Below are positions 1-64,000 of a stretch of DNA of 64,000 nt, piece by piece. The position numbers and the translations under genes were made by a program. The first letter of the stretch is position 1, and each line of letters begins with the position of its first letter. The DNA is taken from positions 1 through 64,000 of IMG/VR virus record IMGVR_UViG_3300017746_000007, one strand, 5' to 3'. The notes below the pieces were generated by a model that worked only from the letters and a program-made list of their open reading frames with translations, did no database searches and was not told where the DNA came from. Source of the stretch: a virus.

Positions 1-68
1 CCACGAGCATCAGCAATCAAAAGATCTCCACGGGATGCAGTAGCAACGTTGAGTGTAGTCTGAGTCAT
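1..68 (-). CDS. Unidentified protein, N-terminal part only
   Basis: The gene starts with ATG at 68 and runs off the left edge of the window, so only 22 residues are visible (MTQTTLNVATASRGDLLIAD...). They are not enough to name a family. Two promoters sit upstream: a GTCCACT-class one at 97-136 and a sigma-70-like one at 226-254. The gene is therefore probably transcribed early and strongly. Start chosen because it is the first ATG after the promoter. Confidence 0.6.
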   Translation of the reverse strand, partial: MTQTTLNVATASRGDLLIADAR

Positions 69-96
69 TTGTGAAGCAAATCTCTTTGACTCTCTT

Positions 97-136
97 AATA
101 TACACGATCTAGACTGCTCATGGGAGAATAGTGGAC
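97..136 (-). promoter_or_regulatory. GTCCACT-class promoter, copy 1
   Basis: On the minus strand GTCCACT is followed after 25 bases by TGTATATT (extended -10), then AAGAGAGTC. The same arrangement precedes five other units in the first 8 kb. No recognisable -35 hexamer is present, so the upstream box probably binds an activator (inference). It drives the gene starting at 68 with a leader of about 20-25 bases. Confidence 0.7.
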
Positions 137-225
137 AGTTCACGTAGTGTACACAGAATGACTCATAGGGACTGAAAGTATGGTAGCTATAAGCTAAGCA
201 CTGCCCTTTGAACCCTTACAGAGTT

Positions 226-254
226 AGTATAACGAATGCCCCAAGGATTGTCAA
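226..254 (-). promoter_or_regulatory. Sigma-70-like promoter upstream of the left-edge gene
   Basis: TTGACA, exactly 17 bases, TATACT on the minus strand. This is a near-consensus bacterial promoter, expected to be read by host RNA polymerase. It lies about 160 bases before the ATG at 68 and is in tandem with the GTCCACT-class promoter. Confidence 0.65.
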
Positions 255-440
255 GTAATTTGCTACCATCAGAATCCCTTATAAGGGGTCCATAAGTGTG
301 CCTCGGAGGTCTTGACATTTTCTGGGATTCATGATAGCCTGCGGTCCAAGATCACTACTCTAAGGACCATTTAAAACCGCATACATCTACGAGAGATACA
401 ACACGCAACTACATTTAATTAGCCATTTAATTAATAGCAT

Positions 441-480
441 AAAAAGAACCTTCGGAGATACTCTGAAGCATATCCGAAGG
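441..480 (-). terminator. Rho-independent terminator
   Basis: Read on the minus strand, CCTTCGGA pairs with TCCGAAGG (8 bp, with a partly paired interior) and is followed by TTCTTTTT. It lies just after the stop of the 38-residue gene at 503-619 and ends the first operon. Confidence 0.7.
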
Positions 481-502
481 CACTTTACGGTGTATTCGAG
501 CA

Positions 503-619
503 CTAATCGCTGTCGTATTCTACCTCGATTGCGTACTCATAATCATACTCATCTTTATTATCTTCTCTATACCTTTCCTCTTCTGATTCGATCAGCATTG
601 CATACTCTTCCTCATCCAT
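503..619 (-). CDS. Small acidic hypothetical protein (38 aa)
   Basis: A 38-residue frame starting MDEEEYAMLI and ending EYDSD, extremely rich in Glu, Asp and Tyr. The start overlaps the end of the preceding gene by 8 bases and an AGGAG-like site precedes it. A terminator follows directly. Such very acidic small proteins in phage early regions sometimes mimic DNA or bind host proteins, but nothing here proves that role. Confidence 0.6.
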   Translation of the reverse strand: MDEEEYAMLIESEEERYREDNKDEYDYEYAIEVEYDSD

Positions 620-818
620 TCTTCTTCTCCTTTCGCTTACCTTTCTTAGTGTTATATGTACCGAGGTTTTCTACATATAATTCTCTTACCTTTTCATCAC
701 CTTTTAACTGTATAAGTTCTTTCCAGTTCCAATCTCTAGGATGAACACAGTTAGTATCATCTACGGTGAAATCGATAGTAACGCGATAGCGTGTGAGTTG
801 AGTGTTAGTGAGAAGCAT
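612..818 (-). CDS. Conserved-type small hypothetical protein (68 aa)
   Basis: Starts MLLTNTQLTRYRVTIDF and ends in a lysine-rich tail (KKGKRKEKKNG). The longer open frame begins with TTG at 872, but that TTG is the -35 box of the promoter at 844-872. The ATG at 818 is therefore the credible start. No function recognised. It is followed, with overlap, by the 38-residue acidic gene. Confidence 0.75.
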   Translation of the reverse strand: MLLTNTQLTRYRVTIDFTVDDTNCVHPRDWNWKELIQLKGDEKVRELYVENLGTYNTKKGKRKEKKNG

Positions 819-843
819 TGTAGAGTGAGAAGTAGACCATACT

Positions 844-872
844 ATTTTATATGAGAAGATATCAATTGTCAA
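844..872 (-). promoter_or_regulatory. Sigma-70-like promoter
   Basis: TTGACA, 17 bases, TAAAAT on the minus strand, a near-consensus host promoter. The -35 box overlaps the last codons of the upstream 44-residue gene. It drives 612-818 and the 38-residue gene after it, up to the terminator at 441-480. Confidence 0.75.
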
Positions 873-996
873 TCTTTTGCATCTCTTCGTCCCTATAATA
901 CTTTACGATTTCTTGATATAAACGATCTTGTGATTTGATTGATAATTGTCCATAATAGTTAAACACTTGTCGAGTTGACGATGTTTCTTTTTTCAC
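862..996 (-). CDS. Small hypothetical protein (44 aa), GTG start
   Basis: The frame reads VKKETSSTRQVFNYYGQLS... to QKIDN. Its GTG start overlaps the TGA of the oxygenase gene upstream (GTGA), a coupling pattern seen throughout this window, which is the main evidence that it is real. Charged and probably soluble; function unknown. Confidence 0.6.
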   Translation of the reverse strand: MKKETSSTRQVFNYYGQLSIKSQDRLYQEIVKYYRDEEMQKIDN

Positions 997-1520
997 GGCA
1001 ATACAAGATAATTAAGATTTAAGATAATACGAGTTTGAGCATCAGTGCATGTATATCCATGATGACTAATACTACCATCAAAGATAACAATACGATTCGC
1101 TTCACTCTTCACAATCTTCCCCGTTTCAAACTTAGTAAACCCATCATTTGTATTCAGGTAAAAGATTGCAGTTTTGTGAATATCACCAGGGATATCACGA
1201 TCCCTATGAAATGTGCCAATAGGGCGATTATCATCTTGTCTCCAGTTCAAATTCACTTTTGAACTTACGATAAGCACATCAGAACCAGCATGAACATTTT
1301 CAATCTGAGGCATTATGACGCCAAAGAATATGTCAGTCCATTCGGCGTTACCTTCATTCGCACGATACAAAGTATGAGTGAATTGACCCGTTGTTTTCTC
1401 TTCATCAGGACGAGTAATGCGCTGATTAAAGAACCAAGGAAAATCACCAGATTCGACAAGTGTATTCAGTTTAGAAAAATCTTCCGAATCTAGAAAATCA
1501 TCATAGACCTTAATACTCAT
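993..1520 (-). CDS. 2-oxoglutarate/Fe(II)-dependent oxygenase-like protein
   Basis: 175 residues with the expected metal and co-substrate pattern: His105-x-Asp107 (FHRDRD), a distal His at 153/154 (ISHHG) and Arg164 (AQTR). These enzymes use O2 and 2-oxoglutarate to hydroxylate proteins, nucleic acids or small molecules; the substrate is unknown. The protein is a clear paralogue of the one at 52574-53053, with matching DDFL start, QFTH, NTN and INFNY/LNLNY blocks. Start overlaps the previous stop (ATGA). Confidence 0.8.
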   Translation of the reverse strand: MSIKVYDDFLDSEDFSKLNTLVESGDFPWFFNQRITRPDEEKTTGQFTHTLYRANEGNAEWTDIFFGVIMPQIENVHAGSDVLIVSSKVNLNWRQDDNRPIGTFHRDRDIPGDIHKTAIFYLNTNDGFTKFETGKIVKSEANRIVIFDGSISHHGYTCTDAQTRIILNLNYLVLP

Positions 1521-1693
1521 GGATAGTAATAATGCGACGGAGGATCTTCACCAGGGAAATGTGAATACGACTTCTGAAAGAATGGCAAAACACCTATCAC
1601 TGAATTCGACCAAACATAAGTGCCATTTGAGAAACGAACAACATAATGTTTCTCTCTCGTTTTAACATCAGAAGCAGAGACTATAGTTGTCAT
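1517..1693 (-). CDS. Small hypothetical protein (58 aa)
   Basis: Reads MTTIVSASDVKTREKHYVVR... to SHYYYP. Both ends overlap neighbours by 4 bases (ATGA), so it sits in a translationally coupled chain between 1690-1953 and the oxygenase. It contains a short beta-rich segment (HYVVRFSNGTYVW). No family recognised. Confidence 0.7.
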   Translation of the reverse strand: MTTIVSASDVKTREKHYVVRFSNGTYVWSNSVIGVLPFFQKSYSHFPGEDPPSHYYYP

Positions 1694-1953
1694 TTACCGA
1701 CCCCCATTCCCATCTGTGGCGTGTTAACTTCTAACTCACTAATCACCTCTTGTTTAGGTAACAAACTATCGAGAACTTCCTGATCATAAAGATTCAGAAT
1801 CTCACCGATAAGTTCATCTTGTCCACATGTAGAATATTCTTTCATCATCATATCAAACATGCAACCGAGAAGCGAATCCATGTCCATATCATCAATGATC
1901 ATAGTACAATAATCAGAACGCAATGTGTCAAGTTGTGATTCGTTAAGTTTCAT
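1690..1953 (-). CDS. Hypothetical acidic protein (87 aa)
   Basis: MKLNESQLDTLRSDYCTMII..., Asp/Met-rich in the middle (DDMDMDSLLGCMFDMMM). Probably helical and soluble. It ends in ATGA overlap with the next gene. No motif that identifies a function. Confidence 0.7.
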   Translation of the reverse strand: MKLNESQLDTLRSDYCTMIIDDMDMDSLLGCMFDMMMKEYSTCGQDELIGEILNLYDQEVLDSLLPKQEVISELEVNTPQMGMGVGK

Positions 1954-1976
1954 TGAATTAGAAGAATAAAGGTGAA

Positions 1977-2219
1977 TTAGTCTGTTGGGAATTGTGCAAG
2001 TTTAGCATCAGCAAGTGCAGCAATCATTGTCCACACTTTCTGTCCTGATAGTTGATTCTCAGAACATATAAATTCGACGGAATCTTCGATAGTTTCCATC
2101 ACTTCAATCGCTTCGGATGTTAGATCAGTCATGTTAGTTTTGCGAAATGTGGGAATGTCGTTGATATCGGGACCGTTCCAAAAGTCGTCCCAATCTGAAG
2201 CGTTTCCAGTCGTAATCAT
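1977..2219 (-). CDS. Hypothetical protein (80 aa)
   Basis: Starts MITTGNASDWDDF; an internal ATG gives MTDLTSEAIEV. The longer start is preferred because it overlaps the TGA of 2216-2563 by 4 bases. The C-terminal half looks helical (VWTMIAALADAKLAQF). No recognised domain. Confidence 0.7.
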   Translation of the reverse strand: MITTGNASDWDDFWNGPDINDIPTFRKTNMTDLTSEAIEVMETIEDSVEFICSENQLSGQKVWTMIAALADAKLAQFPTD

Positions 2220-2563
2220 GAGAAGATGTAACCGTTGTCGAAATCTTCGGTTGTGAATACACTGTTACCGTTAATAGCACCCGCAAACTTTCTTACAAAC
2301 CACTTGTAATTCTTTTGAAATACTCCCTCACCAGCGATGCAAAACTCATCACAAAGTGCATTCAAACGTGATTTAGTTGTCGTTGTCTGCCAACCACCAT
2401 CAAAGATTGTCATGTCGTTGTCAGAAACCTCGGCAATCTTGTTACCGTGGAGACGTACAACAGAGACACCAGTTTCGGGGTCAAAATGAACTGAAGTGTT
2501 AGCAGACTGCCAATCAGAGTTAGATTGAACAGCGGCACACATTTGAGTTTCGATCTTACGCAT
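2216..2563 (-). CDS. Conserved phage-type hypothetical protein (115 aa)
   Basis: Contains VVRLHGNKIAEV and DGGWQTTTTKSRLNAL, a pattern I associate with a family of small phage proteins of unknown role. The open frame extends 30 codons further, but that stretch translates the GTCCACT-class promoter at 2622-2661, so the start is the ATG at 2563 (MRKIETQMCAA). First gene of the unit running down to 862. Confidence 0.8.
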   Translation of the reverse strand: MRKIETQMCAAVQSNSDWQSANTSVHFDPETGVSVVRLHGNKIAEVSDNDMTIFDGGWQTTTTKSRLNALCDEFCIAGEGVFQKNYKWFVRKFAGAINGNSVFTTEDFDNGYIFS

Positions 2564-2621
2564 GATGAGAGAAGTGAAGAGGGTTAAGAGTGCGGTGAGG
2601 TCGTTTCCCCTCCACTCCTTT

Positions 2622-2661
2622 AATATACAGGAAGTGGCGGAGAAATCCACCAAAAGTGGAC
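2622..2661 (-). promoter_or_regulatory. GTCCACT-class promoter, copy 2
   Basis: GTCCACT, 25 bases, TGTATATT, then AAAGGAGTG. An inverted repeat (TCCAC/GTGGA) surrounds the box. It drives the chain beginning at 2563. Confidence 0.75.
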
Positions 2662-2674
2662 GGTTCTAGGGTTG

Positions 2675-2896
2675 TCACATCGCCTTCTTAAGGTAGATTT
2701 CGGCCAACCCGATCAGGGAGCCATCCTCTACCGTGGTAGGAAGGGGAGCGGTGTTCCACTTGTGGAAGGTCTTGCCCTCATCGCCTTCGTTCATAATGTC
2801 AGTGATCAGATCGCCTGTGATCTGGATGACGTTGGAACCCTGGTAGGTTGCTCCGTAGTGAGCGGAGAGGATATCGATTGCTTGTGTTTTGTTCAT
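2675..2896 (-). CDS. Hypothetical protein (73 aa)
   Basis: MNKTQAIDILSAHYGATYQG... to LAEIYLKKAM. The upstream extension of the frame runs through repeated non-coding DNA at 2949-3109, so the ATG at 2896 is chosen. A sigma-70-like promoter is 7 bases upstream of that ATG. No family recognised. Confidence 0.75.
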   Translation of the reverse strand: MNKTQAIDILSAHYGATYQGSNVIQITGDLITDIMNEGDEGKTFHKWNTAPLPTTVEDGSLIGLAEIYLKKAM

Positions 2897-2902
2897 ACTG
2901 AT

Positions 2903-2931
2903 AGTATGGCAGCTTTTGAGCTGAAAATCAA
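2903..2931 (-). promoter_or_regulatory. Sigma-70-like promoter with CATACT -10
   Basis: TTGATT, 17 bases, CATACT on the minus strand, immediately before the ATG at 2896. The -10 region GCCATACTAT is identical to that of the promoter at 15078-15106. Leader would be nearly absent. Confidence 0.5.
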
Positions 2932-2948
2932 GCGATAGTGTGCAGTTG

Positions 2949-3109
2949 CCCAACTGGTTTGGGTTGGTTGATGGTATGCTGGGCCATCCCCGCTTTTGTG
3001 TCTTGAGAATCATGGCCACCACTAGACCAAAAACCTGTTTTTTCCATAATTCTGTCGGGAGTGGGTGTTACGTCATTCGCACCGCTCCCGATATGGAAAA
3101 AAGACTAAG
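2949..3109. repeat. Dispersed repeat with hairpin core, copy A
   Basis: About 160 bases closely matching 6037-6196. It contains a long imperfect inverted repeat: TTTTTTCCATA ... TCGGGAG ... GGTG, a 12-base loop, then CACC ... CTCCCGA ... TATGGAAAAAA. Copy A pairs well; copy B is partly decayed. No protein is encoded. It may be a structured RNA, a recombination hotspot or remnant mobile DNA. Confidence 0.7.
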
Positions 3110-3131
3110 TATCATTCATGACACACACATA

Positions 3132-3377
3132 TCATAGTTTGCTATTCGCAAGTCCAACAGATTTGCAATACATTTCTGATGCTTTCATTTCATTTTGTTG
3201 ATGATAGTCCATCCATGATTTGATCTCTGCTCGAAAATCATTAATCATATCATCCGCAGAAACTTCTTCACTAGCAAGATATTCTCCTACTATGTCACAC
3301 AACAAACCGCGAAGATGTTGGCGATATGGAAATGTGTCATTGTAGGTAATGTTGTCAGTCACATTTAGATCAGTCAT
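3132..3377 (-). CDS. Hypothetical protein (81 aa)
   Basis: MTDLNVTDNITYNDTFPYRQ... to SVGLANSKL. Mixed charged helices (DDMINDFRAEIKSWMDYHQQ). Start overlaps the TGA of the upstream gene by 4 bases; downstream lies the repeat at 2949-3109. Function unknown. Confidence 0.7.
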   Translation of the reverse strand: MTDLNVTDNITYNDTFPYRQHLRGLLCDIVGEYLASEEVSADDMINDFRAEIKSWMDYHQQNEMKASEMYCKSVGLANSKL

Positions 3378-3550
3378 GATTGTTTTAGTTGTTGAAGAGA
3401 TTGAACCGCTGATTGCATTGATGAACGAGCATATCCTGCAGCGAAAGGATAACTCCGATCAGGATTAATATCCGAACTATCTATCTCATGACAGACACGA
3501 ATAGCATCCTTGAGGTTATCAATGATTCTGTCGATTTCAGTAGTTTGCAT
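3374..3550 (-). CDS. Small hypothetical protein (58 aa)
   Basis: MQTTEIDRIIDNLKDAIRVC... to VQSLQQLKQS, mostly helical. ATGA overlaps at both ends place it in the coupled chain 4131 to 3132. Resembles the small helical proteins at 54954-55163 and 56287-56523 in general design only. Confidence 0.65.
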   Translation of the reverse strand: MQTTEIDRIIDNLKDAIRVCHEIDSSDINPDRSYPFAAGYARSSMQSAVQSLQQLKQS

Positions 3551-3744
3551 CAATACTCCGATAGAATACTCATTCGACGTTGTTGACGTGGCACATAAAG
3601 TGCTGGACGTTTGTAACCATTACTCTTGGCATACTGCACTCGATCGATATAATCATTATACTCATCTGGTGACACTATGTCATCCCAATCTCCATCAAAA
3701 TGTTCATCAGAAGAGTAGCGATCAGTGTAGGAACTGTGCATCAT
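3550..3744 (-). CDS. Small hypothetical protein (64 aa)
   Basis: MMHSSYTDRYSSDEHFDGDW... to QQRRMSILSEY, acidic at the N-terminus and basic at the C-terminus. Overlaps both neighbours by a few bases. Two adjacent ATGs could serve as start. No domain recognised. Confidence 0.65.
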   Translation of the reverse strand: MMHSSYTDRYSSDEHFDGDWDDIVSPDEYNDYIDRVQYAKSNGYKRPALYVPRQQRRMSILSEY

Positions 3745-3875
3745 TTTGATCCTTGAATAGTTGTTGAGTCATAGTAGTTCATCATCTGGGTATCACGTTG
3801 CGCTAGGAATAGCAGATAACAAGTGATACCGACAAAGATAAAGATTCCACTTAGTAAGTATTGAGTTACTTTCAT
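3741..3875 (-). CDS. Small single-pass membrane protein (44 aa)
   Basis: MKVTQYLLSGIFIFVGITCY... has one hydrophobic stretch (residues about 7-25) followed by a polar tail. Probably inserts in the host inner membrane. Start is one base after the preceding stop; the end overlaps the next ATG by 3 bases. Role unknown. Confidence 0.65.
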   Translation of the reverse strand: MKVTQYLLSGIFIFVGITCYLLFLAQRDTQMMNYYDSTTIQGSK

Positions 3876-3876
3876 A

Positions 3877-4131
3877 TCACCAGCGAGTTTGAATAAGGGC
3901 CGAGTTGAAAAGTTGTGGTTCTGTGTGAAGATCAGTCACTTCATAGTTGTACCCATAAACACGATTATCAACCTCTTTTTCAAACGATTCTTTGTTAATG
4001 TAGGACTTTGATTGCATGTCATTAGCAAACGTAACTGTCTTATACATTAGACGCTCACTAATACTTCCATCAGCATACTTGACGGGGTAGAAGTCAACAA
4101 CCATGTTTCCGTGTTGTGCTGTGAGTTGCAT
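3877..4131 (-). CDS. Hypothetical protein (84 aa)
   Basis: MQLTAQHGNMVVDFYPVKYA... to NSALIQTRW. Looks beta-rich and soluble. A TATAAT-like box at about 4158-4163, beside a GGGC hairpin, precedes it. Head of the coupled chain down to 3132. No family recognised. Confidence 0.7.
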   Translation of the reverse strand: MQLTAQHGNMVVDFYPVKYADGSISERLMYKTVTFANDMQSKSYINKESFEKEVDNRVYGYNYEVTDLHTEPQLFNSALIQTRW

Positions 4132-4185
4132 TTGAGTTGAATTGTTTGGTATGAATTAATTATAGGGCATCTGGCGCCCTATGGG

Positions 4186-4416
4186 TCACCAGGTGGCCAC
4201 TTCATTGGCAGGCACACGGGACACGGTGAGACGGCGGAAACCATAATCACGCCACTGATCGCAAGACTCGTTAACAATACGATCATGCTGCCTCTCCATG
4301 CCCTTGTGAGTCGTACACTTGCGACACTTGCGAAAGTATACGACGGGATGCTGTGGCGACTCAGGGAAGTCAATCTCGATTTTGTAGTGAGAGTGATTAG
4401 CGATTTGAACTGCCAT
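4186..4416 (-). CDS. Hypothetical protein with Cys/His cluster (76 aa)
   Basis: Starts MAVQIANHSHYKIEIDF; the frame upstream translates the promoter at 4442-4481 and is discarded. It contains CRKCTTHKGMERQH, which could bind zinc, but only two cysteines are close together. A hairpin lies beyond the stop at about 4158-4182. Function unknown. Confidence 0.7.
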   Translation of the reverse strand: MAVQIANHSHYKIEIDFPESPQHPVVYFRKCRKCTTHKGMERQHDRIVNESCDQWRDYGFRRLTVSRVPANEVATW

Positions 4417-4441
4417 GGAGTGACTTTCTTTTGACTCTTTA

Positions 4442-4481
4442 ATAATACAGGCGGAGGCGAGGAAATCTACAAAAAGTGGAC
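4442..4481 (-). promoter_or_regulatory. GTCCACT-class promoter, copy 3
   Basis: GTCCACT, 25 bases, TGTATTAT, then TAAAGAGTCAAAAG. The -10 box is 26 bases before the ATG at 4416. Confidence 0.75.
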
Positions 4482-4512
4482 GGTTCCCCAACTGGTTTAT
4501 TTCTCTTTACTT

Positions 4513-4686
4513 TTACAGCAAACTAGGGTTATATTGCTTTACCTCGTCAATCAATTCATCATCAGACAAACTATCCAATTCGGCATTTTGCATGTCCACA
4601 AAATACTTTTGCAAATCATCTAGCGTCATTTGACTCAAGTCCCACTGAATAAACTGCTCTTGTAAATCATCACGAATTATAGTCAT
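4513..4686 (-). CDS. Small acidic hypothetical protein (57 aa)
   Basis: MTIIRDDLQEQFIQWDLSQM... to KQYNPSLL. A strong ribosome-binding site (GGAGG) lies 6 bases before the ATG at 4686, and the start overlaps the upstream TGA. The longer frame starting at 4722 is therefore rejected. Function unknown. Confidence 0.75.
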   Translation of the reverse strand: MTIIRDDLQEQFIQWDLSQMTLDDLQKYFVDMQNAELDSLSDDELIDEVKQYNPSLL

Positions 4687-4973
4687 TTTACCTCCACTAA
4701 TTCTTGTTGATACTGCATCCATTGCTCTTCTGTGATCTCATCCACACTCTCTTGAATCACCTGATAGATGTAATCGTTGTTTCCTACATCGTCAAAGATA
4801 CGTGCAATCAACGCAGGATCTTCTACCTGAGCATCATAATCAAACTCACCATTTTCATCCTTTAAATGACAATCATTCTTGGTATAAATCCATGCGCCAC
4901 ATTCTGCATCTTCTCCCTGTTCTTCAATCATTCGTGATACTCTGTCTTGAAGTTGCTTGAGAGTGTAATTCAT
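4683..4973 (-). CDS. Hypothetical acidic protein (96 aa)
   Basis: MNYTLKQLQDRVSRMIEEQG... The opening resembles the small protein at 10797-10997 (MNYTKEQLVDAL). Very rich in Asp, Glu and Gln toward the C-terminus. Four bases separate its start from the preceding gene. No domain recognised. Confidence 0.75.
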   Translation of the reverse strand: MNYTLKQLQDRVSRMIEEQGEDAECGAWIYTKNDCHLKDENGEFDYDAQVEDPALIARIFDDVGNNDYIYQVIQESVDEITEEQWMQYQQELVEVK

Positions 4974-4976
4974 GAT

Positions 4977-5156
4977 TCAATTAGTGGCGTAGGTTTGAGC
5001 AATTGCATCGGACTTAAATCGTCTGCATAACTTAAACAAGAGTTTCAAGTCATCTGCAATCACATATCGAAATGAAGATGATTCGATGATAAACTTATCA
5101 TCTTCCAACCAAACTTGTGGAAGTTGTTTCTTGTAGATTGGGAAATCAGTTGGCAT
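4977..5156 (-). CDS. Small hypothetical protein (59 aa)
   Basis: Starts MPTDFPIYKKQLPQVW. A TTG at 5168 extends the frame, but it overlaps the GGAGGT ribosome-binding site and the stop of 5165-5317, so the ATG at 5156 is preferred. Beta-rich with a basic segment near the end (LCRRFK). Unknown. Confidence 0.7.
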   Translation of the reverse strand: MPTDFPIYKKQLPQVWLEDDKFIIESSSFRYVIADDLKLLFKLCRRFKSDAIAQTYATN

Positions 5157-5164
5157 AATGTTAA

Positions 5165-5317
5165 TCAACCTCCGAACATGTCGTCGAATAGTTGTTGTCC
5201 AGAGCGCTCATCATTTTCATATTTCTTTGCATATTGTGCCATGCGTTCGAGTGCTTCATCGCGAGAGATTGACTCAGGGAAGAAATACTCACGGCCTGAT
5301 GGAGTTGTGTAGCGCAT
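5165..5317 (-). CDS. Small hypothetical protein (50 aa)
   Basis: MRYTTPSGREYFFPESISRD... to FDDMFGG, with a helical middle (EALERMAQYAKKYEND). The 13 codons upstream translate the promoter region and are excluded. First gene of the unit 5317-4513. Confidence 0.7.
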   Translation of the reverse strand: MRYTTPSGREYFFPESISRDEALERMAQYAKKYENDERSGQQLFDDMFGG

Positions 5318-5343
5318 TTGGGTTCGTTTCTTTTGACTCTTTA

Positions 5344-5383
5344 ATAATACAGGCAAAGGGGGCGAAATCCACCAAAAGTGGAC
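5344..5383 (-). promoter_or_regulatory. GTCCACT-class promoter, copy 4
   Basis: GTCCACT, 25 bases, TGTATTAT, then TAAAGAGTCAAAAG. It has the same TCCAC/GTGGA inverted repeat as copy 2. The -10 is 27 bases before the ATG at 5317. Confidence 0.75.
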
Positions 5384-5403
5384 GGTTCGCCCACAGGCAC
5401 ACG

Positions 5404-5748
5404 TCAGCGAACGTATAAAAATGAACCGTAAGGATCTACGATCTCAGGGTGATCAGTCAAGAAATCAATATAGAACCGAATGCCTTTCGCAGGTGCTTTA
5501 TGTGATGCTGGTTTGTAACATGCACCAGTCTCTTTGTCGATGAACATGAACACACCATTATTTGAAAAACTGTTATCAGCATGAACCCTGAATTGATTCA
5601 CCTTGATATATTTTTTGCCTACACTATATTCTAACTTAGAGTATGAACTATGTCCCGATTCAATTGCATTAACTTTCCATCGATTGCTGACAACCTCAAG
5701 AAAACATTCGGTGAGATATTCTGTTTTGGATTGAGTGATTGTTGTCAT
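5404..5748 (-). CDS. Hypothetical protein (114 aa)
   Basis: MTTITQSKTEYLTECFLEVV... to DPYGSFLYVR, mixed alpha/beta, with a KYIKVNQFRVHADN segment. Located between 5779-5967 and the copy 4 promoter, so likely transcribed from copy 5. No family recognised. Confidence 0.75.
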   Translation of the reverse strand: MTTITQSKTEYLTECFLEVVSNRWKVNAIESGHSSYSKLEYSVGKKYIKVNQFRVHADNSFSNNGVFMFIDKETGACYKPASHKAPAKGIRFYIDFLTDHPEIVDPYGSFLYVR

Positions 5749-5778
5749 GATGATAATAAAAAGTTTGTGAAGTTTGAA

Positions 5779-5967
5779 TCAGAAAGGGTTAGACCATGAC
5801 TCATACTTTTTCATGGTGATGTAACCTTCCTTACAAAGTTCATCAGTGAAGCAACTCCATGCTTCTGCTTTTGCAATACTATCTGTTGCCCACTGTGTGC
5901 CCATAGTTGAAACTTTCCAGTTGTAACGGAACTGCTCCAGTGCTTGTGCTTTGGTGGTTGATCGCAT
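5779..5967 (-). CDS. Small hypothetical protein (62 aa)
   Basis: MRSTTKAQALEQFRYNWKVS... to YESWSNPF. The competing frame 5811-6110 runs through promoter and repeat DNA and is rejected. The -10 of promoter copy 5 lies 26 bases upstream. Function unknown. Confidence 0.7.
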   Translation of the reverse strand: MRSTTKAQALEQFRYNWKVSTMGTQWATDSIAKAEAWSCFTDELCKEGYITMKKYESWSNPF

Positions 5968-5992
5968 TCGGTTGAATTCCTTTGACTCTTTA

Positions 5993-6031
5993 ATAATACA
6001 CGATTTTCAGGTCTGTGCGAGTTTAGTGGAC
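5993..6031 (-). promoter_or_regulatory. GTCCACT-class promoter, copy 5
   Basis: GTCCACT, 24 bases (one shorter than the other five), TGTATTAT, TAAAGAGTCAAAG. Directly upstream begins the dispersed repeat copy B. Confidence 0.7.
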
Positions 6032-6036
6032 ACCTT

Positions 6037-6196
6037 GGCAACTGGTTTGGTTTGGTTGGTGGTACTCTGCCATGCCCTCGTTTTCCTATCTTGAGAACCC
6101 TTGCCACCACTAGACCGAAAACCTGTTTTTTCCATAATTCTATCAGGCACGGGTGTTACGTCATTCGCACCGCTCACGATATCAAAAAAACACTAA
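6037..6196. repeat. Dispersed repeat with hairpin core, copy B
   Basis: Matches 2949-3109 along its length, with stretches of 20 or more identical bases, including the GGTG-loop-CACC core. The outer stem is weakened here (TCAGGCAC opposite CTCACGA). It is followed by a GTCCACT-class promoter, whereas copy A is followed by a sigma-70-like one. Confidence 0.7.
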
Positions 6197-6210
6197 TTAA
6201 CATTTAACCA

Positions 6211-6519
6211 TCACACGAAGAACTGCTCTAATGGAGTTAAATTAAGTTGCATTGCAGTATATGGAGAAGTTTCATTTATGTTAACTTCAACACCTACTTT
6301 ATTACAATTGACGGGGGCATGGTAAGTGTGCGTACTGCTTCTCTTTGTTCTTTTATGTTTGACGAATCCCCAGATACAACGAGATTCATCACCATCATTG
6401 TAGAGAAACCTACGATCAGATATAGTCCAGATAGCATCCACATTAGTTTTAAATTGTATCGACTCATAGCGGTATCCTTTGGGTGGTTGATGAATAAAAT
6501 CGGAGGGAAGTTCGATCAT
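6211..6519 (-). CDS. Hypothetical protein (102 aa)
   Basis: MIELPSDFIHQPPKGYRYES... to LTPLEQFFV. Contains a basic patch (VKHKRTKRSSTH) between beta-like segments. Start overlaps the previous stop by 4 bases; third gene of a coupled set with 6516-6812 and 6809-7051. Function unknown. Confidence 0.75.
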   Translation of the reverse strand: MIELPSDFIHQPPKGYRYESIQFKTNVDAIWTISDRRFLYNDGDESRCIWGFVKHKRTKRSSTHTYHAPVNCNKVGVEVNINETSPYTAMQLNLTPLEQFFV

Positions 6520-6812
6520 AGTTTGCCACTCACAACGGAGGATCCTACGACTCTAGTGTATTGTTCAAGTGTGCCATCTTGAAGACACTTAAGATGAAAT
6601 CTTGTCATCTGAGTAACACCATCTTCAGTGGCGCCAGTAAGAAAGTTAGCACCATAAGGTTCTTTTAAGACACTAGTATAAAGTCCAAACCGTGTCTTTT
6701 TAACGTAAAAGGCATCATCAATCCAGACTTGATCATCAGGAATATTCTTTTCAGTTGTAGGATTAGAACCTAGAGAATCTCTAAGTGTTGTTTTTGGTTG
6801 TTGATCAGTCAT
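6516..6812 (-). CDS. Hypothetical protein (98 aa)
   Basis: MTDQQPKTTLRDSLGSNPTT... to RVVGSSVVSGKL, predicted soluble, beta-rich in the middle (DQVWIDDAFYVKKTRFGLYT). Coupled by 4-base overlaps on both sides. No known domain. Confidence 0.75.
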   Translation of the reverse strand: MTDQQPKTTLRDSLGSNPTTEKNIPDDQVWIDDAFYVKKTRFGLYTSVLKEPYGANFLTGATEDGVTQMTRFHLKCLQDGTLEQYTRVVGSSVVSGKL

Positions 6813-7051
6813 AATGTTGATACTAATTTAGATAGACCAATGACCATGAGGAATCCTAACATTCCCACAACGTCATAAGACTTAGTTCTGATGAAATATG
6901 GCAGTGACATTGTATCCCCAATCAGGTTCATTGTCACCCCAAGATAAACATTCACATGTAAAACAATAAAATAGGCAGCAATCACGAAGATGCTACCTAA
7001 GATTCTCATGGGAACGTCTAATCTCGGCAAAGAGATTGATCCATTTGACAT
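6809..7051 (-). CDS. Small membrane protein (80 aa), two or three helices
   Basis: Hydrophobic segments at about residues 15-40 (ILGSIFVIAAYFIVLHVNVYL) and 62-80 (VVGMLGFLMVIGLSKLVSTL). Likely an inner-membrane protein of the infected cell. Overlaps the upstream small membrane gene by 34 bases in another frame. Confidence 0.75.
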   Translation of the reverse strand: MSNGSISLPRLDVPMRILGSIFVIAAYFIVLHVNVYLGVTMNLIGDTMSLPYFIRTKSYDVVGMLGFLMVIGLSKLVSTL

Positions 7052-7158
7052 AGTTTTTCGTTCCGTGATTCAATAGTTTTCATCATGTCTGAGTTTAGCA
7101 AACTGACTAGAAGGTTTACACCTAATAGAACAACGATGGCAGAAAGTGCAATCCTCAT
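7018..7158 (-). CDS. Small single-pass membrane protein (46 aa)
   Basis: MRIALSAIVVLLGVNLLVSL... then a polar tail. The start overlaps the TGA of 7155-7571 (ATGA). The 34-base overlap with the next gene is unusual but both frames look genuine. It could be a signal-anchor protein; no family known. Confidence 0.55.
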   Translation of the reverse strand: MRIALSAIVVLLGVNLLVSLLNSDMMKTIESRNEKLCQMDQSLCRD

Positions 7159-7571
7159 GCTGCTACCTCTTCAGGGATTTCAATGAGTTGTCCGAAAGAA
7201 TCGGACCATGTTTTAACATCATAACAGAACCATTCACCTTTGTCAAAAATATAAGCGTATTCTGCACCACAGTTATCACACTGATCGAAATACTCAGTGA
7301 TTGATTCTGCAAGTTTAGGTGCATTCTCTTCGATAGATTCGCCACGACCAGTGTAATACTGAACGTGTTCGGCACACTTCTTACGATCCCAATCAGTATC
7401 TGAAGCAATACATGACATATTGCCACCGTCAATTAGTTCTGAAACATCTTCTTTGGTGGTATACTTTTTGGATAGAGTAACACCCAACCACTCAGGATAA
7501 CCATCCCAGTGATGATAAACACTAACAATACCGCCATTAAGTTGGATGCCGATGCGAGCGTTAGTTGACAT
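7155..7571 (-). CDS. Conserved phage-type hypothetical protein (138 aa)
   Basis: Starts MSTNARIGIQLNGGIVSVYH, then DGYPEWLGVTL and, near the end, CDNCGAEYAYIF. I recognise the N-terminal pattern as recurrent in phage proteins of unknown role. The 18 codons upstream are low-complexity (SLFHSFF) and lack a ribosome-binding site. First gene of the unit 7571-6211. Confidence 0.8.
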   Translation of the reverse strand: MSTNARIGIQLNGGIVSVYHHWDGYPEWLGVTLSKKYTTKEDVSELIDGGNMSCIASDTDWDRKKCAEHVQYYTGRGESIEENAPKLAESITEYFDQCDNCGAEYAYIFDKGEWFCYDVKTWSDSFGQLIEIPEEVAA

Positions 7572-7731
7572 AAAGAAAGAATGAAAAAGAGAGTGAGAGA
7601 GAGGCGGTTCCACGTAAGGGAACACATTTAATTTACCTCTCGATTTGTGTGGAGTTTATCACCAGCAGTAGAGTTGCCAACTGACTCACTTAGGAGTGAT
7701 GAATGGGTGTCCTGTTCCCCTCCACTCATCT

Positions 7732-7771
7732 AATATACATGATATGGGTGGTCTGTGGGAGGTTAGTGGAC
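7732..7771 (-). promoter_or_regulatory. GTCCACT-class promoter, copy 6
   Basis: GTCCACT, 25 bases, TGTATATT, then AGATGAGTGG. A second, inverted copy of the box lies about 11 bases further upstream, forming GTGGACA/TGTCCAC. The leader to the ATG at 7571 is about 150 bases, much longer than for the other copies. Confidence 0.7.
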
Positions 7772-7790
7772 ACTTTGTGCCACTGTCCAC

Positions 7791-8024
7791 TCAGTCTCTA
7801 ATAAAATTATACTTTGCGTCACCTTTTTTCTCTTCTGGCTTATCTTCAGTCAGAACATCTGCGCCGTCAGACTCTTCCAAGTCCATCATTTTTGGCTCAT
7901 CAGCAATCATAACTGGTTCTGGCTCTGGTGCAGCAACTGGTGCGGGTGGCGTTGGTGCTGCTGGTGCTGGTGCTGTGGGTTCAGGTGAGGATTTTCCACC
8001 TAGCAATTCTCCGAATCTTGTCAT
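7791..8024 (-). CDS. Ala/Pro-rich hypothetical protein (77 aa)
   Basis: MTRFGELLGGKSSPEPTAPA..., with a Pro/Ala linker at about residues 14-37 and an acidic C-terminus. A T4-type late promoter lies at 8047-8056, about 22 bases upstream, so it is probably a late, perhaps virion-associated, protein. The ATG at 8060 lies upstream of that promoter and is rejected. Confidence 0.8.
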   Translation of the reverse strand: MTRFGELLGGKSSPEPTAPAPAAPTPPAPVAAPEPEPVMIADEPKMMDLEESDGADVLTEDKPEEKKGDAKYNFIRD

Positions 8025-8046
8025 CGTTGTTAAGGAATAGTACAAT

Positions 8047-8056
8047 TTATTTATTA
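8047..8056 (-). promoter_or_regulatory. T4-type late promoter
   Basis: TAATAAATAA on the minus strand, matching the NATAAATA late -10 recognised by T4-type gp55/gp33 polymerase. It lies inside the 3' end of the upstream KxDG gene. Confidence 0.65.
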
Positions 8057-8944
8057 CCAAGTTTTGATTTTGGTAAAGTTGCGATATGAAAACTCACGAC
8101 GATTTACAAGTTTATAGGTGCCATACTTATTGGTCACAACGTAACCCTCATGATCACAATCTTCATCATCAAACTGTACCTGAACGTTTTCATCAGATGT
8201 GATCCCTTTCATCATCAATCGTTTGATTTCCATGATAGTTTTATAGAGCAATGTCATGGTCTTACCCATACCTGCATTAGAAATATCAGTATTCTCACGA
8301 ATACACTTATTAACCGCTACTTTGAGTTCCTTTCCTCTCTGTTTCTCAGGAAATCTAACAAGATTTGCAACCACAGAAGCAAAATTAATAAGGTAGTCAA
8401 TTCTACGACTACGGGAGGTAAAATGAGCATCAGTGTTCAGATATCGAGTGTTACTGTTATGTTCATATCTATCCCACTTAGCATCAAAGTTTGCACACAT
8501 TGTCTTGAGATCTTTACCATGATAACTGGTATGTACTGCTACAACAATACCCTTATCAATCGTCTCGTCAAAGTTATATGTGAGTGTGTTTGGAGTAAAA
8601 GTATCAGTTCCACCAAAACCTATAAAATCACCTTGCCAAACTCCTGGAGTCTTACGCAAACACTCGAAACATGTATGTAAGATAGCAGCAACCTTAGGAA
8701 GATGTCCGTGATTGAGTTCTATATCATGATGACTATAATTGATCTTTACTTTTACCTTATTGAATACACTTTTTGTACCAACAAACCACTTTCCTTCATT
8801 TGTACCGAATACTATAGCGGGAGCACCGTCCCACTTAACAGTGGCGGTGCTGCTACGATCACGCAAGAACTGGAGCATATTGTTAAAGGTCTCGCGATTA
8901 TATAAAATCGCGTCCTCGGGGTGCTCAAGGTGGGTGTTTTTCAT
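8054..8944 (-). CDS. Putative nucleotidyltransferase or ligase-like protein
   Basis: 296 residues from MKNTHLEHPEDAI. The spacing of conserved boxes fits covalent nucleotidyltransferases (DNA/RNA ligases): VKWDGAPAIVFG (motif I KxDG, Lys37), QGDFIGF (motif III-like, about 104-110), GIVVAVHTSY (IIIa-like), EGYVV (motif IV, about 266-270) and YKLV (motif V, Lys278). Ligases and capping enzymes form a lysine-AMP/GMP through motif I. There is no OB-fold tail typical of DNA ligases. A longer start at 8962 is possible. Activity is inferred from motifs only. Confidence 0.7.
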   Translation of the reverse strand: MKNTHLEHPEDAILYNRETFNNMLQFLRDRSSTATVKWDGAPAIVFGTNEGKWFVGTKSVFNKVKVKINYSHHDIELNHGHLPKVAAILHTCFECLRKTPGVWQGDFIGFGGTDTFTPNTLTYNFDETIDKGIVVAVHTSYHGKDLKTMCANFDAKWDRYEHNSNTRYLNTDAHFTSRSRRIDYLINFASVVANLVRFPEKQRGKELKVAVNKCIRENTDISNAGMGKTMTLLYKTIMEIKRLMMKGITSDENVQVQFDDEDCDHEGYVVTNKYGTYKLVNRREFSYRNFTKIKTW

Positions 8945-9012
8945 GAGTTTATAATAAACCATAAAAAACGCCTTGTCTGCCCCCTATGTGACAGTTTTTA
9001 TATAAGCACACC

Positions 9013-9041
9013 CCCAAAACGATGATACTGATGTTTTTGGG
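9013..9041. repeat. Intergenic hairpin
   Basis: CCCAAAA ... TTTTGGG with a 15-base loop, flanked on both sides by TTTTTATATAA-type sequence. It lies in the 138-base gap between the terminator at 9071-9096 and the KxDG gene, where it would fold in the leader. Role unknown. Confidence 0.5.
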
Positions 9042-9070
9042 CGCTTTTTATATAAAAGGCAATTTGCCAT

Positions 9071-9096
9071 AAAAAAAGACCCTCACTCGGAGGGTC
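9071..9096 (-). terminator. Rho-independent terminator
   Basis: GACCCTC/GAGGGTC stem with a 5-base loop followed by seven T on the minus strand. It overlaps the last codons of the 52-residue gene at 9083-9241. Confidence 0.85.
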
Positions 9097-9241
9097 GTTC
9101 TTCTAGTGTATATTTCGATTTCTTAAGTTTATATCTTTTAATATATTTCTCGGCGTGTTCTCGACACACAAAGTGACAAACAGCGTCCTTAGTCTCCAAT
9201 CTAAATGGAAATGCCTTCCATGGAAATTTCTCTTTTACCAT
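9083..9241 (-). CDS. Small hypothetical protein (52 aa)
   Basis: MVKEKFPWKAFPFRLETKDA... contains VCHFVCREHAEKYI, which could chelate a metal (Cys, His, Cys, His). The stop codon falls within the terminator stem. I recognise the design (small, basic, CHFxCxEHA) as recurrent in cyanophages. Unknown role. Confidence 0.7.
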   Translation of the reverse strand: MVKEKFPWKAFPFRLETKDAVCHFVCREHAEKYIKRYKLKKSKYTLEERPSE

Positions 9242-9244
9242 TAA

Positions 9245-9802
9245 TTATCGGATAGGAATATTAAATGACATGATTGTTCTTTGATCATTACTTGCATTTG
9301 GTTGTGATTCATGACCAATTGCAGCAGGGAAAAGTATAATATCACCCTCCTGAACGTCTGGAAGTTGCATCATTAATACTCTACCATAGAGAGGATCTAG
9401 GTAAGGACATTGAAGCATAGTAGAGGTATGTATCTCGGGATTAAACTCAAGATGGAGAACACCAGATATATTACCAAACCCATGATTATGCAAACCATGA
9501 TAGTCTCCACAGTGATATCTTTGAGTCCATAGTTGAAACTTAGTATAGTCACCATGTCGAGGAAGACCTACTTTTTGCCAAACATCTTCCAGGGGTTCGC
9601 CAATTAATTTCCACCACTTTTCTAGGTATGGATGTGGTGTAACATTGCCAACCTTAAAGAAATCAGTGGTACAAGTATTATTCTTACATTCATCATCATC
9701 AAGATCAATCATCTCAAGTAATTGAGGTTTCAACTCGTCCCAATTAGGCAGAGAAATCTTATGAACAGGTATTCCGAAGAGATGAAGTGATCCGAAAGTC
9801 AT
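9245..9802 (-). CDS. 2OG-Fe(II) oxygenase-like protein, HxH type
   Basis: 185 residues. The metal motif reads His105-Asn-His107 (YHGLHNHG) instead of HxD, with distal His164 (IGHESQPN) and Arg175 (DQRTIMSFNI). The FPAAIGH block before the distal His is typical of the fold. Paralogous to 58056-58628, which shares HNHG. Substrate unknown. Start overlaps the previous TGA by 4 bases. Confidence 0.8.
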   Translation of the reverse strand: MTFGSLHLFGIPVHKISLPNWDELKPQLLEMIDLDDDECKNNTCTTDFFKVGNVTPHPYLEKWWKLIGEPLEDVWQKVGLPRHGDYTKFQLWTQRYHCGDYHGLHNHGFGNISGVLHLEFNPEIHTSTMLQCPYLDPLYGRVLMMQLPDVQEGDIILFPAAIGHESQPNASNDQRTIMSFNIPIR

Positions 9803-9939
9803 TTGCGTCTTTTGTCCTTTTTGCGAAGTTTAGTGCCTGGTCTCTTTAAATCTTTTCTAAGATTTTGTAGAAACTTAAAGTGTGCTCTTAGTGGGTCAAT
9901 CACATGTAGACTGACCCTAATATCTCGATCTTTACTCAA
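9799..9939 (-). CDS. Small basic protein (46 aa), TTG start
   Basis: MSKDRDIRVSLHVIDPLRAH... ends RKKDKRRK. Highly basic, so it may bind nucleic acid. The TTG start overlaps the previous gene's end by 8 bases; an in-frame GTG at 9903 is an alternative giving 34 residues. Ends in ATGA overlap with the oxygenase. Confidence 0.6.
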   Translation of the reverse strand: MSKDRDIRVSLHVIDPLRAHFKFLQNLRKDLKRPGTKLRKKDKRRK

Positions 9940-10168
9940 TTTCAATCCATCGTAAGTTTGGGATATCATCGTCATTATACTGACTCATATCGTCCACAAA
10001 AGTCCACTCAGAGTCTTCAGATTCGTCATCAACAACCATCTCACTGACGATTGATTTTGCATCATCGTAACGATCCTCACCGACTAATACTTCCAAACGA
10101 GAAGCATAAGTATTTTCTAGATTGTCGAGACAGTTGTCACGAATTTGTTCGATCATTGTGTTTTGCAT
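9932..10168 (-). CDS. Hypothetical acidic protein (78 aa)
   Basis: MQNTMIEQIRDNCLDNLENT... with a strongly acidic second half (VVDDESEDSEW, QYNDDDIPN). An alternative start is Met5. Preceded by a sigma-70-like promoter at 10175-10203. Function unknown. Confidence 0.7.
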   Translation of the reverse strand: MQNTMIEQIRDNCLDNLENTYASRLEVLVGEDRYDDAKSIVSEMVVDDESEDSEWTFVDDMSQYNDDDIPNLRWIEIE

Positions 10169-10174
10169 GTGATT

Positions 10175-10203
10175 AGTCTAGTGTAAAATTAGTTACTTGT
10201 CAA
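10175..10203 (-). promoter_or_regulatory. Sigma-70-like promoter
   Basis: TTGACA, 17 bases, TAGACT on the minus strand. The -35 overlaps the stop of the gene at 10193-10411. The -10 is 7 bases from the ATG at 10168, so the leader would be very short or the start is Met5. Confidence 0.5.
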
Positions 10204-10411
10204 CTTTCCAATCTTTGTTACCCTTAACAGGCACCCAAAAAAAGTAACATTGATTCAGTGACTTGAGAAACATCCACTGAGAACCATCTGCCATCTCACG
10301 TTCATTTTCAATAGTGCAAGAATGAAAGAGGTCCATCTCATTGGCAAACCTATTCTTTGCCTTCCGAGATAGCGGAGTCACAGTGACTCGTTTGGTCTTG
10401 GTCTTGGTCAT
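10193..10411 (-). CDS. Hypothetical basic protein (72 aa)
   Basis: MTKTKTKRVTVTPLSRKAKN... followed by NRFANEMDLFHSC and a beta-rich end (QCYFFWVPVKGN). The design is familiar from cyanophages. A start at 10444 would add 11 residues and overlap the upstream gene by 14 bases; the ATG at 10411 begins at the recognisable domain. Confidence 0.7.
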   Translation of the reverse strand: MTKTKTKRVTVTPLSRKAKNRFANEMDLFHSCTIENEREMADGSQWMFLKSLNQCYFFWVPVKGNKDWKVDK

Positions 10412-10430
10412 AGTTGTTTTTTCAACAGTC

Positions 10431-10796
10431 TTATTGTAAGGCATCTAACAGTGGATTGGTGGGTATGGTGTCCAGTTCATTCAACTGTCCACCCTGTCCC
10501 CGAGAACCCTTGCCACCACTAGGGTTCAGTAAATGTTTATTTTGAATTTTCTTTGATTTTCGTTTGACAGGTGTTTTGGTACGTTTCTGCGATTTAGAAT
10601 ATGTCTTTTGGAGTTTTTCTACTCTACGCATGGCAATATCAAAGGAGGATGATAATCCCATTGGATCACCATTGCAAATTACCATCCATTTTTTGCCACA
10701 AGGGAGTACAGCAAACAACCCATTAGGTGAGACATAATCTTTTATATACTTACTGTTAAGTATAGTTGAATTGTGGTTATGATACTTGTCTTTCAT
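10431..10796 (-). CDS. Hypothetical basic protein (121 aa)
   Basis: The N-terminal part (YVSPNGLFAVLPCGKKWMVI...FDIAMRRVEKLQK) has a three-strand plus helix pattern that faintly recalls AP2-type DNA-binding domains, but this is not secure. The basic linker (QKRTKTPVKRKSKK) fits nucleic-acid binding. The C-terminus (NPSGGKGSRGQGG) is encoded by DNA matching part of the dispersed repeat at 3.0 and 6.1 kb, suggesting that a repeat fragment has been absorbed into the gene. Confidence 0.6.
   Translation of the reverse strand: MKDKYHNHNSTILNSKYIKDYVSPNGLFAVLPCGKKWMVICNGDPMGLSSSFDIAMRRVEKLQKTYSKSQKRTKTPVKRKSKKIQNKHLLNPSGGKGSRGQGGQLNELDTIPTNPLLDALQ
10505..10526. repeat. Partial copy of the dispersed repeat inside a gene
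   Basis: GAACCCTTGCCACCACTAG is shared with about 6090-6109 and, with a few mismatches, with 3006-3026. Here it is translated in 10431-10796. Confidence 0.55.
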
Positions 10797-10997
10797 CTAT
10801 CCATGACACTCCATAAACTCATCGAGTGTGTAACCTTCGCCAGTGTCAGTCTCTTCAATCAATTGTTCGATTGTAAGTTCTTCCATCTCTTTGCGATATT
10901 CTTCTGGTGTTGGATCTTGTGGATCGTAATCGTCATGGCAGAGATATTCCCATTCATGAACAAGTGCGTCCACAAGTTGTTCTTTGGTGTAGTTCAT
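10797..10997 (-). CDS. Small acidic hypothetical protein (66 aa)
   Basis: MNYTKEQLVDALVHEWEYLC... to GYTLDEFMECHG. Acidic and helical. The opening resembles 4683-4973. Coupled by ATGA to the upstream helicase. Function unknown. Confidence 0.75.
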   Translation of the reverse strand: MNYTKEQLVDALVHEWEYLCHDDYDPQDPTPEEYRKEMEELTIEQLIEETDTGEGYTLDEFMECHG

Positions 10998-12199
10998 CGA
11001 CGAATCTCACTGATAGCGGGTTGACCTTGATTAAACACAACATCAACAACTGCCTGAACTTTCTTGGCAGTGCTGATACCTACTCTGTCATAAGTTGGGA
11101 TGCAAACTAACCCAAACTTCTTCTCACTTCCACCCAGACGGATCACACGACCGATAGACTGACTGATACCGATGTAATCCATGTTACGCATGAAGATAAC
11201 AGCCTCAAGTCCACTGACGTTGATACCCTCAGACAGAATAGAGTGGTGAAGAACAACAAACTTTTTGGTCTTGTCCTTGCCCCAGGTGTTCAGAGTGTCA
11301 AAGAATACATCGCGATTGACTTTCTTGCCATCGATGATTGCACCTGTCTTCGATGTAATAGTCATCCAAGAATAACCACGTTTGCGAAGTTGTAAACAAA
11401 ACTTAGAATGAGTGAGAAGATTGATGATCTGTTTTGTTGTGCGAGCACAGATCAAAGTTTTGTTGATTTTGTTGTCATCAATAGTCTCAAGCAGATTGTC
11501 ACAATCATCAGCAAACATAACCTTACGACCTTTGATCATAGGCAGTTGCTTGACTACAACTTTAGGGGGGAGAATGTAACCCTGTTCAACCAACTCAGGA
11601 GCAGGAACATTGCACAGAACCTGACCATAAACAGACCAATTCATGCCTGGTTTAGAAGGCGTGAGAGAATGTTTAGGTGTTGCAGTAAAGAAGTAACAAC
11701 GATTTGTGTTCTCTGCAAAATACTCAGTCGCAGGGAAGAAGTTCTTCTGAACACTATTATGTGCTTCATCAAAGTAGATGTTGTCTACCTCAATGTCTGC
11801 TTCCACAACACGATGAAGAGAATGATAAGAGGTAAAGATAATAACATTCTCACCTACTGCACGAGCAGTGTTAGCAAAGACATGAATATCGTTTGCTTTG
11901 GTTGTAGAATAGTGGTCGGTTTCACCACTATGAACGTGCATCACATGCGTGTGAGTAGTATCAATCAACTCAAGGAATTCAGAGCACAGTTGTTCTGCCA
12001 ACAGAATACGTGGAGCAACAACAACAGTCGTCATTCCGTTGTCAATATACTTACAATTCTCCACAACATCCTGAATCATACAGATAGTTTTGCCACCACC
12101 TGTAGGCACGATGACTTGACCCTTGTCATAGGCAAGCATACTATTAAGAATGCGTTTCTGATGTGGACGAAGGGTCAGGGTCATTCGTGTTCCGTTCAT
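10994..12199 (-). CDS. Superfamily II (DEAH-type) helicase
   Basis: 401 residues with motif I VPTGGGKT, motif II DEAH (YFDEAHNS), motif III FTATP and motif VI QSIGRVIR, preceded by a Q-like LRPHQKRIL. This is a complete ATP-dependent helicase core. T4 phages carry the related UvsW for recombination and origin remodelling; this protein is shorter than T4 UvsW, so orthology is uncertain. The internal Met6 is an alternative start. A terminator lies just upstream, isolating this unit. Confidence 0.85.
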   Translation of the reverse strand: MNGTRMTLTLRPHQKRILNSMLAYDKGQVIVPTGGGKTICMIQDVVENCKYIDNGMTTVVVAPRILLAEQLCSEFLELIDTTHTHVMHVHSGETDHYSTTKANDIHVFANTARAVGENVIIFTSYHSLHRVVEADIEVDNIYFDEAHNSVQKNFFPATEYFAENTNRCYFFTATPKHSLTPSKPGMNWSVYGQVLCNVPAPELVEQGYILPPKVVVKQLPMIKGRKVMFADDCDNLLETIDDNKINKTLICARTTKQIINLLTHSKFCLQLRKRGYSWMTITSKTGAIIDGKKVNRDVFFDTLNTWGKDKTKKFVVLHHSILSEGINVSGLEAVIFMRNMDYIGISQSIGRVIRLGGSEKKFGLVCIPTYDRVGISTAKKVQAVVDVVFNQGQPAISEIRR

Positions 12200-12212
12200 A
12201 GATTAATTATAC

Positions 12213-12243
12213 ACAAAAAAACCCCCTTAGGCAAGGAGGTGGG
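12213..12243 (-). terminator. Rho-independent terminator
   Basis: CCTCCTT/AAGGGGG stem followed by TTTTTTT on the minus strand, between the 49-residue gene and the helicase. A TGTGTATAAT box follows it and could be an extended -10 for the helicase. Confidence 0.8.
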
Positions 12244-12266
12244 ACAGTATGATAACCGTCACATGA

Positions 12267-12416
12267 CTAGAACTGACGAAGTAGTTTCTCAGTTTCGGGA
12301 TCGAATTTCTCTCGGATACCACTATTAGGCATCCAATCTTCAGGACCAGTTTCCATCATACTATCATAGAGTTCATCGAAATCGTTGTACTCAAAATCAA
12401 ATTGGTCGTTGTTCAT
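12267..12416 (-). CDS. Small acidic hypothetical protein (49 aa)
   Basis: MNNDQFDFEYNDFDELYDSM... to ETEKLLRQF. Acidic, aromatic-rich. Lies between 12419-12694 (two bases away) and a terminator, probably as the end of the late unit starting at 12716. Unknown role. Confidence 0.65.
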   Translation of the reverse strand: MNNDQFDFEYNDFDELYDSMMETGPEDWMPNSGIREKFDPETEKLLRQF

Positions 12417-12418
12417 AA

Positions 12419-12694
12419 TCAAGTAGGTTGAGAGTCGCCAGTTAGGAGTTCAGTTGGACCTTCAGAGACAGGTGTTACCATGTCAAACTTTTCTGTGATT
12501 GAAATCTTTTCACGGAATGAACTCAGTTCACTGTGAAGAGCAACAATATCACTTTGAGTTTTATTGAGAGCACCTAGTACGAGTTGCTCAAGTTCACCCA
12601 ATCGTCGGTCAAGTTCACCAACTGTTGCCATTGTAGCATTCAGTTGTTTGGTAAGTCTGTCCTGTGTGTGGATAGAAGCGCGTTGATCTGCCAT
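12419..12694 (-). CDS. Coiled-coil hypothetical protein (91 aa)
   Basis: MADQRASIHTQDRLTKQLNA... shows heptad-like leucines over residues about 15-65 (LDRRLGELEQLVLGAL), so probably an oligomeric coiled coil. A late promoter lies 22 bases upstream, which suggests a virion or assembly role. Confidence 0.75.
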   Translation of the reverse strand: MADQRASIHTQDRLTKQLNATMATVGELDRRLGELEQLVLGALNKTQSDIVALHSELSSFREKISITEKFDMVTPVSEGPTELLTGDSQPT

Positions 12695-12715
12695 AATGAG
12701 TTAATCTAGACGTTG

Positions 12716-12725
12716 TATTTATTGG
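12716..12725 (-). promoter_or_regulatory. T4-type late promoter
   Basis: CAATAAATAC on the minus strand, 22 bases before the ATG at 12694. Confidence 0.6.
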
Positions 12726-12744
12726 TGATTGGCAAGGGTCTCTC

Positions 12745-12797
12745 AGAGGACTCTTTAATTATACTCCATGAGACCCCCCTAGGAGCGTCTCTGAGAC
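12745..12797 (-). promoter_or_regulatory. TATAATTAAAGAGTC box with upstream hairpin
   Basis: Minus strand: a GAGAC...GTCTC hairpin, then GGAGTATAATTAAAGAGTCC. The -10 and the AAAGAGTC start region match the GTCCACT-class promoters, but the GTCCACT box itself is absent. Possible variant promoter for 12419-12694. Confidence 0.4.
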
Positions 12798-12811
12798 AGT
12801 TTGTAGACTGG

Positions 12812-12970
12812 TTAGTATAAACTCGTTGGATGGATGTTAACAACCTCTCCACCAGTCATAGACTCGCATTGTGCCTTAGCATCAGAGGGAGAAGGAGAGA
12901 TAGATTCAAACTCGATAGTTTCGAGTCGATTGTCTCTAGTACGGACTGTAGCAGTGAATGAATTAGTCAT
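12812..12970 (-). CDS. Small hypothetical protein (52 aa)
   Basis: MTNSFTATVRTRDNRLETIE... to VVNIHPTSLY. Start overlaps the oxygenase stop by 4 bases. Probably a small beta-rich protein. No family recognised. Confidence 0.65.
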   Translation of the reverse strand: MTNSFTATVRTRDNRLETIEFESISPSPSDAKAQCESMTGGEVVNIHPTSLY

Positions 12971-13533
12971 GATGATGAAGTGTAGTGACTTGTATTAAAA
13001 CTAACCATAATTCTATCTTGATCGCTCTCATTTACTCTACTACCATGTTCCAACCAACTTGGAAAGAGATAGAGATGATTCTCTCTTATCGGTAGATCAA
13101 ATTCGTAGGCATTATAGTCGGAGTAATCTTCATGTAACTCGCACATTCTATATGGTTGTAGTGGTGAAACAAAATAAAGATCACCACTATTTTGTGGTAG
13201 ATCTAGATAAAGTGCTCCACTCACTACACTATATTCATGTCGATGTCGTCTTGTATATCCACCAGTAGGTAAAACATTATACCAGGTATTGTCAATTTGT
13301 ACAGGTTTACATCGAAGTTTGTTAACATAATCCTGAAGACAATCTACGAATAATTTACCTACGGGAAGAGATTCTTCAATAGAAAAAGGATCCCATCTGC
13401 CATGACTAGACTCTCCAGTAACAGATAAATGGTGGAATCCTTTCTGTCCCTGTTCACCAATTATTTGTTTAAATTTAGAGAGAGTAGACCCCGAAAGGTC
13501 ATACTCTTCAACTAGAACAGGGAATAACTTCAC
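12967..13533 (-). CDS. 2OG-Fe(II) oxygenase-like protein, HxH type
   Basis: 188 residues. Layout WYNVLPTGGYTRRHRHEYSVVSGALYL gives His97-Arg-His99; distal His163 (LEHGSRVNES) and Arg174 (DRIMVSFN) follow. It fits the phage oxygenase-like group with an SGAxYL block and an FPSWLEH block. Acts in the cytoplasm; target unknown. Start overlaps the DUF262-HNH stop by 4 bases. Confidence 0.8.
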   Translation of the reverse strand: MKLFPVLVEEYDLSGSTLSKFKQIIGEQGQKGFHHLSVTGESSHGRWDPFSIEESLPVGKLFVDCLQDYVNKLRCKPVQIDNTWYNVLPTGGYTRRHRHEYSVVSGALYLDLPQNSGDLYFVSPLQPYRMCELHEDYSDYNAYEFDLPIRENHLYLFPSWLEHGSRVNESDQDRIMVSFNTSHYTSSS

Positions 13534-15014
13534 TTATTACTCTTCTCCATGTTTGGACCTGCAAGAGCAAGTTGAGCATTCTCCATGATAGTCTGTCCAC
13601 CTTTTGAGTGTGGGATAATGTGATCGATGTGGACTTTATCACCGTTCTCAACATCAGTGATTGGGATAAGTTCACCAGTCAGAGCACACTTACCCTGTTG
13701 ACGAGACCATAGAATACGACGCCATTCCTGAGGGAAATAACGAGTCTTATCCTTAGTGACAACAATACCACGTTCTTTCAACATGGGGATGAACTCATTA
13801 CGGATAAGTTCCAGACGGTGCTTCATCTTGTAATTGGTGTTAGCACCATATAGATCCTTGAACTTACAGGAAGAACGACCAGTCTCGAACCTTGCATCTT
13901 CCTCACCCCAATATTTACCAACCAACTCAAGATAACACTCAAGGAAGGATTCATAGTCCAGTTTGTTGTTATCCAGGCGGTGAACTTCATCACCCTCGGC
14001 ATAGATTTCAACCAGAGCACAGTAAAGATCAATCAGACGATTACGAGCACCACCAAGTTTGGTGAAATCACCGACATACTTTACCATCGGCATGAAAGTA
14101 GATTCAAAGAACTTCTTGAAGTCTTTGAAGTTGTTCTCTGCCTCAGAGTTTGAGTTGTAATCAGAGTCAAGAGTCTTGGGTGAGAAGGCATCAACCTGAC
14201 CACGGAAAGTGTAGTAGTTCAGGAGAGATGCAAGATATGCACAGAACTTGTATCGTTCTGCATTAGACTTAAGAACAAAAGTCTTCTTCTCATTGTCAAG
14301 TACAAAGCGATCCTTGTACTTATAGTTCAGTTCACGAATACTTGTGCAGATCTCAGATGTGCTGCAGTTACGAAGTTCCTCAGTGTTGAGGTTCTCGTTA
14401 TCATTCAGACGTTCAAACAAATCACGACGTTCTTCACGATTGAGACCAGAATACTCGATCCATGCAATCGTTTGGTTGTCGATAAACTCAACCAGAGCAG
14501 GAAACTCTTCACAACATACTTCATAAGTGAAGTAGTTTGTCTTGTTCAGAGTGTAGCGAACCAGATCACCTTCACCAGTAGGGATCACATAGTTTCCAGG
14601 TTGAAGAGCAATCTTATTGTCGAACCAATCCATAATGGTATCGGAACGATTGCCACCGTCGATGTGAACCCAGTTGAAATCTTTGGAGATGAACAACTTC
14701 TGGTGATCAATGAATTGCAGATCTTGAGGAACACCAGATGACAGAGCAATCGGTTCAAGAATCTCTACCGATTTCTCAAGGTTGATGAGGTGAAAGATGG
14801 AAGTATCAGAGTAACCTTGTGCAAGGGCACTCATATACTTAGACTGTTTATCAGGAATGAAACGCCAAACAGACTCACGTTGTACCGTGCAATCGCGACC
14901 AGTTTGTTTGACGATTCTAGAAAAATCTTTGAGTGTAGCGAATTGTGTGACCTTCTGCATCACCTTGCGGGTGGAGAGATCTTTTACTGCGACTTCTGTA
15001 ATTTTGCCAGACAT
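13530..15014 (-). CDS. DUF262-HNH protein (GmrSD-like nuclease candidate)
   Basis: 494 residues. The N-terminal half has the DUF262 signature (VHIDGGNRSDTIMDW, close to the DGxxRxxT motif of ParB/Srx-fold nucleotide hydrolases) and a preceding ESVWRF. The C-terminus has an HNH nuclease: CALTG, then HIDHIIPHSKGG, then NAQLA and NMEKSNK. This two-domain order is that of GmrSD-type enzymes that cut modified DNA, usually bacterial anti-phage systems. In a phage it could attack host or rival DNA. Start set at MSGKITEVAV, after a sigma-70-like promoter at 15078-15106. Confidence 0.8.
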   Translation of the reverse strand: MSGKITEVAVKDLSTRKVMQKVTQFATLKDFSRIVKQTGRDCTVQRESVWRFIPDKQSKYMSALAQGYSDTSIFHLINLEKSVEILEPIALSSGVPQDLQFIDHQKLFISKDFNWVHIDGGNRSDTIMDWFDNKIALQPGNYVIPTGEGDLVRYTLNKTNYFTYEVCCEEFPALVEFIDNQTIAWIEYSGLNREERRDLFERLNDNENLNTEELRNCSTSEICTSIRELNYKYKDRFVLDNEKKTFVLKSNAERYKFCAYLASLLNYYTFRGQVDAFSPKTLDSDYNSNSEAENNFKDFKKFFESTFMPMVKYVGDFTKLGGARNRLIDLYCALVEIYAEGDEVHRLDNNKLDYESFLECYLELVGKYWGEEDARFETGRSSCKFKDLYGANTNYKMKHRLELIRNEFIPMLKERGIVVTKDKTRYFPQEWRRILWSRQQGKCALTGELIPITDVENGDKVHIDHIIPHSKGGQTIMENAQLALAGPNMEKSNK

Positions 15015-15077
15015 AATAATAATCCTTGTAGGGACTGTAGTGTGTGTCATCGTGGGGAACCCCCGTCAGACAAATAT

Positions 15078-15106
15078 AGTATGGCAAAGATGATCCATAT
15101 TGTCAA
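15078..15106 (-). promoter_or_regulatory. Sigma-70-like promoter for the DUF262-HNH gene
   Basis: TTGACA, 17 bases, CATACT on the minus strand, about 60 bases before the ATG at 15014. Shares GCCATACTAT with 2903-2931. Confidence 0.6.
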
Positions 15107-15131
15107 GCGTTTTTTCGATAAGAGATTCTAA

Positions 15132-15157
15132 TGGGTCGTTCATTGACAGAGCGACCC
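15132..15157. terminator. Hairpin, possible terminator
   Basis: GGGTCG/CGACCC stem of 6 bp or more, with a loop of about 13 bases, downstream of the 57-residue gene. There is no clear T-tract on the minus strand, so termination is uncertain. Confidence 0.4.
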
Positions 15158-15186
15158 CTACAGCAGTATGATAACTCTGCTAAGGT

Positions 15187-15360
15187 TCAATCATCATCCT
15201 CTGCTTCTTTAGAGTCGTTATCCAATACTTGCAACATTTCCAATGCTCCTTGCAATTTTAGATACTCTTCTCTCTTCGATTCAAAATTCTTTTGCATTTC
15301 TTGAAGTTCTGCTCTGAGATTTTCAGAACGTTCTGTGAGCTCTTTTGAGTAGTTTGCCAT
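15187..15360 (-). CDS. Small coiled-coil protein (57 aa)
   Basis: MANYSKELTERSENLRAELQ... to EAEDDD, a continuous charged helix with an acidic tail. I recognise this design as common in T4-like cyanophages. A late promoter at 15381-15390 precedes it, so it is probably made late, with the virion genes. Confidence 0.75.
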   Translation of the reverse strand: MANYSKELTERSENLRAELQEMQKNFESKREEYLKLQGALEMLQVLDNDSKEAEDDD

Positions 15361-15380
15361 AATAAATTTGACTGTTTTTA

Positions 15381-15400
15381 GTATTTATTGCTATAAATAA
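15381..15400. promoter_or_regulatory. Divergent pair of T4-type late promoters
   Basis: CAATAAATAC on the minus strand (15381-15390) abuts CTATAAATAA on the plus strand (15391-15400), the latter a perfect T4 late box. They drive the 57-residue coiled coil and the glycine-rich adhesin in opposite directions. Confidence 0.75.
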
Positions 15401-15425
15401 AGTTATAATAGGTCAAGATATAATC

Positions 15426-17078
15426 ATGTCTACTAATCCTACAGATGGAGAGTATAATTATGATCAGGAAGTTCTAGATAAATCAGATGCCCCTGCGGCA
15501 TTTCCGATCAAGTATTATACTCACTTATCGGAAAGACATGTATATAAACAACTTTCTAGTGTAGATGATTTTATCTTCTATTCTTATGTTTGGTTTCAAC
15601 CAGATCAATATGATGAAGAGAGAGATAATGGTGAATATAAGATTTTAATTAGAGGAACTACATTTCAGCATCAAGCGGGCACAGAAGATAGAATTATTGA
15701 GAAGTTTGTCTCACATTCTAACACTGTCGTGTTTGTAGACTGTATGTTTAGAGATACTGGTGTCCCATTTAAATCTAATAGAGACCTAAGAGATTGTGCT
15801 AAATGGATTTCCACAATTGCTGGACGATTCAATGGAAATAAGGATCAAATTTATATTGTAAATGCAGACGAAGATACTTTACATCATGTCAATATTAATG
15901 AACAAACACTTGCTCTATCTGTTGACAGTAGAACCGAATCATTAGTATGCAGTTATCCAAAAACTGCAATGATGGATGGTCAACTGCCAGAAGATCTTCC
16001 AGATAATGTTAAAGAATCGATTGCAAGTTCAGAGGGTATAGCAGACTTTGATGTTAGTGGAGGTACAATTTCAAACGCATATAATACTAACTTCAATAGT
16101 GGAGACATGCGTTTTAGTCAACTCCGAGACAAGTTTGGTGGCACTGATATAAGAGCGTCACAATATACTAGAACTAGAAGGATTGTTGCTATTCCCGAAA
16201 ACAATAATGTGCCTCTTCCAAATGAAACTTGGAAATTTTCTAAACTCCGTGGTGCTGTTAACGGAGTTGTTGCTTCTTGTAATGGCAACTTTGCTCACTT
16301 GAAAGCGAGATGGCAAGTCTTCAACAATGATATGATCTATCAAAATGACAATTTCTCTAAAAAAGTTATTGTAACTGGTCATTGTGGTTCATTAGATGTT
16401 AATCAACCAGCATTTAGGTGGAACGCTACAGGGAAAGGAGCATTACAATTCCGAGTTAATGGAAAAGTATATGGTTATTCTGGTCCAGGAGGAAACGCAA
16501 ACTCAGGTAATGGAGGCAATGCAGGATATGCTTTGCACGTTGCTTCTCCCATAGAAGCAAGAAGCAGTGACTGGAATAACAGAATCCGCGGCGGTGGCGG
16601 CGGCGCTGGTGGCGGCGGTAGAGGTGGCAAAGGAGGCGGCGGAGGGAACTCTGGCGTTAAGAGATGTTCAGGTTGGTTCTGTCATGAAACCAAAATTAAA
16701 TGCCGTAAAGATGGAGGCGAGGGCGGCGATGGCGGCAATGGCGGACACGGCGGTCATGGTGCTGGGTATAAATGGACAGGTAACTCTTGGAACAATCGCT
16801 TTAATGGATCCCGTACAAACGGCAGCAGTGGCGGTGGCGGTAGCGACCGTTCAGGCGGTAAAGGTGGAAAAGGTGGTGATGGCGGCAACGGCGGCAATTT
16901 TGGGGCGAATGGCGCTGGCGGCGGCAACGGTGGTAAAGGATCAAATGGTGGAAAGGACGAGCATGATTGCGGATATCGCGGCAGCCGTGATGGAGAAAAT
17001 GGGGACAAAGGTGGCGGCGGTGGCATTTGCGTTGGTACTTGGACTTCAAGCGGCAATGGCACCATCGGTTTTATCTAA
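15426..17078 (+). CDS. Glycine-rich tail fibre tip adhesin candidate
   Basis: 550 residues. Residues 1-350 are ordinary and include FSQLRDKFGG, a block seen in cyanophage fibre proteins. Residues about 355-550 are glycine-rich with long Gly runs (GGGGGAGGGGRGGKGGGGG and similar), interrupted by Cys, Trp and His segments. Phage adhesins such as the gp38 of T4 relatives use packed polyglycine-II helices with variable loops at the tip, and this sequence fits that design. Late plus-strand promoter 26 bases upstream. The gene converges on, and overlaps by 4 bases, 17075-18118. Confidence 0.7.
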   Translation: MSTNPTDGEYNYDQEVLDKSDAPAAFPIKYYTHLSERHVYKQLSSVDDFIFYSYVWFQPDQYDEERDNGEYKILIRGTTFQHQAGTEDRIIEKFVSHSNTVVFVDCMFRDTGVPFKSNRDLRDCAKWISTIAGRFNGNKDQIYIVNADEDTLHHVNINEQTLALSVDSRTESLVCSYPKTAMMDGQLPEDLPDNVKESIASSEGIADFDVSGGTISNAYNTNFNSGDMRFSQLRDKFGGTDIRASQYTRTRRIVAIPENNNVPLPNETWKFSKLRGAVNGVVASCNGNFAHLKARWQVFNNDMIYQNDNFSKKVIVTGHCGSLDVNQPAFRWNATGKGALQFRVNGKVYGYSGPGGNANSGNGGNAGYALHVASPIEARSSDWNNRIRGGGGGAGGGGRGGKGGGGGNSGVKRCSGWFCHETKIKCRKDGGEGGDGGNGGHGGHGAGYKWTGNSWNNRFNGSRTNGSSGGGGSDRSGGKGGKGGDGGNGGNFGANGAGGGNGGKGSNGGKDEHDCGYRGSRDGENGDKGGGGGICVGTWTSSGNGTIGFI

Positions 17079-18118
17079 CTGTGAGGTTGATTGCCTCCCT
17101 TAACTCCACTATATCCATACATGATTTCAGTATTAGTTCCTGATGCTGAAACAGTAAGTACAGTTACACCATAAACAGTTTCTAAGATTTCATCATCTTC
17201 CCAGGTGATGATTTCATCTTTAATATGTTCATCTATCCAACGGTAATTGTTACATTTATATAAACTATCAGATACAAAATTTGAGTGTGATGCAGATCTT
17301 TGTTGAAATACTTGATAGTTATCCGTAGGTTTTGTACCTGATGGAGCAAGTTTACTATAAGTAGTAGAAATTACAAAAGATGTCTCCTCATATAATCCTT
17401 CTGGTCCATATTTAATTAGTATTGTAGTTTCATTATCTCCATCCTGAGACAAAAAATCTTCTTCGATGAGTTCAGAAACTGCACGACAATTAGTTCTCGC
17501 CAAAGAACCTTCTGGTGTTACCTTTTCTATTAATGTAGAGAATGAATTTTCGTTTTCACTCTTTTCTAGTCCAATCTCTACAGTCTGTCTCTTCCTATTA
17601 ATACGCAAATAGTTTATTGTATAGTCTAGTTCGGTTAAATCATCTACATTCTTTACCGAATCTAGTGCTCTTTTGAGATCTCCAATCGATTGTCTTCCTG
17701 TAATCTCAGTAACAAGAGAACATAATGACATGATAGATGGTTCAAATAGGGGAACAGAATCTAAAGAAATATGTTCTTCCTCTGGGCAATTGAGATCATC
17801 GGCACTGAAGAAATATCCAATAATATTAAACGTATAGTTTAATAGATTATTGCGGATAACATGTCCATCCCATAGTCTATATGTCCCAGTTCCTAATTGA
17901 GATTCAAACCAAAATCCATATAAGGTAGTCCCATCAGATTTTTTTGAAAAGAGTGCTCCAGAATCTCTCCTAGTAGATCTTTTATCAGACCAACTATAAG
18001 CGAACAGACTCGGGTTTGCTTCAGTAATTTTCTTAACGTTATCAACGTCAGTCGATGTAATTAAGTTTGGATACTTTCCAGATTGTTGTACTCTTTCAAG
18101 TCTTTCTAATTCTACCAT
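17075..18118 (-). CDS. Unidentified protein in the fibre region (347 aa)
   Basis: Starts MVELERLERVQQSGKYPNLI, two bases after the upstream oxygenase stop; the frame continues 16 codons further into that gene without a better start. Contains GYFFSADDLNCPEEE and a C-terminal ILETVYGVTVLTVSASG. No family recognised. Its place beside the adhesin and fibre suggests a virion or fibre-assembly role. Confidence 0.75.
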   Translation of the reverse strand: MVELERLERVQQSGKYPNLITSTDVDNVKKITEANPSLFAYSWSDKRSTRRDSGALFSKKSDGTTLYGFWFESQLGTGTYRLWDGHVIRNNLLNYTFNIIGYFFSADDLNCPEEEHISLDSVPLFEPSIMSLCSLVTEITGRQSIGDLKRALDSVKNVDDLTELDYTINYLRINRKRQTVEIGLEKSENENSFSTLIEKVTPEGSLARTNCRAVSELIEEDFLSQDGDNETTILIKYGPEGLYEETSFVISTTYSKLAPSGTKPTDNYQVFQQRSASHSNFVSDSLYKCNNYRWIDEHIKDEIITWEDDEILETVYGVTVLTVSASGTNTEIMYGYSGVKGGNQPHS

Positions 18119-18120
18119 TT

Positions 18121-18708
18121 TTAGATTAAACTCCAATCTTGACCTTTTTCGTAACCAAACCAGCAAACTATCGAATAATGTATACCTTTAGTTACTGGTG
18201 TCACTTCATGTGGATATAAAAAATTACTTGGATATATGTGAACAGAGTTAGATTTCTTTTCCAAGTCTATTGTTTTCCAGAACCTAAGTTCTCCACCCTC
18301 ATAATCATCATTTATACCATATGAAACTGTAACTGAACCAGCATCACCGTTAAGATCCGCATGATATGTTATTCTTCCAGTTTCGGGATACTTACATAAC
18401 CAGTATCCGCTATATTTATTATAAAGATCCATTTCTTCAGGCAGAAAATCCTCATAGTCTGAATATACTATGGGAATAGTCTTTAACATCACCTTATGGC
18501 ATAAATTCCACAACTCTTCCTCATCACCAGAACGTGACAGGCATACATGAAATCTACATGTTTCTGTATTTTTCATATTATAAAATTCATCTCCGTTTGG
18601 TCTATCGATCTTACCAAAATCAAACTGATCACACAAAGTTATAAATCTTTGGTGATCCTTTTCGTTAAGAATATTGTTATGTGTATGGATATAATTTTGT
18701 AATTTCAT
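18121..18708 (-). CDS. 2OG-Fe(II) oxygenase (prolyl-4-hydroxylase-like)
   Basis: 195 residues. His116-Ala-Asp118 (ITYHADLN), then the P4H-like EGGELRFW block, distal His167 (YPHEVTPV), and HYSIVCWF where the usual Arg is replaced by His177. Such enzymes hydroxylate protein side chains; being next to fibre genes, virion proteins are possible targets (inference). Overlaps the upstream oxygenase stop by 4 bases. Confidence 0.8.
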   Translation of the reverse strand: MKLQNYIHTHNNILNEKDHQRFITLCDQFDFGKIDRPNGDEFYNMKNTETCRFHVCLSRSGDEEELWNLCHKVMLKTIPIVYSDYEDFLPEEMDLYNKYSGYWLCKYPETGRITYHADLNGDAGSVTVSYGINDDYEGGELRFWKTIDLEKKSNSVHIYPSNFLYPHEVTPVTKGIHYSIVCWFGYEKGQDWSLI

Positions 18709-19469
18709 TCAGTAAAATACTTGGGGCTAATAAATCCAGATAAACTTATTCGTGGACTCTCTTTATACCAGTCAATTTTCATTAAAGAACTGTGAAAAAC
18801 ATATGCTGGATATAGAATTAATCTATTGAATTTCATAGGTTCATAATGATATTCTTCCCAAGCATCATCCATTCCATTAGAGTCGAAATTTACATATTCG
18901 TCTTTCGTATCCCTCATTTTTTCAAATTGCCATTCTTTATATTTCCAATATTCTGAAGTTCTTTTGAATGATTTATCAACATTTTGTAGATTTATTTCTC
19001 CTGCGTCAGCATGTCTGTAGAATGCAGTACCGCCGTTTTGTTCATCTTTATTCAAATACAATACAAATGCCATCATTGCTGGATCTACATGAGGTTGTAG
19101 ACATTTTCTTGCACACTGCACACCACCATGCAGTACATTAATCTGATAGTTCCAACGATATTCATCTAATTTATCTTCTGGAATATCAAAATCCGTATAC
19201 AAATCTAGCAATTGTGTAGCTGCTGAGTCAATCTCAGGGAATCTATTAGGTACATAACCGAACCATCCAGGCAGTAAAGATTCGGATTCCATACTATTCA
19301 ATACCAGGGGAGTGGATTGAATATATTCTGATATTAACCTATCAGGATCCATTAAAAAATCATCAACAACAACTAGAGGGTGATTTTTTTCCCCTATCTT
19401 TTTGTTATTGATGATAGCATCCGCATTGACCCTAATATTTTCGGGTTCTACATAATTTAAATTCATCAT
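18705..19469 (-). CDS. 2OG-Fe(II) oxygenase-like protein (DUF6445-like)
   Basis: 254 residues with QPHVDPAMMAFVLYLN (His127-Val-Asp129), GGTAFYRH, then LYPAYVFHSS and PRISLSGFI for the distal His and Arg. Paralogous in layout to 27054-27782. Expressed from a late promoter at 19485-19494 inside the end of the tail fibre gene. Substrate unknown. Confidence 0.75.
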   Translation of the reverse strand: MMNLNYVEPENIRVNADAIINNKKIGEKNHPLVVVDDFLMDPDRLISEYIQSTPLVLNSMESESLLPGWFGYVPNRFPEIDSAATQLLDLYTDFDIPEDKLDEYRWNYQINVLHGGVQCARKCLQPHVDPAMMAFVLYLNKDEQNGGTAFYRHADAGEINLQNVDKSFKRTSEYWKYKEWQFEKMRDTKDEYVNFDSNGMDDAWEEYHYEPMKFNRLILYPAYVFHSSLMKIDWYKESPRISLSGFISPKYFTE

Positions 19470-19484
19470 AAAATACCCATTTTT

Positions 19485-19494
19485 AGTATTTATT
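19485..19494 (-). promoter_or_regulatory. T4-type late promoter
   Basis: AATAAATAC on the minus strand, 16-25 bases before the ATG at 19469, overlapping the last codons of the fibre gene. Confidence 0.6.
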
Positions 19495-22400
19495 TCAGTT
19501 TTTTAATCTCCTCTCTGAGGGAATCAATCTGATCAGATTGTTCCTTAATTGCTTCAATAAGCAAAGGAACAATCTTTTCATACTTAACGGTTAGGTAACT
19601 GTCGTGTGCAGAATCAGTAACTGCTTCAGGTAGAACTTTTTCAACCTCTTGTGCAGAAACACCAACATGGTCAATTGTTGTATCTTTACCAAATTCATCA
19701 AGAGCACGTTCGTTAAAGTTGAATGTAAAACCATTCAAAGAACGTACTTTTTCTAGAGCATTTGCAATAGTATTTCTATTGGTCTTCAGTCGATCATCTG
19801 ATACGAAAGCAACAACGTCTCCTTTTATTCTTAAGTCATTGGAGTTTGAGTCGTAGGATATTCCAGAATCAACTCTCATTCTAGTGTACGCACCACCCCC
19901 CGCATTGCCTTTCTGTAGAATAAGATAGTGTGGACCAGAGTCATTCCCTAAACCATTGACCAGAACGTCATCGGTTTTACCCGCCTTGCCAGTTGTATCT
20001 TGGTTTAGTGTTGGAACCACTGAAGCATCAAGTGTTCCTCCTACGATATCATCAGCACTGATTTCAGGAACTACACTAGAAGGTAGTGTTCCTGTTGTGA
20101 TGTTTGATGCGTTTAGGTTAGTGACCTCGGAACCATTACCAATAAATTTACCCCTGAAATTAGGAGCATAAACTGAACTATTCTCGTATTTGAAATTACT
20201 GACTACAACAGTTTGGTTTTCACCAACGTTATGTAAAATGCCTTTGAGCTTATCAACACTCTGTGCCTTAGTCGCATTAGAGGCAGTTCCTGTTAAATTA
20301 CCAGTAACGTTACCAGTGATTGTACTACTTACGTTGAGTGTGCCACTAAATGATCCATTACTACCACTTATAGTTCCTCCACTGAAACTATTTGCGGTAA
20401 TAATATTACCTTTAAAGTTGCCAGAACTATCTCGGGAAACAATACTAGCACTACTTTGATTAGTAGAAGACGTATTCATTCCATCAAGTAAGTCTGCATT
20501 AAAGTTGGTGACTTTAGTTGTAGATACACACTTGAATGGTGCGTTACCAGTGGCACAAGTAGATTCAAATTGGAATGATTTTACTTTACCATTAGTACCA
20601 CAATTAATATCCAGTTGAGTGACACCATTAGCAGTATATCCATTCAGATATCTGATCTTAGCATCGGCACCTTGGTCACCACTACTATTACCAACTTCCA
20701 ACTTAGGTGTTTTGATAATACCACTGGAAGAAGGTTCCATGGTAAGTTCTTGCGATGTGATATTGTTAATCGTCGCAGAAGAACCACTATCAGTACAAGT
20801 AATTGTTGATGTTGCAGTAATTGCCGTACAATTAATAGTAAGAGTACTAGCAGTTTTTGGATTTAATGTAGTTGCTTTAACATCATTAAATATTGCAGTT
20901 GGACCTACAATTTGCTGATCAAATTCAATTTCCCTAATTCTTGCAACAGAAGATCCACCCTGAACTTCTAGATCTCCAGTCAAAGTTAGATCTGTACCAG
21001 AACCAGTAGTATAATTAAGAGTCTTAATAGTGGCACTAGATCCACCATCAGTAACAGTCAGGTTATTTGTTACCTCAAAGTTAGTTGCAATACCAGATTG
21101 AATTTTTGGTTGATTTAGATGAGAGACAGAAGGTGCATGGAAGTTGGTAATAACACCAACATTGATATATGCACTAGTAATAGCAACTCTCGAAACACCT
21201 TGATATGTTTCACCACCGCCTTGTACTGGTAGTGCTACACTTCCTCCACCAGTATCATCTGGCATACCAGGACCAGTAAGACTTACAATGTTTGCATGGC
21301 CATTAAGTGTAGATCCTGATCTATTACCAATTGTCAGAACTCCACCAGGTCCAGTAGTTCCAACATTGAAATCAGTAGCAAAACCAGTTTGAACTACAAG
21401 ATCTTCAGCAAAGAACTTACCACTACCATTCAGTGGATCTTGTTCTCTTACAGATATGTTACTACAGGTAATGTCACCCTTGATTGAGTTAATACCAGTG
21501 TAACCAGAAGTAATTTCTCCTAGGAAATCAACCTTACAATTGGATTTGAAGGAAACATAAGTACCAACAACTTCCATATCGTGAAGTCTGGATGTGCCTC
21601 CCTCATGTACTTGAGTATAGTATCCATAAGTTTCCCACTTAATACCCTCATCGGAGAATCCACCAGAGAAATTATAAGCATAGAAGTTTGCAAGTTGTCT
21701 AACAACAATGGAGTCATAAGTAACACCAGAGAATGTCTGATTAGATGCAAATGTAACAATACCAGCAACAAATAGGTGATCTAGTTTAGTTACACCATTA
21801 ACTTCTAGAGTATCTCTCCATCGGAAAGTAGAACCATCACTAGCACCAATAGATACTTGATCTACGGTGTAGAAGTTTCTATGCTTCTCTCTAGAAATAA
21901 CACCAAATCTTCTCCAATCACCCTCGGCATAAATGTGTCCAACATACCCACCATTATCAGGAATACCAATGAATGAAAGGTCACCTGATCTCTTAGCACC
22001 TGTTGGAGTTTGAATACCAACTGTCATCAATTTACCCTGAGGTGCATTACCTCTCAGGAAGAAGTTCTTAGTTTCAATGCCGGCATCCGAACTATTAGCA
22101 AGTTTTTCGGTGAAGTTTACAGGACCATAGAATTGGGATGTTCTATTGTTATTGTCACCACCCTCAACCGTAATTGATTCCCTAACAAGTAGTTCATCAA
22201 ATACACCAGAAACTCTCTTAGTTCCTTCTGCCTCAGCATCATCTCCAGTATATGAGAAGATGGGTGCGCCAACAACTTCTTCTTCACCAGTAATAGACGA
22301 TAACCTCTTATATCCAGTATAGAAGTCACCACTGTCATTCATTCCAGTGTATACAACTTTACCACCATCAAGTTCTTTCTTTTGTGCGGCAAGTGTTTCT

Positions 22401-25400
22401 ATATCTGTTAGAACTCTATCCTGTTTTTGTGGCAGAGATGTTGAGTAGTTACCAGATCCATAACCTAGATATTCAAATGTATGTCCAGACGCACGGAGAA
22501 TAGATGGTCTACGAAGTTCCATTGGAAGAACTGCAATCTTCTTGATAGTTGATCCAACTGGTGCTGAGGTATTAACTGTACCAAACTGACCACGAAGAAC
22601 ACTATTAATATTATCACTGGTGAAACGCATGATTTCTGAACCAATGACAATATAATCTCCTTTACTAAATCCTTCTGTCGAAGTAAGAGTAAGTACAGTA
22701 TCAGTAGAAGTGATTGGAGCATCAACAGTGGTGGAAATACCAGCATAGAAATAAGATGCTCTACCTGCAAGATTATTTTCACCAAGACCTAGAGTCTTAG
22801 AGTTTGCACTGATACCAGTACCAAATAGTCTAGTATTAATTGTGTCATATGCAGTTATGAAACCAACAGTATGAACACCAACACTGAAGTGAATACTCCT
22901 TAGTGGATTATCATTGTCAACATCATCAACGATAAAGATGTTATCATCCCAATTACCATTTCCAGTTCCCTGAATAGTAAAACAGTTACCAGCAACCAAA
23001 GTATGGTTAGCATCTGTTAGAAGTTTTACAGAGCCTTCATCTCTGTCAATAACATCAATGTAAGTTACTCCAACACCAATATTTGCATGATGATATGTTG
23101 GGAGTCTTCTGTCATCTCTGACAGTGAAGTATGGTCCTAGTCCTCTAGATTGTGGAATTTCTACAGAGATTGACTTAGAACTTGGAATGTCTACAATTTT
23201 AAATGTTCCATTCAGAATAGGATCTGCGAAACCAGATAGGTGCATACCATCATAGATGTTATCAAATACACCAGTAACTTCAACAACAGCATTAGTTGTA
23301 GGAGATCCTGCTGGGAAAGCAGAGATAGTCATGGTATTACCAATACCATAACCAGTACCACCATCAAGAATCTCTACACTTGTTACAGTACCAGCGGCAG
23401 AAATTTGTACTTTAGCTGATGATTGTTTGCCAGTTAAAGCAACGTTTTCGAGATCTGCAGCATAGATAACAGTCGAAATACCAGAACCGTTATTATATCC
23501 AGAACCAGGCTCGATAATATTAAGACTCTTAATCTGATTGAATCTATGTTCTGAATCCGTGAACATTGTAAGAGTGGTGTTACCCGTACCAGTGACAACT
23601 GCACCAGTTACAGCATAACCAACTCTCTGACCTTGCATGAAATATGACAGTGCCTCACGAGTCAAAGAGTTCTGTCTATTATTAGAAATTACGTTACCAA
23701 TAACACTTGCATTAGCATGAGTGATAGATGGTTGTGGATCAGATGTATAGTTGTCTCTATCTTGTTGAGGATATAGATTTCTAATATCCTGCGAGAAGGA
23801 CTTAGTAGATACACCGAAACCAAGATCCTTATCCAAAGGAATAGAACCACAAACGAGAGTTAGGTTATATACACCATCTTGTCCAGAAGTTCCAGGAATA
23901 TGTGGTTTAGACTCTTGCACTCTATACACATATAGAGAGTCCAATGCTTTAGATCTTTCAACTATAGGAAGATCTTCAATTTGTTGTTGCGTAGTTCTCT
24001 CGTTAATTTCATTAAGGAATGCACCAGGATCCGTAGTAATACCAGTAATGGTAAATGCCTTACTAGAAACTACATTATCAATTTCAAACTCACCATTAAA
24101 TCCAACTTTATAGGTATTAAGTGGATTGTTAACGGACTCTACATTTTTAACTTTAACTAAATCACCCTCAATCAATCTGTGAGGAAGTTCAGTTGTGATC
24201 GTAATAGTTGTGCCATTAAAATCAGCACTCTTAATGATCTTAACATTCTTAAGTTGAGTTGGGTTAGAGAGATCCGCAGTTAGGAAAGATGCACTACCAA
24301 TACCAACAGTCTTAGATTCCTGTAGAACAAATCCAGGTTTAGGAGCACGAGCATCAACATGTTCTTTAGGTAGAACATATCTAACACGATACAATCTATC
24401 GATAAGGGATCTGTTATCTACTCTACGTTTGACGTATGTTGAACCAGTTTCATCACCAATAACACCAGCACCAATAGTTTGAAGTGCTGGGAAGATCTGG
24501 TTAAATGTTTCACTGGGGTGAGCAATAACATACCACTGTGTATTAACATTATCCCATTGAATTGGGTGTCCAGGATCTCCTGGTAATTTATCAGTAACTC
24601 TAGAAACTACAGTTAGTTCACCACCACCATTAGCCAAACCAGTTAGAGGTCTACGAGCAAGAGCATCATTACGTGTAGATGCTAACTGAATTCTATTTGC
24701 AGCAAGGTTACCACCAGCAATAGCATAGTAGATCTTATCATTAACAATACCGTTTGGAGTTTCTCCAGTATTAGAGAAGATTCTAATTTTCTCACCATTA
24801 TTGAGTTGGTGATTAGTTGTTAGGGTAATAACATTAGAAATAATAGCATTGACACCAGAATTTCTAATAACTTTATAGTCTTTCTCGGACTCTACACCAG
24901 TTCCTGAAGGAACCTGCATAAGAATTGGAGTCTCATAAGTTTCCTGAACTGCCTGACCAGTGAGAGTATTAACAATACTCAAAAATAGTTTATCTTCCTT
25001 CTTGGCACCAATTCTATAAGAGTCAACCTGTGCAGGTGGAACAATTTCTTCTGTATTATAATTAAAGAGATATAGTCTATCAGTAATACCAACACCAACA
25101 GTTTTTGGTGTATCAAGTGTCAACCAAGATGCCGTAGTTTCTGCTTTTTGGATTTCTCTTGGGGGTAGAACGTGAGTGATGTATCCTACATCATCACGAT
25201 TAAACGACTCTGGTCTAAATCCTGATGATTCCAGAGCAGTTTGTCCAAAGTTAGAGTTAGAGTTAGTAATTGAAGCATCACCACCTCTTTCTGCATGGAA
25301 ATGACGTGCATATGCAATAGCAAAGATGGAAACTAACTGAACAACAGCATTGTTCCTTACTCTCATGTGAGAGGTTTCAAATGTTGGTTTATAGATTGCT

Positions 25401-26761
25401 CTTGAGTTTGAGTGTAGAGGTCTATCTGAATCAGATACACTCAGATCATCATTGAAGATTGCAGTGTCGGGATTGTAGAGAATGAAAGCATCATCATCTT
25501 TCTGAATAGAAATACCCGTAAACTGAGCACAAACCATGGACTTAAATCCAGTGGCTTTATCACCATCACAATCAAGTCCATTGAGACCGTATACTGAACG
25601 TAGAGAGCAGTTAAAGACGTAAGGTGATGCAGAACCCACAGTATCGGGTTCGATGATTACAGACGAATTCTGGATCTCCTGAGACGTTGGCAGTGCTGTG
25701 ATAGGTACACTGGGAGCAAGATATGTGAACTCAGTATCGCTGATAACTTCCTCAACTAGGAAGGATCCGTTGTATGAGTTAACAGATGTTGTGATACCAG
25801 CAATAAGAACAGGAGTATCCTTGAATAGTCCATGTGCCTTTGTCGTGTCTACAGTGATAATATTATTAGGAGTATTACCGTCACCAGACTTAATAGAAGT
25901 AATACCAACTGGGTCAGCAGCAAGGTCACCAACAATTCTAAATTCGTCTACACTTGGTTCAAAATCATCGAATGTAGGATAATCGGGAACAGGTCTACCA
26001 GAAGCATCACCATAAGCTTTTGCTACCTTAAAGTAGAACATATCTAGGTCGGTTAACCCAGAATCCTCTCCATTGATTATTACATTATTTACACCATCTG
26101 CATAGGTAAATGCAGCTAGTTTATGGTGAGAACATGTAGGAACCTTTGTGTTACTATCATAGTCATAGTATGCGGTTCTAGAAATATCTGCATCAAAGAT
26201 CGTGAAAGCGGTAAAGTAACAAGTACCAGTAACACGAAGAATACCACTATATAATTGGTTATCATCTAGTGCATCGGGTACATATAATGGTCTCAGTTTA
26301 GTTTTACGAAGATCCAATCCAATGATAGAAGTACCACGGGGGAGAATTGATCCGCCTTCCGTGGAGTTATACTTATAAAGTTCGTTGTTTGGATCTAGAA
26401 TATCAAAATTAGTTTCCGAAGTAAACTGAGTCAGATCAGCAGGTTGCCATCCTGCATTTTTCCTAATACTAAATTGAGCAGATCCGAGATTACTCGTTAC
26501 AGTATATCCTGGTCTGTTATCAATGTAGTGAATGCCAGGGAAAACCAGAATGGTCGTTCTATCAATTTTGTCATTATTTTTGCCTGTTTGATAAGAAAAT
26601 CTAGCAGCTTCAATTAAAGCTCGTTGAATAGTTTTGAATGGTCTCGTCTGTGAGTTACCACGGTTTTCAATACTATCAGTAGCATCAAAGTCGCTTGGAT
26701 TTACATATAAAATATTACCTTCAGCGTTCTTTAGAAAATTTTCTAATCTTGATAGAGGCAT
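19490..26761 (-). CDS. Giant tail fibre with S74 intramolecular chaperone (2,423 aa)
   Basis: The N-terminus (MPLSRLENFLKNAEGNILYV, then QTRPFKTIQRALIEAARFS) is typical of long cyanophage fibres, with a pectate-lyase-like helix start. The body consists of repeated ITGI/VGIT beta modules and, near 2,000-2,250, GTLPSSVVP-type fibre repeats. The C-terminus is a peptidase S74 chaperone: Ser2321 before DDRLKTN, then GVSAQEVEKVLPEAV and a coiled coil (EAIKEQSDQIDSLREEI). S74 domains trimerise the fibre and then cut themselves off. The longest gene in the window; binds host surface. Confidence 0.85.
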   Translation of the reverse strand: MPLSRLENFLKNAEGNILYVNPSDFDATDSIENRGNSQTRPFKTIQRALIEAARFSYQTGKNNDKIDRTTILVFPGIHYIDNRPGYTVTSNLGSAQFSIRKNAGWQPADLTQFTSETNFDILDPNNELYKYNSTEGGSILPRGTSIIGLDLRKTKLRPLYVPDALDDNQLYSGILRVTGTCYFTAFTIFDADISRTAYYDYDSNTKVPTCSHHKLAAFTYADGVNNVIINGEDSGLTDLDMFYFKVAKAYGDASGRPVPDYPTFDDFEPSVDEFRIVGDLAADPVGITSIKSGDGNTPNNIITVDTTKAHGLFKDTPVLIAGITTSVNSYNGSFLVEEVISDTEFTYLAPSVPITALPTSQEIQNSSVIIEPDTVGSASPYVFNCSLRSVYGLNGLDCDGDKATGFKSMVCAQFTGISIQKDDDAFILYNPDTAIFNDDLSVSDSDRPLHSNSRAIYKPTFETSHMRVRNNAVVQLVSIFAIAYARHFHAERGGDASITNSNSNFGQTALESSGFRPESFNRDDVGYITHVLPPREIQKAETTASWLTLDTPKTVGVGITDRLYLFNYNTEEIVPPAQVDSYRIGAKKEDKLFLSIVNTLTGQAVQETYETPILMQVPSGTGVESEKDYKVIRNSGVNAIISNVITLTTNHQLNNGEKIRIFSNTGETPNGIVNDKIYYAIAGGNLAANRIQLASTRNDALARRPLTGLANGGGELTVVSRVTDKLPGDPGHPIQWDNVNTQWYVIAHPSETFNQIFPALQTIGAGVIGDETGSTYVKRRVDNRSLIDRLYRVRYVLPKEHVDARAPKPGFVLQESKTVGIGSASFLTADLSNPTQLKNVKIIKSADFNGTTITITTELPHRLIEGDLVKVKNVESVNNPLNTYKVGFNGEFEIDNVVSSKAFTITGITTDPGAFLNEINERTTQQQIEDLPIVERSKALDSLYVYRVQESKPHIPGTSGQDGVYNLTLVCGSIPLDKDLGFGVSTKSFSQDIRNLYPQQDRDNYTSDPQPSITHANASVIGNVISNNRQNSLTREALSYFMQGQRVGYAVTGAVVTGTGNTTLTMFTDSEHRFNQIKSLNIIEPGSGYNNGSGISTVIYAADLENVALTGKQSSAKVQISAAGTVTSVEILDGGTGYGIGNTMTISAFPAGSPTTNAVVEVTGVFDNIYDGMHLSGFADPILNGTFKIVDIPSSKSISVEIPQSRGLGPYFTVRDDRRLPTYHHANIGVGVTYIDVIDRDEGSVKLLTDANHTLVAGNCFTIQGTGNGNWDDNIFIVDDVDNDNPLRSIHFSVGVHTVGFITAYDTINTRLFGTGISANSKTLGLGENNLAGRASYFYAGISTTVDAPITSTDTVLTLTSTEGFSKGDYIVIGSEIMRFTSDNINSVLRGQFGTVNTSAPVGSTIKKIAVLPMELRRPSILRASGHTFEYLGYGSGNYSTSLPQKQDRVLTDIETLAAQKKELDGGKVVYTGMNDSGDFYTGYKRLSSITGEEEVVGAPIFSYTGDDAEAEGTKRVSGVFDELLVRESITVEGGDNNNRTSQFYGPVNFTEKLANSSDAGIETKNFFLRGNAPQGKLMTVGIQTPTGAKRSGDLSFIGIPDNGGYVGHIYAEGDWRRFGVISREKHRNFYTVDQVSIGASDGSTFRWRDTLEVNGVTKLDHLFVAGIVTFASNQTFSGVTYDSIVVRQLANFYAYNFSGGFSDEGIKWETYGYYTQVHEGGTSRLHDMEVVGTYVSFKSNCKVDFLGEITSGYTGINSIKGDITCSNISVREQDPLNGSGKFFAEDLVVQTGFATDFNVGTTGPGGVLTIGNRSGSTLNGHANIVSLTGPGMPDDTGGGSVALPVQGGGETYQGVSRVAITSAYINVGVITNFHAPSVSHLNQPKIQSGIATNFEVTNNLTVTDGGSSATIKTLNYTTGSGTDLTLTGDLEVQGGSSVARIREIEFDQQIVGPTAIFNDVKATTLNPKTASTLTINCTAITATSTITCTDSGSSATINNITSQELTMEPSSSGIIKTPKLEVGNSSGDQGADAKIRYLNGYTANGVTQLDINCGTNGKVKSFQFESTCATGNAPFKCVSTTKVTNFNADLLDGMNTSSTNQSSASIVSRDSSGNFKGNIITANSFSGGTISGSNGSFSGTLNVSSTITGNVTGNLTGTASNATKAQSVDKLKGILHNVGENQTVVVSNFKYENSSVYAPNFRGKFIGNGSEVTNLNASNITTGTLPSSVVPEISADDIVGGTLDASVVPTLNQDTTGKAGKTDDVLVNGLGNDSGPHYLILQKGNAGGGAYTRMRVDSGISYDSNSNDLRIKGDVVAFVSDDRLKTNRNTIANALEKVRSLNGFTFNFNERALDEFGKDTTIDHVGVSAQEVEKVLPEAVTDSAHDSYLTVKYEKIVPLLIEAIKEQSDQIDSLREEIKKLK

Positions 26762-26790
26762 TTTATCTGCTCAATATATTATTCCTTTTT

Positions 26791-26800
26791 GTATTTAGAC
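26791..26800 (-). promoter_or_regulatory. Late-type promoter for the tail fibre
   Basis: GTCTAAATAC on the minus strand, 30-39 bases before the fibre ATG. It differs from the T4 late consensus at one position. Confidence 0.45.
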
Positions 26801-26804
26801 AATG

Positions 26805-26838
26805 AAAAAACCCCTCCAACCCTAAGGTCAGAGAGGTC
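26805..26838 (-). terminator. Rho-independent terminator
   Basis: A 12-bp stem with one bulge (ACCTCTCTGACC opposite GGGTTGGAGGGGT) followed by TTTTTTC. It separates the oxygenase-small gene unit from the tail fibre. Confidence 0.75.
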
Positions 26839-26865
26839 GCACTTCCTTCACACATACTGATTATA

Positions 26866-26888
26866 TCACAAAAATAGTACCTGTGCAA
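26866..26888. repeat. 23-base direct repeat, copy 1
   Basis: Identical over 23 bases to 27054-27076. Copy 2 encodes the final residues and stop (IAQVLFL*) of the oxygenase at 27054-27782; copy 1 lies beyond the small gene 26896-27057. The pair brackets that gene. Confidence 0.85.
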
Positions 26889-26895
26889 ATCATAG

Positions 26896-27057
26896 TTACT
26901 CCATTATGTTTTTTGATTCTGTGCAGATAACCCATTTATAACTCTTTTTCATTTCATTTGCAAACCACTTGGCATTAATTTCGTCATCAAAGTATCTGCT
27001 CTGTTGTTGAGGAGAAAGTTTTCCTGGTTCGGACCATCGAACAATGTATTTACTCAC
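26896..27057 (-). CDS. Small hypothetical protein (53 aa), GTG start
   Basis: MSKYIVRWSEPGKLSPQQQS... then KWFANEMKKSYKWVICTES. Familiar as a small cyanophage protein of unknown role. The GTG start overlaps the oxygenase TGA (GTGA). The gene is bracketed by a 23-base direct repeat, as if inserted at the end of the oxygenase gene. Confidence 0.7.
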   Translation of the reverse strand: MSKYIVRWSEPGKLSPQQQSRYFDDEINAKWFANEMKKSYKWVICTESKNIME

Positions 27058-27076
27058 AAAAATAGTACCTGTGCAA
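27054..27076. repeat. 23-base direct repeat, copy 2
   Basis: See 26866-26888. This copy forms the 3' end and stop codon of the oxygenase gene and also supplies the GTG start of the small gene. Confidence 0.85.
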
Positions 27077-27782
27077 TCCTTTCATTATTTTTGAACCATC
27101 CAGGAGCCATACTTGGTGCATGTAGAACATCTACAGGGTAAATAAGCATCCTATTATATCTCATTCCAATCTCTGCCTCAATTTTTAGTGCAGAAGACAT
27201 TCGTAACGTATCAAACAAACCCTGGTAAGATTCGGTGCATTTATTATCGGCACTTGTTATCTCAGTAAACTGTTTTTCATATAGTAGAGATCTTTCTAGT
27301 CCTTGTTTGTCAAGATAACTATAGAAGTTTGTGCCTCCCTGGCATTCCTCAGGAGTATTCAAATAGATTACAACTCCAAATCTAGATGGCAATTGAAACC
27401 TCAAATATGTATCTTGGTGAGGAATCAACCCAAAAGGATTATTGACTAGTGTTTGGTTACTAGTAAAGTTTACTAAAAACTCTGCATTTCTCCAATTAGT
27501 TTCATATGATAACTCATCGTACCAGTTATTCCAGATAGCACGATTTCTAACAAAATCATCAATAACTTCTTTTATATTACGGATATCTTTGTGTGGAATT
27601 GCTAGTCTATCACCAAAGTCGCAGTGTTCATTGATCTTTCCTGCTTCACCTCTACGAGTTAATGCAAATTTTCTAACTTCATCAGGATTTTGATAAAGAT
27701 TATCAATTACCATACATGTAACTGCATTTGGTCCAATACCGTCAAGTTGAGCAACTTCTAACGCATTACCGATCTCAAACAT
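27054..27782 (-). CDS. 2OG-Fe(II) oxygenase-like protein (DUF6445-like)
   Basis: 242 residues with LIPHQDTYLRFQLPSRFGVVIYLN (His122-Gln-Asp124), GGTNFYSY, then MLIYPVDVLHAPSM for the distal His. The same order of blocks as 18705-19469, so probably a duplicated family. Substrate unknown. Upstream is a tRNA; no clear promoter seen. Confidence 0.75.
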   Translation of the reverse strand: MFEIGNALEVAQLDGIGPNAVTCMVIDNLYQNPDEVRKFALTRRGEAGKINEHCDFGDRLAIPHKDIRNIKEVIDDFVRNRAIWNNWYDELSYETNWRNAEFLVNFTSNQTLVNNPFGLIPHQDTYLRFQLPSRFGVVIYLNTPEECQGGTNFYSYLDKQGLERSLLYEKQFTEITSADNKCTESYQGLFDTLRMSSALKIEAEIGMRYNRMLIYPVDVLHAPSMAPGWFKNNERIAQVLFL

Positions 27783-27807
27783 ATTTGCAACAAATTTATA
27801 TTATATA

Positions 27808-27880
27808 TGGGAGATGTGGGGATCGAACCCACCTTATCCGAATTATGAGCTCGGTGCATTCACCAGATTGCTAATCTCCC
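27808..27880 (-). tRNA. tRNA with CAT anticodon (elongator Met or Ile2)
   Basis: 73 bases. Acceptor GGGAGAT/ATCTCCC with discriminator A, anticodon loop CTCATAA, T-loop GGTTCGATCC. A normal G1-C72 pair argues against initiator tRNA. Met and lysidine-modified Ile2 cannot be separated by eye. No CCA is encoded, as usual in cyanobacteria. Confidence 0.9.
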
Positions 27881-27884
27881 TAAA

Positions 27885-27956
27885 CTCCCCTTCCTGGGAT
27901 CGAACCAGGGACCAAACGATTAACAGTCGTTCGCTCTACCGCTGAGCTAAAGAGGA
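27885..27956 (-). tRNA. tRNA-Asn (GTT)
   Basis: 72 bases. Acceptor TCCTCTT/AAGGGGA with one G-U pair, D-arm AGCTCAGCGGTAGAGC, anticodon loop CTGTTAA, T-loop GGTTCGATC. No encoded CCA. Its 5' end overlaps the stop of the gene at 27947-28138 by 10 bases, so tRNA processing would trim that mRNA. Confidence 0.95.
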
Positions 27957-28138
27957 TTGTCTTTTTTATGCGTCTCTAGAAGATATTCAACAGTGTTTGC
28001 TACATCATTCATAGCATCACGAAGCATAGGTTGTTGACCAGAAGTTTGTTCTACTTTAGTAGTGCCATTCTTAAACTCCTCGCAAAGAGTCCAACGCCAT
28101 TGACCCATACTATTAGAATACCAAAGATTGATCTTCAT
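27947..28138 (-). CDS. Small hypothetical protein (63 aa)
   Basis: MKINLWYSNSMGQWRWTLCE... to THKKDNPL. The LWYS...QWRWTL opening is familiar from cyanophages. Its last codons and TAG stop are part of the tRNA-Asn acceptor and D-arm sequence. Lies between the tmRNA and the tRNAs in one minus-strand RNA operon. Unknown role. Confidence 0.75.
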   Translation of the reverse strand: MKINLWYSNSMGQWRWTLCEEFKNGTTKVEQTSGQQPMLRDAMNDVANTVEYLLETHKKDNPL

Positions 28139-28156
28139 GGAACCTCTAGATTTAAA

Positions 28157-28174
28157 GGGGGCATTACACCCCCC
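28157..28174 (-). terminator. GC-rich hairpin after the tmRNA
   Basis: GGGGGTGTAATGCCCCC followed by TTTAAAT on the minus strand. The T-tract is short; it may instead be a 3' processing or stability hairpin of the tmRNA coding piece. Confidence 0.45.
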
Positions 28175-28179
28175 AGAAC

Positions 28180-28418
28180 TACTTGGTTAACAAGGCTAGT
28201 TTAACCCCGATCTCCCATTTAGGCAGTCGCGAGTTCGCGAGTGCGGGAGAATGCAACGATGTTATTCGCTGCGGTGTCAGATGTTTTTGCATCTATGGTT
28301 TGCTTATCCAAGCAGGTTTCAGTCACATTCCGTGTACCCTGTCGAAACCATGGCACCCCCAAGTAATGGAGGTGAGGGGAATCGAACCCCTGTCCAGAAT
28401 GTCGATGATGCAACCTAT
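28180..28418 (-). ncRNA. ssrA: Circularly permuted, two-piece tmRNA (ssrA)
   Basis: Transfer-messenger RNA rescues stalled ribosomes and tags the unfinished protein. The acceptor piece comes first (28367 to about 28418) with T-arm AGGGGTTCGATTCCCCT and 3' end CACCTCCA. After 6 bases (28361-28366) the coding piece begins at 28360 with GGGGGTGCC, whose first 7 bases pair with CACCTCC to make the acceptor stem, followed by GGTTTCGACAGG. P2 can form from GGAATGT and ACATTCT. The tag frame ends at a TAA at 28219-28221 and encodes ANNIVAFSRTRELATA, close to cyanobacterial tags (ANNIV.F.R...). The outer limits are approximate. Confidence 0.85.
28219..28269 (-). other. tmRNA tag-peptide reading frame
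   Basis: Codes for ANNIVAFSRTRELATA then TAA. The first residues match host cyanobacterial tags; the end (ELATA) is unlike the usual small hydrophobic -AA ending recognised by ClpXP, though it still ends in Ala. The exact resume codon is not certain. Confidence 0.7.
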
Positions 28419-28433
28419 TCCACAAAAGTGGAA
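28418..28433. repeat. Processing-type hairpin between tRNA-Thr and tmRNA
   Basis: TTCCAC/GTGGAA with a 4-base loop, immediately after the tRNA-Thr discriminator base and before the tmRNA acceptor piece. Likely a spacer hairpin in the joint precursor. Confidence 0.5.
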
Positions 28434-28505
28434 AGCCCACAGTCGGATTTGAACCAACGACCTACGCTTTACAAAAGCGTTGCTCTACCACTGAGCTATG
28501 TGGGC
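28434..28505 (-). tRNA. tRNA-Thr (TGT)
   Basis: 72 bases. Acceptor GCCCACA/TGTGGGC, D-arm AGCTCAGTGGTAGAGC, anticodon loop TTTGTAA, T-loop GGTTCAAATCC, no encoded CCA. Decodes ACA, a codon favoured in this AT-rich phage. Confidence 0.95.
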
Positions 28506-28565
28506 AGGAAACAGGATGCCACTCTTTTAAAACATCCTGATACCAATAATATAGACTAGAAAAGG

Positions 28566-28712
28566 TTAGATGTCAACAGGTCTTGGAGGAGGACTTTTAA
28601 GACCAGAGTTGTGAAGTCTTTTGATTGCTTTGGATAATTCTGGAGTTTCATCCCATTGCCAAATTTCTTCGCGTCCTTTTTTATCTACTTTTTTGAACTT
28701 TTTAGTACTCAT
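28566..28712 (-). CDS. Small basic hypothetical protein (48 aa)
   Basis: MSTKKFKKVDKKGREEIWQW... ends LKSPPPRPVDI. Basic N-terminus, then an amphipathic helix and a proline-rich end. Start overlaps the previous TGA by 4 bases. Confidence 0.65.
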   Translation of the reverse strand: MSTKKFKKVDKKGREEIWQWDETPELSKAIKRLHNSGLKSPPPRPVDI

Positions 28713-28924
28713 TTTCCGTCTCCAATAGTAATGTCAAGTACTCGATCAATTTTAAACTTATTGGAACGTGCATCAACCTCAACGGCATCCATTCTTTGTT
28801 CCAATCTTTTCAGTCTGGTGATAATATCGCCAACTGCTTCACCAATATAGTCAATATTGTCAAGCAAAAGCTCATTACCATACTTTGCATTAGGTTCGCT
28901 TTTAATTACTTTTTCTTCTTCCAT
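28709..28924 (-). CDS. Coiled-coil hypothetical protein (71 aa)
   Basis: MEEEKVIKSEPNAKYGNELL... then a helical repeat (ITRLKRLEQRMDAVEVDARS). The frame upstream of this ATG lies within the oxygenase gene and is not used; the two genes are separated by one base. Probably an oligomeric helper protein; unknown. Confidence 0.7.
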   Translation of the reverse strand: MEEEKVIKSEPNAKYGNELLLDNIDYIGEAVGDIITRLKRLEQRMDAVEVDARSNKFKIDRVLDITIGDGK

Positions 28925-28925
28925 G

Positions 28926-29456
28926 TTATCCTCTATAGTCCATGTAGATGTTTCCTGAAATTGTACTGCCAATATTACCACTATTTACGAAGTGAAGCAA
29001 CATTGACGGAAAAATAATAATACTTCCTGGTCCTAGATCTGGTTTATAGTCTGGGGGAAAAGTATGGCAATTGAGACCATACTTTTCTTGAATGATGCCT
29101 AGCGAGGGATTTAGAAATGATGTTTTGGATCTTACCGTTTCATAGATGATAAAACTCCATTGACATACTGGATGAATATGTGGATCTTGATAATCATTCT
29201 CCTTATATACGTTCCTCCACATATGATCAATACGAGGATTCATAGCAATTAGACCCTCGGGACCAAGATTTTTCTCAATTACAGTAACTAAGTGCTGCAT
29301 GGCATCATCACTAATATCTAGTTCAGAATTAAATGATGATGGAGTGTTTGAATCCCAAGTTCCTATAACTTCTTCATCTTTGCATGGAGGAATCTTGAAT
29401 AGTTCAAGATCAATAGTGTCTTCAAAGATTGGAATAGCAAAGATTTCTTTCTTCAT
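28926..29456 (-). CDS. 2OG-Fe(II) oxygenase-like protein, HxH type
   Basis: 176 residues: WRNVYKENDYQDPHIHPVCQWSF gives His93-Ile-His95, and GSIIIFPSMLLHFVNSG gives distal His155. The position of the usual Arg reads Ser/Thr (GSTISGNIY), so 2-oxoglutarate binding may be altered. Same subgroup as 12967-13533 and 57075-57545. Coupled by ATGA to the next oxygenase upstream. Confidence 0.7.
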   Translation of the reverse strand: MKKEIFAIPIFEDTIDLELFKIPPCKDEEVIGTWDSNTPSSFNSELDISDDAMQHLVTVIEKNLGPEGLIAMNPRIDHMWRNVYKENDYQDPHIHPVCQWSFIIYETVRSKTSFLNPSLGIIQEKYGLNCHTFPPDYKPDLGPGSIIIFPSMLLHFVNSGNIGSTISGNIYMDYRG

Positions 29457-30106
29457 TTTTTAGCAGGTAGGGGATCCTTCCTCATAGTTTTATATACTAA
29501 AGTTGCTCTAAGTCCTCGGTAATATTCTCCATTGGGAGGAGCACCTCTATGTGGAATATTACCTTTGAAGAAACATACTCTTCCTGGTTTTGGTAGAACT
29601 TCTACAGTTTCCCCATTATGTTCAATAATAGTTGGACCACCCCATTCAGGTTCCCATCTCTTATTTACATAATAGATCCAGCTTAATCCATTATCACAAC
29701 TACAATCTTGATGAATAGTTGTATCATGAATATATTGTTGTCCATTGACTAGGACTTCCCCTAATTCAATATCAAAATTAATAGAACCTACAACTGCATT
29801 ATACAACATTTCGTAGGCACTGTCACCTGAAGATTCCGATTTAGGTGGATAGATTGATTGTTTGAAACAAGGAACTTCAAAATCAAAGTCAGCACCTTTA
29901 TCATAATCCCAATTTGGCGTGCCGTCTTTGTTATCCTTACGTCCACTACAGAGACCATACTGCCATCCAAATCCATGCAGAATTGTTTTGTCCATGTGAT
30001 GAATAAACCACCATGGAAATAGATTATCAATCACGAAGATCTCATCCTTTGACAGATCGTATTGTGAAAAATTTAAAGGTTCTTTAGAGCAGTCAATATG
30101 TATCAT
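29453..30106 (-). CDS. 2OG-Fe(II) oxygenase (prolyl-4-hydroxylase-like)
   Basis: 217 residues with TTIHQDCSC (His132-Gln-Asp134), EWGGPTII, NIPHRGAPP (His186) and YRGLRATLVYK (Arg197/Arg200). A complete set of metal and 2-oxoglutarate ligands. Immediately follows a structural gene block, suggesting co-expression with tail proteins. Confidence 0.8.
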   Translation of the reverse strand: MIHIDCSKEPLNFSQYDLSKDEIFVIDNLFPWWFIHHMDKTILHGFGWQYGLCSGRKDNKDGTPNWDYDKGADFDFEVPCFKQSIYPPKSESSGDSAYEMLYNAVVGSINFDIELGEVLVNGQQYIHDTTIHQDCSCDNGLSWIYYVNKRWEPEWGGPTIIEHNGETVEVLPKPGRVCFFKGNIPHRGAPPNGEYYRGLRATLVYKTMRKDPLPAKK

Positions 30107-30139
30107 TAATAATATGAGAGTATAGTATATATCTGGAGA

Positions 30140-31747
30140 TTAGATCCCCACTTCACTCCAATCAAAGTCCTCAAGAGTCTTTGCTTGGTTTTTTTGTTTC
30201 TCTCTCTTATCATTAACAAAAGCAATACCTTGCAACATACCCCAGGCAGTAGTTTCTTGTTCTCCTCTCAACTCTCTAACAATTCTAGTTCCATCAAGAT
30301 ATTTGTTAATCTTGGGAGTATTTTCAGAAATTTTAGAAGACATCTCACTTTCTCTACTTGCAATTGCACTGGTAAGACTACCACAACCATTAAGACTTGG
30401 ATTATTTGGACTAACAGCAGTAGTTCCCATAATAGCTGACGGTTCTGTTCCCCCAACTCCAACTGTTAGAGTTTGTCCCTCTACTGCATATGTAGCAGCT
30501 GTATACGAGTAAGTGTATGGAATCCCACCGTTGGCTGCATCTCCCCCATCACCAGCCCGATCAACATCTTGGAGTGTTGGCCAAGAGGAAGCACCTACCC
30601 AATACTCAGCAAATCCTGCACCAACTGGAGGTTCGGGTTCTTCTCGAACTTCATGCCATTTTTTTGTTTGCTTTGGATCTCCATTATTAATCAAATCGAT
30701 CTTATGACCTCTACCAACTCTATTTCCATCAGCAATTCCAATTTCTACTGGATCGATGGGGTTTTTAGTAGCTTCAAACTGAAGATCTCGATTATTAGGT
30801 CCCCTAACAATAAGAAAAGAAGCATGAGAAGCACCAATTGAAGTTTGTGTATCTAAAAATACTGCAGGGTAAGCTTCTACCTTACCTATGGAAAATATAT
30901 TAGATGATGTAGTACCTAAAGAAACACTACTCATTACAGCAAAATCAATGTTCACATTATTACTATATCCACCAGCGAGATCGAGATTAGCAACTGATGT
31001 ACCAAAAGACTCAATGAAAGTTCCAGCAGCAAAGAAATCCGAAAAGATGATATCTCCTATAGCAAATTGTGACATGAATCCTGATGTGGCATCGCTATAA
31101 ACTTTATTGTCTGCACCAGTACAAAATCCACTTACGTTTACTCTTACCTTTGGATAATTTGCCGTTCCTAATCCAGTAACAACTGGAAGGTTACCTGTTT
31201 GAAAAACAACAGGATCTTCCAAATCATCAGTAAGAAGATCACCAACTTTAATAATACCTCCAGTAAAGGCGGTTGCATTAGAATCAAATATAACAAGGAC
31301 ACTTGTTAATGGGTCGATGCTAGAATCTTGAATCTCATCGATTACATTGGAACCGTACTCTTTATTCTTAGGATACCTATAATACTTACAACCATAATAA
31401 TTAATCTGTTGACGTTGAGCTGGGTCCTTTACAACCTCCCAAGTTTGAATGTCTTCATCATCACCCCAGATAGAAACTGTATCTGATTTTTGAAGTTGCC
31501 AAATCAATGGACTTAAACAACCAGCTGCAATTCTTGCATCATATGCATCTTTAACTGCAGTAATAGTAGTATTAATCTCACTAACTAGAGGAACAGTCTT
31601 TTGATCCAAAGCTTCTATTAGTTCATCATACTCATCCGCAATGGCATCAGCAATACTGAGTTGTTCAGTCATTGCCTCTACTTGATCTTTTGCTTGATTT
31701 CGTTGCTGTCGCAACCTTTTAGCCATTTCAGCAGGATTCGCTTTCAT
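30140..31747 (-). CDS. Virion structural protein (535 aa)
   Basis: The N-terminal 75 residues form a long coiled coil (EMAKRLRQQRNQAKDQVEAM...). The rest is beta-rich with repeated GxG turns. The C-terminus is charged (NDKREKQKNQAKTLEDFDW). Its place next to the gp5 block and its resemblance to cyanophage structural proteins support a baseplate or tail role; not proven. Confidence 0.7.
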   Translation of the reverse strand: MKANPAEMAKRLRQQRNQAKDQVEAMTEQLSIADAIADEYDELIEALDQKTVPLVSEINTTITAVKDAYDARIAAGCLSPLIWQLQKSDTVSIWGDDEDIQTWEVVKDPAQRQQINYYGCKYYRYPKNKEYGSNVIDEIQDSSIDPLTSVLVIFDSNATAFTGGIIKVGDLLTDDLEDPVVFQTGNLPVVTGLGTANYPKVRVNVSGFCTGADNKVYSDATSGFMSQFAIGDIIFSDFFAAGTFIESFGTSVANLDLAGGYSNNVNIDFAVMSSVSLGTTSSNIFSIGKVEAYPAVFLDTQTSIGASHASFLIVRGPNNRDLQFEATKNPIDPVEIGIADGNRVGRGHKIDLINNGDPKQTKKWHEVREEPEPPVGAGFAEYWVGASSWPTLQDVDRAGDGGDAANGGIPYTYSYTAATYAVEGQTLTVGVGGTEPSAIMGTTAVSPNNPSLNGCGSLTSAIASRESEMSSKISENTPKINKYLDGTRIVRELRGEQETTAWGMLQGIAFVNDKREKQKNQAKTLEDFDWSEVGI

Positions 31748-32628
31748 TATCCGTTCACTCCTTCTCTGTAATCATAGTTATATCCAACAATAGAACGTTG
31801 ATCCTGTCCAGGATAATCCTCGATCTTTCCTTCATACTCAACGACGATCTTATCAACATCTTTTCTTTCACCAAAAATTGTGTAATAGTAATTGAAGTAA
31901 ATTCCCCCACCAATATTAATTACACCGCCATTATAATCAACCGACTCTACGTATAGATTTTGGTTTTCTCCAATAGGAGTTAAATTAACAGTGATGGAAT
32001 CTTCATGTACTAGACCTTTCCAGTATTCTGGTATTGGAATTACATTGGATTCCGATTTACCACGATAATATACCGCAGCCTCTGGTCCTTCTATACAAAT
32101 ATGTGTCAGTCTCCAACCTTTCTTGGTTGGGTGATGCATATCAAATCCTTTTGGTGGAGATGCCACAGCGATAGCAAGCTTAGCATCTAACCATGGGGAA
32201 TTAATAACACCAGCAACATTGAGTACTCCATTGACATTATCTGCACCATTTTGCACCTTCACCGAATTACCAACTTTCAATGCATTGGCAATATCAACAC
32301 CATTTTTAAGACTTAACGCATTCTTAATTGTAGTACCAAGTTTAGTTGTAAGACCAGTAAAGGTACTAACTGCTTGAACATTGAAAATACCAATGATATT
32401 TGCAATCCCAATTACTTCTAATGATGCTGGAACTGATATGCCCATTGGGGGACCAATCATTACTGTAGCTCGTGGAGCCCCAACGGTTCCATTTGCACCA
32501 AAATATGCTGGTCCATTACAAACTAATGTACCAGGAAATACTCTTGAAGCAGCATCCAGAAAAGAAACGTCTAATGCTCCGATGATAACCTTATCACCGA
32601 ACATTCCTATTGAGCCAGTAACTGCCAT
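31747..32628 (-). CDS. Virion structural or fibre-type protein (293 aa)
   Basis: First half is repeated short beta modules (NALSLKNGVDIANALKVGNS). The second half has HPTKKGWRLTHICIEGPEAA and YYRGK, a block that recurs in cyanophage fibre and baseplate proteins. Probably a trimeric attachment protein joined to the gp5 spike region. Overlaps its neighbours by one base. Confidence 0.7.
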   Translation of the reverse strand: MAVTGSIGMFGDKVIIGALDVSFLDAASRVFPGTLVCNGPAYFGANGTVGAPRATVMIGPPMGISVPASLEVIGIANIIGIFNVQAVSTFTGLTTKLGTTIKNALSLKNGVDIANALKVGNSVKVQNGADNVNGVLNVAGVINSPWLDAKLAIAVASPPKGFDMHHPTKKGWRLTHICIEGPEAAVYYRGKSESNVIPIPEYWKGLVHEDSITVNLTPIGENQNLYVESVDYNGGVINIGGGIYFNYYYTIFGERKDVDKIVVEYEGKIEDYPGQDQRSIVGYNYDYREGVNG

Positions 32629-33197
32629 TAGAAGAAGTCCTTAAATTTATCTAGGAACTTAAGAATACCTCCCAAGAAACTGCCCTGGAAAATATCTGTC
32701 ATAGTTCCACCTTCATTTGAAACTGATCCTGTATTTTCGACAAAAGTTGCTCCCAACGATAAATTATTGGATCCAAGGATATTTACATTGGTCCCTCTAA
32801 TATGACAAACAGCACCTTTAATATAAACATGTTTACCAGAAACAAGAGTAATTTCACCAGAACCATCCTCAGCAGATAATCGAATATTTCTACCCTTAAG
32901 GATAATATCTCCATCCTGAGCATCAATCAAAATATGACCAGAACCAGCTGTTAAGATCTTAGCATAATCATCTTCTGTGGTTGATTTATACCCACAGAGT
33001 TCATATGAGGTTCCATTACATACAGACTTATAATACCCATCTTTATAATATGAGAATCCCTGAGTTTGATCAGTAACAATGGAAAAATCGGTAGTTTTAC
33101 CCTTCAACTCACCCGAATCGATCAATACCCCAGATTCCATTCGGAATCCAGGATAATTTCTAAAATATTCTTTAGTAGTTGGTTTTTGTGTGCTCAT
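32628..33197 (-). CDS. Baseplate spike-associated structural protein (189 aa)
   Basis: The middle repeats GHILIDAQDGDIILKGRNIR and similar short units typical of the gp5/VgrG beta-helix (xILIDAxGDIIIxG). It probably forms or extends the membrane-piercing spike next to gp5. The C-terminus is Phe-rich (ILKFLDKFKDFF). Shares one base with gp5. Confidence 0.7.
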   Translation of the reverse strand: MSTQKPTTKEYFRNYPGFRMESGVLIDSGELKGKTTDFSIVTDQTQGFSYYKDGYYKSVCNGTSYELCGYKSTTEDDYAKILTAGSGHILIDAQDGDIILKGRNIRLSAEDGSGEITLVSGKHVYIKGAVCHIRGTNVNILGSNNLSLGATFVENTGSVSNEGGTMTDIFQGSFLGGILKFLDKFKDFF

Positions 33198-35962
33198 TAA
33201 ATACAGTCGATAACTTGAATTACGAGATTTTGGTTTACATCGTCACCTGCGCCAGTATCTTTCGTGGTATTCGGTGAATATGCCAAGACAGGTCGTATCT
33301 TTCCACCAGTACCAGTACTTGTATTTATTATGATAGGAGGGAGCCTTGTGAATCTATGATCACAGTCTTTCAAATCAACACCAAGAATTGATCCAGATGG
33401 ACTTAGTTGTAAATCAAAGGTGCAATCATCTCCCACGTCTATATGATCAGTAGGAGTGTATCCAATTCCAGGTCCTATAATTATGAAACCCGTAAAGATT
33501 CCCACTGGTGGATCTGAGGGTCCCGAAGATCGTCTAGTAGAGAAATTGTAAGTATTGGTTCCAGCAATACCAGCGAACTTATTACCTGCAGCATCAGAAA
33601 CTGATCCCCGATCCATGGTAATAAAATAATCTGTTGCTAACTTCAGATCTTTATCTGGATTAATCTTGACAACATCTATTCCAATGAATTCAACCTTATC
33701 CATGTCTTCAATTTCAATTTTTTCATGAAGATCATTAGTTGCTAACTCTGAAATTGAAATTGTTCCCTTTCCTCGTACAATTTCCTCACTAAATGTTATG
33801 ACTATATTTGTAGATGAATTAATACCACTAGTGTTATCTGCTGGGGTAGTGAAAACAATATACGGAGCTTGCAAGTCCTTTATGGGAGTAAACTTATCAT
33901 CATCGCCATCGCCACCACCGTCGTCATCATCGTTGGGGTCATCGTTAGGATCATCCTCAGGAACCAGAGGATCAAAGTTTGGACAATAATATTCTCGACC
34001 AGTCTTTTGATCTACCCAGATGAAGCCAGATTCACGCTCCATTCTAGTTTTACCTTTATATTTCTTTTTCCTTAGTCTAGCTACAACTTTACAATCATTC
34101 TTGAATGGATCTGGAAATTCTAGGTTATTGGGATCATCCTCTTCGGGATTGGTATCGGTATCATCATCATTTGGAGGATTAACTGGTCTTGTTCCACCAG
34201 GTGCTGGACAATATCCAGAACCTTCTTCAAGCATGAATATTTGTTTTACTCTACCTTTTGCATCAACGGTACATTCTGCAATTGCTCCCCCACCATATCT
34301 GGTTTTATCGATAATACATATTTTTGGCGGGAATCGATAACCTCTTCCTCTATTTGTTACCTCAATAGAAAGAATACTTCCGTCATCTCCCGAGATGATA
34401 GGAACTGCTTTTGCAGTTTTTGTGCATGTTCCAATAATTTTTACCTTTGGAGGTAAACAATATGTGAATTTACTTCCAGGAGGAATAGTATCTGGAATAT
34501 CATCCTGACTCTTGGGATTGGACGTTGTTTGATTACAATCAAAGAACTGTGATACATTTCCACCCATCAAACTGAGGAATGAAAGACTTCCATCACCAGC
34601 TGCAGCATCTAGATCATCAAGATTAATATCTAACTTATCAGTTTTAATGATCTGGACATTATCCAAAACACTGGAAATTTTACCAGCAGCTTTTGTAGAT
34701 AGTCCCCATCCCTGAGACCAATCATCATAATCCTTACATTGTAGGTTATCACATGCAAGGAAACTCATGATCATGTTAATGTATCCACCTACCTTTCCTA
34801 GTAGGCTTCCAATACCACCAAGAGCACCAGTCAACCAATCCAATCCATCCATGATTGGTTCCAAGGCCTCGTCGATCGCATCAGTCATCTTTGCAATCAT
34901 TGTTGCAACTGCTTGTTCTACTCCACAAACAGATGCACCAATTGAGTTATTCACTAACTTTCTCAAGAACCCAAAGATATAATCGTAAAGATTAATTCCT
35001 AATTTTTCCAGGACACAGAAGAGAATATCCATGATTCTCTTAAGGGCAGCTGCAACAGGAGATTTTTGTGGTTCTGGTACAATTAGTCCAACGAAGTCTC
35101 TAAATCTTTTTCCTAGGAACTTAAATATTTTATCTCGAAGAGTATTGAGGATCATCTTCATCGCACCAACGATGAGTCTAGATGCTTTACCAACAATTCT
35201 TCTTATGTCAGCGACAAAGTTTTGTGCAGCGTTAATATAAGTCGATCCAAATTTCTGCAAAGAATTAATAGTTTTAAGAAAACTTCCTATTGCATGAGTA
35301 ACTTTAGAGATAGCATCATTCTCACATGGATTAGACCCACTATGAGGTGCAAGAGACGCATTACCAAAGTATTGACTGGAAGACTGTACGACTCTTCTAA
35401 CACCCTCCACGTCCCCTACATTACCCGCAGTAGGAGATTTCCTGGCAGTCTTACCATTCTCTTGTGGAGTCGCTACAGTAGTGTCTCCTTGCACTGGTAG
35501 GTTGGTAGGACCAAAAGGTGCTCCCATAGATGTACCCGAGAATACACCAAACCCAGCAGATTTCTCCTCATCAATTGATTCTTTAGTGATCGTATTCTTA
35601 ACTTCTTTTAGATTCCTTTGCAGAGCTCCAAAAATAACAGGTTGTTGTGCTTCTTCTCCATCCAGAAAGAAACCGAAAACAGTTTCTCCGCCTACCATGG
35701 AACTACTCTCACCAAGGCCACCTTGTCCTCCACCCATATAGGGTGAGGCCATTACATGAGCCCAAGGCAAATCTTTTTCTGCAAGAGTATCACCATCAAA
35801 TGGATGATATCCAATTATTCTTACTCTACACCTATACGACCATCCTTCTTCGGGATCTGTAGATAAATCACGCCAAACCCGTGGATCAGCAACACGGCCG
35901 ATCCACCAAATAAAACCGTCTCTGCCGGCATATTCAGTTTTTAGTAAAGAATGGTCGATCAT
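33197..35962 (-). CDS. gp5: gp5-type baseplate hub/spike protein (921 aa)
   Basis: N-terminal GRVADPRVWRDLS...YRCRVRIIGYHPFDG and LPWAHVMASP form the OB-fold of gp5. The middle (about 200-460) is helical, and later parts are Asp-rich linkers (DPNDDPNDDDDGGG). A bacterial Ig-like/SbsA domain begins at DLQAPYIVFTTPADNT. No lysozyme domain like that of T4 gp5 is present; muralytic activity is instead in 37519-41078. The protein sits at the tail tip. Confidence 0.8.
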   Translation of the reverse strand: MIDHSLLKTEYAGRDGFIWWIGRVADPRVWRDLSTDPEEGWSYRCRVRIIGYHPFDGDTLAEKDLPWAHVMASPYMGGGQGGLGESSSMVGGETVFGFFLDGEEAQQPVIFGALQRNLKEVKNTITKESIDEEKSAGFGVFSGTSMGAPFGPTNLPVQGDTTVATPQENGKTARKSPTAGNVGDVEGVRRVVQSSSQYFGNASLAPHSGSNPCENDAISKVTHAIGSFLKTINSLQKFGSTYINAAQNFVADIRRIVGKASRLIVGAMKMILNTLRDKIFKFLGKRFRDFVGLIVPEPQKSPVAAALKRIMDILFCVLEKLGINLYDYIFGFLRKLVNNSIGASVCGVEQAVATMIAKMTDAIDEALEPIMDGLDWLTGALGGIGSLLGKVGGYINMIMSFLACDNLQCKDYDDWSQGWGLSTKAAGKISSVLDNVQIIKTDKLDINLDDLDAAAGDGSLSFLSLMGGNVSQFFDCNQTTSNPKSQDDIPDTIPPGSKFTYCLPPKVKIIGTCTKTAKAVPIISGDDGSILSIEVTNRGRGYRFPPKICIIDKTRYGGGAIAECTVDAKGRVKQIFMLEEGSGYCPAPGGTRPVNPPNDDDTDTNPEEDDPNNLEFPDPFKNDCKVVARLRKKKYKGKTRMERESGFIWVDQKTGREYYCPNFDPLVPEDDPNDDPNDDDDGGGDGDDDKFTPIKDLQAPYIVFTTPADNTSGINSSTNIVITFSEEIVRGKGTISISELATNDLHEKIEIEDMDKVEFIGIDVVKINPDKDLKLATDYFITMDRGSVSDAAGNKFAGIAGTNTYNFSTRRSSGPSDPPVGIFTGFIIIGPGIGYTPTDHIDVGDDCTFDLQLSPSGSILGVDLKDCDHRFTRLPPIIINTSTGTGGKIRPVLAYSPNTTKDTGAGDDVNQNLVIQVIDCI

Positions 35963-35965
35963 TCA

Positions 35966-36193
35966 TCAGTCCTCATAAACAAGACATTCTGGTTCTGATG
36001 GGTTTGTATCGCAATACAATTCTAAAGGTGTTGGATCGTGATGATCACCCGCTTCAATCTCCGACTTATGATGTTCCACATAGTCTTCTAATTCGTGCAG
36101 TTCGCCTTCGATATGACGACGTTGTTGTGGAGAGATAGATGCATTGTCTAAAATCTCCTTGTCTTTTTCGATGTGCTTTTCGATACTTTCCAT
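35966..36193 (-). CDS. Small helical protein between hub genes (75 aa)
   Basis: MESIEKHIEKDKEILDNASI... with AGDHHDPTPLELYCDTNPSE near the end, a pattern I recognise from T4-like cyanophages. Three bases before gp5. Likely an assembly or hub-associated factor. Confidence 0.75.
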   Translation of the reverse strand: MESIEKHIEKDKEILDNASISPQQRRHIEGELHELEDYVEHHKSEIEAGDHHDPTPLELYCDTNPSEPECLVYED

Positions 36194-36214
36194 AGTTTGT
36201 GTGATGCGGAATAC

Positions 36215-37522
36215 TTATATTCTATATGAATCTCGGACCAAATTCAATGATGTTGTGTTTTGACCACCTGCAACATCAAAGTGATGTCTTAAGCTGCGAA
36301 TTAAATAATTACCACTCGATTCTTTATCCACAGATTTCTCTTCAGGAGACGATGATGGTCCGACTGTTGGAAAGATAACTTTCATCAATTCCCCAACTTT
36401 TAAATTCACATTACATGGTACTACAATATTTAGTGACTGTGTAAACAACAAGTTATATCTAGAAAATGATTTAGCCATATCGGAATCATCCCTACCACTA
36501 TTTTCAGCAAAAGCCCCAGACTCCATACCTGTATCACCTATCCTAACAAGAATTCTACTTGCAGTGTCTATAATACCGCCTCCTGGTAGTCCCATATTTT
36601 TCCCCAACTCTGGGGTATGGTTATCTTTAATTTTATAACTAATGGCACTGAAATTCCAATCTATCGGATTATAGAAATAAGTTAAGTTTGAATATAAACC
36701 AACTCTTAAATTTCTAATTATATCCGTATTTTTATCCAAATATGAATGAATAACCTTGAATGTAGAATCTCCTTGACTTATAACACCAGTAGAAGTATAT
36801 GTTGGGATATCTTTAGTGTCGGCGGATGTCACACTGATTGTATCCTTACACATCGTGTCAATAGACTTAAAATGAAATCCATCTTGATTCTCAAAGAAAA
36901 AGAATCCAGATGTTCCAACACCTTCTGCATTAGTTCCAGAACCAGATGTACCTGTAGCCTGAGCAGTGCTTGAAAACGGAATTGATTTTGGTGCCAACCA
37001 CGTACAAGTATGAAAGGGTTTTTTCTGATTACCCATAAATCCATAAGCGTTTGCAGTAGTTTCTACAAAAATTCTATCGGAAGTAATAGATAATATGTTT
37101 TTTAAAATATTTTCTACATGGGTAGAAATGGGAGCTTTCTTAAATCTAGTCCGACATCTTGTAGCTTCATTATCAAAAACTGTTTTCGTTGCACAAGACA
37201 GTGTAAAGGTTTCCGTCCCATCCTTTGTAATCAAATCATTGACAGCAGTTACATATAAAGGATTATCCTTATTATATTCCAATACTCCAAGTGCCGTTTG
37301 GATTTTCAAATCCAATCGATCATATCCCCTAATAGGCAACTTATGATATAGATTATCAGTGTCAGCACACTTAATATAACATGTAACCGAAGGACTCAGT
37401 AAATCCTCAAAGTAATCAATACTTGAAATAGCTCTATTAAAACTATAAGCCTTTTCATTATCTTCACCAGAAGAAGTCAGATATGCTTCGGAAATGTTGA
37501 TGTTTGCGAGGGAAGAACTCAT
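36215..37522 (-). CDS. Baseplate hub protein, gp27-like by position (435 aa)
   Basis: ENEKAYSFNRAISSIDYFED...TCYIKC at the N-terminus and GNYLIRSLRHHFDVAG...TSLNLVRDSYRI at the C-terminus fit tail hub proteins of the gpD/gp27 kind. These form the ring beneath the tube that carries the spike. Encoded with gp5 and coupled by ATGA to the M23 gene. Assignment to gp27 is inferred from order and fold signature. Confidence 0.65.
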   Translation of the reverse strand: MSSSLANINISEAYLTSSGEDNEKAYSFNRAISSIDYFEDLLSPSVTCYIKCADTDNLYHKLPIRGYDRLDLKIQTALGVLEYNKDNPLYVTAVNDLITKDGTETFTLSCATKTVFDNEATRCRTRFKKAPISTHVENILKNILSITSDRIFVETTANAYGFMGNQKKPFHTCTWLAPKSIPFSSTAQATGTSGSGTNAEGVGTSGFFFFENQDGFHFKSIDTMCKDTISVTSADTKDIPTYTSTGVISQGDSTFKVIHSYLDKNTDIIRNLRVGLYSNLTYFYNPIDWNFSAISYKIKDNHTPELGKNMGLPGGGIIDTASRILVRIGDTGMESGAFAENSGRDDSDMAKSFSRYNLLFTQSLNIVVPCNVNLKVGELMKVIFPTVGPSSSPEEKSVDKESSGNYLIRSLRHHFDVAGGQNTTSLNLVRDSYRI

Positions 37523-39408
37523 GATCCTGATAACTGAGTGAGTAAGATTGATTGTGAAATTGAAATAATATCACCACCACCACCATTGATAATACCATTC
37601 CCGCCACCGTTGCCGTTAGACATGACATTAGGCATAGATTTATGTCTTTGTGGTAACTGATTGGCAGTGATAATAGTATTATTTACTTTATTTGGTCTAT
37701 TATACGATGGGTATTGGTTTACTGGAGGTTGTTCACGTTTAGTTGTATCTATTGTTGATGGGGGAATTTGATTCTGATTGGGTTGAGAAGAATTTGCAGT
37801 GGAAGAAGGTGCTGGAACTACAGTTGTTTTTGGAGCTGCAGGTTCTGCAGTTGATTGTTCTTCTAGTTTTTTTGCATATGTTACTAATTTACTTTCAAAT
37901 TCATCTCTAGTAATTCGTTCTCCATTGGGATTGAAGTATTTGTCTTCTTGGGTTCCTAGAATATTTCTACCAAAAACATATGTACCAACTTCAGGAATAC
38001 GTACTTTTTCATCAACTTTAGAAATATCATGAGATGATTTTAGTTCTTCAATCTGTGTTGCTAACTCTCTTAGTTTCTTTTTAGATTCTACTGCTTGTTC
38101 TTGGGTTTTACTATTTTGTGGTATTACCTGTGTTTTTGGAGTAACAGCAGATGGGGGTTCTGCTGAAGGAACTGTTGGGATAGTATTTGTAGGTTGGATA
38201 GATGTTGCACTATTTACTTCTGCAAATGGAACTTTATGTAAACCACCTAAGAATTTACTAGACTGAGCAGCATCGTATCGTTCATAAGTTCCTTGTTTAT
38301 ATAATTCCAGATGCAAGTGTGTATCTTTATATTGAGTTTCTTCTCCACCTAGAGGAACGAGAGTACCAATAATTTGACCTCTAGCAATTTTATCTCCAGG
38401 TTGCACACTTGGATTCATATGCAAGTATCTTGCATCAACATCAAGATCTGGATGATTAATCATTACACCAGCAAGATATGCATCCTTACTAGGATTATAT
38501 TTCTCATCAATAACTACACCATCCGACATTGCAATAATTGGAGTTCTAGGATTTTTCCTATATGGAGTAGTTTCTGCTATATCAGTTCCATCATGCATTT
38601 GACCATTTCGCATTCCAACAGGAGAAGAAACATAATTTCCACCTGGGAATGGGTGCAATCCACCAGATCCATAGTTAGCAGTATTGACTTTACCTGATGT
38701 TGGGGTCGAAACTGAAGGTGGAGTTTGGGATGGTGTTGTTCGGCTTGCTAATACTGGAAGTCCTTGAGTAAAAACACCTGCACTAGCAAGAGATCCAAAC
38801 AGTGTAATAGTCGAAGCAAATTTGGTTACATTTAATTTTTTATTTTCTGTCCATTTACCAGGACCAAAATCATCTGGAGTTCTTGGCGTAAGATTTTTTC
38901 CATATGATCTAGTTTGACCCGTCTCTAAAAAATAAATTTGTTCATCTACTTCTTGTGCAACTCCAGTGATCCAATCCCACCACCTTAAATTCTTTTTTTG
39001 TTCATACAGGAGTCTAAGTTTTTCTTCCCTAGTTCCAGGAGCCTTTGCTGTTTTCCTTTCATTGGTATTAATTAATTCAGGAACAAGAGCAGGTAACCAT
39101 GCCCCTGCGGTGCCGAGAATAGTTACAATAGATGCACCTTGCAGCATACGACCAAGCAATGCATTAGTTGCCATACCAAATGGAGACGGCAAACTTAACG
39201 CAAATCCGCCCTTACTATTCTTACCTATAACAGACAAATCAATTGTCTTAAGGTATTTCATTCTATTTTTGGAGGGAAACTTAAAGTTCCTCAGTTTAGT
39301 GTCGTTACGTCTAATAAACTTACTAAACCGTACAATTGCTTTTTCCGTATCCGCGACAGGACGCCTTACACCTTCCGCTACTGCTCTAATGTTAATTGGT
39401 TTAGCCAT
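37519..39408 (-). CDS. Tail protein with M23 (LytM-type) peptidase domain
   Basis: 629 residues. Hydrophobic region about 85-110. The M23 domain at about 245-375 has MHDGTD (His272, Asp276), YLHM (His329) and HLHLEL (His363, His365), the full zinc and catalytic set. C-terminal half is Pro/Gln-rich linker. M23 peptidases cut peptidoglycan cross-links, so this would open the cell wall during DNA entry. Overlaps both neighbours by a few bases. Confidence 0.8.
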   Translation of the reverse strand: MAKPINIRAVAEGVRRPVADTEKAIVRFSKFIRRNDTKLRNFKFPSKNRMKYLKTIDLSVIGKNSKGGFALSLPSPFGMATNALLGRMLQGASIVTILGTAGAWLPALVPELINTNERKTAKAPGTREEKLRLLYEQKKNLRWWDWITGVAQEVDEQIYFLETGQTRSYGKNLTPRTPDDFGPGKWTENKKLNVTKFASTITLFGSLASAGVFTQGLPVLASRTTPSQTPPSVSTPTSGKVNTANYGSGGLHPFPGGNYVSSPVGMRNGQMHDGTDIAETTPYRKNPRTPIIAMSDGVVIDEKYNPSKDAYLAGVMINHPDLDVDARYLHMNPSVQPGDKIARGQIIGTLVPLGGEETQYKDTHLHLELYKQGTYERYDAAQSSKFLGGLHKVPFAEVNSATSIQPTNTIPTVPSAEPPSAVTPKTQVIPQNSKTQEQAVESKKKLRELATQIEELKSSHDISKVDEKVRIPEVGTYVFGRNILGTQEDKYFNPNGERITRDEFESKLVTYAKKLEEQSTAEPAAPKTTVVPAPSSTANSSQPNQNQIPPSTIDTTKREQPPVNQYPSYNRPNKVNNTIITANQLPQRHKSMPNVMSNGNGGGNGIINGGGGDIISISQSILLTQLSGS

Positions 39409-41078
39409 TATCCGTCAACGATGTTATATACGATTCTTGAATACATGGTGTGGATGTTTCCAACATCAAATGGAACCAGGAAAGGAACTTTGGCTCCTTC
39501 AAGATCGGGTTTAATATCATGATCTTGTTGCTGGCTCTGTTGGGTATTGCCCGTATTTAGTGGAATAATATTAGTTTGAACATCATCTTCAGTGATAATT
39601 TGTTCTGGAGACTGAGCAATAGTTTTAGAAGCTTCCGATCTTAATTCCGACCCATCAAGAGATGGATTCAATCCAGTTGCACTCGCATAGTTACTATATG
39701 ATGCGTTATACGTAGCCATGAAATTGGCAGTATTTACGTTTGGTTGACTTCCTCCAGGTAAGGAAGGCCATCCCATATCTACAGAGAGTTTTGGAACAAC
39801 ATCTGACATTAGGTTACCATCCCTAATAGACTGAATCATTCCTTGTTCACCACCTTTTCCACCTTGAATACCATACACTTTGGTCATGTATGATCTCATC
39901 ATTCTGTCTTGATTTGACTTGGTAAATTTATCCTTATTCAGATCAAGTCCAGCGTCTATTGCAGTTTGTCTATGGAAATCTGGGTGGAATTGATATGCAC
40001 CAATTGCACCCGTCGTGGTATTACCCTGTCCTTGCATACTCTCACCAGCTTGGAAAGCTTGTTCAATAGTTAGTCCTTCAAGATTGACACCATGATCAAT
40101 CTGACCTTGAATCGCATTTGCATCACCTTCTCCAGCAGAAACTGCATCCATTAAAGCAAGCATTTCTGGCGCAGCATTTGGAAGAGAAATACCACTACCA
40201 GAAGCAGTTCCCATAGGTGTGCTCGTAGGTTGAGCACTGGATTCTGGTTTTAAATTGGTTCCTCCAGAACCTTTAGAGTTGTTGGGATCTGGTATAGTGT
40301 TCCCACCTCTAATTCCCTCTAGAATAGAAGAAAATTCCTCAACAGTGGAGTTGAATAACGCAACATCCATATTAGACATTCCAGTCAATGACTGTTGTTG
40401 TTCAACTGCTCCTCCAGCACCAGGAGGAGCTCCACTAATTTGTCCACCTTGTGGAGGCGGACCTTCTTTTTCTGCTTTTTGCATCTGATCATATGTGATC
40501 TTTGCAGCAAAAGCAGCAGTAACTGCAAGAGCAAGAGTTTTTAATCCACCCAATCCCATCCCAGGAGATTTTGCGGAACCCAAATTCTTAGCAGCACCAG
40601 CTAGTTGAGTAATTAACTTTAATATAATATCTCTGGATTGGAATATAAAGTCGAATGTCCTCTGTAGAGGTTGCATTAAACTCATCAAATTCTGTTGGAA
40701 TCTTTGGAGTTCGTCTAGTCCACCCCTAAAGATTCGGGCCAACAGTTCGTTTGGATCAAACGAATTTACCTGTCTTTCTACTCTTTCCGAGATTGTGGGA
40801 ACAAGTCTGTTAACTTTATTCTCTACAATCTGATTAATTCTGGTTACATTGATTCCATCAGACTCTTCCTGTGGTTGCAGAGACTGTGAAATATTCTCTA
40901 CTGCGCCTACAAGTGGAGATCTAGCAGGTTGTACTCTCGAAGATCCCGCAACTCCTGATTTTTGCCTACCTAGGAAATTCCCAGCAACACTAGAATTTTG
41001 CCTACCACGACGAAAAAATGCCCCAGGGTTAACCCCAGACATTCTCGGCATTATTCGTGGTGTAATAGGACTACGCAT
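39408..41078 (-). CDS. Tail protein with lysozyme-like domain (556 aa)
   Basis: Basic N-terminus, helical region about 80-210, then a lysozyme/transglycosylase-like domain (about 305-420): ALMDAVSAGEGDAN, GAIGAYQFHPDFHR, KFTKSNQDRMMRSYM. The pattern (Glu, GxYQF, F..Q) matches lytic transglycosylases. With the M23 protein next to it, the phage has two separate wall-cutting tail proteins. Confidence 0.7.
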   Translation of the reverse strand: MRSPITPRIMPRMSGVNPGAFFRRGRQNSSVAGNFLGRQKSGVAGSSRVQPARSPLVGAVENISQSLQPQEESDGINVTRINQIVENKVNRLVPTISERVERQVNSFDPNELLARIFRGGLDELQRFQQNLMSLMQPLQRTFDFIFQSRDIILKLITQLAGAAKNLGSAKSPGMGLGGLKTLALAVTAAFAAKITYDQMQKAEKEGPPPQGGQISGAPPGAGGAVEQQQSLTGMSNMDVALFNSTVEEFSSILEGIRGGNTIPDPNNSKGSGGTNLKPESSAQPTSTPMGTASGSGISLPNAAPEMLALMDAVSAGEGDANAIQGQIDHGVNLEGLTIEQAFQAGESMQGQGNTTTGAIGAYQFHPDFHRQTAIDAGLDLNKDKFTKSNQDRMMRSYMTKVYGIQGGKGGEQGMIQSIRDGNLMSDVVPKLSVDMGWPSLPGGSQPNVNTANFMATYNASYSNYASATGLNPSLDGSELRSEASKTIAQSPEQIITEDDVQTNIIPLNTGNTQQSQQQDHDIKPDLEGAKVPFLVPFDVGNIHTMYSRIVYNIVDG

Positions 41079-41262
41079 TACGTTTCGATGATTCTATTTG
41101 CTTACGTTTCAAATTCTCTTCTTCAATATGCGCTCTTAAGAGACCAACATAAATATCTCTCTCCCAGGAAACCATGTTTTCAATTTCGGTCAAAGAATAT
41201 TTATGGAACTGCATCAAAGCGAAGTTGATTCTGTAATATGCCTCAAGATCAATATGAGACAT
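41071..41262 (-). CDS. gp51-like hub assembly protein by position (63 aa)
   Basis: MSHIDLEAYYRINFALMQFH... with VSWERDIYVGLLRAHIEEEN, the short W...Y...L...EN pattern of small proteins that follow the gp26-type hub gene in tail clusters. In T4, gene 51 follows gene 26. Identity rests on synteny and that pattern. Confidence 0.55.
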   Translation of the reverse strand: MSHIDLEAYYRINFALMQFHKYSLTEIENMVSWERDIYVGLLRAHIEEENLKRKQIESSKRNA

Positions 41263-41264
41263 TA

Positions 41265-41987
41265 TTAGGCGAAAAAACTCGATAAACCCTCCAAAACGAC
41301 TGTATTCTCTTTTTTAGTATTGGGATTCATGACTTTGATTTCATGACGAAGTTTAGGCATAGTTTCAAAGAACTTTTCAATTTTTTTGAATTGTTCGGAA
41401 GTCAAACTTTCTACCCAATCCCTAAGTTCTTTTTTGGAACATTCGGAAGCAGTCCACATATCCTCTTCAGTATAAACTTGTTCAATACAAGAACAGATAA
41501 TATCAAAAGATCTTTCCACTTCACTATCATCTCCAGACCTAACACTAAAGTTAGTATCAATGAATTGACCCATAGTTGGATACTTCATTCTAAGAACATA
41601 CCCCTGACCAAGTTCTAGATCTCGGTTATGATCTGGATGCTTTTCAACTTCAACTTTATCGATTGGGATCGATACATTAATTTTAGTTTCTCCGTCATCA
41701 CCACAAGTAACGACAATATCTATAGACTCACCTACCGACTTACCACGAATATTCAAGAACAAATATTCAATATCAAAACTAGGTAGATCTTCAATCTTAA
41801 CTCTGCCGATAACGCATTCTTTTAGAACTTGTTTAACCGCTGTACTAATTTGATTGGTATCCTCACTTTCAAGTGCTAAGATAAGAATCTTTTCTTCTCT
41901 TACCAAAAATGGTCTATATTTAATTTTTTTGCCACTTGAGGGCAATACCAATTCGTATTGGGATGTCGTAATCTTTGGTAAAGGCAT
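41265..41987 (-). CDS. gp26: gp26-type baseplate hub protein
   Basis: 240 residues. ITTSQYELVLPSSGKKIKYRPFLVREEKILILALES is the hallmark start of T4 gp26-family baseplate proteins, followed by a C-terminal helical domain ending in VLEGLSSFFA. It forms part of the central hub. A late promoter lies at 42011-42020. Confidence 0.85.
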   Translation of the reverse strand: MPLPKITTSQYELVLPSSGKKIKYRPFLVREEKILILALESEDTNQISTAVKQVLKECVIGRVKIEDLPSFDIEYLFLNIRGKSVGESIDIVVTCGDDGETKINVSIPIDKVEVEKHPDHNRDLELGQGYVLRMKYPTMGQFIDTNFSVRSGDDSEVERSFDIICSCIEQVYTEEDMWTASECSKKELRDWVESLTSEQFKKIEKFFETMPKLRHEIKVMNPNTKKENTVVLEGLSSFFA

Positions 41988-42010
41988 GACTATTATTTCA
42001 GTTCATAAAG

Positions 42011-42020
42011 GTATTTATTA
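42011..42020 (-). promoter_or_regulatory. T4-type late promoter for the hub operon
   Basis: TAATAAATAC on the minus strand, 24-33 bases before the gp26 ATG. Confidence 0.65.
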
Positions 42021-42033
42021 GGTTATTGGAAAC

Positions 42034-42849
42034 CTATGGTTGTATTGTTGATGTTGTAGTTTCGATTTGCCCGTTTCTTAACCATTGTTGAGTTAAGGTA
42101 TTTGGACCACTCTGAAACTCTCCAACTAACATTGAATTTTCTTGGTTATTAATAGTTCGTCGTCCTGATTGAATAATTACCTTTCTATCGTATCTCATAG
42201 TAATTGATACTTTAAGTAATTGTGCAGCATCATACGAAAGTGGAATACTTTCAATATTTGTTGGGAAAGCATTCACAAAAGCATAGATGATATTATCACG
42301 ATAATCTCTCTCAAATTTTGTGAGAGAAATCATTCGTTTATATTGTTGTGGATATCTAAATCTATACACTGGTATTTGATCTATTAGTCCTTCATATCCA
42401 CCAGGACTCCCAGACGTAAGTTTATCAGGAGCATAGATTGGATTCATAAAATTAATCCACTCTTCAAATAATCGAAGCGTCTGATACTCAGAAGAAACAT
42501 AAAACGTAAATGCAACTTCCATATCTCTTCTAGGACCAGAAAAAGACTCATACATTCCCTGACGATCCCCAAAAACTTCAAAGGGAGCTACATTTGTTCC
42601 AGGAATAAATGTTTCCGAACATAAAAAATCAAATCTTTCTGGATTATCTTTTCCAAATACACCTGCGCTGGACAGCCAACCACTTAGATCGGTATCAGCA
42701 TCTGCTCCACCAGTTTCTGCTAAGTGAAGTGATACTTTATAGTTATTAGTAGTTGCGGGAGATTGTAGTTGTGCAGCAAACGTCCCATCATTTGTTCTTG
42801 ATTTTCCTGCTTCACCAAGAATACCTTGGAGTTGCTGTATAATTCCCAT
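42034..42849 (-). CDS. gp54/tail-tube-type baseplate protein (271 aa)
   Basis: VSLHLAETGG, FDFLCSETFIPGTNV and NAFPTNIESIPLSYDAAQLL...YDRKVI are landmarks of tail-tube and tube-initiator proteins (gp19/gp54 family). Such a protein starts tube polymerisation on the baseplate. Placement beside gp48 and the hub favours gp54 over the tube subunit gp19. Confidence 0.7.
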   Translation of the reverse strand: MGIIQQLQGILGEAGKSRTNDGTFAAQLQSPATTNNYKVSLHLAETGGADADTDLSGWLSSAGVFGKDNPERFDFLCSETFIPGTNVAPFEVFGDRQGMYESFSGPRRDMEVAFTFYVSSEYQTLRLFEEWINFMNPIYAPDKLTSGSPGGYEGLIDQIPVYRFRYPQQYKRMISLTKFERDYRDNIIYAFVNAFPTNIESIPLSYDAAQLLKVSITMRYDRKVIIQSGRRTINNQENSMLVGEFQSGPNTLTQQWLRNGQIETTTSTIQP

Positions 42850-42864
42850 CTAAATAAATTTATG
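42850..42864. promoter_or_regulatory. Divergent late-type promoter region
   Basis: CTAAATAAA on the plus strand overlaps CATAAATTT on the minus strand, in the 33-base gap between gp54-type (minus) and gp4 (plus). Both are near-matches to the T4 late box. Confidence 0.5.
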
Positions 42865-42882
42865 GTTTTATATACTATGTAT

Positions 42883-43320
42883 ATGTCTTATAAGGGAAAA
42901 TATAAACCAGAACATCCCAAAAAATACAAAGGAGACCCAACTAACATCATTTACAGGTCTCTTTGGGAACGAAAGTTTATGAGATATTGTGATTTAAATG
43001 AAAGTGTTTATCAATGGCAATCTGAAGAAATTATTATCCCATACAAGTCCCCTATGGATAATCGTATCCATAGGTATTTTCCAGACTTCTTCATAAAATA
43101 TACTGATAGGAATGGAAAGAGAAGATCTGTTGTGATTGAGGTTAAACCAAAAAGACAACTAAAGATGCCTGAAAAAAATCCAAAAAGAAGAACAAAATCC
43201 TGGGCACATGATGTTCATAATTGGATAATTAATCAAGCAAAGTGGAAAGCTGCAGAAGAATATTGTGCAGATCGTCAGTATGAATTTAGAATCATGACTG
43301 AAGATGATTTAGGGGTATGA
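42883..43320 (+). CDS. gp4: gp4-type head completion protein (145 aa)
   Basis: MSYKGKYKPEHPKKYKGDPT..., then YRSLWERKFMRYCD, HRYFPDFFIKY and SVVIEVKPKRQ. T4 gp4 (head completion) has this nuclease-like arrangement (PDF...IEVKPK). It acts on filled heads before tail joining. Start placed at MSYKGK; upstream Mets lie in AT-rich leader. Confidence 0.8.
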   Translation: MSYKGKYKPEHPKKYKGDPTNIIYRSLWERKFMRYCDLNESVYQWQSEEIIIPYKSPMDNRIHRYFPDFFIKYTDRNGKRRSVVIEVKPKRQLKMPEKNPKRRTKSWAHDVHNWIINQAKWKAAEEYCADRQYEFRIMTEDDLGV

Positions 43321-43811
43321 TTGCACAAAGTATCACAGAACAAGCAGGAAAGAAAAGACGCAGTGGAGACTGGTACGTTAATGCATTAGAGCAGGCGTTA
43401 TCATCAATACAAGATCCCGATATCAGTGAAAGTGATACTGGTGGAGTTGCTGTTGGAGATCTTATATTTTTTCAATATGGTGCAAAATATCCAGAAAAAT
43501 ATGAGTTTTGGGATTTGCAACCACTCTCATATGTTATCGAATTCTATCCCGATGGATTTTTGGGAGCAAATCTACACTACATAAATCCAGATTATAGAGA
43601 CGCAGTTGCAAGAAGCTTGATAAATAGTAAAGGCGGTGTAACTGTACCCAAAAACTCCATACATAGATATTTGTTTTCTGGTATAGGCAGTTTATACAAA
43701 ATTCCAAAGAGTGAAGATTGGGGTGATATAGCGCTTCTACCAACAGAAAAGTTTATTGACAATCGTGGTATGAAGTATCCCAAGCATAGAGCATACTCTT
43801 GGAGTAAGTAA
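43317..43811 (+). CDS. Virion-associated hypothetical protein (164 aa)
   Basis: MIAQSITEQAGKKRRSGDWY..., then FFQYGAKYPEKYEFWDLQPL and GFLGANLHYINPDYR. The F.Y..K...YYD..PL and GxNLHY pattern recurs in large T4-like phages for a protein of uncertain job near head and baseplate genes. Four-base overlap with gp4, one base with gp48. Confidence 0.7.
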   Translation: MIAQSITEQAGKKRRSGDWYVNALEQALSSIQDPDISESDTGGVAVGDLIFFQYGAKYPEKYEFWDLQPLSYVIEFYPDGFLGANLHYINPDYRDAVARSLINSKGGVTVPKNSIHRYLFSGIGSLYKIPKSEDWGDIALLPTEKFIDNRGMKYPKHRAYSWSK

Positions 43812-45385
43812 TGGCAGAACAGAAACTAAAAGTAGATCCCCCAATTACCCAAGTTGTAGATGGAGTAACAGTAGGATACGAAGTTGTTGTAACAACAAGT
43901 TCTAGTGGTGCTTTCGGGAATAAAAAAGTAATTTCTGATGTAAGGGCATATCCAGTTGATGACAATAATCAAAGATTAAAAGGCGCTAAACAATTATATA
44001 GAAATGGTATTTGGTCAAAAAATCAAATTACTACACTTTCGACAGAACAACAATCCGATTTCCATAAACGTATACAAAGACAAACCCTAAAGTTTGCAAG
44101 TAATACGAACACTACTAGTCCCCAGTGGGCTAGAATTGAGGGGTCAAATACAAATACTCCGCCTACAGCAACTGCAACAGAAACAGGTAAAGCTTCTGGA
44201 CAAAATACAACTGTGAATGGCGCAAAGAATATCGTAAGCAATGTGATTGGAGGCATTGAGGGTATTAGCCAGCTCGCTAGCGAGATTCAAAAGGGCGGAC
44301 TGTATTCTCAAATAGATAAATTTAGTATGAGTAGTGGATCATTTGACACTAACTCTGATACGCTTATATTGAAGGATTATTCTGGATATTTGAGATATCC
44401 ACTGGGTGCAAATAGGAATCAAGATACATTAAAAATGACTTGTTTTCGATATAGATCTCCGTATCGTGATGCTATTGAAAGTGGTAGTATCGGAAATATC
44501 AAGAGGAACAGTCCATTCAGAGAAAGATTGGGAACTATTGAATTACCTATGCCAAATTCTATAGTGGATACTACTTCTGCTGGATGGGAAGTTGATTATA
44601 TGAATGATATAACAATGTCGGCTGCTAACAAGATTCAAGAAAGCGCCATTCAGTATGGTGCTGCAGCAGGGCTTCAGGGACTTGGTGTACCTGGCGCTGG
44701 TACAATATCTAAACTTGCACTCATCGGAAGCATGTATTCGGGAGCAGCGAAGGATTCTGGATTAGGAGGATTATTGGGAGCAAATGTTGTTAGTATGTTA
44801 GGGTCAAATTTGGGATTTGATATTCCTGCAGACCAAATCCTCTCTAGGGGTGGTGGAATTGTAAGTAATAGTAATGCAGAATTATTGTTTAGGGGAGTAA
44901 GACTAAGGAGATTTTCATTTAATTATAGTTTAGTTGCTCGAAGTGACCAAGAAACTAGAAGTATTACACATTTAATTCGAGCATTCAAACAATGGAGTGC
45001 TCCAAGAAAGTTAACTGGGGATGTTGCAGAAGGTTCACAGGTGCAAGCTGGTGGATCCTCACTATTCTTGGGTACTCCAAATATATTTCAATTGTCATAT
45101 ATGACAACGGAAAATGGACAACGTTTAGTAAACAAACACGTACATAAGTTTAAAGCTTGTGCATTAACGAAGTTCTCCGTTAACTATTCGCCAAATCAGC
45201 AATGGTTATCTTATGAAGGCGGTGCTCCTGTAATTTTTAATTTACTCTTTGAATTTGCAGAACTTGAACCTATATACAATACAGACTATACAAATAATAT
45301 TCCAGGAGGCCGTCAAGCGGATCCGTTAGGTGGCACTGGTTCTGGAGATTTGATGCCCATCCAAATTTACGACGTAGGTTACTAA
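43811..45385 (+). CDS. gp48: gp48-type baseplate tail-tube cap (524 aa)
   Basis: C-terminal half has RRFSFNYSLVARSDQETRSI, FKACALTKFSVNYSP and YEGGAPVIFNLLFEFAEL, landmarks of gp48-type tube cap proteins. Middle is Gly/Ala-rich. In T4, gp48 and gp54 cap the hub so that the tube can start. Followed by gp53 with a one-base overlap. Confidence 0.8.
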   Translation: MAEQKLKVDPPITQVVDGVTVGYEVVVTTSSSGAFGNKKVISDVRAYPVDDNNQRLKGAKQLYRNGIWSKNQITTLSTEQQSDFHKRIQRQTLKFASNTNTTSPQWARIEGSNTNTPPTATATETGKASGQNTTVNGAKNIVSNVIGGIEGISQLASEIQKGGLYSQIDKFSMSSGSFDTNSDTLILKDYSGYLRYPLGANRNQDTLKMTCFRYRSPYRDAIESGSIGNIKRNSPFRERLGTIELPMPNSIVDTTSAGWEVDYMNDITMSAANKIQESAIQYGAAAGLQGLGVPGAGTISKLALIGSMYSGAAKDSGLGGLLGANVVSMLGSNLGFDIPADQILSRGGGIVSNSNAELLFRGVRLRRFSFNYSLVARSDQETRSITHLIRAFKQWSAPRKLTGDVAEGSQVQAGGSSLFLGTPNIFQLSYMTTENGQRLVNKHVHKFKACALTKFSVNYSPNQQWLSYEGGAPVIFNLLFEFAELEPIYNTDYTNNIPGGRQADPLGGTGSGDLMPIQIYDVGY

Positions 45386-46143
45386 TGGCAGGTTATTTTT
45401 CATATCTACCAAATATTAGATACTTATCAAGATCTTTAGATAGAAATTCTATAGATGAAACTAGTGATGTAAAAAATCTTTTCAGAAGAGCTCGTATACG
45501 AGAAGACCAATCAAATGTAGTATATGCATTTAATGAATACTATATTCCTGGAAATATACGACCAGATCAACTGGCCGAACAGGTTTATAACAATTCCAAT
45601 TACGATTGGATTATCTTAATGGCAAATAATATTATCGATATTCGTAATGAATGGCCTATGGATGATGTGACTTTCCAAAAATATTTACTTGCAAAGTATA
45701 AAAAACAATCGGAAATTGCATCTGTTCATCATTATGAAACTACTGAGCAATTAGATGACTTCTCAAGAGTTGTTGTTCCTGCTGGATTAATAGTAGATTC
45801 TAATTTTGATATGTCATATTTGGAAAGAAACTTAGATAGACAAATAGAAATTAGTTATAGTAATATAAATTCGGGAGTTCCTGAAGCAACTACAGTAGAT
45901 GATAATGGATCTGCGAGAGATAGTAACGGAAACATCATTGAAAATTTGAGAGTAAAAGCCATTACCAATTATGAGTATGAGACTAATGTCAATGATCTTA
46001 AAAGAAATATTATACTTCCCAAGAAAGAATACATAGCAACTTTCATCTCAGACCTTGATAAGATAATGACTTACGATACAAGATCTTCAGAAACTATTGA
46101 TTCTAGAACAAAATCCGTATCTAATTCTAGACTTACTGGATAA
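45385..46143 (+). CDS. gp53: gp53-type baseplate wedge protein (252 aa)
   Basis: MAGYFSYLPNIRYLSRSLDR and EYYIPGNIRPDQLAEQVYNN, then YDWIILMANNIIDIRNEWPM, the signature of the gp53 LysM-like wedge protein. It clamps wedges to the hub. Overlaps the convergent protease gene by 11 bases at its 3' end. Confidence 0.85.
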   Translation: MAGYFSYLPNIRYLSRSLDRNSIDETSDVKNLFRRARIREDQSNVVYAFNEYYIPGNIRPDQLAEQVYNNSNYDWIILMANNIIDIRNEWPMDDVTFQKYLLAKYKKQSEIASVHHYETTEQLDDFSRVVVPAGLIVDSNFDMSYLERNLDRQIEISYSNINSGVPEATTVDDNGSARDSNGNIIENLRVKAITNYEYETNVNDLKRNIILPKKEYIATFISDLDKIMTYDTRSSETIDSRTKSVSNSRLTG

Positions 46144-46816
46144 AATTATTTTCCTCTAACCATTGAAGAGTCATTGGAGTGGGGTCATAGTCGGACCACA
46201 TAGTACCTGCAGCACAAGATTGAAGTGCTTTAAGAGTCATGCCTTCAGTTTTACCTGCCCAGGTTGCTTCCTTCTCCCAAGGAATAGCAGCGGGTTGTAA
46301 TACATATGCTCTACGTGCCATCTCTTGCCACATCTCAGGAACAGAATCCTCAGGCATAATGATTGCAATCATACTGTTATCAATGGTGCCGGCCATGCAG
46401 TCTTGTGCAGCGTGCCATCCTTCATGACGCATTACACTCATCAATACATGAGGACGATGCATAAATGTTTTATTCAGAAAGAAATTATTACTGACAGTAT
46501 GATAGACACCACGATGTCCTACTGGAAAATACTTCTCATCCGCTAGAAACACATTGACTCCGACCTGATTGAGAGAAACGAGCATGTTGTTGAACTCGTT
46601 TGCAACAGGATAAAAATCGTCAGTATTAGGATACTCACTAGAAACATCCAAAAGACTGAAGACCTCTTTAACTTCATCCTTACACTCTCTGAGTAACATA
46701 CATCCCATCGAATGATTGGTATAGTAATCATTCTCGGTAATAGGATCGGCCTTGGTGGGAAGTGTTGTTACTTGTGCAGCTCCAAGTAGAATCCCTGCAA
46801 TAATATAATTCCACAT
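46133..46816 (-). CDS. Exported HExxH metalloprotease candidate (227 aa)
   Basis: Begins MWNYIIAGILLGAAQVTTLP, a signal-peptide-like segment, then has HEGWHAAQD (His131, Glu132, His135), a zinc-protease HExxH motif; Glu181 or Glu183 in WEKEATWAG may be the third ligand. Probably acts in the host periplasm or envelope. The longer frame from 46870 begins at the TTG of the promoter at 46842-46870 and is rejected. Substrate unknown. It is an early-type gene placed among late structural genes. Confidence 0.75.
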   Translation of the reverse strand: MWNYIIAGILLGAAQVTTLPTKADPITENDYYTNHSMGCMLLRECKDEVKEVFSLLDVSSEYPNTDDFYPVANEFNNMLVSLNQVGVNVFLADEKYFPVGHRGVYHTVSNNFFLNKTFMHRPHVLMSVMRHEGWHAAQDCMAGTIDNSMIAIIMPEDSVPEMWQEMARRAYVLQPAAIPWEKEATWAGKTEGMTLKALQSCAAGTMWSDYDPTPMTLQWLEENNFIQ

Positions 46817-46841
46817 AAAAAAGGGATCATAAGACCCCCTC

Positions 46842-46870
46842 AGTATATCACTTTTAAATTTTACTGTCAA
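46842..46870 (-). promoter_or_regulatory. Sigma-70-like promoter for the metalloprotease
   Basis: TTGACA, 17 bases, TATACT on the minus strand; near-consensus. It faces away from the late promoter at 46893. Confidence 0.75.
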
Positions 46871-46892
46871 TAAGGTTTACGATACCGTAATA

Positions 46893-46902
46893 GTATAAAT
46901 AA
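46893..46902 (+). promoter_or_regulatory. T4-type late promoter
   Basis: GTATAAATAA on the plus strand, a full match to TATAAATA, 21-30 bases before the ATG at 46923. Confidence 0.75.
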
Positions 46903-46922
46903 TTGAAAATTGTCTTTGAACT

Positions 46923-47495
46923 ATGGACACTAAGGAATATATTCTCTTTTCAGAGGCATATGCTGGCATATACACTGAAAATCAAATTGAACCTGAAGGT
47001 GAGGTAATTTCTGAAATGCCAGAAATGAAGCATGTCAGAACTGCATCTGATGGACAAAAGAGATACTCAACAAAAGATGATGGTCGTCATCAACGTGGTG
47101 TAAGTCCAGATGGAAAACCTGGTGGTGTTAACGTTGCAAAAACAACTGGACCTGCTGGTGCAGCAATTTATAATACTGTTAGAAAAGTAAAAAATAAAAT
47201 CTTCGGTGAGGATGTTGATCTATTTGAACTTATCAAGGATTTCCTGACGAGTGAAGGGTATGCTAACGATGAGAAATCAGCACTCGCTATCATGTCTAAC
47301 ATGAGTGAAGAGTGGAGAAACGATATCATCGAAAGCATTGAGAATGATCTATCCGTCGTAGAACAAAAAGCAACTGCTACTGATGGTCACGGTAATACAT
47401 ACCGCGATTACAACAATGATGGACTGTCTGACAGACAAAAAAGAATGAAAGAATTTGGTGCCAAGCGTGCTGCTATGTTAGTTAAAGGAGTCTAA
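46923..47495 (+). CDS. Late structural-type protein (190 aa)
   Basis: MDTKEYILFSEAYAGIYTEN..., basic glycine-rich middle (DDGRHQRGVSPDGKPGG), then FELIKDFLTSEGYANDEKSA and EWRNDIIESIEND. I recognise the LTSEGYADDE..AL pattern from cyanophage virion or scaffold-related proteins. Lone plus-strand gene behind a perfect late promoter. Confidence 0.7.
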   Translation: MDTKEYILFSEAYAGIYTENQIEPEGEVISEMPEMKHVRTASDGQKRYSTKDDGRHQRGVSPDGKPGGVNVAKTTGPAGAAIYNTVRKVKNKIFGEDVDLFELIKDFLTSEGYANDEKSALAIMSNMSEEWRNDIIESIENDLSVVEQKATATDGHGNTYRDYNNDGLSDRQKRMKEFGAKRAAMLVKGV

Positions 47496-47680
47496 GAAGA
47501 CTTATTCTTCCATTCACGCATTCCTTTGACCTCTACTCCACGATTGATCATTGACATCATGGATTCTTGTGCGGAAATCATATCGAAGTAAGTAGCAACT
47601 CTGTTGTTACCCCATAGAACATAATCAACGCACCAAAATCCATGAATCAATGGATCAAGTACCCTAAGGGTGCGGTTCAT
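47492..47680 (-). CDS. Small hypothetical protein (62 aa)
   Basis: MNRTLRVLDPLIHGFWCVDY... to GMREWKNKSS. The frame extends upstream, but the ATG at 47680 begins the pattern familiar from cyanophages and overlaps the previous gene by 17 bases. Overlaps the convergent late gene by 4 bases. Confidence 0.65.
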   Translation of the reverse strand: MNRTLRVLDPLIHGFWCVDYVLWGNNRVATYFDMISAQESMMSMINRGVEVKGMREWKNKSS

Positions 47681-47894
47681 GAGTCCTGAAATAGTTCTCA
47701 ATTGCTTCAATGCGTTCTTCATTGTGTGCAATGATATCAAGTTGCTCTTGAATTGCAGCAAGTACATCAGGATGTTCACCGATACCCACAGGATTGTGGA
47801 GGTAAACTTCTACGTTTGCTTTTGCCTTTTTGATACTACCCTCAGCGTCGGCGCGAAGGGCATCAAGAATATTGTTTCTAAGATCGCAAGACAT
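47664..47894 (-). CDS. Small helical hypothetical protein (76 aa)
   Basis: MSCDLRNNILDALRADAEGS... a charged helical protein with KKAKANVEVYLHNPVGIGEH. Follows gp32 by three bases. A similar gene often follows gp32 in cyanophages, as I recall. Function unknown. Confidence 0.75.
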   Translation of the reverse strand: MSCDLRNNILDALRADAEGSIKKAKANVEVYLHNPVGIGEHPDVLAAIQEQLDIIAHNEERIEAIENYFRTHEPHP

Positions 47895-47897
47895 TTA

Positions 47898-48785
47898 TCA
47901 ATCCTCAGCAAGTTTTTGGAAGTATGAAAGTGCATCATCTGCATCTTCATCTGTTTCTTCAGTTGAAGCAACTGCTGCACGACCTTCACTAAGATCTTCA
48001 AGAGTTTCTTCTTCTACTACTTCGGGATCAGGAGCACGAAGTTGTTGTTTGCGTCCAAGAACGGCATCTAGACGTTTCTTCAGAGCATCATAAGTTTTGA
48101 ACTTATCATCAGAAGTAAATTCACTGAGATCAACAACTTGATTGTAGATAACTTCTAGTTCAGTATCATCCTCAAGGAGAGGTTCTACACGACCAAACTC
48201 AGAAGAATCATAGTTCCAATAACCAGCAACCTGTTTGATCTTCAACTTAAAGTTAGCACCCTTCCAGAAATCAAATGGATTGATGGGCTCTTCATCTTCA
48301 AACTCGGGTTGCATTGATGCGGTGATCTTATCAAAGATCTTCTTACCGAATTTATAGAGGAAGACTTTACCTTCGTTGTCGGGATTTGATGCATCCTTTA
48401 CTACATACACGTTAGCATAGTAGGACAGTTTACGCTTCTGTTTACGTGCAATTTCTTTGTCTGATTCATTGCCACTATTCCAGAGACTACGATTCAGTTC
48501 CCCAACAGGATCATCTTTACCGATAGTAGTCAACGAGTTTTCAATATACCAACCACCAGGACCTTGGAAGGCGTGGGACCAGACCTGATTCCAGGGAAGT
48601 TCGCAGTTGGTGTGTGCAGGCAAGAATCGGATCACGGCATAACCGTTACCAGCTTTATCTACAGATGGTTTCCAAAGACGATCATCACCGCCACTACCCT
48701 TTTCGTTGAGTTTCTCCACCTTTTTCATCAGTTTCTCGGTGAGAGATCCAGCGCGGGATTGTTTCTTCAGATCAGCGAAAGACAT
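47898..48785 (-). CDS. gp32: gp32 single-stranded DNA-binding protein
   Basis: 295 residues. N-terminal basic LAST-like segment (LKKQSRAGSLTEKLMKKVEK), OB-fold core with GYAVIRFLPAHTNCELPW and YYANVYVVKD, and an acidic C-terminal tail (EETDEDADDALSYFQKL) that recruits replication partners. The zinc-binding residues of T4 gp32 are not evident. It coats single-stranded DNA in replication and recombination. Own promoter at 48830-48858; repeated leader at 48794-48829 fits autogenous control. Confidence 0.95.
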   Translation of the reverse strand: MSFADLKKQSRAGSLTEKLMKKVEKLNEKGSGGDDRLWKPSVDKAGNGYAVIRFLPAHTNCELPWNQVWSHAFQGPGGWYIENSLTTIGKDDPVGELNRSLWNSGNESDKEIARKQKRKLSYYANVYVVKDASNPDNEGKVFLYKFGKKIFDKITASMQPEFEDEEPINPFDFWKGANFKLKIKQVAGYWNYDSSEFGRVEPLLEDDTELEVIYNQVVDLSEFTSDDKFKTYDALKKRLDAVLGRKQQLRAPDPEVVEEETLEDLSEGRAAVASTEETDEDADDALSYFQKLAED

Positions 48786-48793
48786 GTGTGTTC

Positions 48794-48829
48794 TCCGTAT
48801 TTTTTGTATTGTGTGTATTGTACGTATTG
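48794..48829 (-). promoter_or_regulatory. 9-base tandem repeat leader, candidate gp32 operator
   Basis: On the minus strand four consecutive 9-base units: CAATACGTA, CAATACACA, CAATACAAA, AAATACGGA. They fill the leader from the expected start of transcription to the ribosome-binding site of gp32. Unstructured and A-rich, it is suited to cooperative gp32 binding, as in the T4 gene 32 operator (known mechanism; application here is inference). Confidence 0.7.
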
Positions 48830-48858
48830 AGTATACGTGTATTTTGGTTAGTTGTCAA
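48830..48858 (-). promoter_or_regulatory. Sigma-70-like promoter for gp32
   Basis: TTGACA, 17 bases, TATACT on the minus strand; -35 overlaps the stop region of the DUF1825 gene. Confidence 0.75.
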
Positions 48859-49189
48859 GACTATTTTCGAGATCCATCAAGGTGTTCTCAAGATCAGCGA
48901 AAAACTCTTCAATATCCTGGTCATCTCTCATACCAAGTATCTTAGCAGAATCAAGAATTGCATTTTTCATTTCACGAGCCTGAGGGTCATCAGACAATTT
49001 CAGCCTAAACATAAAGTTTTTCTGTTTTTCCAAAATGGTTCTCATAACTCTGAGTTGTTCCATTTTTTCATCATCATTAGAAGGTTGCTCGAATGGGCTT
49101 CGCATCATACCTTTTACCAATTCCTCTTGAAGTTTATTAATTTCTTCTATAGAGGACTTAACAACGGGCGAATCGAAAAAATCACTCAC
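48848..49189 (-). CDS. DUF1825-family protein (113 aa)
   Basis: DSPVVKSSIEEINKLQEELV..., then LEKQKNFMFRLKLSDDPQAR and LGMRDDQDIEEFF. This follows the pattern of DUF1825, a family otherwise found in cyanobacteria, whose function is unknown. Lies between gp59 and gp32, so it may have been recruited to replication or transcription control. Eight-base overlap with gp59. Confidence 0.75.
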   Translation of the reverse strand: MSDFFDSPVVKSSIEEINKLQEELVKGMMRSPFEQPSNDDEKMEQLRVMRTILEKQKNFMFRLKLSDDPQAREMKNAILDSAKILGMRDDQDIEEFFADLENTLMDLENSLDN

Positions 49190-49772
49190 AAACTGTCTCC
49201 CTTAAAATCCGTTTGTAGTCTTTGACATCAATATTTAGAAAGGGTTTATACTTCCTAATTTTTAAACTTACGGTTTCCCACACAGGATCAAAGAGTTTTT
49301 CATCATAATCATGTGAGAACTGTAGTATCGAATCCAATATTACCATAGTTTCAATGGAAATAGCACCCTGGATATGTTTTTTAAGTATACCTGGGTGGGA
49401 AGATCCTTTAATTTTAAAAATATTATTGAAGTTATGACTTAGAAATACTTCAGATTCTGCACGAAAAGTATTAGTAAGGGTCTTCTGTTTATCAAACCAA
49501 GACTTGTAAATAACTTCGCCTGTCTTAATTATCTCTCCGATCCACAATTTAGATGGATCGGAAGACTGACTAAAATTTGCCAAGAAAAAGTTTCTGACCT
49601 CGGAGTCAGATCTTTTCCTCGACATTCTCTCAAAGAAATACTTATCTTTTCTTTTATTGAAACCAGCTTGAGATGCAGATACCTTTCCGTGATATTTAAA
49701 AAAATCGTAAGTCTCTTTACTAAAGTGGTTTTTAAAAGCCAAATAAGTCTGATAGACCTCGATTGATTCCAT
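49182..49772 (-). CDS. gp59: gp59-type replicative helicase loader
   Basis: 196 residues: VYQTYLAFKNHFSKETYDFF...KYHGKV, KYFFERMSRK, and a C-terminal LFDPVWETVSLKIRKYKPFL, as in T4 gp59. It loads the gp41 helicase on gp32-coated forks. Shares one base with gp33 upstream and overlaps DUF1825 downstream. Confidence 0.9.
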   Translation of the reverse strand: MESIEVYQTYLAFKNHFSKETYDFFKYHGKVSASQAGFNKRKDKYFFERMSRKRSDSEVRNFFLANFSQSSDPSKLWIGEIIKTGEVIYKSWFDKQKTLTNTFRAESEVFLSHNFNNIFKIKGSSHPGILKKHIQGAISIETMVILDSILQFSHDYDEKLFDPVWETVSLKIRKYKPFLNIDVKDYKRILRETVCE

Positions 49773-50026
49773 TAGATAGGTAAACGAGATCTAGTTGTTT
49801 TCTTTAGATAGTTGAGATCCAAGGCCTCAGCTTTCAGTTTTTCTTTGAGTGGTTTTGAAATCAGTTTATTTACTGACTCCAGCTCGATATTGTTTTCTTC
49901 GCAATATGTGATAATTGCTTCGATATAGTTTAGCTCCGAATTCAGAACTAATGTTTCGATATCACTAGTGAATTTGTTTTGACACAAAAACTTTTCTTTT
50001 AATAGCTCGTTAACTTCTTTCTCCAT
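49772..50026 (-). CDS. gp33: gp33-type late transcription co-activator (84 aa)
   Basis: MEKEVNELLKEKFLCQNKFT..., then YIEAIITYCEENNIELESVN and ISKPLKEKLKAEALDLNYLK. gp33 bridges RNA polymerase to the sliding clamp for late transcription. Fits the T4 order (33 near 59 and 32). The upstream part of the open frame overlaps the nuclease gene and is excluded. Confidence 0.8.
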   Translation of the reverse strand: MEKEVNELLKEKFLCQNKFTSDIETLVLNSELNYIEAIITYCEENNIELESVNKLISKPLKEKLKAEALDLNYLKKTTRSRLPI

Positions 50027-50696
50027 ACTCCCCGAGTTTGTATGTGACGAATTCTTTGATATATTTGGTAAGAAGTTTAATATACTCACCTTTGTTTCGC
50101 TTTTCATAAACAACGCATTCTCCATTTTCAGTCGCCATAATGGTGACAATCTTCTTAACTGGTGTGCCTGTCATCTCATAGTACATGCAGGCGTAAGCGG
50201 TTTCTTGAACAAAATACTGTTCAATCCACGCTTCTGGTTTTGGTTTCTTAGATGTCTTAAAGTCTATGATAGCCAATTCGCCATCATATTCAGCAATACA
50301 GTCAACTCTACCAGCAATACCCAAATAATTACTGTAGAGTGCTTTTTCTAAAGCATGTATGTTATTTATACTATCGATCTTATCCTTTACTTGGAGGAAT
50401 AGTGCCTTTGTTGTAGGCAACATATCAATATCAGATAGAGGAGTATTATTCAAATACTGTTCACAAACTTCATGGAAGTTCGTTCCTCTTCGAGTTGCAA
50501 CCCTAGTCACTTTATTGGCCTCTTCTTCACCAACCCTTTTTCTCCACTTCTGGAAAACTTTTCTGTTATAGAAACTGGTTACTGATGTGATAGACGGATA
50601 AGGACCTTCTGATTGTGGTGGATAATAATATCTAACACCGTCAATACTGACGGCTTCAATATCACTATCCCCAAGAGTATTTAAATGGACAAACAT
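50010..50696 (-). CDS. PD-(D/E)XK exonuclease-like protein (228 aa)
   Basis: YYPPQSEGPYPSITSVTSFY, then RGTNFHEVCEQYL, GIAGRVDCIAEYDGELAIIDFKTSKK and a QETAYACMYYE helix. The D...(D)FKTS core with the upstream GRVD Asp is the PD-(D/E)XK active site; the whole resembles RecB/Cas4-type or MGME1-type exonucleases. Likely processes DNA ends in recombination-dependent replication. One-base overlap with phoH. Confidence 0.85.
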   Translation of the reverse strand: MFVHLNTLGDSDIEAVSIDGVRYYYPPQSEGPYPSITSVTSFYNRKVFQKWRKRVGEEEANKVTRVATRRGTNFHEVCEQYLNNTPLSDIDMLPTTKALFLQVKDKIDSINNIHALEKALYSNYLGIAGRVDCIAEYDGELAIIDFKTSKKPKPEAWIEQYFVQETAYACMYYEMTGTPVKKIVTIMATENGECVVYEKRNKGEYIKLLTKYIKEFVTYKLGEYGERS

Positions 50697-51454
50697 TATA
50701 AAGCAAGTGCTAATTTAGTAACAAGATAGTTTCTAACTAATCCAGAACGAACTATGTCGTCAAGATTAAATTCAACTACTCCGAAATCTTCTTCCATGAT
50801 TTCAACAATTCGTTTAAAATCTAGAATGCCATTTCGTTCATATGACTTAGTAAGATCAGTCTGAGTAGAGTCTCCACAAAAAATAATTTTGCAGTTATCT
50901 CCAACTCTTGTAATTATACTATCTAATTCATGAAAATTCAAGTTTTGCATTTCATCTACAAGAACAATGCAGTTATCCATGGTTGTACCACGAATGAAAG
51001 AGGTGCTCCAAAAAGAAATAGTCTCTTGAGTTTTCAAGTTACCATATAACATTTCAAAGTCTGAGTCTGTAGGTAATTCAAACATGTATCTAACCATATT
51101 TTTATATGGAATTTGATACAAAGCAGCCTTATCATCATGATCTCCTGGAAGAAAACCAATCTCTCTAGTAGAAACTAGAGATCTAACAATGTATAGTTTT
51201 TCATATGGAGTATTCTCATTTAATACATCTTTCAATGCTTTATAGAGACTAATAAACGTCTTACCAGTACCAGCGGCACCATAAGCGAATATATTTTTGT
51301 TATCATCATAATGATCAAAAAGAACCTTCTGATTACTAGTCAGAGGTTCAATATCAACCATCATATCGGAATTAATTGGTTTACGACGACGCTTTTGTTT
51401 AGCCGTCATTCCTACTCCGATAGGATCATCTTGGTTTCTCTTCCTTCGTGCCAT
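50696..51454 (-). CDS. phoH: PhoH-type ATPase
   Basis: 252 residues. Walker A YGAAGTGKTF, Walker B IVLVDEMQNLNFHELD, then FCGDSTQTDL and KLALAL end. PhoH is a phosphate-regulated ATPase of bacteria, related to helicase N-domains, and common in marine phages. No PHO box was noticed, and its biochemical role in phage is unknown. Basic N-terminus (MARRKRN, KQKRRRK). Confidence 0.95.
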   Translation of the reverse strand: MARRKRNQDDPIGVGMTAKQKRRRKPINSDMMVDIEPLTSNQKVLFDHYDDNKNIFAYGAAGTGKTFISLYKALKDVLNENTPYEKLYIVRSLVSTREIGFLPGDHDDKAALYQIPYKNMVRYMFELPTDSDFEMLYGNLKTQETISFWSTSFIRGTTMDNCIVLVDEMQNLNFHELDSIITRVGDNCKIIFCGDSTQTDLTKSYERNGILDFKRIVEIMEEDFGVVEFNLDDIVRSGLVRNYLVTKLALAL

Positions 51455-51458
51455 AGTT

Positions 51459-51719
51459 CTACCGAGATAGTTTGTTGTACTTGCCTCTGATACCCGCAGA
51501 TTGTTCTGATTTTTTTAGAATTTGATTCCAACCTGGGTGTTTATTAGTGAGTTTATCTTGCCACTCACCAACTTCACCTACACCAGGACAAGTACTTGGA
51601 TCAGAAAAATCCCGAGTCCAATCAGGATTATCACCTTTCCAACCGTCCCAGTCGTGAACACTCATTACCACTTCTTTCTGTTCACCAGTTTTGGTATTAA
51701 TTACTGGGTACGTTGCCAT
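51459..51719 (-). CDS. Conserved cyanophage-type protein (86 aa)
   Basis: MATYPVINTKTGEQKEVVMS..., DWDGWKGDNPDWTRDFSDPS and CPGVGEVGEW. I recognise this as recurring next to phoH/thyX in T4-like cyanophages. The upstream codons lie inside the previous gene (23-base overlap). Function unknown. Confidence 0.75.
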   Translation of the reverse strand: MATYPVINTKTGEQKEVVMSVHDWDGWKGDNPDWTRDFSDPSTCPGVGEVGEWQDKLTNKHPGWNQILKKSEQSAGIRGKYNKLSR

Positions 51720-51924
51720 CTTCTGATACCTTCTTCTTGTTAAATCCAAATGGTCCTTCTTTATCATCCAATGCAAATTTCATTGCAATGCCGCCAACTG
51801 CTTCCATAACTTTCAGAATGTCCTCTGACTTAGCATTCTCACCCAGTTCTTTGGCAACATACCAATACTTAGGCCAAAATGTTTCACCTGCTTTTTGATA
51901 ATCTTCTAGTGTTAAAATTTTCAT
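51697..51924 (-). CDS. Small hypothetical protein (75 aa)
   Basis: MKILTLEDYQKAGETFWPKY... to SEDGNVPSN, mostly helical. The second Met is chosen because it gives the ATGA overlap with thyX used by most neighbours. Unknown role. Confidence 0.7.
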   Translation of the reverse strand: MKILTLEDYQKAGETFWPKYWYVAKELGENAKSEDILKVMEAVGGIAMKFALDDKEGPFGFNKKKVSEDGNVPSN

Positions 51925-52559
51925 AGCCATTCAAGTGCTTTAGATACTGTAGGGAATTGTTTAATAAAGATTTGTTTGCAGGACTCTGCAAGATCCATGT
52001 GTTCTTTCTGTGTTCCGTGTGCAGAACGCAGATCGATATAATGAATCCATGACCTGCAAGAGCCTGTCATGTAGATTTTTGTTGGCGTTGCCAAAGGCAT
52101 AATCATTCTAGCACACTCCTTAGCAACTTCTTCAGACAAAAGTTCTTCATAGAGTACTTGTGCTTCTCTGAAATGTTCCTGAATCTTAAACAGAAGTCTA
52201 GATGAAATCAAAGGATCCAAGTCATCGATAGAATTCTGTCGATTCTTTGTATCTTGACGGCGCAATTCGGGTAAAGGAATTTGTTGAGAAAGGAGTTGTG
52301 TACTTGCGTATCTTTGTGAAAATTCTTGGTATGTGAAACTACGGTGCCTCAACACTTGAGCTGCTATGGCTCTTGTAGTTTCCAACTCAAGAGTCATTGA
52401 ACTTTGCTCAAATACACTCCAGTGATTATGTTTGATGCAGTACTTAAGTAGTCCTGCATAATTATCATTTTCCTGATTGTTGGGATTAGAGACACGGGCG
52501 ATGTACGCCATTGTCTTTTCAGCGTCAGGGGTAATACTTATCAGTTGTGCGCTGTTCAT
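51921..52559 (-). CDS. thyX: Flavin-dependent thymidylate synthase ThyX
   Basis: 212 residues with the ThyX motif region RHRSFTYQEFSQRYAS and downstream GSCRSWIHYIDLR. It makes dTMP from dUMP using FAD and methylene-tetrahydrofolate, supporting phage DNA synthesis. A TATAAT box at 52564-52569 lies just upstream of the ATG. Confidence 0.95.
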   Translation of the reverse strand: MNSAQLISITPDAEKTMAYIARVSNPNNQENDNYAGLLKYCIKHNHWSVFEQSSMTLELETTRAIAAQVLRHRSFTYQEFSQRYASTQLLSQQIPLPELRRQDTKNRQNSIDDLDPLISSRLLFKIQEHFREAQVLYEELLSEEVAKECARMIMPLATPTKIYMTGSCRSWIHYIDLRSAHGTQKEHMDLAESCKQIFIKQFPTVSKALEWL

Positions 52560-52573
52560 ATAATTATACCATA

Positions 52574-53053
52574 TTAAAGGAAATAGTTGAAATTAATAAC
52601 ACATCTTTGAAGAGTATCTGTGCTTGTAGTTCCTGTATGGTTCTCGTTTGAATCAAAAACAAGAAGACGATTACCTACACTATCAACCTCCATGCCATTT
52701 TCAAAAACGGTTTTTCCGTTATTTGTATTTACATAATATATTGCTGTGATGCAATTGTCAACATCATGATGAAAACCATGCTGAATTATTTCGGGTTGTT
52801 TAACATGCATGTTAGCTTTTATCCTAACAATAGAAACTGGATTAATTTGATTAATAATAGGTTCTATTAGAGAATAGAATCTACTCACTGGTCGATGATT
52901 GAAATAAAAAACATGAGTAAACTGATAGAATCCATCATCAGGCGTGTTTACCCCTGAAGAAAAATTCCATTCCATCTCACCTCCGAGCATTACTTCATTG
53001 ACAGTCTTATATACCTCTTCAGGTAGAAAGTCGTCAATGATTTCATAATTCAT
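52574..53053 (-). CDS. 2OG-Fe(II) oxygenase-like protein
   Basis: 159 residues, paralogous to 993-1520: DDFLPEE start, QFTHVFYFN, GFHHDVDNC (His95-x-Asp97), YYVNTNNGKTVFENG, distal His139 (NENHTG) and Arg150 (LQRCVINFNYF). Full ligand set. Coupled by ATGA to the 43-residue gene upstream. Confidence 0.8.
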   Translation of the reverse strand: MNYEIIDDFLPEEVYKTVNEVMLGGEMEWNFSSGVNTPDDGFYQFTHVFYFNHRPVSRFYSLIEPIINQINPVSIVRIKANMHVKQPEIIQHGFHHDVDNCITAIYYVNTNNGKTVFENGMEVDSVGNRLLVFDSNENHTGTTSTDTLQRCVINFNYFL

Positions 53054-53181
53054 CTTGTTAGTCTAGTGATTTCAAAAAGGTTTGATTTGATATACTTTTT
53101 TTGTTTTTTGTAAGTCTTCATGAGTTTATTAAACTCATCCATATCAACGCTTACATTTACTTTTGATTTTTCTTCAGTCAT
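53050..53181 (-). CDS. Small basic hypothetical protein (43 aa)
   Basis: MTEEKSKVNVSVDMDEFNKL..., lysine-rich helix (MKTYKKQKKYIKSN). Overlaps both neighbours by 4 bases. Unknown role. Confidence 0.6.
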   Translation of the reverse strand: MTEEKSKVNVSVDMDEFNKLMKTYKKQKKYIKSNLFEITRLTR

Positions 53182-53432
53182 TTTTTCTTTTTATTCCTAG
53201 AACCATAGAGTCTTGGATCAATTCTGCCTTCAGTTTGGGTCATATTCTTAAATTGATCATGATGGAGATCCCAATAATGATCAAAAATATCAACCTGTTT
53301 TGGAGCAGTAGTAATATCGTACTGTGTGACCCCATCAACTACATATTCTACCAAATATGCAGTGTAAGGCAGGCTTTTATCACCTGCCAGATCACGGTCA
53401 CATTTTTCGTGAAGAATAGAAACTTTACTCAA
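53178..53432 (-). CDS. Hypothetical protein (84 aa)
   Basis: MSKVSILHEKCDRDLAGDKS..., then VEYVVDGVTQYDITTAPKQV and FDHYWDLHHDQFKNM, ending in RNKKKK. Familiar from cyanophages; probably a small soluble protein. Four-base overlaps on both sides. Confidence 0.75.
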   Translation of the reverse strand: MSKVSILHEKCDRDLAGDKSLPYTAYLVEYVVDGVTQYDITTAPKQVDIFDHYWDLHHDQFKNMTQTEGRIDPRLYGSRNKKKK

Positions 53433-53983
53433 CTACGTCCTCCCCATTGAATGTCTGGATATGCTTCAGAAACTAGTTCTCTAGTGACCTTATACTTAGT
53501 ACCAAGTTGTTTGTCCTTTACAAGAATAAGGATATCTGCTTCGGATGGATGTAATGATTCAAGGAGTCCAATAAACATGGTTTCTCTTTTAATCTTATTC
53601 AACCCATTATTACCACCCCTAACAAAGTTATAAAACATATCTGCTTTATTACGAATAGTACTACGGTTAGCTACACCAGAACCCTGATTGGTTATCTGAG
53701 TACTATCTACTGGTTGATACGGAACATTACCAGTTGGAAGCATTGAAACTACAGTTTCGTCAAAGTTCCAAATAAACAGACTTTTAATAGCAATGTCTCC
53801 ATGCTGTTTAAGCAAGGAGACTTTTTTCGCTTTAGTTCGTTCGGAATCTACTGCTTCCAAAAGTTCATGTACCATTGGATTTGGTGGGATTTCTCTCTTT
53901 TTAACTGCCACCGTTTTTGGTTTACTTGAAGTGGATTTAACAGTTGTTTTTCTAATCCTCGTCGTGGGCTTCTTCGTCGTCAT
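53429..53983 (-). CDS. DUF6433-like conserved phage protein (184 aa)
   Basis: Basic N-terminus (MTTKKPTTRIRKTTVKSTSS...), then a helical domain with GDIAIKSLFIWNFDETVVSM and FVRGGNNGLNKIKRETMFIG, ending DILILVKDKQL. I associate this with a conserved T4-like protein family (DUF6433); role unknown. Upstream Mets exist (53989, 53995). It overlaps the upstream gene by about 32 bases. Confidence 0.65.
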   Translation of the reverse strand: MTTKKPTTRIRKTTVKSTSSKPKTVAVKKREIPPNPMVHELLEAVDSERTKAKKVSLLKQHGDIAIKSLFIWNFDETVVSMLPTGNVPYQPVDSTQITNQGSGVANRSTIRNKADMFYNFVRGGNNGLNKIKRETMFIGLLESLHPSEADILILVKDKQLGTKYKVTRELVSEAYPDIQWGGRS

Positions 53984-54176
53984 AGTCATTCTCAAATCGT
54001 ACAGCTAAAATTTCATCTGGTAAGACATTACCATATTCATCATACATTTCTGGATGGAGGGCAGGTACTGTCGAGTTAAAGAGGTTATTCTGTTGTGCTA
54101 GCCAACCAATTATACCACCAACAAGCAGTAATGTCACATTAAGTAAGCAAAAAATTGCGATTATTGCAGCATCCAT
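53952..54176 (-). CDS. Single-pass membrane protein (74 aa)
   Basis: MDAAIIAIFCLLNVTLLLVG... gives one transmembrane helix (about residues 3-26), then LHPEMYDEYGN and DEILAVRFEN. The cytoplasmic acidic tail ends DYDDEEAHDED. Preceded by GGAGGAAAGACCC, a strong ribosome-binding site. Pattern familiar from cyanophages. Confidence 0.8.
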   Translation of the reverse strand: MDAAIIAIFCLLNVTLLLVGGIIGWLAQQNNLFNSTVPALHPEMYDEYGNVLPDEILAVRFENDYDDEEAHDED

Positions 54177-54193
54177 GGGTCTTTCCTCCGAGA

Positions 54194-54367
54194 TTACTTT
54201 TTTTTGATTCCCAGTGAGACTTTGAAATTAAATTTGTATTCTCGATTAAAAAGAGAAACTATTTTTCCAAAGTTTACTTCCCAGGCGTTCCGTTCTTCTT
54301 TAGGCTTAGGATCTCCTTTTAATATTAATTCAACGCCTTTATTTATGTGGAGGTTATGACGTTCCAC
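54194..54367 (-). CDS. Small hypothetical protein (57 aa), GTG start
   Basis: MERHNLHINKGVELILKGDP... to VSLGIKKK, beta-rich and basic. The GTG directly abuts the glutaredoxin stop and is the first possible start. No family recognised. Confidence 0.65.
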   Translation of the reverse strand: MERHNLHINKGVELILKGDPKPKEERNAWEVNFGKIVSLFNREYKFNFKVSLGIKKK

Positions 54368-54601
54368 TTAAAAAATGCGATGTTCTTTAAGGTACTGCAC
54401 TGTTTCATTTCCATTGCCAATGTAGGTGTCATTATACTCTACTTGAGGCAACAATGTTTTATTTGGAAATTTTTCCTCAAACTCATCTTCAGTAAAGTCA
54501 TCACCTAGGATAAGGTAATCATATTCTTTACCGAGAAGTTCCATAACCATTATTAGTTTTTGGCAGGATCCACATCCTTCTTTTCCGTAGATTCTAAACA
54601 T
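54368..54601 (-). CDS. Glutaredoxin-like protein, CGSC active site (77 aa)
   Basis: MFRIYGKEGCGSCQKLIMVM..., with LLPQVEYNDTYIGNGNETV (cis-Pro after Leu-Leu, GSH-binding end). The CxxC reads Cys-Gly-Ser-Cys, unlike the second glutaredoxin at 61953 (CQWC). It probably passes electrons from glutathione to ribonucleotide reductase or other thiol proteins. Confidence 0.85.
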   Translation of the reverse strand: MFRIYGKEGCGSCQKLIMVMELLGKEYDYLILGDDFTEDEFEEKFPNKTLLPQVEYNDTYIGNGNETVQYLKEHRIF

Positions 54602-54765
54602 GTTTGTGATAATAATTCTACTTCGGACCAGTTCTCACGAAAAACACATAATGCAGTAAGGGTCATTTCGTTTATACAGACGGTAAAATACCTATCAAGT
54701 ACAACAAGAACACGTCCAGTGATGTATCTATTTCCGCATGGGACCCTGACGATACAATCAGGCAC
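54553..54765 (-). CDS. Hypothetical protein (70 aa), GTG start
   Basis: PDCIVRVPCGNRYITGRVLV... to TEKKDVDPAKN. The frame is open further upstream, but there it lies inside 54758-54961; the GTG overlapping that gene's stop is the best start. It overlaps the glutaredoxin start by 49 bases. Beta-rich. Moderate confidence. Confidence 0.5.
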   Translation of the reverse strand: MPDCIVRVPCGNRYITGRVLVVLDRYFTVCINEMTLTALCVFRENWSEVELLSQTCLESTEKKDVDPAKN

Positions 54766-54961
54766 CAATTCTAACTTGTTCCCTATATTCGAGAAAGCTT
54801 TGCTCGCATCCGGCTGTTGTCTGGTTACCTTGCGATACCCAGTCATGGCAGAATTCGTAAAGGAGACGGACATTTGACAGTGTGTTATATTTTTTCAGTG
54901 ATAAAAACACTTCTTGTCGAAGTTTCATGCGTTCTTCGGTGTAACGCCAGTCATCATTCAT
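54758..54961 (-). CDS. Hypothetical helical protein (67 aa)
   Basis: MNDDWRYTEERMKLRQEVFL... to YREQVRIGA. The Met three codons in is used because it gives an 8-base coupling overlap with 54954-55163. Several acidic/basic helices. Unknown. Confidence 0.65.
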   Translation of the reverse strand: MNDDWRYTEERMKLRQEVFLSLKKYNTLSNVRLLYEFCHDWVSQGNQTTAGCEQSFLEYREQVRIGA

Positions 54962-55163
54962 TGTCGGCAATATCTCCCAATGAGGGACGATCCATAGAAT
55001 CCAGGAGGTGATCGATATGAACTAAACTATCTATATCAGATACTAGACTAGCAATTGATTTTGCAACAAAAGGTCTTTCAGATCTAGCTGCATATGCAAG
55101 TGCATTACGCAAACTAGATTCTGCGTCTTTTAGTGATTCTACTACTGAGTTACTTAGAGCCAT
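54954..55163 (-). CDS. Small helical protein, paralogue of 56287-56523 (69 aa)
   Basis: MALSNSVVESLKDAESSLRN, then ALAYAARSERPFVAKSIASL. The A...(I/L)RxA(L/I)xY(A/S)A block matches 56287-56523 (AEATTHIRCAIKYSAETED). Overlaps the talC stop by 14 bases. Function unknown. Confidence 0.75.
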   Translation of the reverse strand: MALSNSVVESLKDAESSLRNALAYAARSERPFVAKSIASLVSDIDSLVHIDHLLDSMDRPSLGDIADNE

Positions 55164-55803
55164 TTACCGATTCCCAATCTTTTTGAAAAATATCAAGTCC
55201 ACTATCAGTTAAGACGTGGTTATACATGTTGTCAAATACTTTTGGAGGCATAGTAGCCACCTCACTTCCAGCAGCAAAGCATCTAGAAACATGATGAACA
55301 TCTCGTAGAGATGCGGAAAGAACATTAGTTCTAACCAGGTGTTCTCGGAAAGTGCCACTGATAGACTGAACTAATGCAACTCCAGAAAAAGAGTTATCAT
55401 TACAACGTCCAACGAATGGAGACACATATGTTGCATCTGCCTTTGCAGCAAGAATAGCTTGTGCGACAGAGAAAATTAGAGTTACGTTTGTAGTAAACCC
55501 TTCAGATCGAAGAGCCTTACATGCTTTGAGTCCTTCTACAGTACATGGAACCTTAATAGTAACATTAGACAGTTCCTTAAACGCCTGAGCTTGATCGATC
55601 ATTTCAGGAGCGTTCTCTGCAACCACCTCCGCAGAGATAGATTCAAAGTGAGGAAACTCACCTGCAATACGTTTAATGACCTCTACAGGATCTCCTCCGC
55701 TCTTTAGAATGAGTGATGGATTAGTAGTGACCCCATCAATTAGTCCCGTTTCATCTCTTTTTTTAATTTCGTGATAATCAGCTGTATCTAGAAAAATTTT
55801 CAT
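55150..55803 (-). CDS. talC: Transaldolase TalC (short, fructose-6-phosphate aldolase-like)
   Basis: 217 residues: MKIFLDTADYHEIKKRDETG, GVTTNPSLI, VTIKVPCTVEGLKA (Schiff-base Lys), GFTTNVTLIFS and YVSPFVGRCND. This short form is typical of cyanophages. In infected cyanobacteria it is thought to push carbon through the pentose phosphate pathway to yield NADPH and ribose for nucleotides (known hypothesis). Confidence 0.95.
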   Translation of the reverse strand: MKIFLDTADYHEIKKRDETGLIDGVTTNPSLILKSGGDPVEVIKRIAGEFPHFESISAEVVAENAPEMIDQAQAFKELSNVTIKVPCTVEGLKACKALRSEGFTTNVTLIFSVAQAILAAKADATYVSPFVGRCNDNSFSGVALVQSISGTFREHLVRTNVLSASLRDVHHVSRCFAAGSEVATMPPKVFDNMYNHVLTDSGLDIFQKDWESVNGSK

Positions 55804-55976
55804 GGATTTTTATTAAATAGTTTACGACATTTTTTCAGTTCCTTGAGTTCATTTTTAATCATTTGATAAGCATCCTCAGGACTAATGCGTCTCGACATCT
55901 CCATGGCAGTGATCATCTCCACTCTGGTTCCAAAGTGTTTGAGTGCCTCTTCAAAACAGTTAAGTGATTCATACAC
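55800..55976 (-). CDS. Small helical protein (58 aa), GTG start
   Basis: MYESLNCFEEALKHFGTRVE... to RKLFNKNP. GTG start overlaps the previous stop by 8 bases; the stop overlaps the talC ATG (ATGA). Charged amphipathic helices. Unknown. Confidence 0.6.
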   Translation of the reverse strand: MYESLNCFEEALKHFGTRVEMITAMEMSRRISPEDAYQMIKNELKELKKCRKLFNKNP

Positions 55977-56265
55977 TATTCTTCACCTCCCTATCCAAAC
56001 AAAATCTTTCAGTCCCCGTAGCCAGTTTGATTTGTTCAATTTGCATCCATTGAGATTCCATCTCATCAGCTAAGTGCATAATACGTTTTTCTTGAACCTC
56101 ATTTTGTTCAATTAGATAGGCAATGGTGCTAGAAAGAGTTTGTCTATTACCATCAGTGTCTTTAAGCCAGATAGAATAAGAACTACGAAATTTTCTAACC
56201 AGATGGAATCTGAGTAGAATATAAAAAACGAAGTTACTTAATAGTATTGCAAGAGTAGTAGTCAT
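55969..56265 (-). CDS. Membrane-anchored coiled-coil protein (98 aa)
   Basis: MTTTLAILLSNFVFYILLRF is a transmembrane anchor, followed by a basic turn (LVRKFRSSYS) and a coiled coil (AYLIEQNEVQEKRIMHLADE). Would sit in the host inner membrane with its coil in the cytoplasm. Unknown role. Confidence 0.7.
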   Translation of the reverse strand: MTTTLAILLSNFVFYILLRFHLVRKFRSSYSIWLKDTDGNRQTLSSTIAYLIEQNEVQEKRIMHLADEMESQWMQIEQIKLATGTERFCLDREVKNSV

Positions 56266-56286
56266 AAGTCTGCAAAGATTCCCATA

Positions 56287-56523
56287 CTATACGTCATTAT
56301 TACTTGTTTGTAAAGCGGGTACGAAAGAATATTCGTTCTTCCACTTGAATTTAGTACCGTTTAAAACGGCAGGTTTACACTCAGATATCCAACCATCAAA
56401 CAAGTCCAAAACTTCAGTCAACTCTTTAATTAACGAAGTATCTTCGGTCTCTGCAGAATATTTAATTGCACATCTGATGTGCGTTGTTGCCTCTGCGATA
56501 TGGCAACGTGCGGATTGATTCAT
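56287..56523 (-). CDS. Small helical protein (78 aa)
   Basis: MNQSARCHIAEATTHIRCAI... see 54954-55163 for the shared block. C-terminus FKWKNEYSFVPALQTSNNDV. Coupled by ATGA to the deformylase gene. Confidence 0.7.
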   Translation of the reverse strand: MNQSARCHIAEATTHIRCAIKYSAETEDTSLIKELTEVLDLFDGWISECKPAVLNGTKFKWKNEYSFVPALQTSNNDV

Positions 56524-56951
56524 AAGTAATCTACAAATAATATTCCTTTAAGATGGTCAATTTCATGTTGGACAACTCTGGCTTTTAATCCATCTAGTTT
56601 CCAATGTTTGAATTTGCCCTTTTTTGTTTGAAATTTAACTTTAATACTTCTGGGACGTGAAATGACTCCATGTTGTCCAGGAACACTTAAGCATCCCTCA
56701 TTAAAGTTAACTTTTTCGATACTCCACCAAGTTATTTTAGGATTTATCATCATACAAGCAGTTTTATTATCATCAATAACGATGACACTCTTACTTATAC
56801 CAATTTGTGGAGCCGCGAGTCCCACACCTGCGTTTTCATACATGGCGGTAGACATTTCAGTATAGAGATCATCAATAGAACTGTCAAATACAGTAACCTG
56901 ATCAGAAGTATTTCTTAAAACATCATCACCAATCGTTCTAATTTGGCTCAT
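56520..56951 (-). CDS. def: Peptide deformylase
   Basis: 143 residues with all three signature motifs: GVGLAAPQIG, EGCLSVPG and QHEIDHL (metal His-His-Cys and catalytic Glu). It removes formyl groups from new proteins, and cyanophage versions are thought to favour photosystem protein turnover. It lacks the C-terminal helix of longer bacterial forms. Confidence 0.95.
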   Translation of the reverse strand: MSQIRTIGDDVLRNTSDQVTVFDSSIDDLYTEMSTAMYENAGVGLAAPQIGISKSVIVIDDNKTACMMINPKITWWSIEKVNFNEGCLSVPGQHGVISRPRSIKVKFQTKKGKFKHWKLDGLKARVVQHEIDHLKGILFVDYL

Positions 56952-57078
56952 TGTTATTTTTTACCACGTCAATAATTTCTTGAAAATCTTCCCAAAATCT
57001 ATCTCCTACTGTATATCTTTTTTGTGAGTGATAAAGAGAATTAAGAATAATCTCTTTTTGTTTTGCTGTTAGTGTCAT
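56938..57078 (-). CDS. Small hypothetical protein (46 aa)
   Basis: MTLTAKQKEIILNSLYHSQK... to KNNNEPN. ATGA overlap with the oxygenase upstream and 14 bases overlap with the deformylase start. Helical; unknown. Confidence 0.65.
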   Translation of the reverse strand: MTLTAKQKEIILNSLYHSQKRYTVGDRFWEDFQEIIDVVKNNNEPN

Positions 57079-57545
57079 ACACCTTCTGGGTAAAAATTTC
57101 CTGCAATAATAATTCTATCGTCACATTTGTTTGGGGGAACTTCGTGTTGTTCATTACCATTCCATGCTACACAAAGACCACTCTCGGGTTTATAAATTTG
57201 ATTGATCTCTGAGAATACCAAAGGAGATGATCCCTCAACAGCATTCACATAATATACGAATGATACATTCGCTTCTCCATGGTAATGAGGATTAGCATAA
57301 TCTCCCTTATTGTATATTGCACCCCAAATATCAATATCAAATTCAGGAGGATATTCAAATTCAAATGTATTTAACACCCACTCAGCCAACTCCCTAAAAA
57401 TTTTAGGATAAGAATGATATGGAGTTCTTTTGGAGACATTCAGATTTGAGTAGTCTTCATGATCCATATCGGGCAAAAATCGAACCCATTCCTCAAGTTG
57501 TGGGTTTAATATTTTATAGTCAGGATGTTTAGCGGTCTGAATCAT
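57075..57545 (-). CDS. 2OG-Fe(II) oxygenase-like protein, HxH type
   Basis: 156 residues: WGAIYNKGDYANPHYHGEAN (His87-Tyr-His89), SFVYYVNAVEGSSPLVFS, GNEQHEVPPNK (His134) and DDRIIIAGN (Arg144). Belongs with 12967-13533 and 28926-29456. Substrate unknown. Confidence 0.75.
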   Translation of the reverse strand: MIQTAKHPDYKILNPQLEEWVRFLPDMDHEDYSNLNVSKRTPYHSYPKIFRELAEWVLNTFEFEYPPEFDIDIWGAIYNKGDYANPHYHGEANVSFVYYVNAVEGSSPLVFSEINQIYKPESGLCVAWNGNEQHEVPPNKCDDRIIIAGNFYPEGV

Positions 57546-57597
57546 TTTCTTCAGTGTATACCGTGTTATACGGTCACGTAGTAATTTATAAGACTCA

Positions 57598-57849
57598 TTA
57601 TGTTGTGGATTGCATTTGTTCTACTACTTCCTTAACCACGTTAACATCGATACCCATGAAGGGCGGAATCATTCCTATTACACGAAAAAATCCTTCCGCA
57701 AATAGTGCAAAGAAAATAATTCCAAGAAAAATACTAATCAGGGATGCATTTCTATTATGTCGCCTAATTGCATCATCAATTAATCTCTCACACTCTCTTT
57801 TAGTAATATAAGTGGGAGGAGGATCAATTTTTAAAAATCTATTCGGCAT
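57598..57849 (-). CDS. Single-pass membrane protein (83 aa)
   Basis: MPNRFLKIDPPPTYITKREC... with a hydrophobic helix (SLISIFLGIIFFALFAEGFF) in the middle. The Met at residue 8 of the open frame is used because it lessens overlap with the upstream gene to 11 bases. Unknown role; inner membrane. Confidence 0.7.
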   Translation of the reverse strand: MPNRFLKIDPPPTYITKRECERLIDDAIRRHNRNASLISIFLGIIFFALFAEGFFRVIGMIPPFMGIDVNVVKEVVEQMQSTT

Positions 57850-58054
57850 ATTCTTTAGAAAAGCAAACACTATTAAACCTACCTGAGTATCCTTCTATAG
57901 TTAGTTTGGTATGTTGCTTATGAACTTCGACGGATGATACTTTATATGTATTTCCGATCTCTAAAACTTCATTTGGATCATCATTATTCCCCCACAAAAC
58001 TTGTTCATGTGAGCACCCGATAAATTGAACTACATCATCTTTTTTAATAAACAT
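57839..58054 (-). CDS. Hypothetical beta-rich protein (71 aa)
   Basis: MFIKKDDVVQFIGCSHEQVL... then YKVSSVEVHKQHTKLTIEGY and FSKEYAE. It looks like a small barrel (SH3-like or KOW-like), but the match is weak. One base after the oxygenase stop upstream. Confidence 0.7.
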   Translation of the reverse strand: MFIKKDDVVQFIGCSHEQVLWGNNDDPNEVLEIGNTYKVSSVEVHKQHTKLTIEGYSGRFNSVCFSKEYAE

Positions 58055-58055
58055 T

Positions 58056-58628
58056 TCATTTTACCTTATAAAATTTGATATTCCAAGATAATATTGATCG
58101 AATCTTATCTGACTCACTTGGTTCCGTGTAATGAAGCGTATTTGATGGGAAAAATATAACATCTCCCTCCATCACATCACTTGGCTTATAAATCATAGCT
58201 TCATTGTCAAGTGCAGAAAGAGTAGAACTCACGAATTGAGTTGGAATATGTTCTTGATCATCATATTTCAAAAAACATACTGCGCTATATCCATCTCCCC
58301 CATGATTATGAATCCCATGATATGCATTCCTATTTGAATCCTCAAACCAGGAATCAGTTACGTGAAGATTCTTCACTTTCAGTATATCAGCAAGAACTTC
58401 CAACTCATTGTCAAATATTTCAGCAATATCCTTACTATAAGCACGAAGGGACATATCCTGTTGCTTATGAAAGTCAGTAATTACACCACCGTGATCTTCA
58501 GAACGAAGTTTATGTCCAGAATCTTTTAATATGGTTATTATATTTTTCTTAGATTCCCAACAATCACACCTCATGTGAATGAAAGAGGGATCTTTAAACA
58601 TGGGCCCATTATGTAAAATAGTAGTCAC
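58056..58628 (-). CDS. 2OG-Fe(II) oxygenase-like protein, HxH type
   Basis: 190 residues. AYHGIHNHGGDGYSAVCFL (His107-Asn-His109), GDVIFFPSNTLHYTEP (His166) and RSILSWNI (Arg177). Paralogous to 9245-9802, with the same HNHG block. First gene of the long unit running to 51459. Confidence 0.8.
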   Translation of the reverse strand: MTTILHNGPMFKDPSFIHMRCDCWESKKNIITILKDSGHKLRSEDHGGVITDFHKQQDMSLRAYSKDIAEIFDNELEVLADILKVKNLHVTDSWFEDSNRNAYHGIHNHGGDGYSAVCFLKYDDQEHIPTQFVSSTLSALDNEAMIYKPSDVMEGDVIFFPSNTLHYTEPSESDKIRSILSWNIKFYKVK

Positions 58629-58660
58629 TATTAAATCTTGATAGGTCTACATGTTACCAT

Positions 58661-58687
58661 AAAAAAAGAGAGGTGGCAACCTCTCTG
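58661..58687 (-). terminator. Rho-independent terminator
   Basis: AGAGAGG/CCTCTCT stem with a short loop, then TTTTTTT on the minus strand. It ends the unit of the 54-residue gene at 58709-58873. Confidence 0.85.
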
Positions 58688-58708
58688 TATGGAAAAATAC
58701 TGACTTGA

Positions 58709-58873
58709 TTATGATGTACTTAAAATGTCCCTACAAATACGTTTACAAGTTGACTGTGTGTCGTCGCATTCGATTAGGCACTCATAATAATCATTTATAC
58801 TGTCCATTTCAGTTTCAAACTGATCTACTGTACTCTCAAAATGGCGCCATTCATTTAATTGATTGCGAGACAT
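58709..58873 (-). CDS. Small hypothetical protein with Cys cluster (54 aa)
   Basis: MSRNQLNEWRHFESTVDQFE..., then YYECLIECDD and STCKRICRDI. Four cysteines in two CxxxC pairs could form disulphides or bind metal. Sits alone between a terminator and a 200-base AT-rich region with a TATAAT box at 58962-58967. Confidence 0.6.
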   Translation of the reverse strand: MSRNQLNEWRHFESTVDQFETEMDSINDYYECLIECDDTQSTCKRICRDILSTS

Positions 58874-59073
58874 GATATTGTGCATACTGACCTCTATCGA
58901 TGGTGTACTTATGAAAAACTTTTTGAAGTTTCAGATCATAACACTTACCTTAATTCTTACTATTATATAGTAGAAATGTCAGCATATTCTGACAGAATGA
59001 CTATGACTAACAATATCTCTTATTTTCTGTATACATTACTACACAATTGTGTTTACATAATGTTTACATAGCT
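58874..59073. other. AT-rich intergenic region
   Basis: About 200 bases. Holds a TATAAT inside a near-palindrome (TACTATTATATAGTAG) and a repeated TATGTAAACA pair near 59050-59070 on the minus strand. A plus-strand frame (58859-59071) is open but has no ribosome-binding site and its composition is unlike coding sequence, so I do not call it. Confidence 0.4.
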
Positions 59074-59109
59074 AAAAAAATGAGGCGATTAGCATGTACT
59101 AATCGCCTC
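59074..59109 (-). terminator. Strong Rho-independent terminator
   Basis: GAGGCGATTAG/CTAATCGCCTC, an 11-bp perfect stem with a 6-base loop, followed by ATTTTTTT on the minus strand. The best terminator in the window; ends the short unit 59489-59117. Confidence 0.95.
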
Positions 59110-59116
59110 ATAATCT

Positions 59117-59284
59117 TCACTTAGTATAAAGACGACCACGATAACAGAATGTACCGTGTGATTCCTTAGATTCTACACAACGAGTATCATACTCAACACC
59201 ACGATATGTAGTGTGACTGATCTGAGCGTCATGAAGAGCAGATACTTTATTGATCTGCTTCTTGATCATGTTTAGTGTGTTCAT
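59117..59284 (-). CDS. Small DUF4278-like protein (55 aa)
   Basis: MNTLNMIKKQINKVSALHDA, then HTTYRGVEYDTRCVESKE and CYRGRLYTK. The two YRG blocks resemble DUF4278, a short cyanobacterial domain of unknown function. AGGAG lies 8 bases upstream. Transcribed from the promoter at 59553-59581. Confidence 0.7.
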   Translation of the reverse strand: MNTLNMIKKQINKVSALHDAQISHTTYRGVEYDTRCVESKESHGTFCYRGRLYTK

Positions 59285-59324
59285 GAGTTTACTCCTGAAG
59301 TTAGGGTTTTTAATCCCCGTTCCT

Positions 59325-59489
59325 TCAGTCGTGTGCGTCCCATGGGTAGCATTCAGGGGTTGATTCCTTCATGACCTCAATCAATTCCACCTTGTAATCA
59401 GGAGGAATATTCTCATTTGCTTTCATCCGAAACATAATTGCATCGGCTTGAGCACATGAGAGTGACGTATAGAATAGTAATTCTAGCAT
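59325..59489 (-). CDS. Small hypothetical protein, export-like N-terminus (54 aa)
   Basis: MLELLFYTSLSCAQADAIMF... then RMKANENIPPDYKVELIEVM and STPECYPWDAHD. The C-terminal C.WDA.D ending and this gene's leader are familiar from many cyanophages. The short hydrophobic start could be a weak export signal. First gene behind a near-consensus promoter. Confidence 0.7.
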   Translation of the reverse strand: MLELLFYTSLSCAQADAIMFRMKANENIPPDYKVELIEVMKESTPECYPWDAHD

Positions 59490-59545
59490 GGGATGAACGA
59501 CTCCGTTCCGCGACTTACTTGCGTCCCCCTAGAGGGATGAACGAC
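59490..59545 (-). promoter_or_regulatory. Leader with repeated GTCGTTCATCCC
   Basis: The transcript expected from 59553-59581 begins with GTCGTTCATCCC (59534-59545), continues through GGGGGACGCAAG and GTCGCGGAACGGAG, and repeats GTCGTTCATCCC (59490-59501) immediately before the ATG. Duplicate 12-mers bounding a 32-base spacer suggest a regulator-binding or RNA-control element. Confidence 0.55.
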
Positions 59546-59552
59546 AGGTCCT

Positions 59553-59581
59553 ATTATAGACCTCATACATTATTTAGTCAA
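59553..59581 (-). promoter_or_regulatory. Near-consensus sigma-70-like promoter
   Basis: TTGACT, 17 bases, TATAAT on the minus strand. Drives 59325-59489 and 59117-59284, ended by the strong terminator at 59074-59109. The -10 lies in a small palindrome (AGGTC/GACCT). Confidence 0.8.
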
Positions 59582-59633
59582 GTGTTTTGGTATCAGAACA
59601 AAATCCTGAGATCTTAATTTTTTGTCCAGATTT

Positions 59634-59668
59634 TTAAACCAGCTTTTTTTGAATTAAAAGCTAAATTT
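59634..59668. repeat. AGCTTTT hairpin, copy 1
   Basis: AACCAGCTTTTTTTGAATTAAAAGCT: AGCTTTT arms on either side of a short loop. Near-match to 61662-61692. Read on the minus strand, it follows the HNH gene and may act as a terminator. Confidence 0.6.
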
Positions 59669-60083
59669 TGTTTTTGCTACTTAATTTATTATAGACAAAA
59701 TTATTGCGGGTCAAGACTGATCCTGCCCGCTTCTTATCAATATAATTGGAAAAGTTTCCAATACTTTGATTCTGCCACTCTTTAATTTTTTGTTCTTTAA
59801 ATGGATCATAGAAAGGTTGTCGTGAATACCATGATTGCCAATTCTCATGAGACTTATCCTTGTTACATTCACTACATGCACAAACGAGATTCTTAGTTTC
59901 ATCGGTGCCTCCTACAAAACGAGGAACAACATGGTCTAGAGTAAGAAGTTCTCTCGAACCACAATAAGCACACTTATAATCGAACGATTGTTTTATGGAG
60001 TCCTTCCATATGCGTCTAGCCTCTCCTGGTGAACAAGTATGAAGATTAAAAAGATAATCCTCTGGTGAGCTAAAAACTTCCAT
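59661..60083 (-). CDS. HNH endonuclease (140 aa)
   Basis: CAYCGSRELLTLDHVVPRFVGGTDETKNLVCACSECNKDKSHENW is a complete HNH site with two CxxC zinc pairs. Likely a free-standing homing endonuclease, or a McrA-like nuclease. It lies beside the carbamoyltransferase within a cassette bounded by AGCTTTT hairpins, which fits homing activity. Confidence 0.9.
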   Translation of the reverse strand: MEVFSSPEDYLFNLHTCSPGEARRIWKDSIKQSFDYKCAYCGSRELLTLDHVVPRFVGGTDETKNLVCACSECNKDKSHENWQSWYSRQPFYDPFKEQKIKEWQNQSIGNFSNYIDKKRAGSVLTRNNFVYNKLSSKNKI

Positions 60084-60108
60084 GCCTTACCGCTGAAGAC
60101 AAAATTAT

Positions 60109-61626
60109 TTAGGATTTAGAGATCACTTTATTTCCTGTAACAATTGTATCCATTTCACTCTTACGAAAGACTCCAATAACATCATTAACCCTTCCTACAA
60201 TTGGTTTTTTGTTGACATTTAATGAGGTATTGAGAAGCATTGGAATACCAGTTAACTTATCGAACTCAGTTATTAATCGATAATAATCTTCATTTTGTTC
60301 GGAAGTAACAGTTTGATGCCTACACGTCTTATCTTCGTGTGTAATTGATGGAAATCTGTCTGGTTCCAATACATCAGTCACATACAACATATAAGGTGAA
60401 GGTCCATTCCAATAAAAATATTGTGATACTTTCTCTTCCAATATAGAAGCACCAAAAGGTCTAAAAGGTTCTCTCTTCTTTACCTTCTTATTGATAATGT
60501 CTTTCCCGTCTTCGAGATCGGGTCTCATAAGGATACTTCTGTTGCCTAATGCTCTAGGACCGACCTCTCCGTGACCCTGATACCACCCCACAATCTCACC
60601 CCTAGCAAGTCTCTCCGCAGTGTCCTTTATGACCTGCTGAGATGGTCTCTGAGAGGGTGCCTGGTCCGTCTGCCAGTAGGGGAAACCATCCCGAGGGAAA
60701 GGTGCTTCGCAGAAGTGTTTTCGGAGGTATTCAACGCATCCTAGACTCAATCCCTGGTCATTTGCATGAGGAGGAATCACTAAATTAGGAATATTATCCT
60801 TCAGAACTTTATTGATGATTGTATTCTGAGCAATACCACCACTATATCCAACAATATCGTCGGGTTTGATGAATTCTCGGAAATGTTTCAAATATACCTG
60901 TTCACTGTGTTCATGGGCAGTGGCAAGAAAACCTGCCATCCACTGATAGTCACCAAGATGTCTTCTACATTCGTCAAAGTCCCAGACTTTATGGAGATTA
61001 TCAATACCATCAATCAACTTAACTCCAGGACATCCAAGTCTACCGAAAGCTTTTATAGCCATGACTTTGCCTGCAGTATCTAAGTCATGACCCTCTAAAC
61101 CAAATAAATCTCCCATGTAAGACATGATAAATCCAAGACTAGGACTGGGAGTCATGCTAGATCCATATTTTACAGATTCATGTTGACCACAATCCAGTAA
61201 GTAATCCTTTCTCCAAACAGATCGGTACATCCAGTCATCACCAAACCCATCAAAAACAAAATGGACCGTGGGTTCAACACCCAACGGCCAAAAACTCAAA
61301 GTATGAGCGTAATGATGATCAATTCTAATGATTGGGCAGTTGAATCCAAAGTCTCGGAATCCAGTAATTTCAATCTCTTCTTCAGTTTTAGAAACATCTG
61401 TTTCAACTTCTGGATAGACAAAAGTATCCATAGTGATACAAATAGCCTCAACATCCCATGGTTCAACTCCCCATTCATCTAGAATAGAAGTCCATTCATA
61501 AAGACTATCAAAACCATGATGTTTTAATTGAAGAAGTCTTTCAAAAGATGCATATCTAATTTTTTCTCCATCCCAGTAAGTGACATTAGCATCATGAGCA
61601 CATACACGAAGACCCAATAAATTCAT
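60109..61626 (-). CDS. NodU/HypF-type carbamoyltransferase (505 aa)
   Basis: N-terminal MNLLGLRVCAHDANVTYWDG, DHHYAHTLSFWP, VFDGFGDD, then VGYSGGIAQNTIINK, GWYQGHGEVGPRALGNRSIL and REPFRPFGASI. Such enzymes carry out ATP-dependent carbamoylation of sugars or small molecules. Cyanophages often carry one in or near structural or cell-surface genes; the substrate here is unknown, and glycan or nucleoside modification are possible. Confidence 0.9.
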   Translation of the reverse strand: MNLLGLRVCAHDANVTYWDGEKIRYASFERLLQLKHHGFDSLYEWTSILDEWGVEPWDVEAICITMDTFVYPEVETDVSKTEEEIEITGFRDFGFNCPIIRIDHHYAHTLSFWPLGVEPTVHFVFDGFGDDWMYRSVWRKDYLLDCGQHESVKYGSSMTPSPSLGFIMSYMGDLFGLEGHDLDTAGKVMAIKAFGRLGCPGVKLIDGIDNLHKVWDFDECRRHLGDYQWMAGFLATAHEHSEQVYLKHFREFIKPDDIVGYSGGIAQNTIINKVLKDNIPNLVIPPHANDQGLSLGCVEYLRKHFCEAPFPRDGFPYWQTDQAPSQRPSQQVIKDTAERLARGEIVGWYQGHGEVGPRALGNRSILMRPDLEDGKDIINKKVKKREPFRPFGASILEEKVSQYFYWNGPSPYMLYVTDVLEPDRFPSITHEDKTCRHQTVTSEQNEDYYRLITEFDKLTGIPMLLNTSLNVNKKPIVGRVNDVIGVFRKSEMDTIVTGNKVISKS

Positions 61627-61661
61627 TCGACCCTACACACCAAAAATTTTCCCGAATTTTT

Positions 61662-61692
61662 TAACCAGCTTTTTCCAAAACAAAAGCTGATT
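61662..61692. repeat. AGCTTTT hairpin, copy 2
   Basis: AACCAGCTTTTTCCAAAACAAAAGCT, paired AGCTTTT arms, matching 59634-59668 in outline. The pair bounds the HNH plus carbamoyltransferase genes. Confidence 0.6.
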
Positions 61693-61953
61693 TTACATAC
61701 CAGGAGGACCAGAAAGGTCAGGCCCAGCTGGGCTCATCTGATCCATAAATCCAGGAGCACCAGGTTGGATGCCACCAGGAAACATACCACCTCCACCCAT
61801 ACCAGCTTCACCACCCCGTAGTTGACCTGCAATTGCTGGGTGATTCTGTGCAGTATGTTCATGACGATGGGCATCAAGAGTCTGTTTTAGTTCAGCCAAT
61901 TGTCCTTCGATCATTTTAATACGAAGGAGAATGAGATCGATTTTATCTTCCAT
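61693..61953 (-). CDS. Coiled-coil, Gly/Pro/Met-rich protein (86 aa)
   Basis: N-terminal helix MEDKIDLILLRIKMIEGQLA...LKQTLDAH, then HRHEHTAQNHP and a flexible GGEAGMGGGGMFPGGIQPGA tail ending PPGM. Could be a structural linker; no function recognised. One base overlap with the glutaredoxin. Confidence 0.7.
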   Translation of the reverse strand: MEDKIDLILLRIKMIEGQLAELKQTLDAHRHEHTAQNHPAIAGQLRGGEAGMGGGGMFPGGIQPGAPGFMDQMSPAGPDLSGPPGM

Positions 61954-62189
61954 TAAAATAATTCCTGTTCTTTAAAGTAATTTAGGGTCTCTTTACATCC
62001 ACCAATATGTTTTGTATTAATAGAAACCTGGGGGAATGTTGCTCCTTCACCAAACTCAGCATAAAACTGGTTCTTGGTGAAATCTTCTTCAAATCTATAT
62101 TCCAAATAGTTAATCTCTAATGTAGTTAAAAGAGATTTAACTCTATCACACCATTGGCAATCATCTTTCGTATATACTACTGCATTCAT
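61953..62189 (-). CDS. Glutaredoxin (CQWC), 78 aa
   Basis: MNAVVYTKDDCQWCDRVKSL, then TFPQVSINTKHIGGCKETLN with the cis-Pro and GG of glutaredoxins. Probably reduces ribonucleotide reductase or protein disulphides with glutathione. A second one is at 54368-54601, more diverged. Confidence 0.9.
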   Translation of the reverse strand: MNAVVYTKDDCQWCDRVKSLLTTLEINYLEYRFEEDFTKNQFYAEFGEGATFPQVSINTKHIGGCKETLNYFKEQELF

Positions 62190-62560
62190 TTTAGATCTAG
62201 GGGTTCTAGTGTGCTTTCTTGTAGTTGTGGTAGAACATCATCTCGGTGTTCTGGTCTTAACCACCATCCATCATGGGGGTCATCATTGATATGTTCATAT
62301 TGGCAGTCATCTTCTGAGTTAACTTGTTTCCAAGATCCACCAACTCCGCCGTCCATGTTAACAACAATGTCAGTCGTGGGAAGTTGTTTTGGTGGAGTAA
62401 TATCAAAGACTGGTCCAGGAAGTTCATGATTTGATTTACGATAGGTTCCACTACGACTTTCGGATAACCGTTTAGCATCGCGTTCCCATCCACAATCTGC
62501 AACCTTACGACCCATTGAATCGTAAACAGACCAATACTCTTGAGGAATATATTTTTTCAT
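62186..62560 (-). CDS. Hypothetical protein (124 aa)
   Basis: MKKYIPQEYWSVYDSMGRKV, DCGWERDAKRLSESRSG, then the C-terminal QLPTTDIVVNMDGGVGG and HDGWWLRPEHRDDV. Familiar from cyanophages near the electron-transport genes. Four-base overlaps to both sides. Confidence 0.75.
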   Translation of the reverse strand: MKKYIPQEYWSVYDSMGRKVADCGWERDAKRLSESRSGTYRKSNHELPGPVFDITPPKQLPTTDIVVNMDGGVGGSWKQVNSEDDCQYEHINDDPHDGWWLRPEHRDDVLPQLQESTLEPLDLK

Positions 62561-62772
62561 TTAAATCCTTTTGACTTAACTTCTTTTGGTTTTTCAATAT
62601 CTAAAACTTCAACGTGACTTAGAAATCCAGTATTAGTTTGAAACCAAAGAGCCTGGACTAAATCCCAAGAATCAAAAACCCTATGTTCGCCATTCTTACC
62701 TACAACTTTGTAGTGATGACGATCATAAGGTTTATCTGATGTTTCTTTAAAAAATTCAGGCAGTCCTACCAT
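62557..62772 (-). CDS. Hypothetical protein (71 aa)
   Basis: MVGLPEFFKETSDKPYDRHH... then YKVVGKNGEHRVFDSWDLVQ and FLSHVEVLDIEKPKEVKSKG. Alpha/beta, soluble, familiar from cyanophages. A TATAAT-like box lies at about 62792-62797. Confidence 0.75.
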   Translation of the reverse strand: MVGLPEFFKETSDKPYDRHHYKVVGKNGEHRVFDSWDLVQALWFQTNTGFLSHVEVLDIEKPKEVKSKGFK

Positions 62773-62813
62773 TGAAGTGGGGGAGTAATTACCTTAATTA
62801 TACCACATATGAA

Positions 62814-63107
62814 TCAATATAGGGACTCTTCCTGTTCGGTTGCAATGACACAATCCGATGTAGGATACGATACGCATGTCAGCAGGAAACCTGCTTCAAT
62901 TTGATCGTCATCCAGGAAAGACTGATCACTCTGATCAACTGTTCCACTTTCAATTTTACCTGCACATGATGAACAAGCACCAGCACGACATGAATAATTC
63001 ATATCGACACCTGCTTCTTCAGCAGCATCAAGGATGTATTGATCATCCTCACAAGTAATTTTCTGTTCGCCTTCAGTAGTCTGTAAAGTGATATTGTAGC
63101 TAGCCAT
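62814..63107 (-). CDS. petF: [2Fe-2S] ferredoxin (plant/cyanobacterial type)
   Basis: 97 residues: [20 protein letters not shown], then [20 protein letters not shown] (CxxxxCxxC) and [12 protein letters not shown] for the fourth Cys. Carries electrons from photosystem I to NADP reductase and other enzymes. In phage it may feed ribonucleotide reductase or bilin synthesis. The upstream 20 codons lie in the plastocyanin leader region and are excluded. Confidence 0.95.
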
Positions 63108-63115
63108 TTTAGAAT

Positions 63116-63439
63116 TCAAGAAACGTGAATAGTACCAGTCATACCTGCGCCCTGATGGGGACCGCAAAAGAAGTTGTAATCTCCTACGTCAGCAAATACA
63201 ACGTCTTGTGATTCTCCAGGTGCAAATAACAATGCTTCTCTGGAGAGATCTGCACGACCTTCTACAATAATATTGTGAGGAGGCAGTGATTTATTAATAA
63301 AGTGAACTGTATCACCAGCAGAGATTGAAATCTCATTTGGTTCAAATGCTAAGTTACCATTAGCACCCATTGTAACATCAACTGCCCAGACGGGAGAAGA
63401 GAAAAACAGTATAACAAGTAGAGCAATAAAAAATTTCAT
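63116..63439 (-). CDS. petE: Plastocyanin
   Basis: 107 residues. Signal peptide [20 protein letters not shown] for export to the thylakoid lumen. Copper ligands: His in PPHNIIVEG, Cys in FFCGPH, His in GPHQ and Met in GAGM. Carries electrons from cytochrome b6f to photosystem I. Helps keep host electron flow going during infection. Confidence 0.95.
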
Positions 63440-63468
63440 TTAGAAGCAGATGCAACTATCACTATGTA

Positions 63469-63690
63469 TCATTCTTCAGTTTGTTTGTAAAGGTCTTCAA
63501 GTCTTTCTCTGTTGAAATCAACATACATGACTTCTTCACCTTCCTGTGGTGCCTCAGGGTGCTTTGGTTTAGGAGGAGGATTCCTCATCTCTATGTTAAT
63601 AGATTGAATGTTACTCCACATCATTGCAAACGCAGCACCACCAATGGCAAAGAAGCATACAAAATAAAGGAAGACTTCAAAGTTATTCAT
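63469..63690 (-). CDS. Single-pass membrane protein (73 aa)
   Basis: MNNFEVFLYFVCFFAIGGAA gives one transmembrane helix, then a proline-rich cytoplasmic stretch (NPPPKPKHPEAPQE) and DFNRERLEDLYKQT. Known in outline from cyanophages. It lies between plastocyanin and 63687-63932 and may interact with membrane electron carriers (inference). Confidence 0.75.
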   Translation of the reverse strand: MNNFEVFLYFVCFFAIGGAAFAMMWSNIQSINIEMRNPPPKPKHPEAPQEGEEVMYVDFNRERLEDLYKQTEE

Positions 63691-63932
63691 GCTTCCTGTA
63701 ATGATTGAACTGTGTTATGAAGTTCTCCAATGTCTAGGAGACCTTCAGCACTAAACCAGGGAGCATTCTCCCAACTAAATCCAACACCCATAGTGCTATC
63801 GGGTGCAACGATGTACCAATGACATGCTGTGTCTGGTACATCTACTGCACACTTAGACCAATCATCACTCCACTGTGGGACTTGCACCCACATCACCGCA
63901 GCAAATATAAAACTGAATAGTGATTTAATCAT
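63687..63932 (-). CDS. Small exported protein (81 aa)
   Basis: MIKSLFSFIFAAVMWVQVPQ looks like a signal peptide, followed by SKCAVDVPDTACHWYIVAPD with two Cys that may form a disulphide. Coupled by ATGA to the next gene. Unknown role; probably periplasm or thylakoid lumen. Confidence 0.7.
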   Translation of the reverse strand: MIKSLFSFIFAAVMWVQVPQWSDDWSKCAVDVPDTACHWYIVAPDSTMGVGFSWENAPWFSAEGLLDIGELHNTVQSLQEA

Positions 63933-64000
63933 TTGTGAGTTTCCGTTTTATGAGATGGTCTATTGAGAAATTACCTGGACCACTGAGAACGATACATGCT
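63925..64000 (-). CDS. C-terminal end of a DoxX-like protein (partial)
   Basis: Open frame from the right edge of the window to TAA at 63925: ACIVLSGPGNFSIDHLIKRK then LTND. The GPGxxSID block close to the C-terminus matches DoxX-type membrane proteins, but only 24 residues are visible. Overlaps the next gene's ATG by 8 bases. Confidence 0.5.
   Translation of the reverse strand, partial: ACIVLSGPGNFSIDHLIKRKLTND

Follow-up and report, generated by a model that had tools for sequence, protein, structure and literature searches.

The permuted tmRNA of a T4-like cyanophage carries an in-frame extension at the tag start, a predicted hairpin over the resume region and a tail that departs from the picocyanobacterial one

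Two-piece tmRNAs have been described in phages before. The available passages of PMC9004378 count 53 of them, 50 marine or aquatic, and name AG-345-P14, which is also among the relatives found here; a tmRNA database of 2025 holds 79 phage sequences (PMC11915505). As a kind, the permuted cyanophage tmRNA is already known from those passages of PMC9004378. The marine-phage examples treated there (Melnitz, the pelagiphages and AG-345-P14), together with those added here (S-CAM1, S-CAM3, S-SSM7 and Sf-FS3), resemble the locus of this study in being phage-borne and two-piece and in that no phage SmpB was found in the records scanned. The same passages deal with phage two-piece genes and a riboswitch; a tag extension, hairpins or a tail are not described in them. 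Phage DS6A and other mycobacteriophages likewise carry a tmRNA, but not one of the cyanobacterial two-piece type, that of DS6A consisting of little beyond a tRNA-like domain (PMC4131195). With the cyanobacterial two-piece tmRNA (RF01851; picocyanobacterial ssrA) the present RNA shares gene order, the tRNA-like domain, the G3-U70 pair, PK1, P5, the 3' hairpin and a tag hairpin beginning ANNIV/ANKIV. It differs in a seven-codon extension of the tag, an added hairpin over positions -4 to +1 of the resume codon, a tail reading ELATA where the host reads APVAA, and the placement of the phage sequences apart on the tree. The extension, the resume-region hairpin and the family-wide tail shift are apparently unreported, a provisional judgement based on their absence from the available passages of open papers.

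The window, a 64,000-nt stretch of an IMG/VR viral contig of 64,161 bp, contains T4-like genes, gp53 and gp32 among them, and the carrier of the tmRNA is a T4-like cyanophage. Its closest known relative is Synechococcus phage Sf-FS3, isolated on WH8102, whose match covers 49% of the first 25 kb of the window and 38% of the next 24 kb at about 83% identity. Over the tmRNA region the identity is 87%; the Sf-FS3 tag is AKTSDVAANNIVAFSRTRELATA, and the gene order round its tmRNA, which itself carries no annotation, resembles that of the window. In the GenBank records of S-CAM1 (L018 1474-1599) and S-SSM7 (L021 1504-1722), small "hypothetical proteins" are annotated over the tmRNA; these are probably misannotations.

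Rfam model RF01851 (cyano_tmRNA) matches positions 28158-28450 of the minus strand with 141.6 bits (E 1.6e-38; cut-off 70), RF04321 (tmRNA_permuted) matches 28219-28415 on the same strand with 87.2 bits (cut-off 47), and ARAGORN calls a permuted tmRNA (tmRNA*) at 28128-28456, also on the minus strand. A sequence-only reading had claimed a circularly permuted phage tmRNA, with the acceptor piece 5' of the coding piece, and had proposed a covariance-model search and the permuted mode of ARAGORN as checks; all three results agree with the claim, both Rfam matches lying above the gathering score. That reading gave no strand and confined the RNA to 28180-28418, which is too small, the gene extending over about 28158-28433 (Table 1). 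The acceptor stem it had described pairs at 7/7 positions, including G3-U70, and is followed by A73, so that the alanine identity pair and the discriminator are both present; P2 pairs as it had stated. The 6-nt spacer is there too, but not as a special feature: 6 nt is also the commonest length in hosts, occurring in 65 of the 119 picocyanobacterial genes, which rules out a short spacer as a distinguishing trait. Three tRNAs said to surround the RNA were recovered by ARAGORN (Thr-TGT, Asn-GTT and CAT), on the same strand as the tmRNA. At the junction 28433-28434 tRNA-Thr is directly adjacent to the acceptor piece, and it lies just upstream of the tmRNA in many relatives (L002, L003, L004, L008, L009, L010 and L017). 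Given this arrangement in the window and its relatives, both are probably cut from a single transcript.

Table 1. Features of the tmRNA locus in the window, in the 5' to 3' direction of the minus strand (the whole precursor first).
Feature	Position	Strand	Basis or remark
Permuted tmRNA precursor (ssrA), acceptor piece then coding piece	28158..28433	-	RF01851, RF04321, ARAGORN
tRNA-Thr (UGU)	28434..28505	-	ARAGORN; abuts 5' hairpin of tmRNA acceptor piece
Acceptor-piece 5' hairpin TTCCAC/GTGGAA	28418..28433	-	First helix of RF01851 model
P2, acceptor-piece strand ACATTCT	28396..28402	-	RF01851 alignment
T arm AGGGG-TTCGATT-CCCCT	28375..28391	-	RF01851 alignment
Acceptor stem 3' strand CACCTCC and discriminator A73	28367..28374	-	CCA not encoded; U70 pairs with G3
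Intervening spacer TTACTT, 6 nt	28361..28366	-	Removal in processing predicted
Acceptor stem 5' strand GGGGGTG	28354..28360	-	Stem parse
D-loop segment TGGTTTCGAC	28341..28350	-	RF01851 alignment
P2, coding-piece strand GGAATGT	28325..28331	-	RF01851 alignment
PK1 hairpin TGCTTGGATAAGCA	28301..28314	-	RF01851 model helix
AUAG tetramer, -6..-3 of resume codon	28293..28296	-	Preferred frame-setting signal
Hairpin 1, phage-specific, AGATG-CAAAAA-CATCT	28279..28294	-	Covers -4..+1 of resume codon
Complete tag frame AKTSDTAANNIVAFSRTRELATA and stop	28219..28290	-	ARAGORN; resume position relative to hosts
Seven-codon N-terminal extension AKTSDTA	28270..28290	-	Shared in frame by 95 phage loci (18 or 21 nt)
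Hairpin 2, GCAGCGA-ATAACA-TCGTTGC over ANNIVA	28253..28272	-	Counterpart of host tag hairpin
P5-type hairpin TCTCCC...GGGAGA	28211..28250	-	Contains C-terminal tag codons and stop; RF01851 model helix
3' terminal GC hairpin, then TTTAAAT; terminator-like	28157..28175	-	Fold 28180-28131, -12.4 kcal/mol
tRNA-Asn (GUU)	27885..27956	-	ARAGORN, Rfam; same cluster, downstream of tmRNA
tRNA with CAU anticodon (Met or Ile2)	27808..27880	-	ARAGORN, Rfam; same cluster, downstream of tmRNA

ARAGORN starts the tag at GCA, giving 23 aa. The frame is open, begins with an alanine resume codon after AUAG and ends in a stop; AUAG or AUAA is preferred ahead of the resume codon (PMC4236655). The GCA (28290-28288) stands at the host position, 50 nt after TTCGAC, the GCN resume codon of all 119 host loci lying 51-53 nt after this motif. 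The earlier description of the tag as host-like but altered thus stood at the C-terminus, whereas its N-terminus, placed at GCG 28269, fell seven residues short. The additional codons are common to 95 phage loci among the sequences collected, measuring 18 or 21 nt in 95/95. The 40 distinct 21-nt extensions contain no in-frame stop, and their first codon is always GCN although its second base sits in the loop of the phage-specific hairpin (hairpin 1). Among phages the extension occurs in two phases, AAA-ACA-TCT or AAN-NAC-ATC, which change 8 times on the tree; the one-base shift between them is compensated and ANNIV remains in frame. On the simplest reading of these sequences the extension is translated, and tagged peptides of this phage, beginning at the resume codon at 28290, are predicted to read AKTSD.AANNIVAFSRTRELATA.

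Alternatively, translation could resume at GCG 28269, giving the tag ANNIVAFSRTRELATA, with the 21 nt upstream left untranslated, as a spacer that hairpin 1 folds out of the way. An ANNIV start would agree with the host tag sequence, and the hairpin would bring this GCG closer to PK1. Yet the GCG lies 71 nt from TTCGAC, as against 51-53 in hosts, and is preceded by neither AUAG nor AUAA; moreover, the extension keeps a length that is a multiple of three despite its one-base internal shifts, and the upstream position is occupied by GCN without exception. A start at GCG 28269 therefore seems unlikely. As to the origin of the extension, its first 13 nt resemble the tag start better than shuffled sequences do in 17 of the 95 loci, examples being ANNIDTA (in ANNIDTA-ANNIVAF), AKDIDTA, AKNIEA and AKNIAP. 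This suggests that it arose by tandem duplication of the first seven tag codons. When the window's own AKTSDTA was compared with shuffles no duplication signal was found; it has drifted too far to show one, and for this phage the case runs through its relatives.

All 95 phage loci retain 4 or more of the 5 pairs of hairpin 1, whereas none of the 119 hosts reaches 3. The extended-tag cyanophage tmRNA group, as defined in the present analysis, is characterized by the extension and this hairpin, and the window has both. The arms occur in three forms, AGATG/CATC(T or G), ATCTG/CAGAT and GACG/CGTC. Among 35 distinct sequences pairing is 100% and the covariation score 0.355, against 0.080 for shuffled sequences, and slid versions of the hairpin all score far worse. 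The match between the arms cannot be explained by the encoded amino acids, because most of the 5' arm precedes the coding region. The stem sequence changes 5 times on the tree, with only 2 supported independent pairs; the arm swap thus represents few evolutionary events, and the support for the hairpin comes mainly from its universal retention plus those swaps. Hairpin 2, the counterpart of the host tag hairpin, is fully paired in 36/36 distinct sequences and covaries at two third codon positions, GCA occurring with GTT and GCT with GTA; agreement is seen in 6 supported independent pairs of the tree (p 0.03). In hosts, the tag hairpin begins at the resume codon itself (GCGAAC/GTTCGT or GCTAAC/GTTAGT), and the bases upstream are predicted to be unpaired. 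The mean predicted probability of being unpaired at positions -4 to -1 is 0.02-0.22 in phages and 0.79-0.96 in hosts. In other bacteria, the five bases 5' of the resume codon touch SmpB and set the frame (PMC3968760), and four of these five are predicted by folding to be base-paired in the extended-tag phages. A likeness exists with helix m, a helix proposed near the resume codon in the tmRNA messenger domain, which would need melting to expose U85 and A86 (PMC1168896). Helix m is weakly supported according to that source, whereas hairpin 1 shows compensatory changes and lies within an extension missing from hosts.

At its other end the tag also departs from the host pattern. Comparison with 118 complete host tags upheld the earlier claim that the ELATA ending differs from the host VAA ending: 117 of these tags end in VAA and 1 in IAA. 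The window's tag, ending LATA, lacks the hydrophobic-Ala-Ala C-terminus, which is a property of host tags and does not define the family. Among 118 complete phage tags, VAA accounts for 37, ATA for 24, VAV for 18, VTA for 12 and ATV for 11, the rest ending otherwise. On the host side this comparison draws on picocyanobacterial genomes, chiefly of Prochlorococcus, and on the viral side on phage contigs; one of the viral scans was queried with AANNIVAF, which inflates the proportion of tags with the extension without selecting for the tail. Most phage tags have a penultimate Thr or a C-terminal Val, against the invariant AA of hosts, and 40 distinct tail sequences occur in the 118 phage tags as against 7 in hosts. 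On the tree, 28 changes of the final three residues fall within the phage part, and one RNA body may carry differing tails, as in L015, which is S-CAM1-like with TRELATA. A changed tail is not obligatory, given that certain tmRNAs of the phage family retain VAA or a host-like ending. Outside the cyanobacterial type, the phage tags encountered mostly finish with AA (LAA, IAA or MAA).

This variability would also be expected if the tmRNA were a decayed or purely inherited host copy without function, its tail and extension being products of drift. Several observations argue to the contrary. RF01851 scores above its cut-off in 6/6 related records scanned, the acceptor stem stays paired through sequence changes among the tmRNAs compared, both hairpins show compensatory changes, and the tag frame is always open. 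In addition, the hosts split from all phage sequences on the tree with a support of 98/99, a split that favors an old phage lineage over recent capture. Loss of function appears very improbable.

A ClpP or SmpB encoded by the phage and partnering the altered tag was considered as well. This candidate was rejected: neither protein was found at E <= 0.001 in 18 related records, nor ClpP in the record of the window, the latter being a fragment and several of the former reaching 190-250 kb. Host SmpB, AlaRS, processing enzymes and proteases are thus presumably used. In E. coli, the last three residues of the tag set the rate of degradation, the variants AAV and ASV being degraded more slowly than LAA (PMC9097571), and by analogy the phage tails may slow Clp proteolysis. 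The sequence-only reading had suggested that the phage routes stalled peptides differently; the altered tail to which it pointed is widespread and variable in this phage family and absent from the 118 host tags, and such rerouting may occur. A possible, tentative addition to the main reading given below is that, owing to the altered tail, tagged proteins escape Clp proteolysis, allowing rescue without the cost of proteolysis, or are sent to another protease. The prevalence of a penultimate Thr or a C-terminal Val and the E. coli precedent speak for such an effect; the 37 phage tags that still end in VAA and the failure to find a phage ClpP in the records scanned speak against it.

The sharing of host SmpB, to be expected if no phage SmpB exists, also allows a different function, in which the RNA would mainly compete with host tmRNA for this protein and so change or dampen host trans-translation. 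This has been proposed for the DS6A tmRNA, made of the tRNA-like domain only, and an RNA of that kind inhibits tmRNA (PMC4131195; PMC11915505). A competitor, however, would need no messenger part, whereas this RNA has kept its messenger part entire, and the frame and hairpins there are under selection; a role mainly in competition is improbable. The reading preferred here is that the RNA is a working two-piece tmRNA that rescues ribosomes with host partners, to which a probability of about 0.8 is given. It is favored because the tRNA-like domain is intact with G3-U70, because P2, PK1, P5 and an open tag frame are present, and because the phage family is large and conserved. Ribosome rescue in infected cells is, judging from these sequence features, the most likely role. 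The sequence-only reading had gone further in suggesting that the phage manages such rescue while the host is being shut down, which may hold.

A working tmRNA of this kind would act as follows. Host tRNA-processing enzymes would cleave a transcript that starts at or before tRNA-Thr; the 6-nt spacer would be taken out and CCA added. Host AlaRS would charge the RNA, host SmpB (smpB not having been found in relatives) would bring it to stalled ribosomes, and translation would resume at GCA 28290, adding AKTSDTAANNIVAFSRTRELATA. The conserved extension at the tag start would fold into the new hairpin over the resume region, which, at lower confidence, may hold or protect that region until the ribosome opens it. 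The tail, which has departed from the invariant host VAA ending, may, again at lower confidence and by analogy, retune (probably weaken) Clp proteolysis. Bolder, and doubtful as it stands, is the proposal that cyanophages evolved a distinct tag module, in which a hairpin-gated, extended resume region would alter frame-setting by SmpB and a non-canonical tail would uncouple rescue from rapid Clp proteolysis during infection.

Other elements were observed at various distances from these tmRNAs. Related cyanophages have wcaG RNA motifs (RF01761) at a distance of a few kb from their tmRNA (L006 6892-6988; L015 4367-4462). In the window, a glutamine riboswitch (RF01739) scores below threshold at 59496-59546 on the minus strand (26.2 bits; cut-off 35); the available passages of PMC9004378 tie such riboswitches to marine phages. 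A 506-aa ORF at 13530-15050 (minus strand) has an HNH_4 (Cas9-type) nuclease domain at its end, and the matching region of Sf-FS3 encodes an HNH Cas9-type protein. A carbamoyltransferase (PF16861 and PF02543) is encoded at 60109-61626, also on the minus strand.

One consequence of these findings is practical: in extended-tag phages, a tag deduced by eye from its host-like core can lack seven residues. The two covarying hairpins, one of which spans the nucleotides that in other bacteria are contacted by SmpB, are relevant to the presentation of the resume codon, a question still open in trans-translation. With VAA or IAA in 118/118 hosts and VAA in 37/118 phages, the fate of phage-tagged proteins becomes directly testable. 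Records of phage tmRNAs usually go no further than presence or absence; in this case selection on the messenger part itself is seen across an entire phage family.
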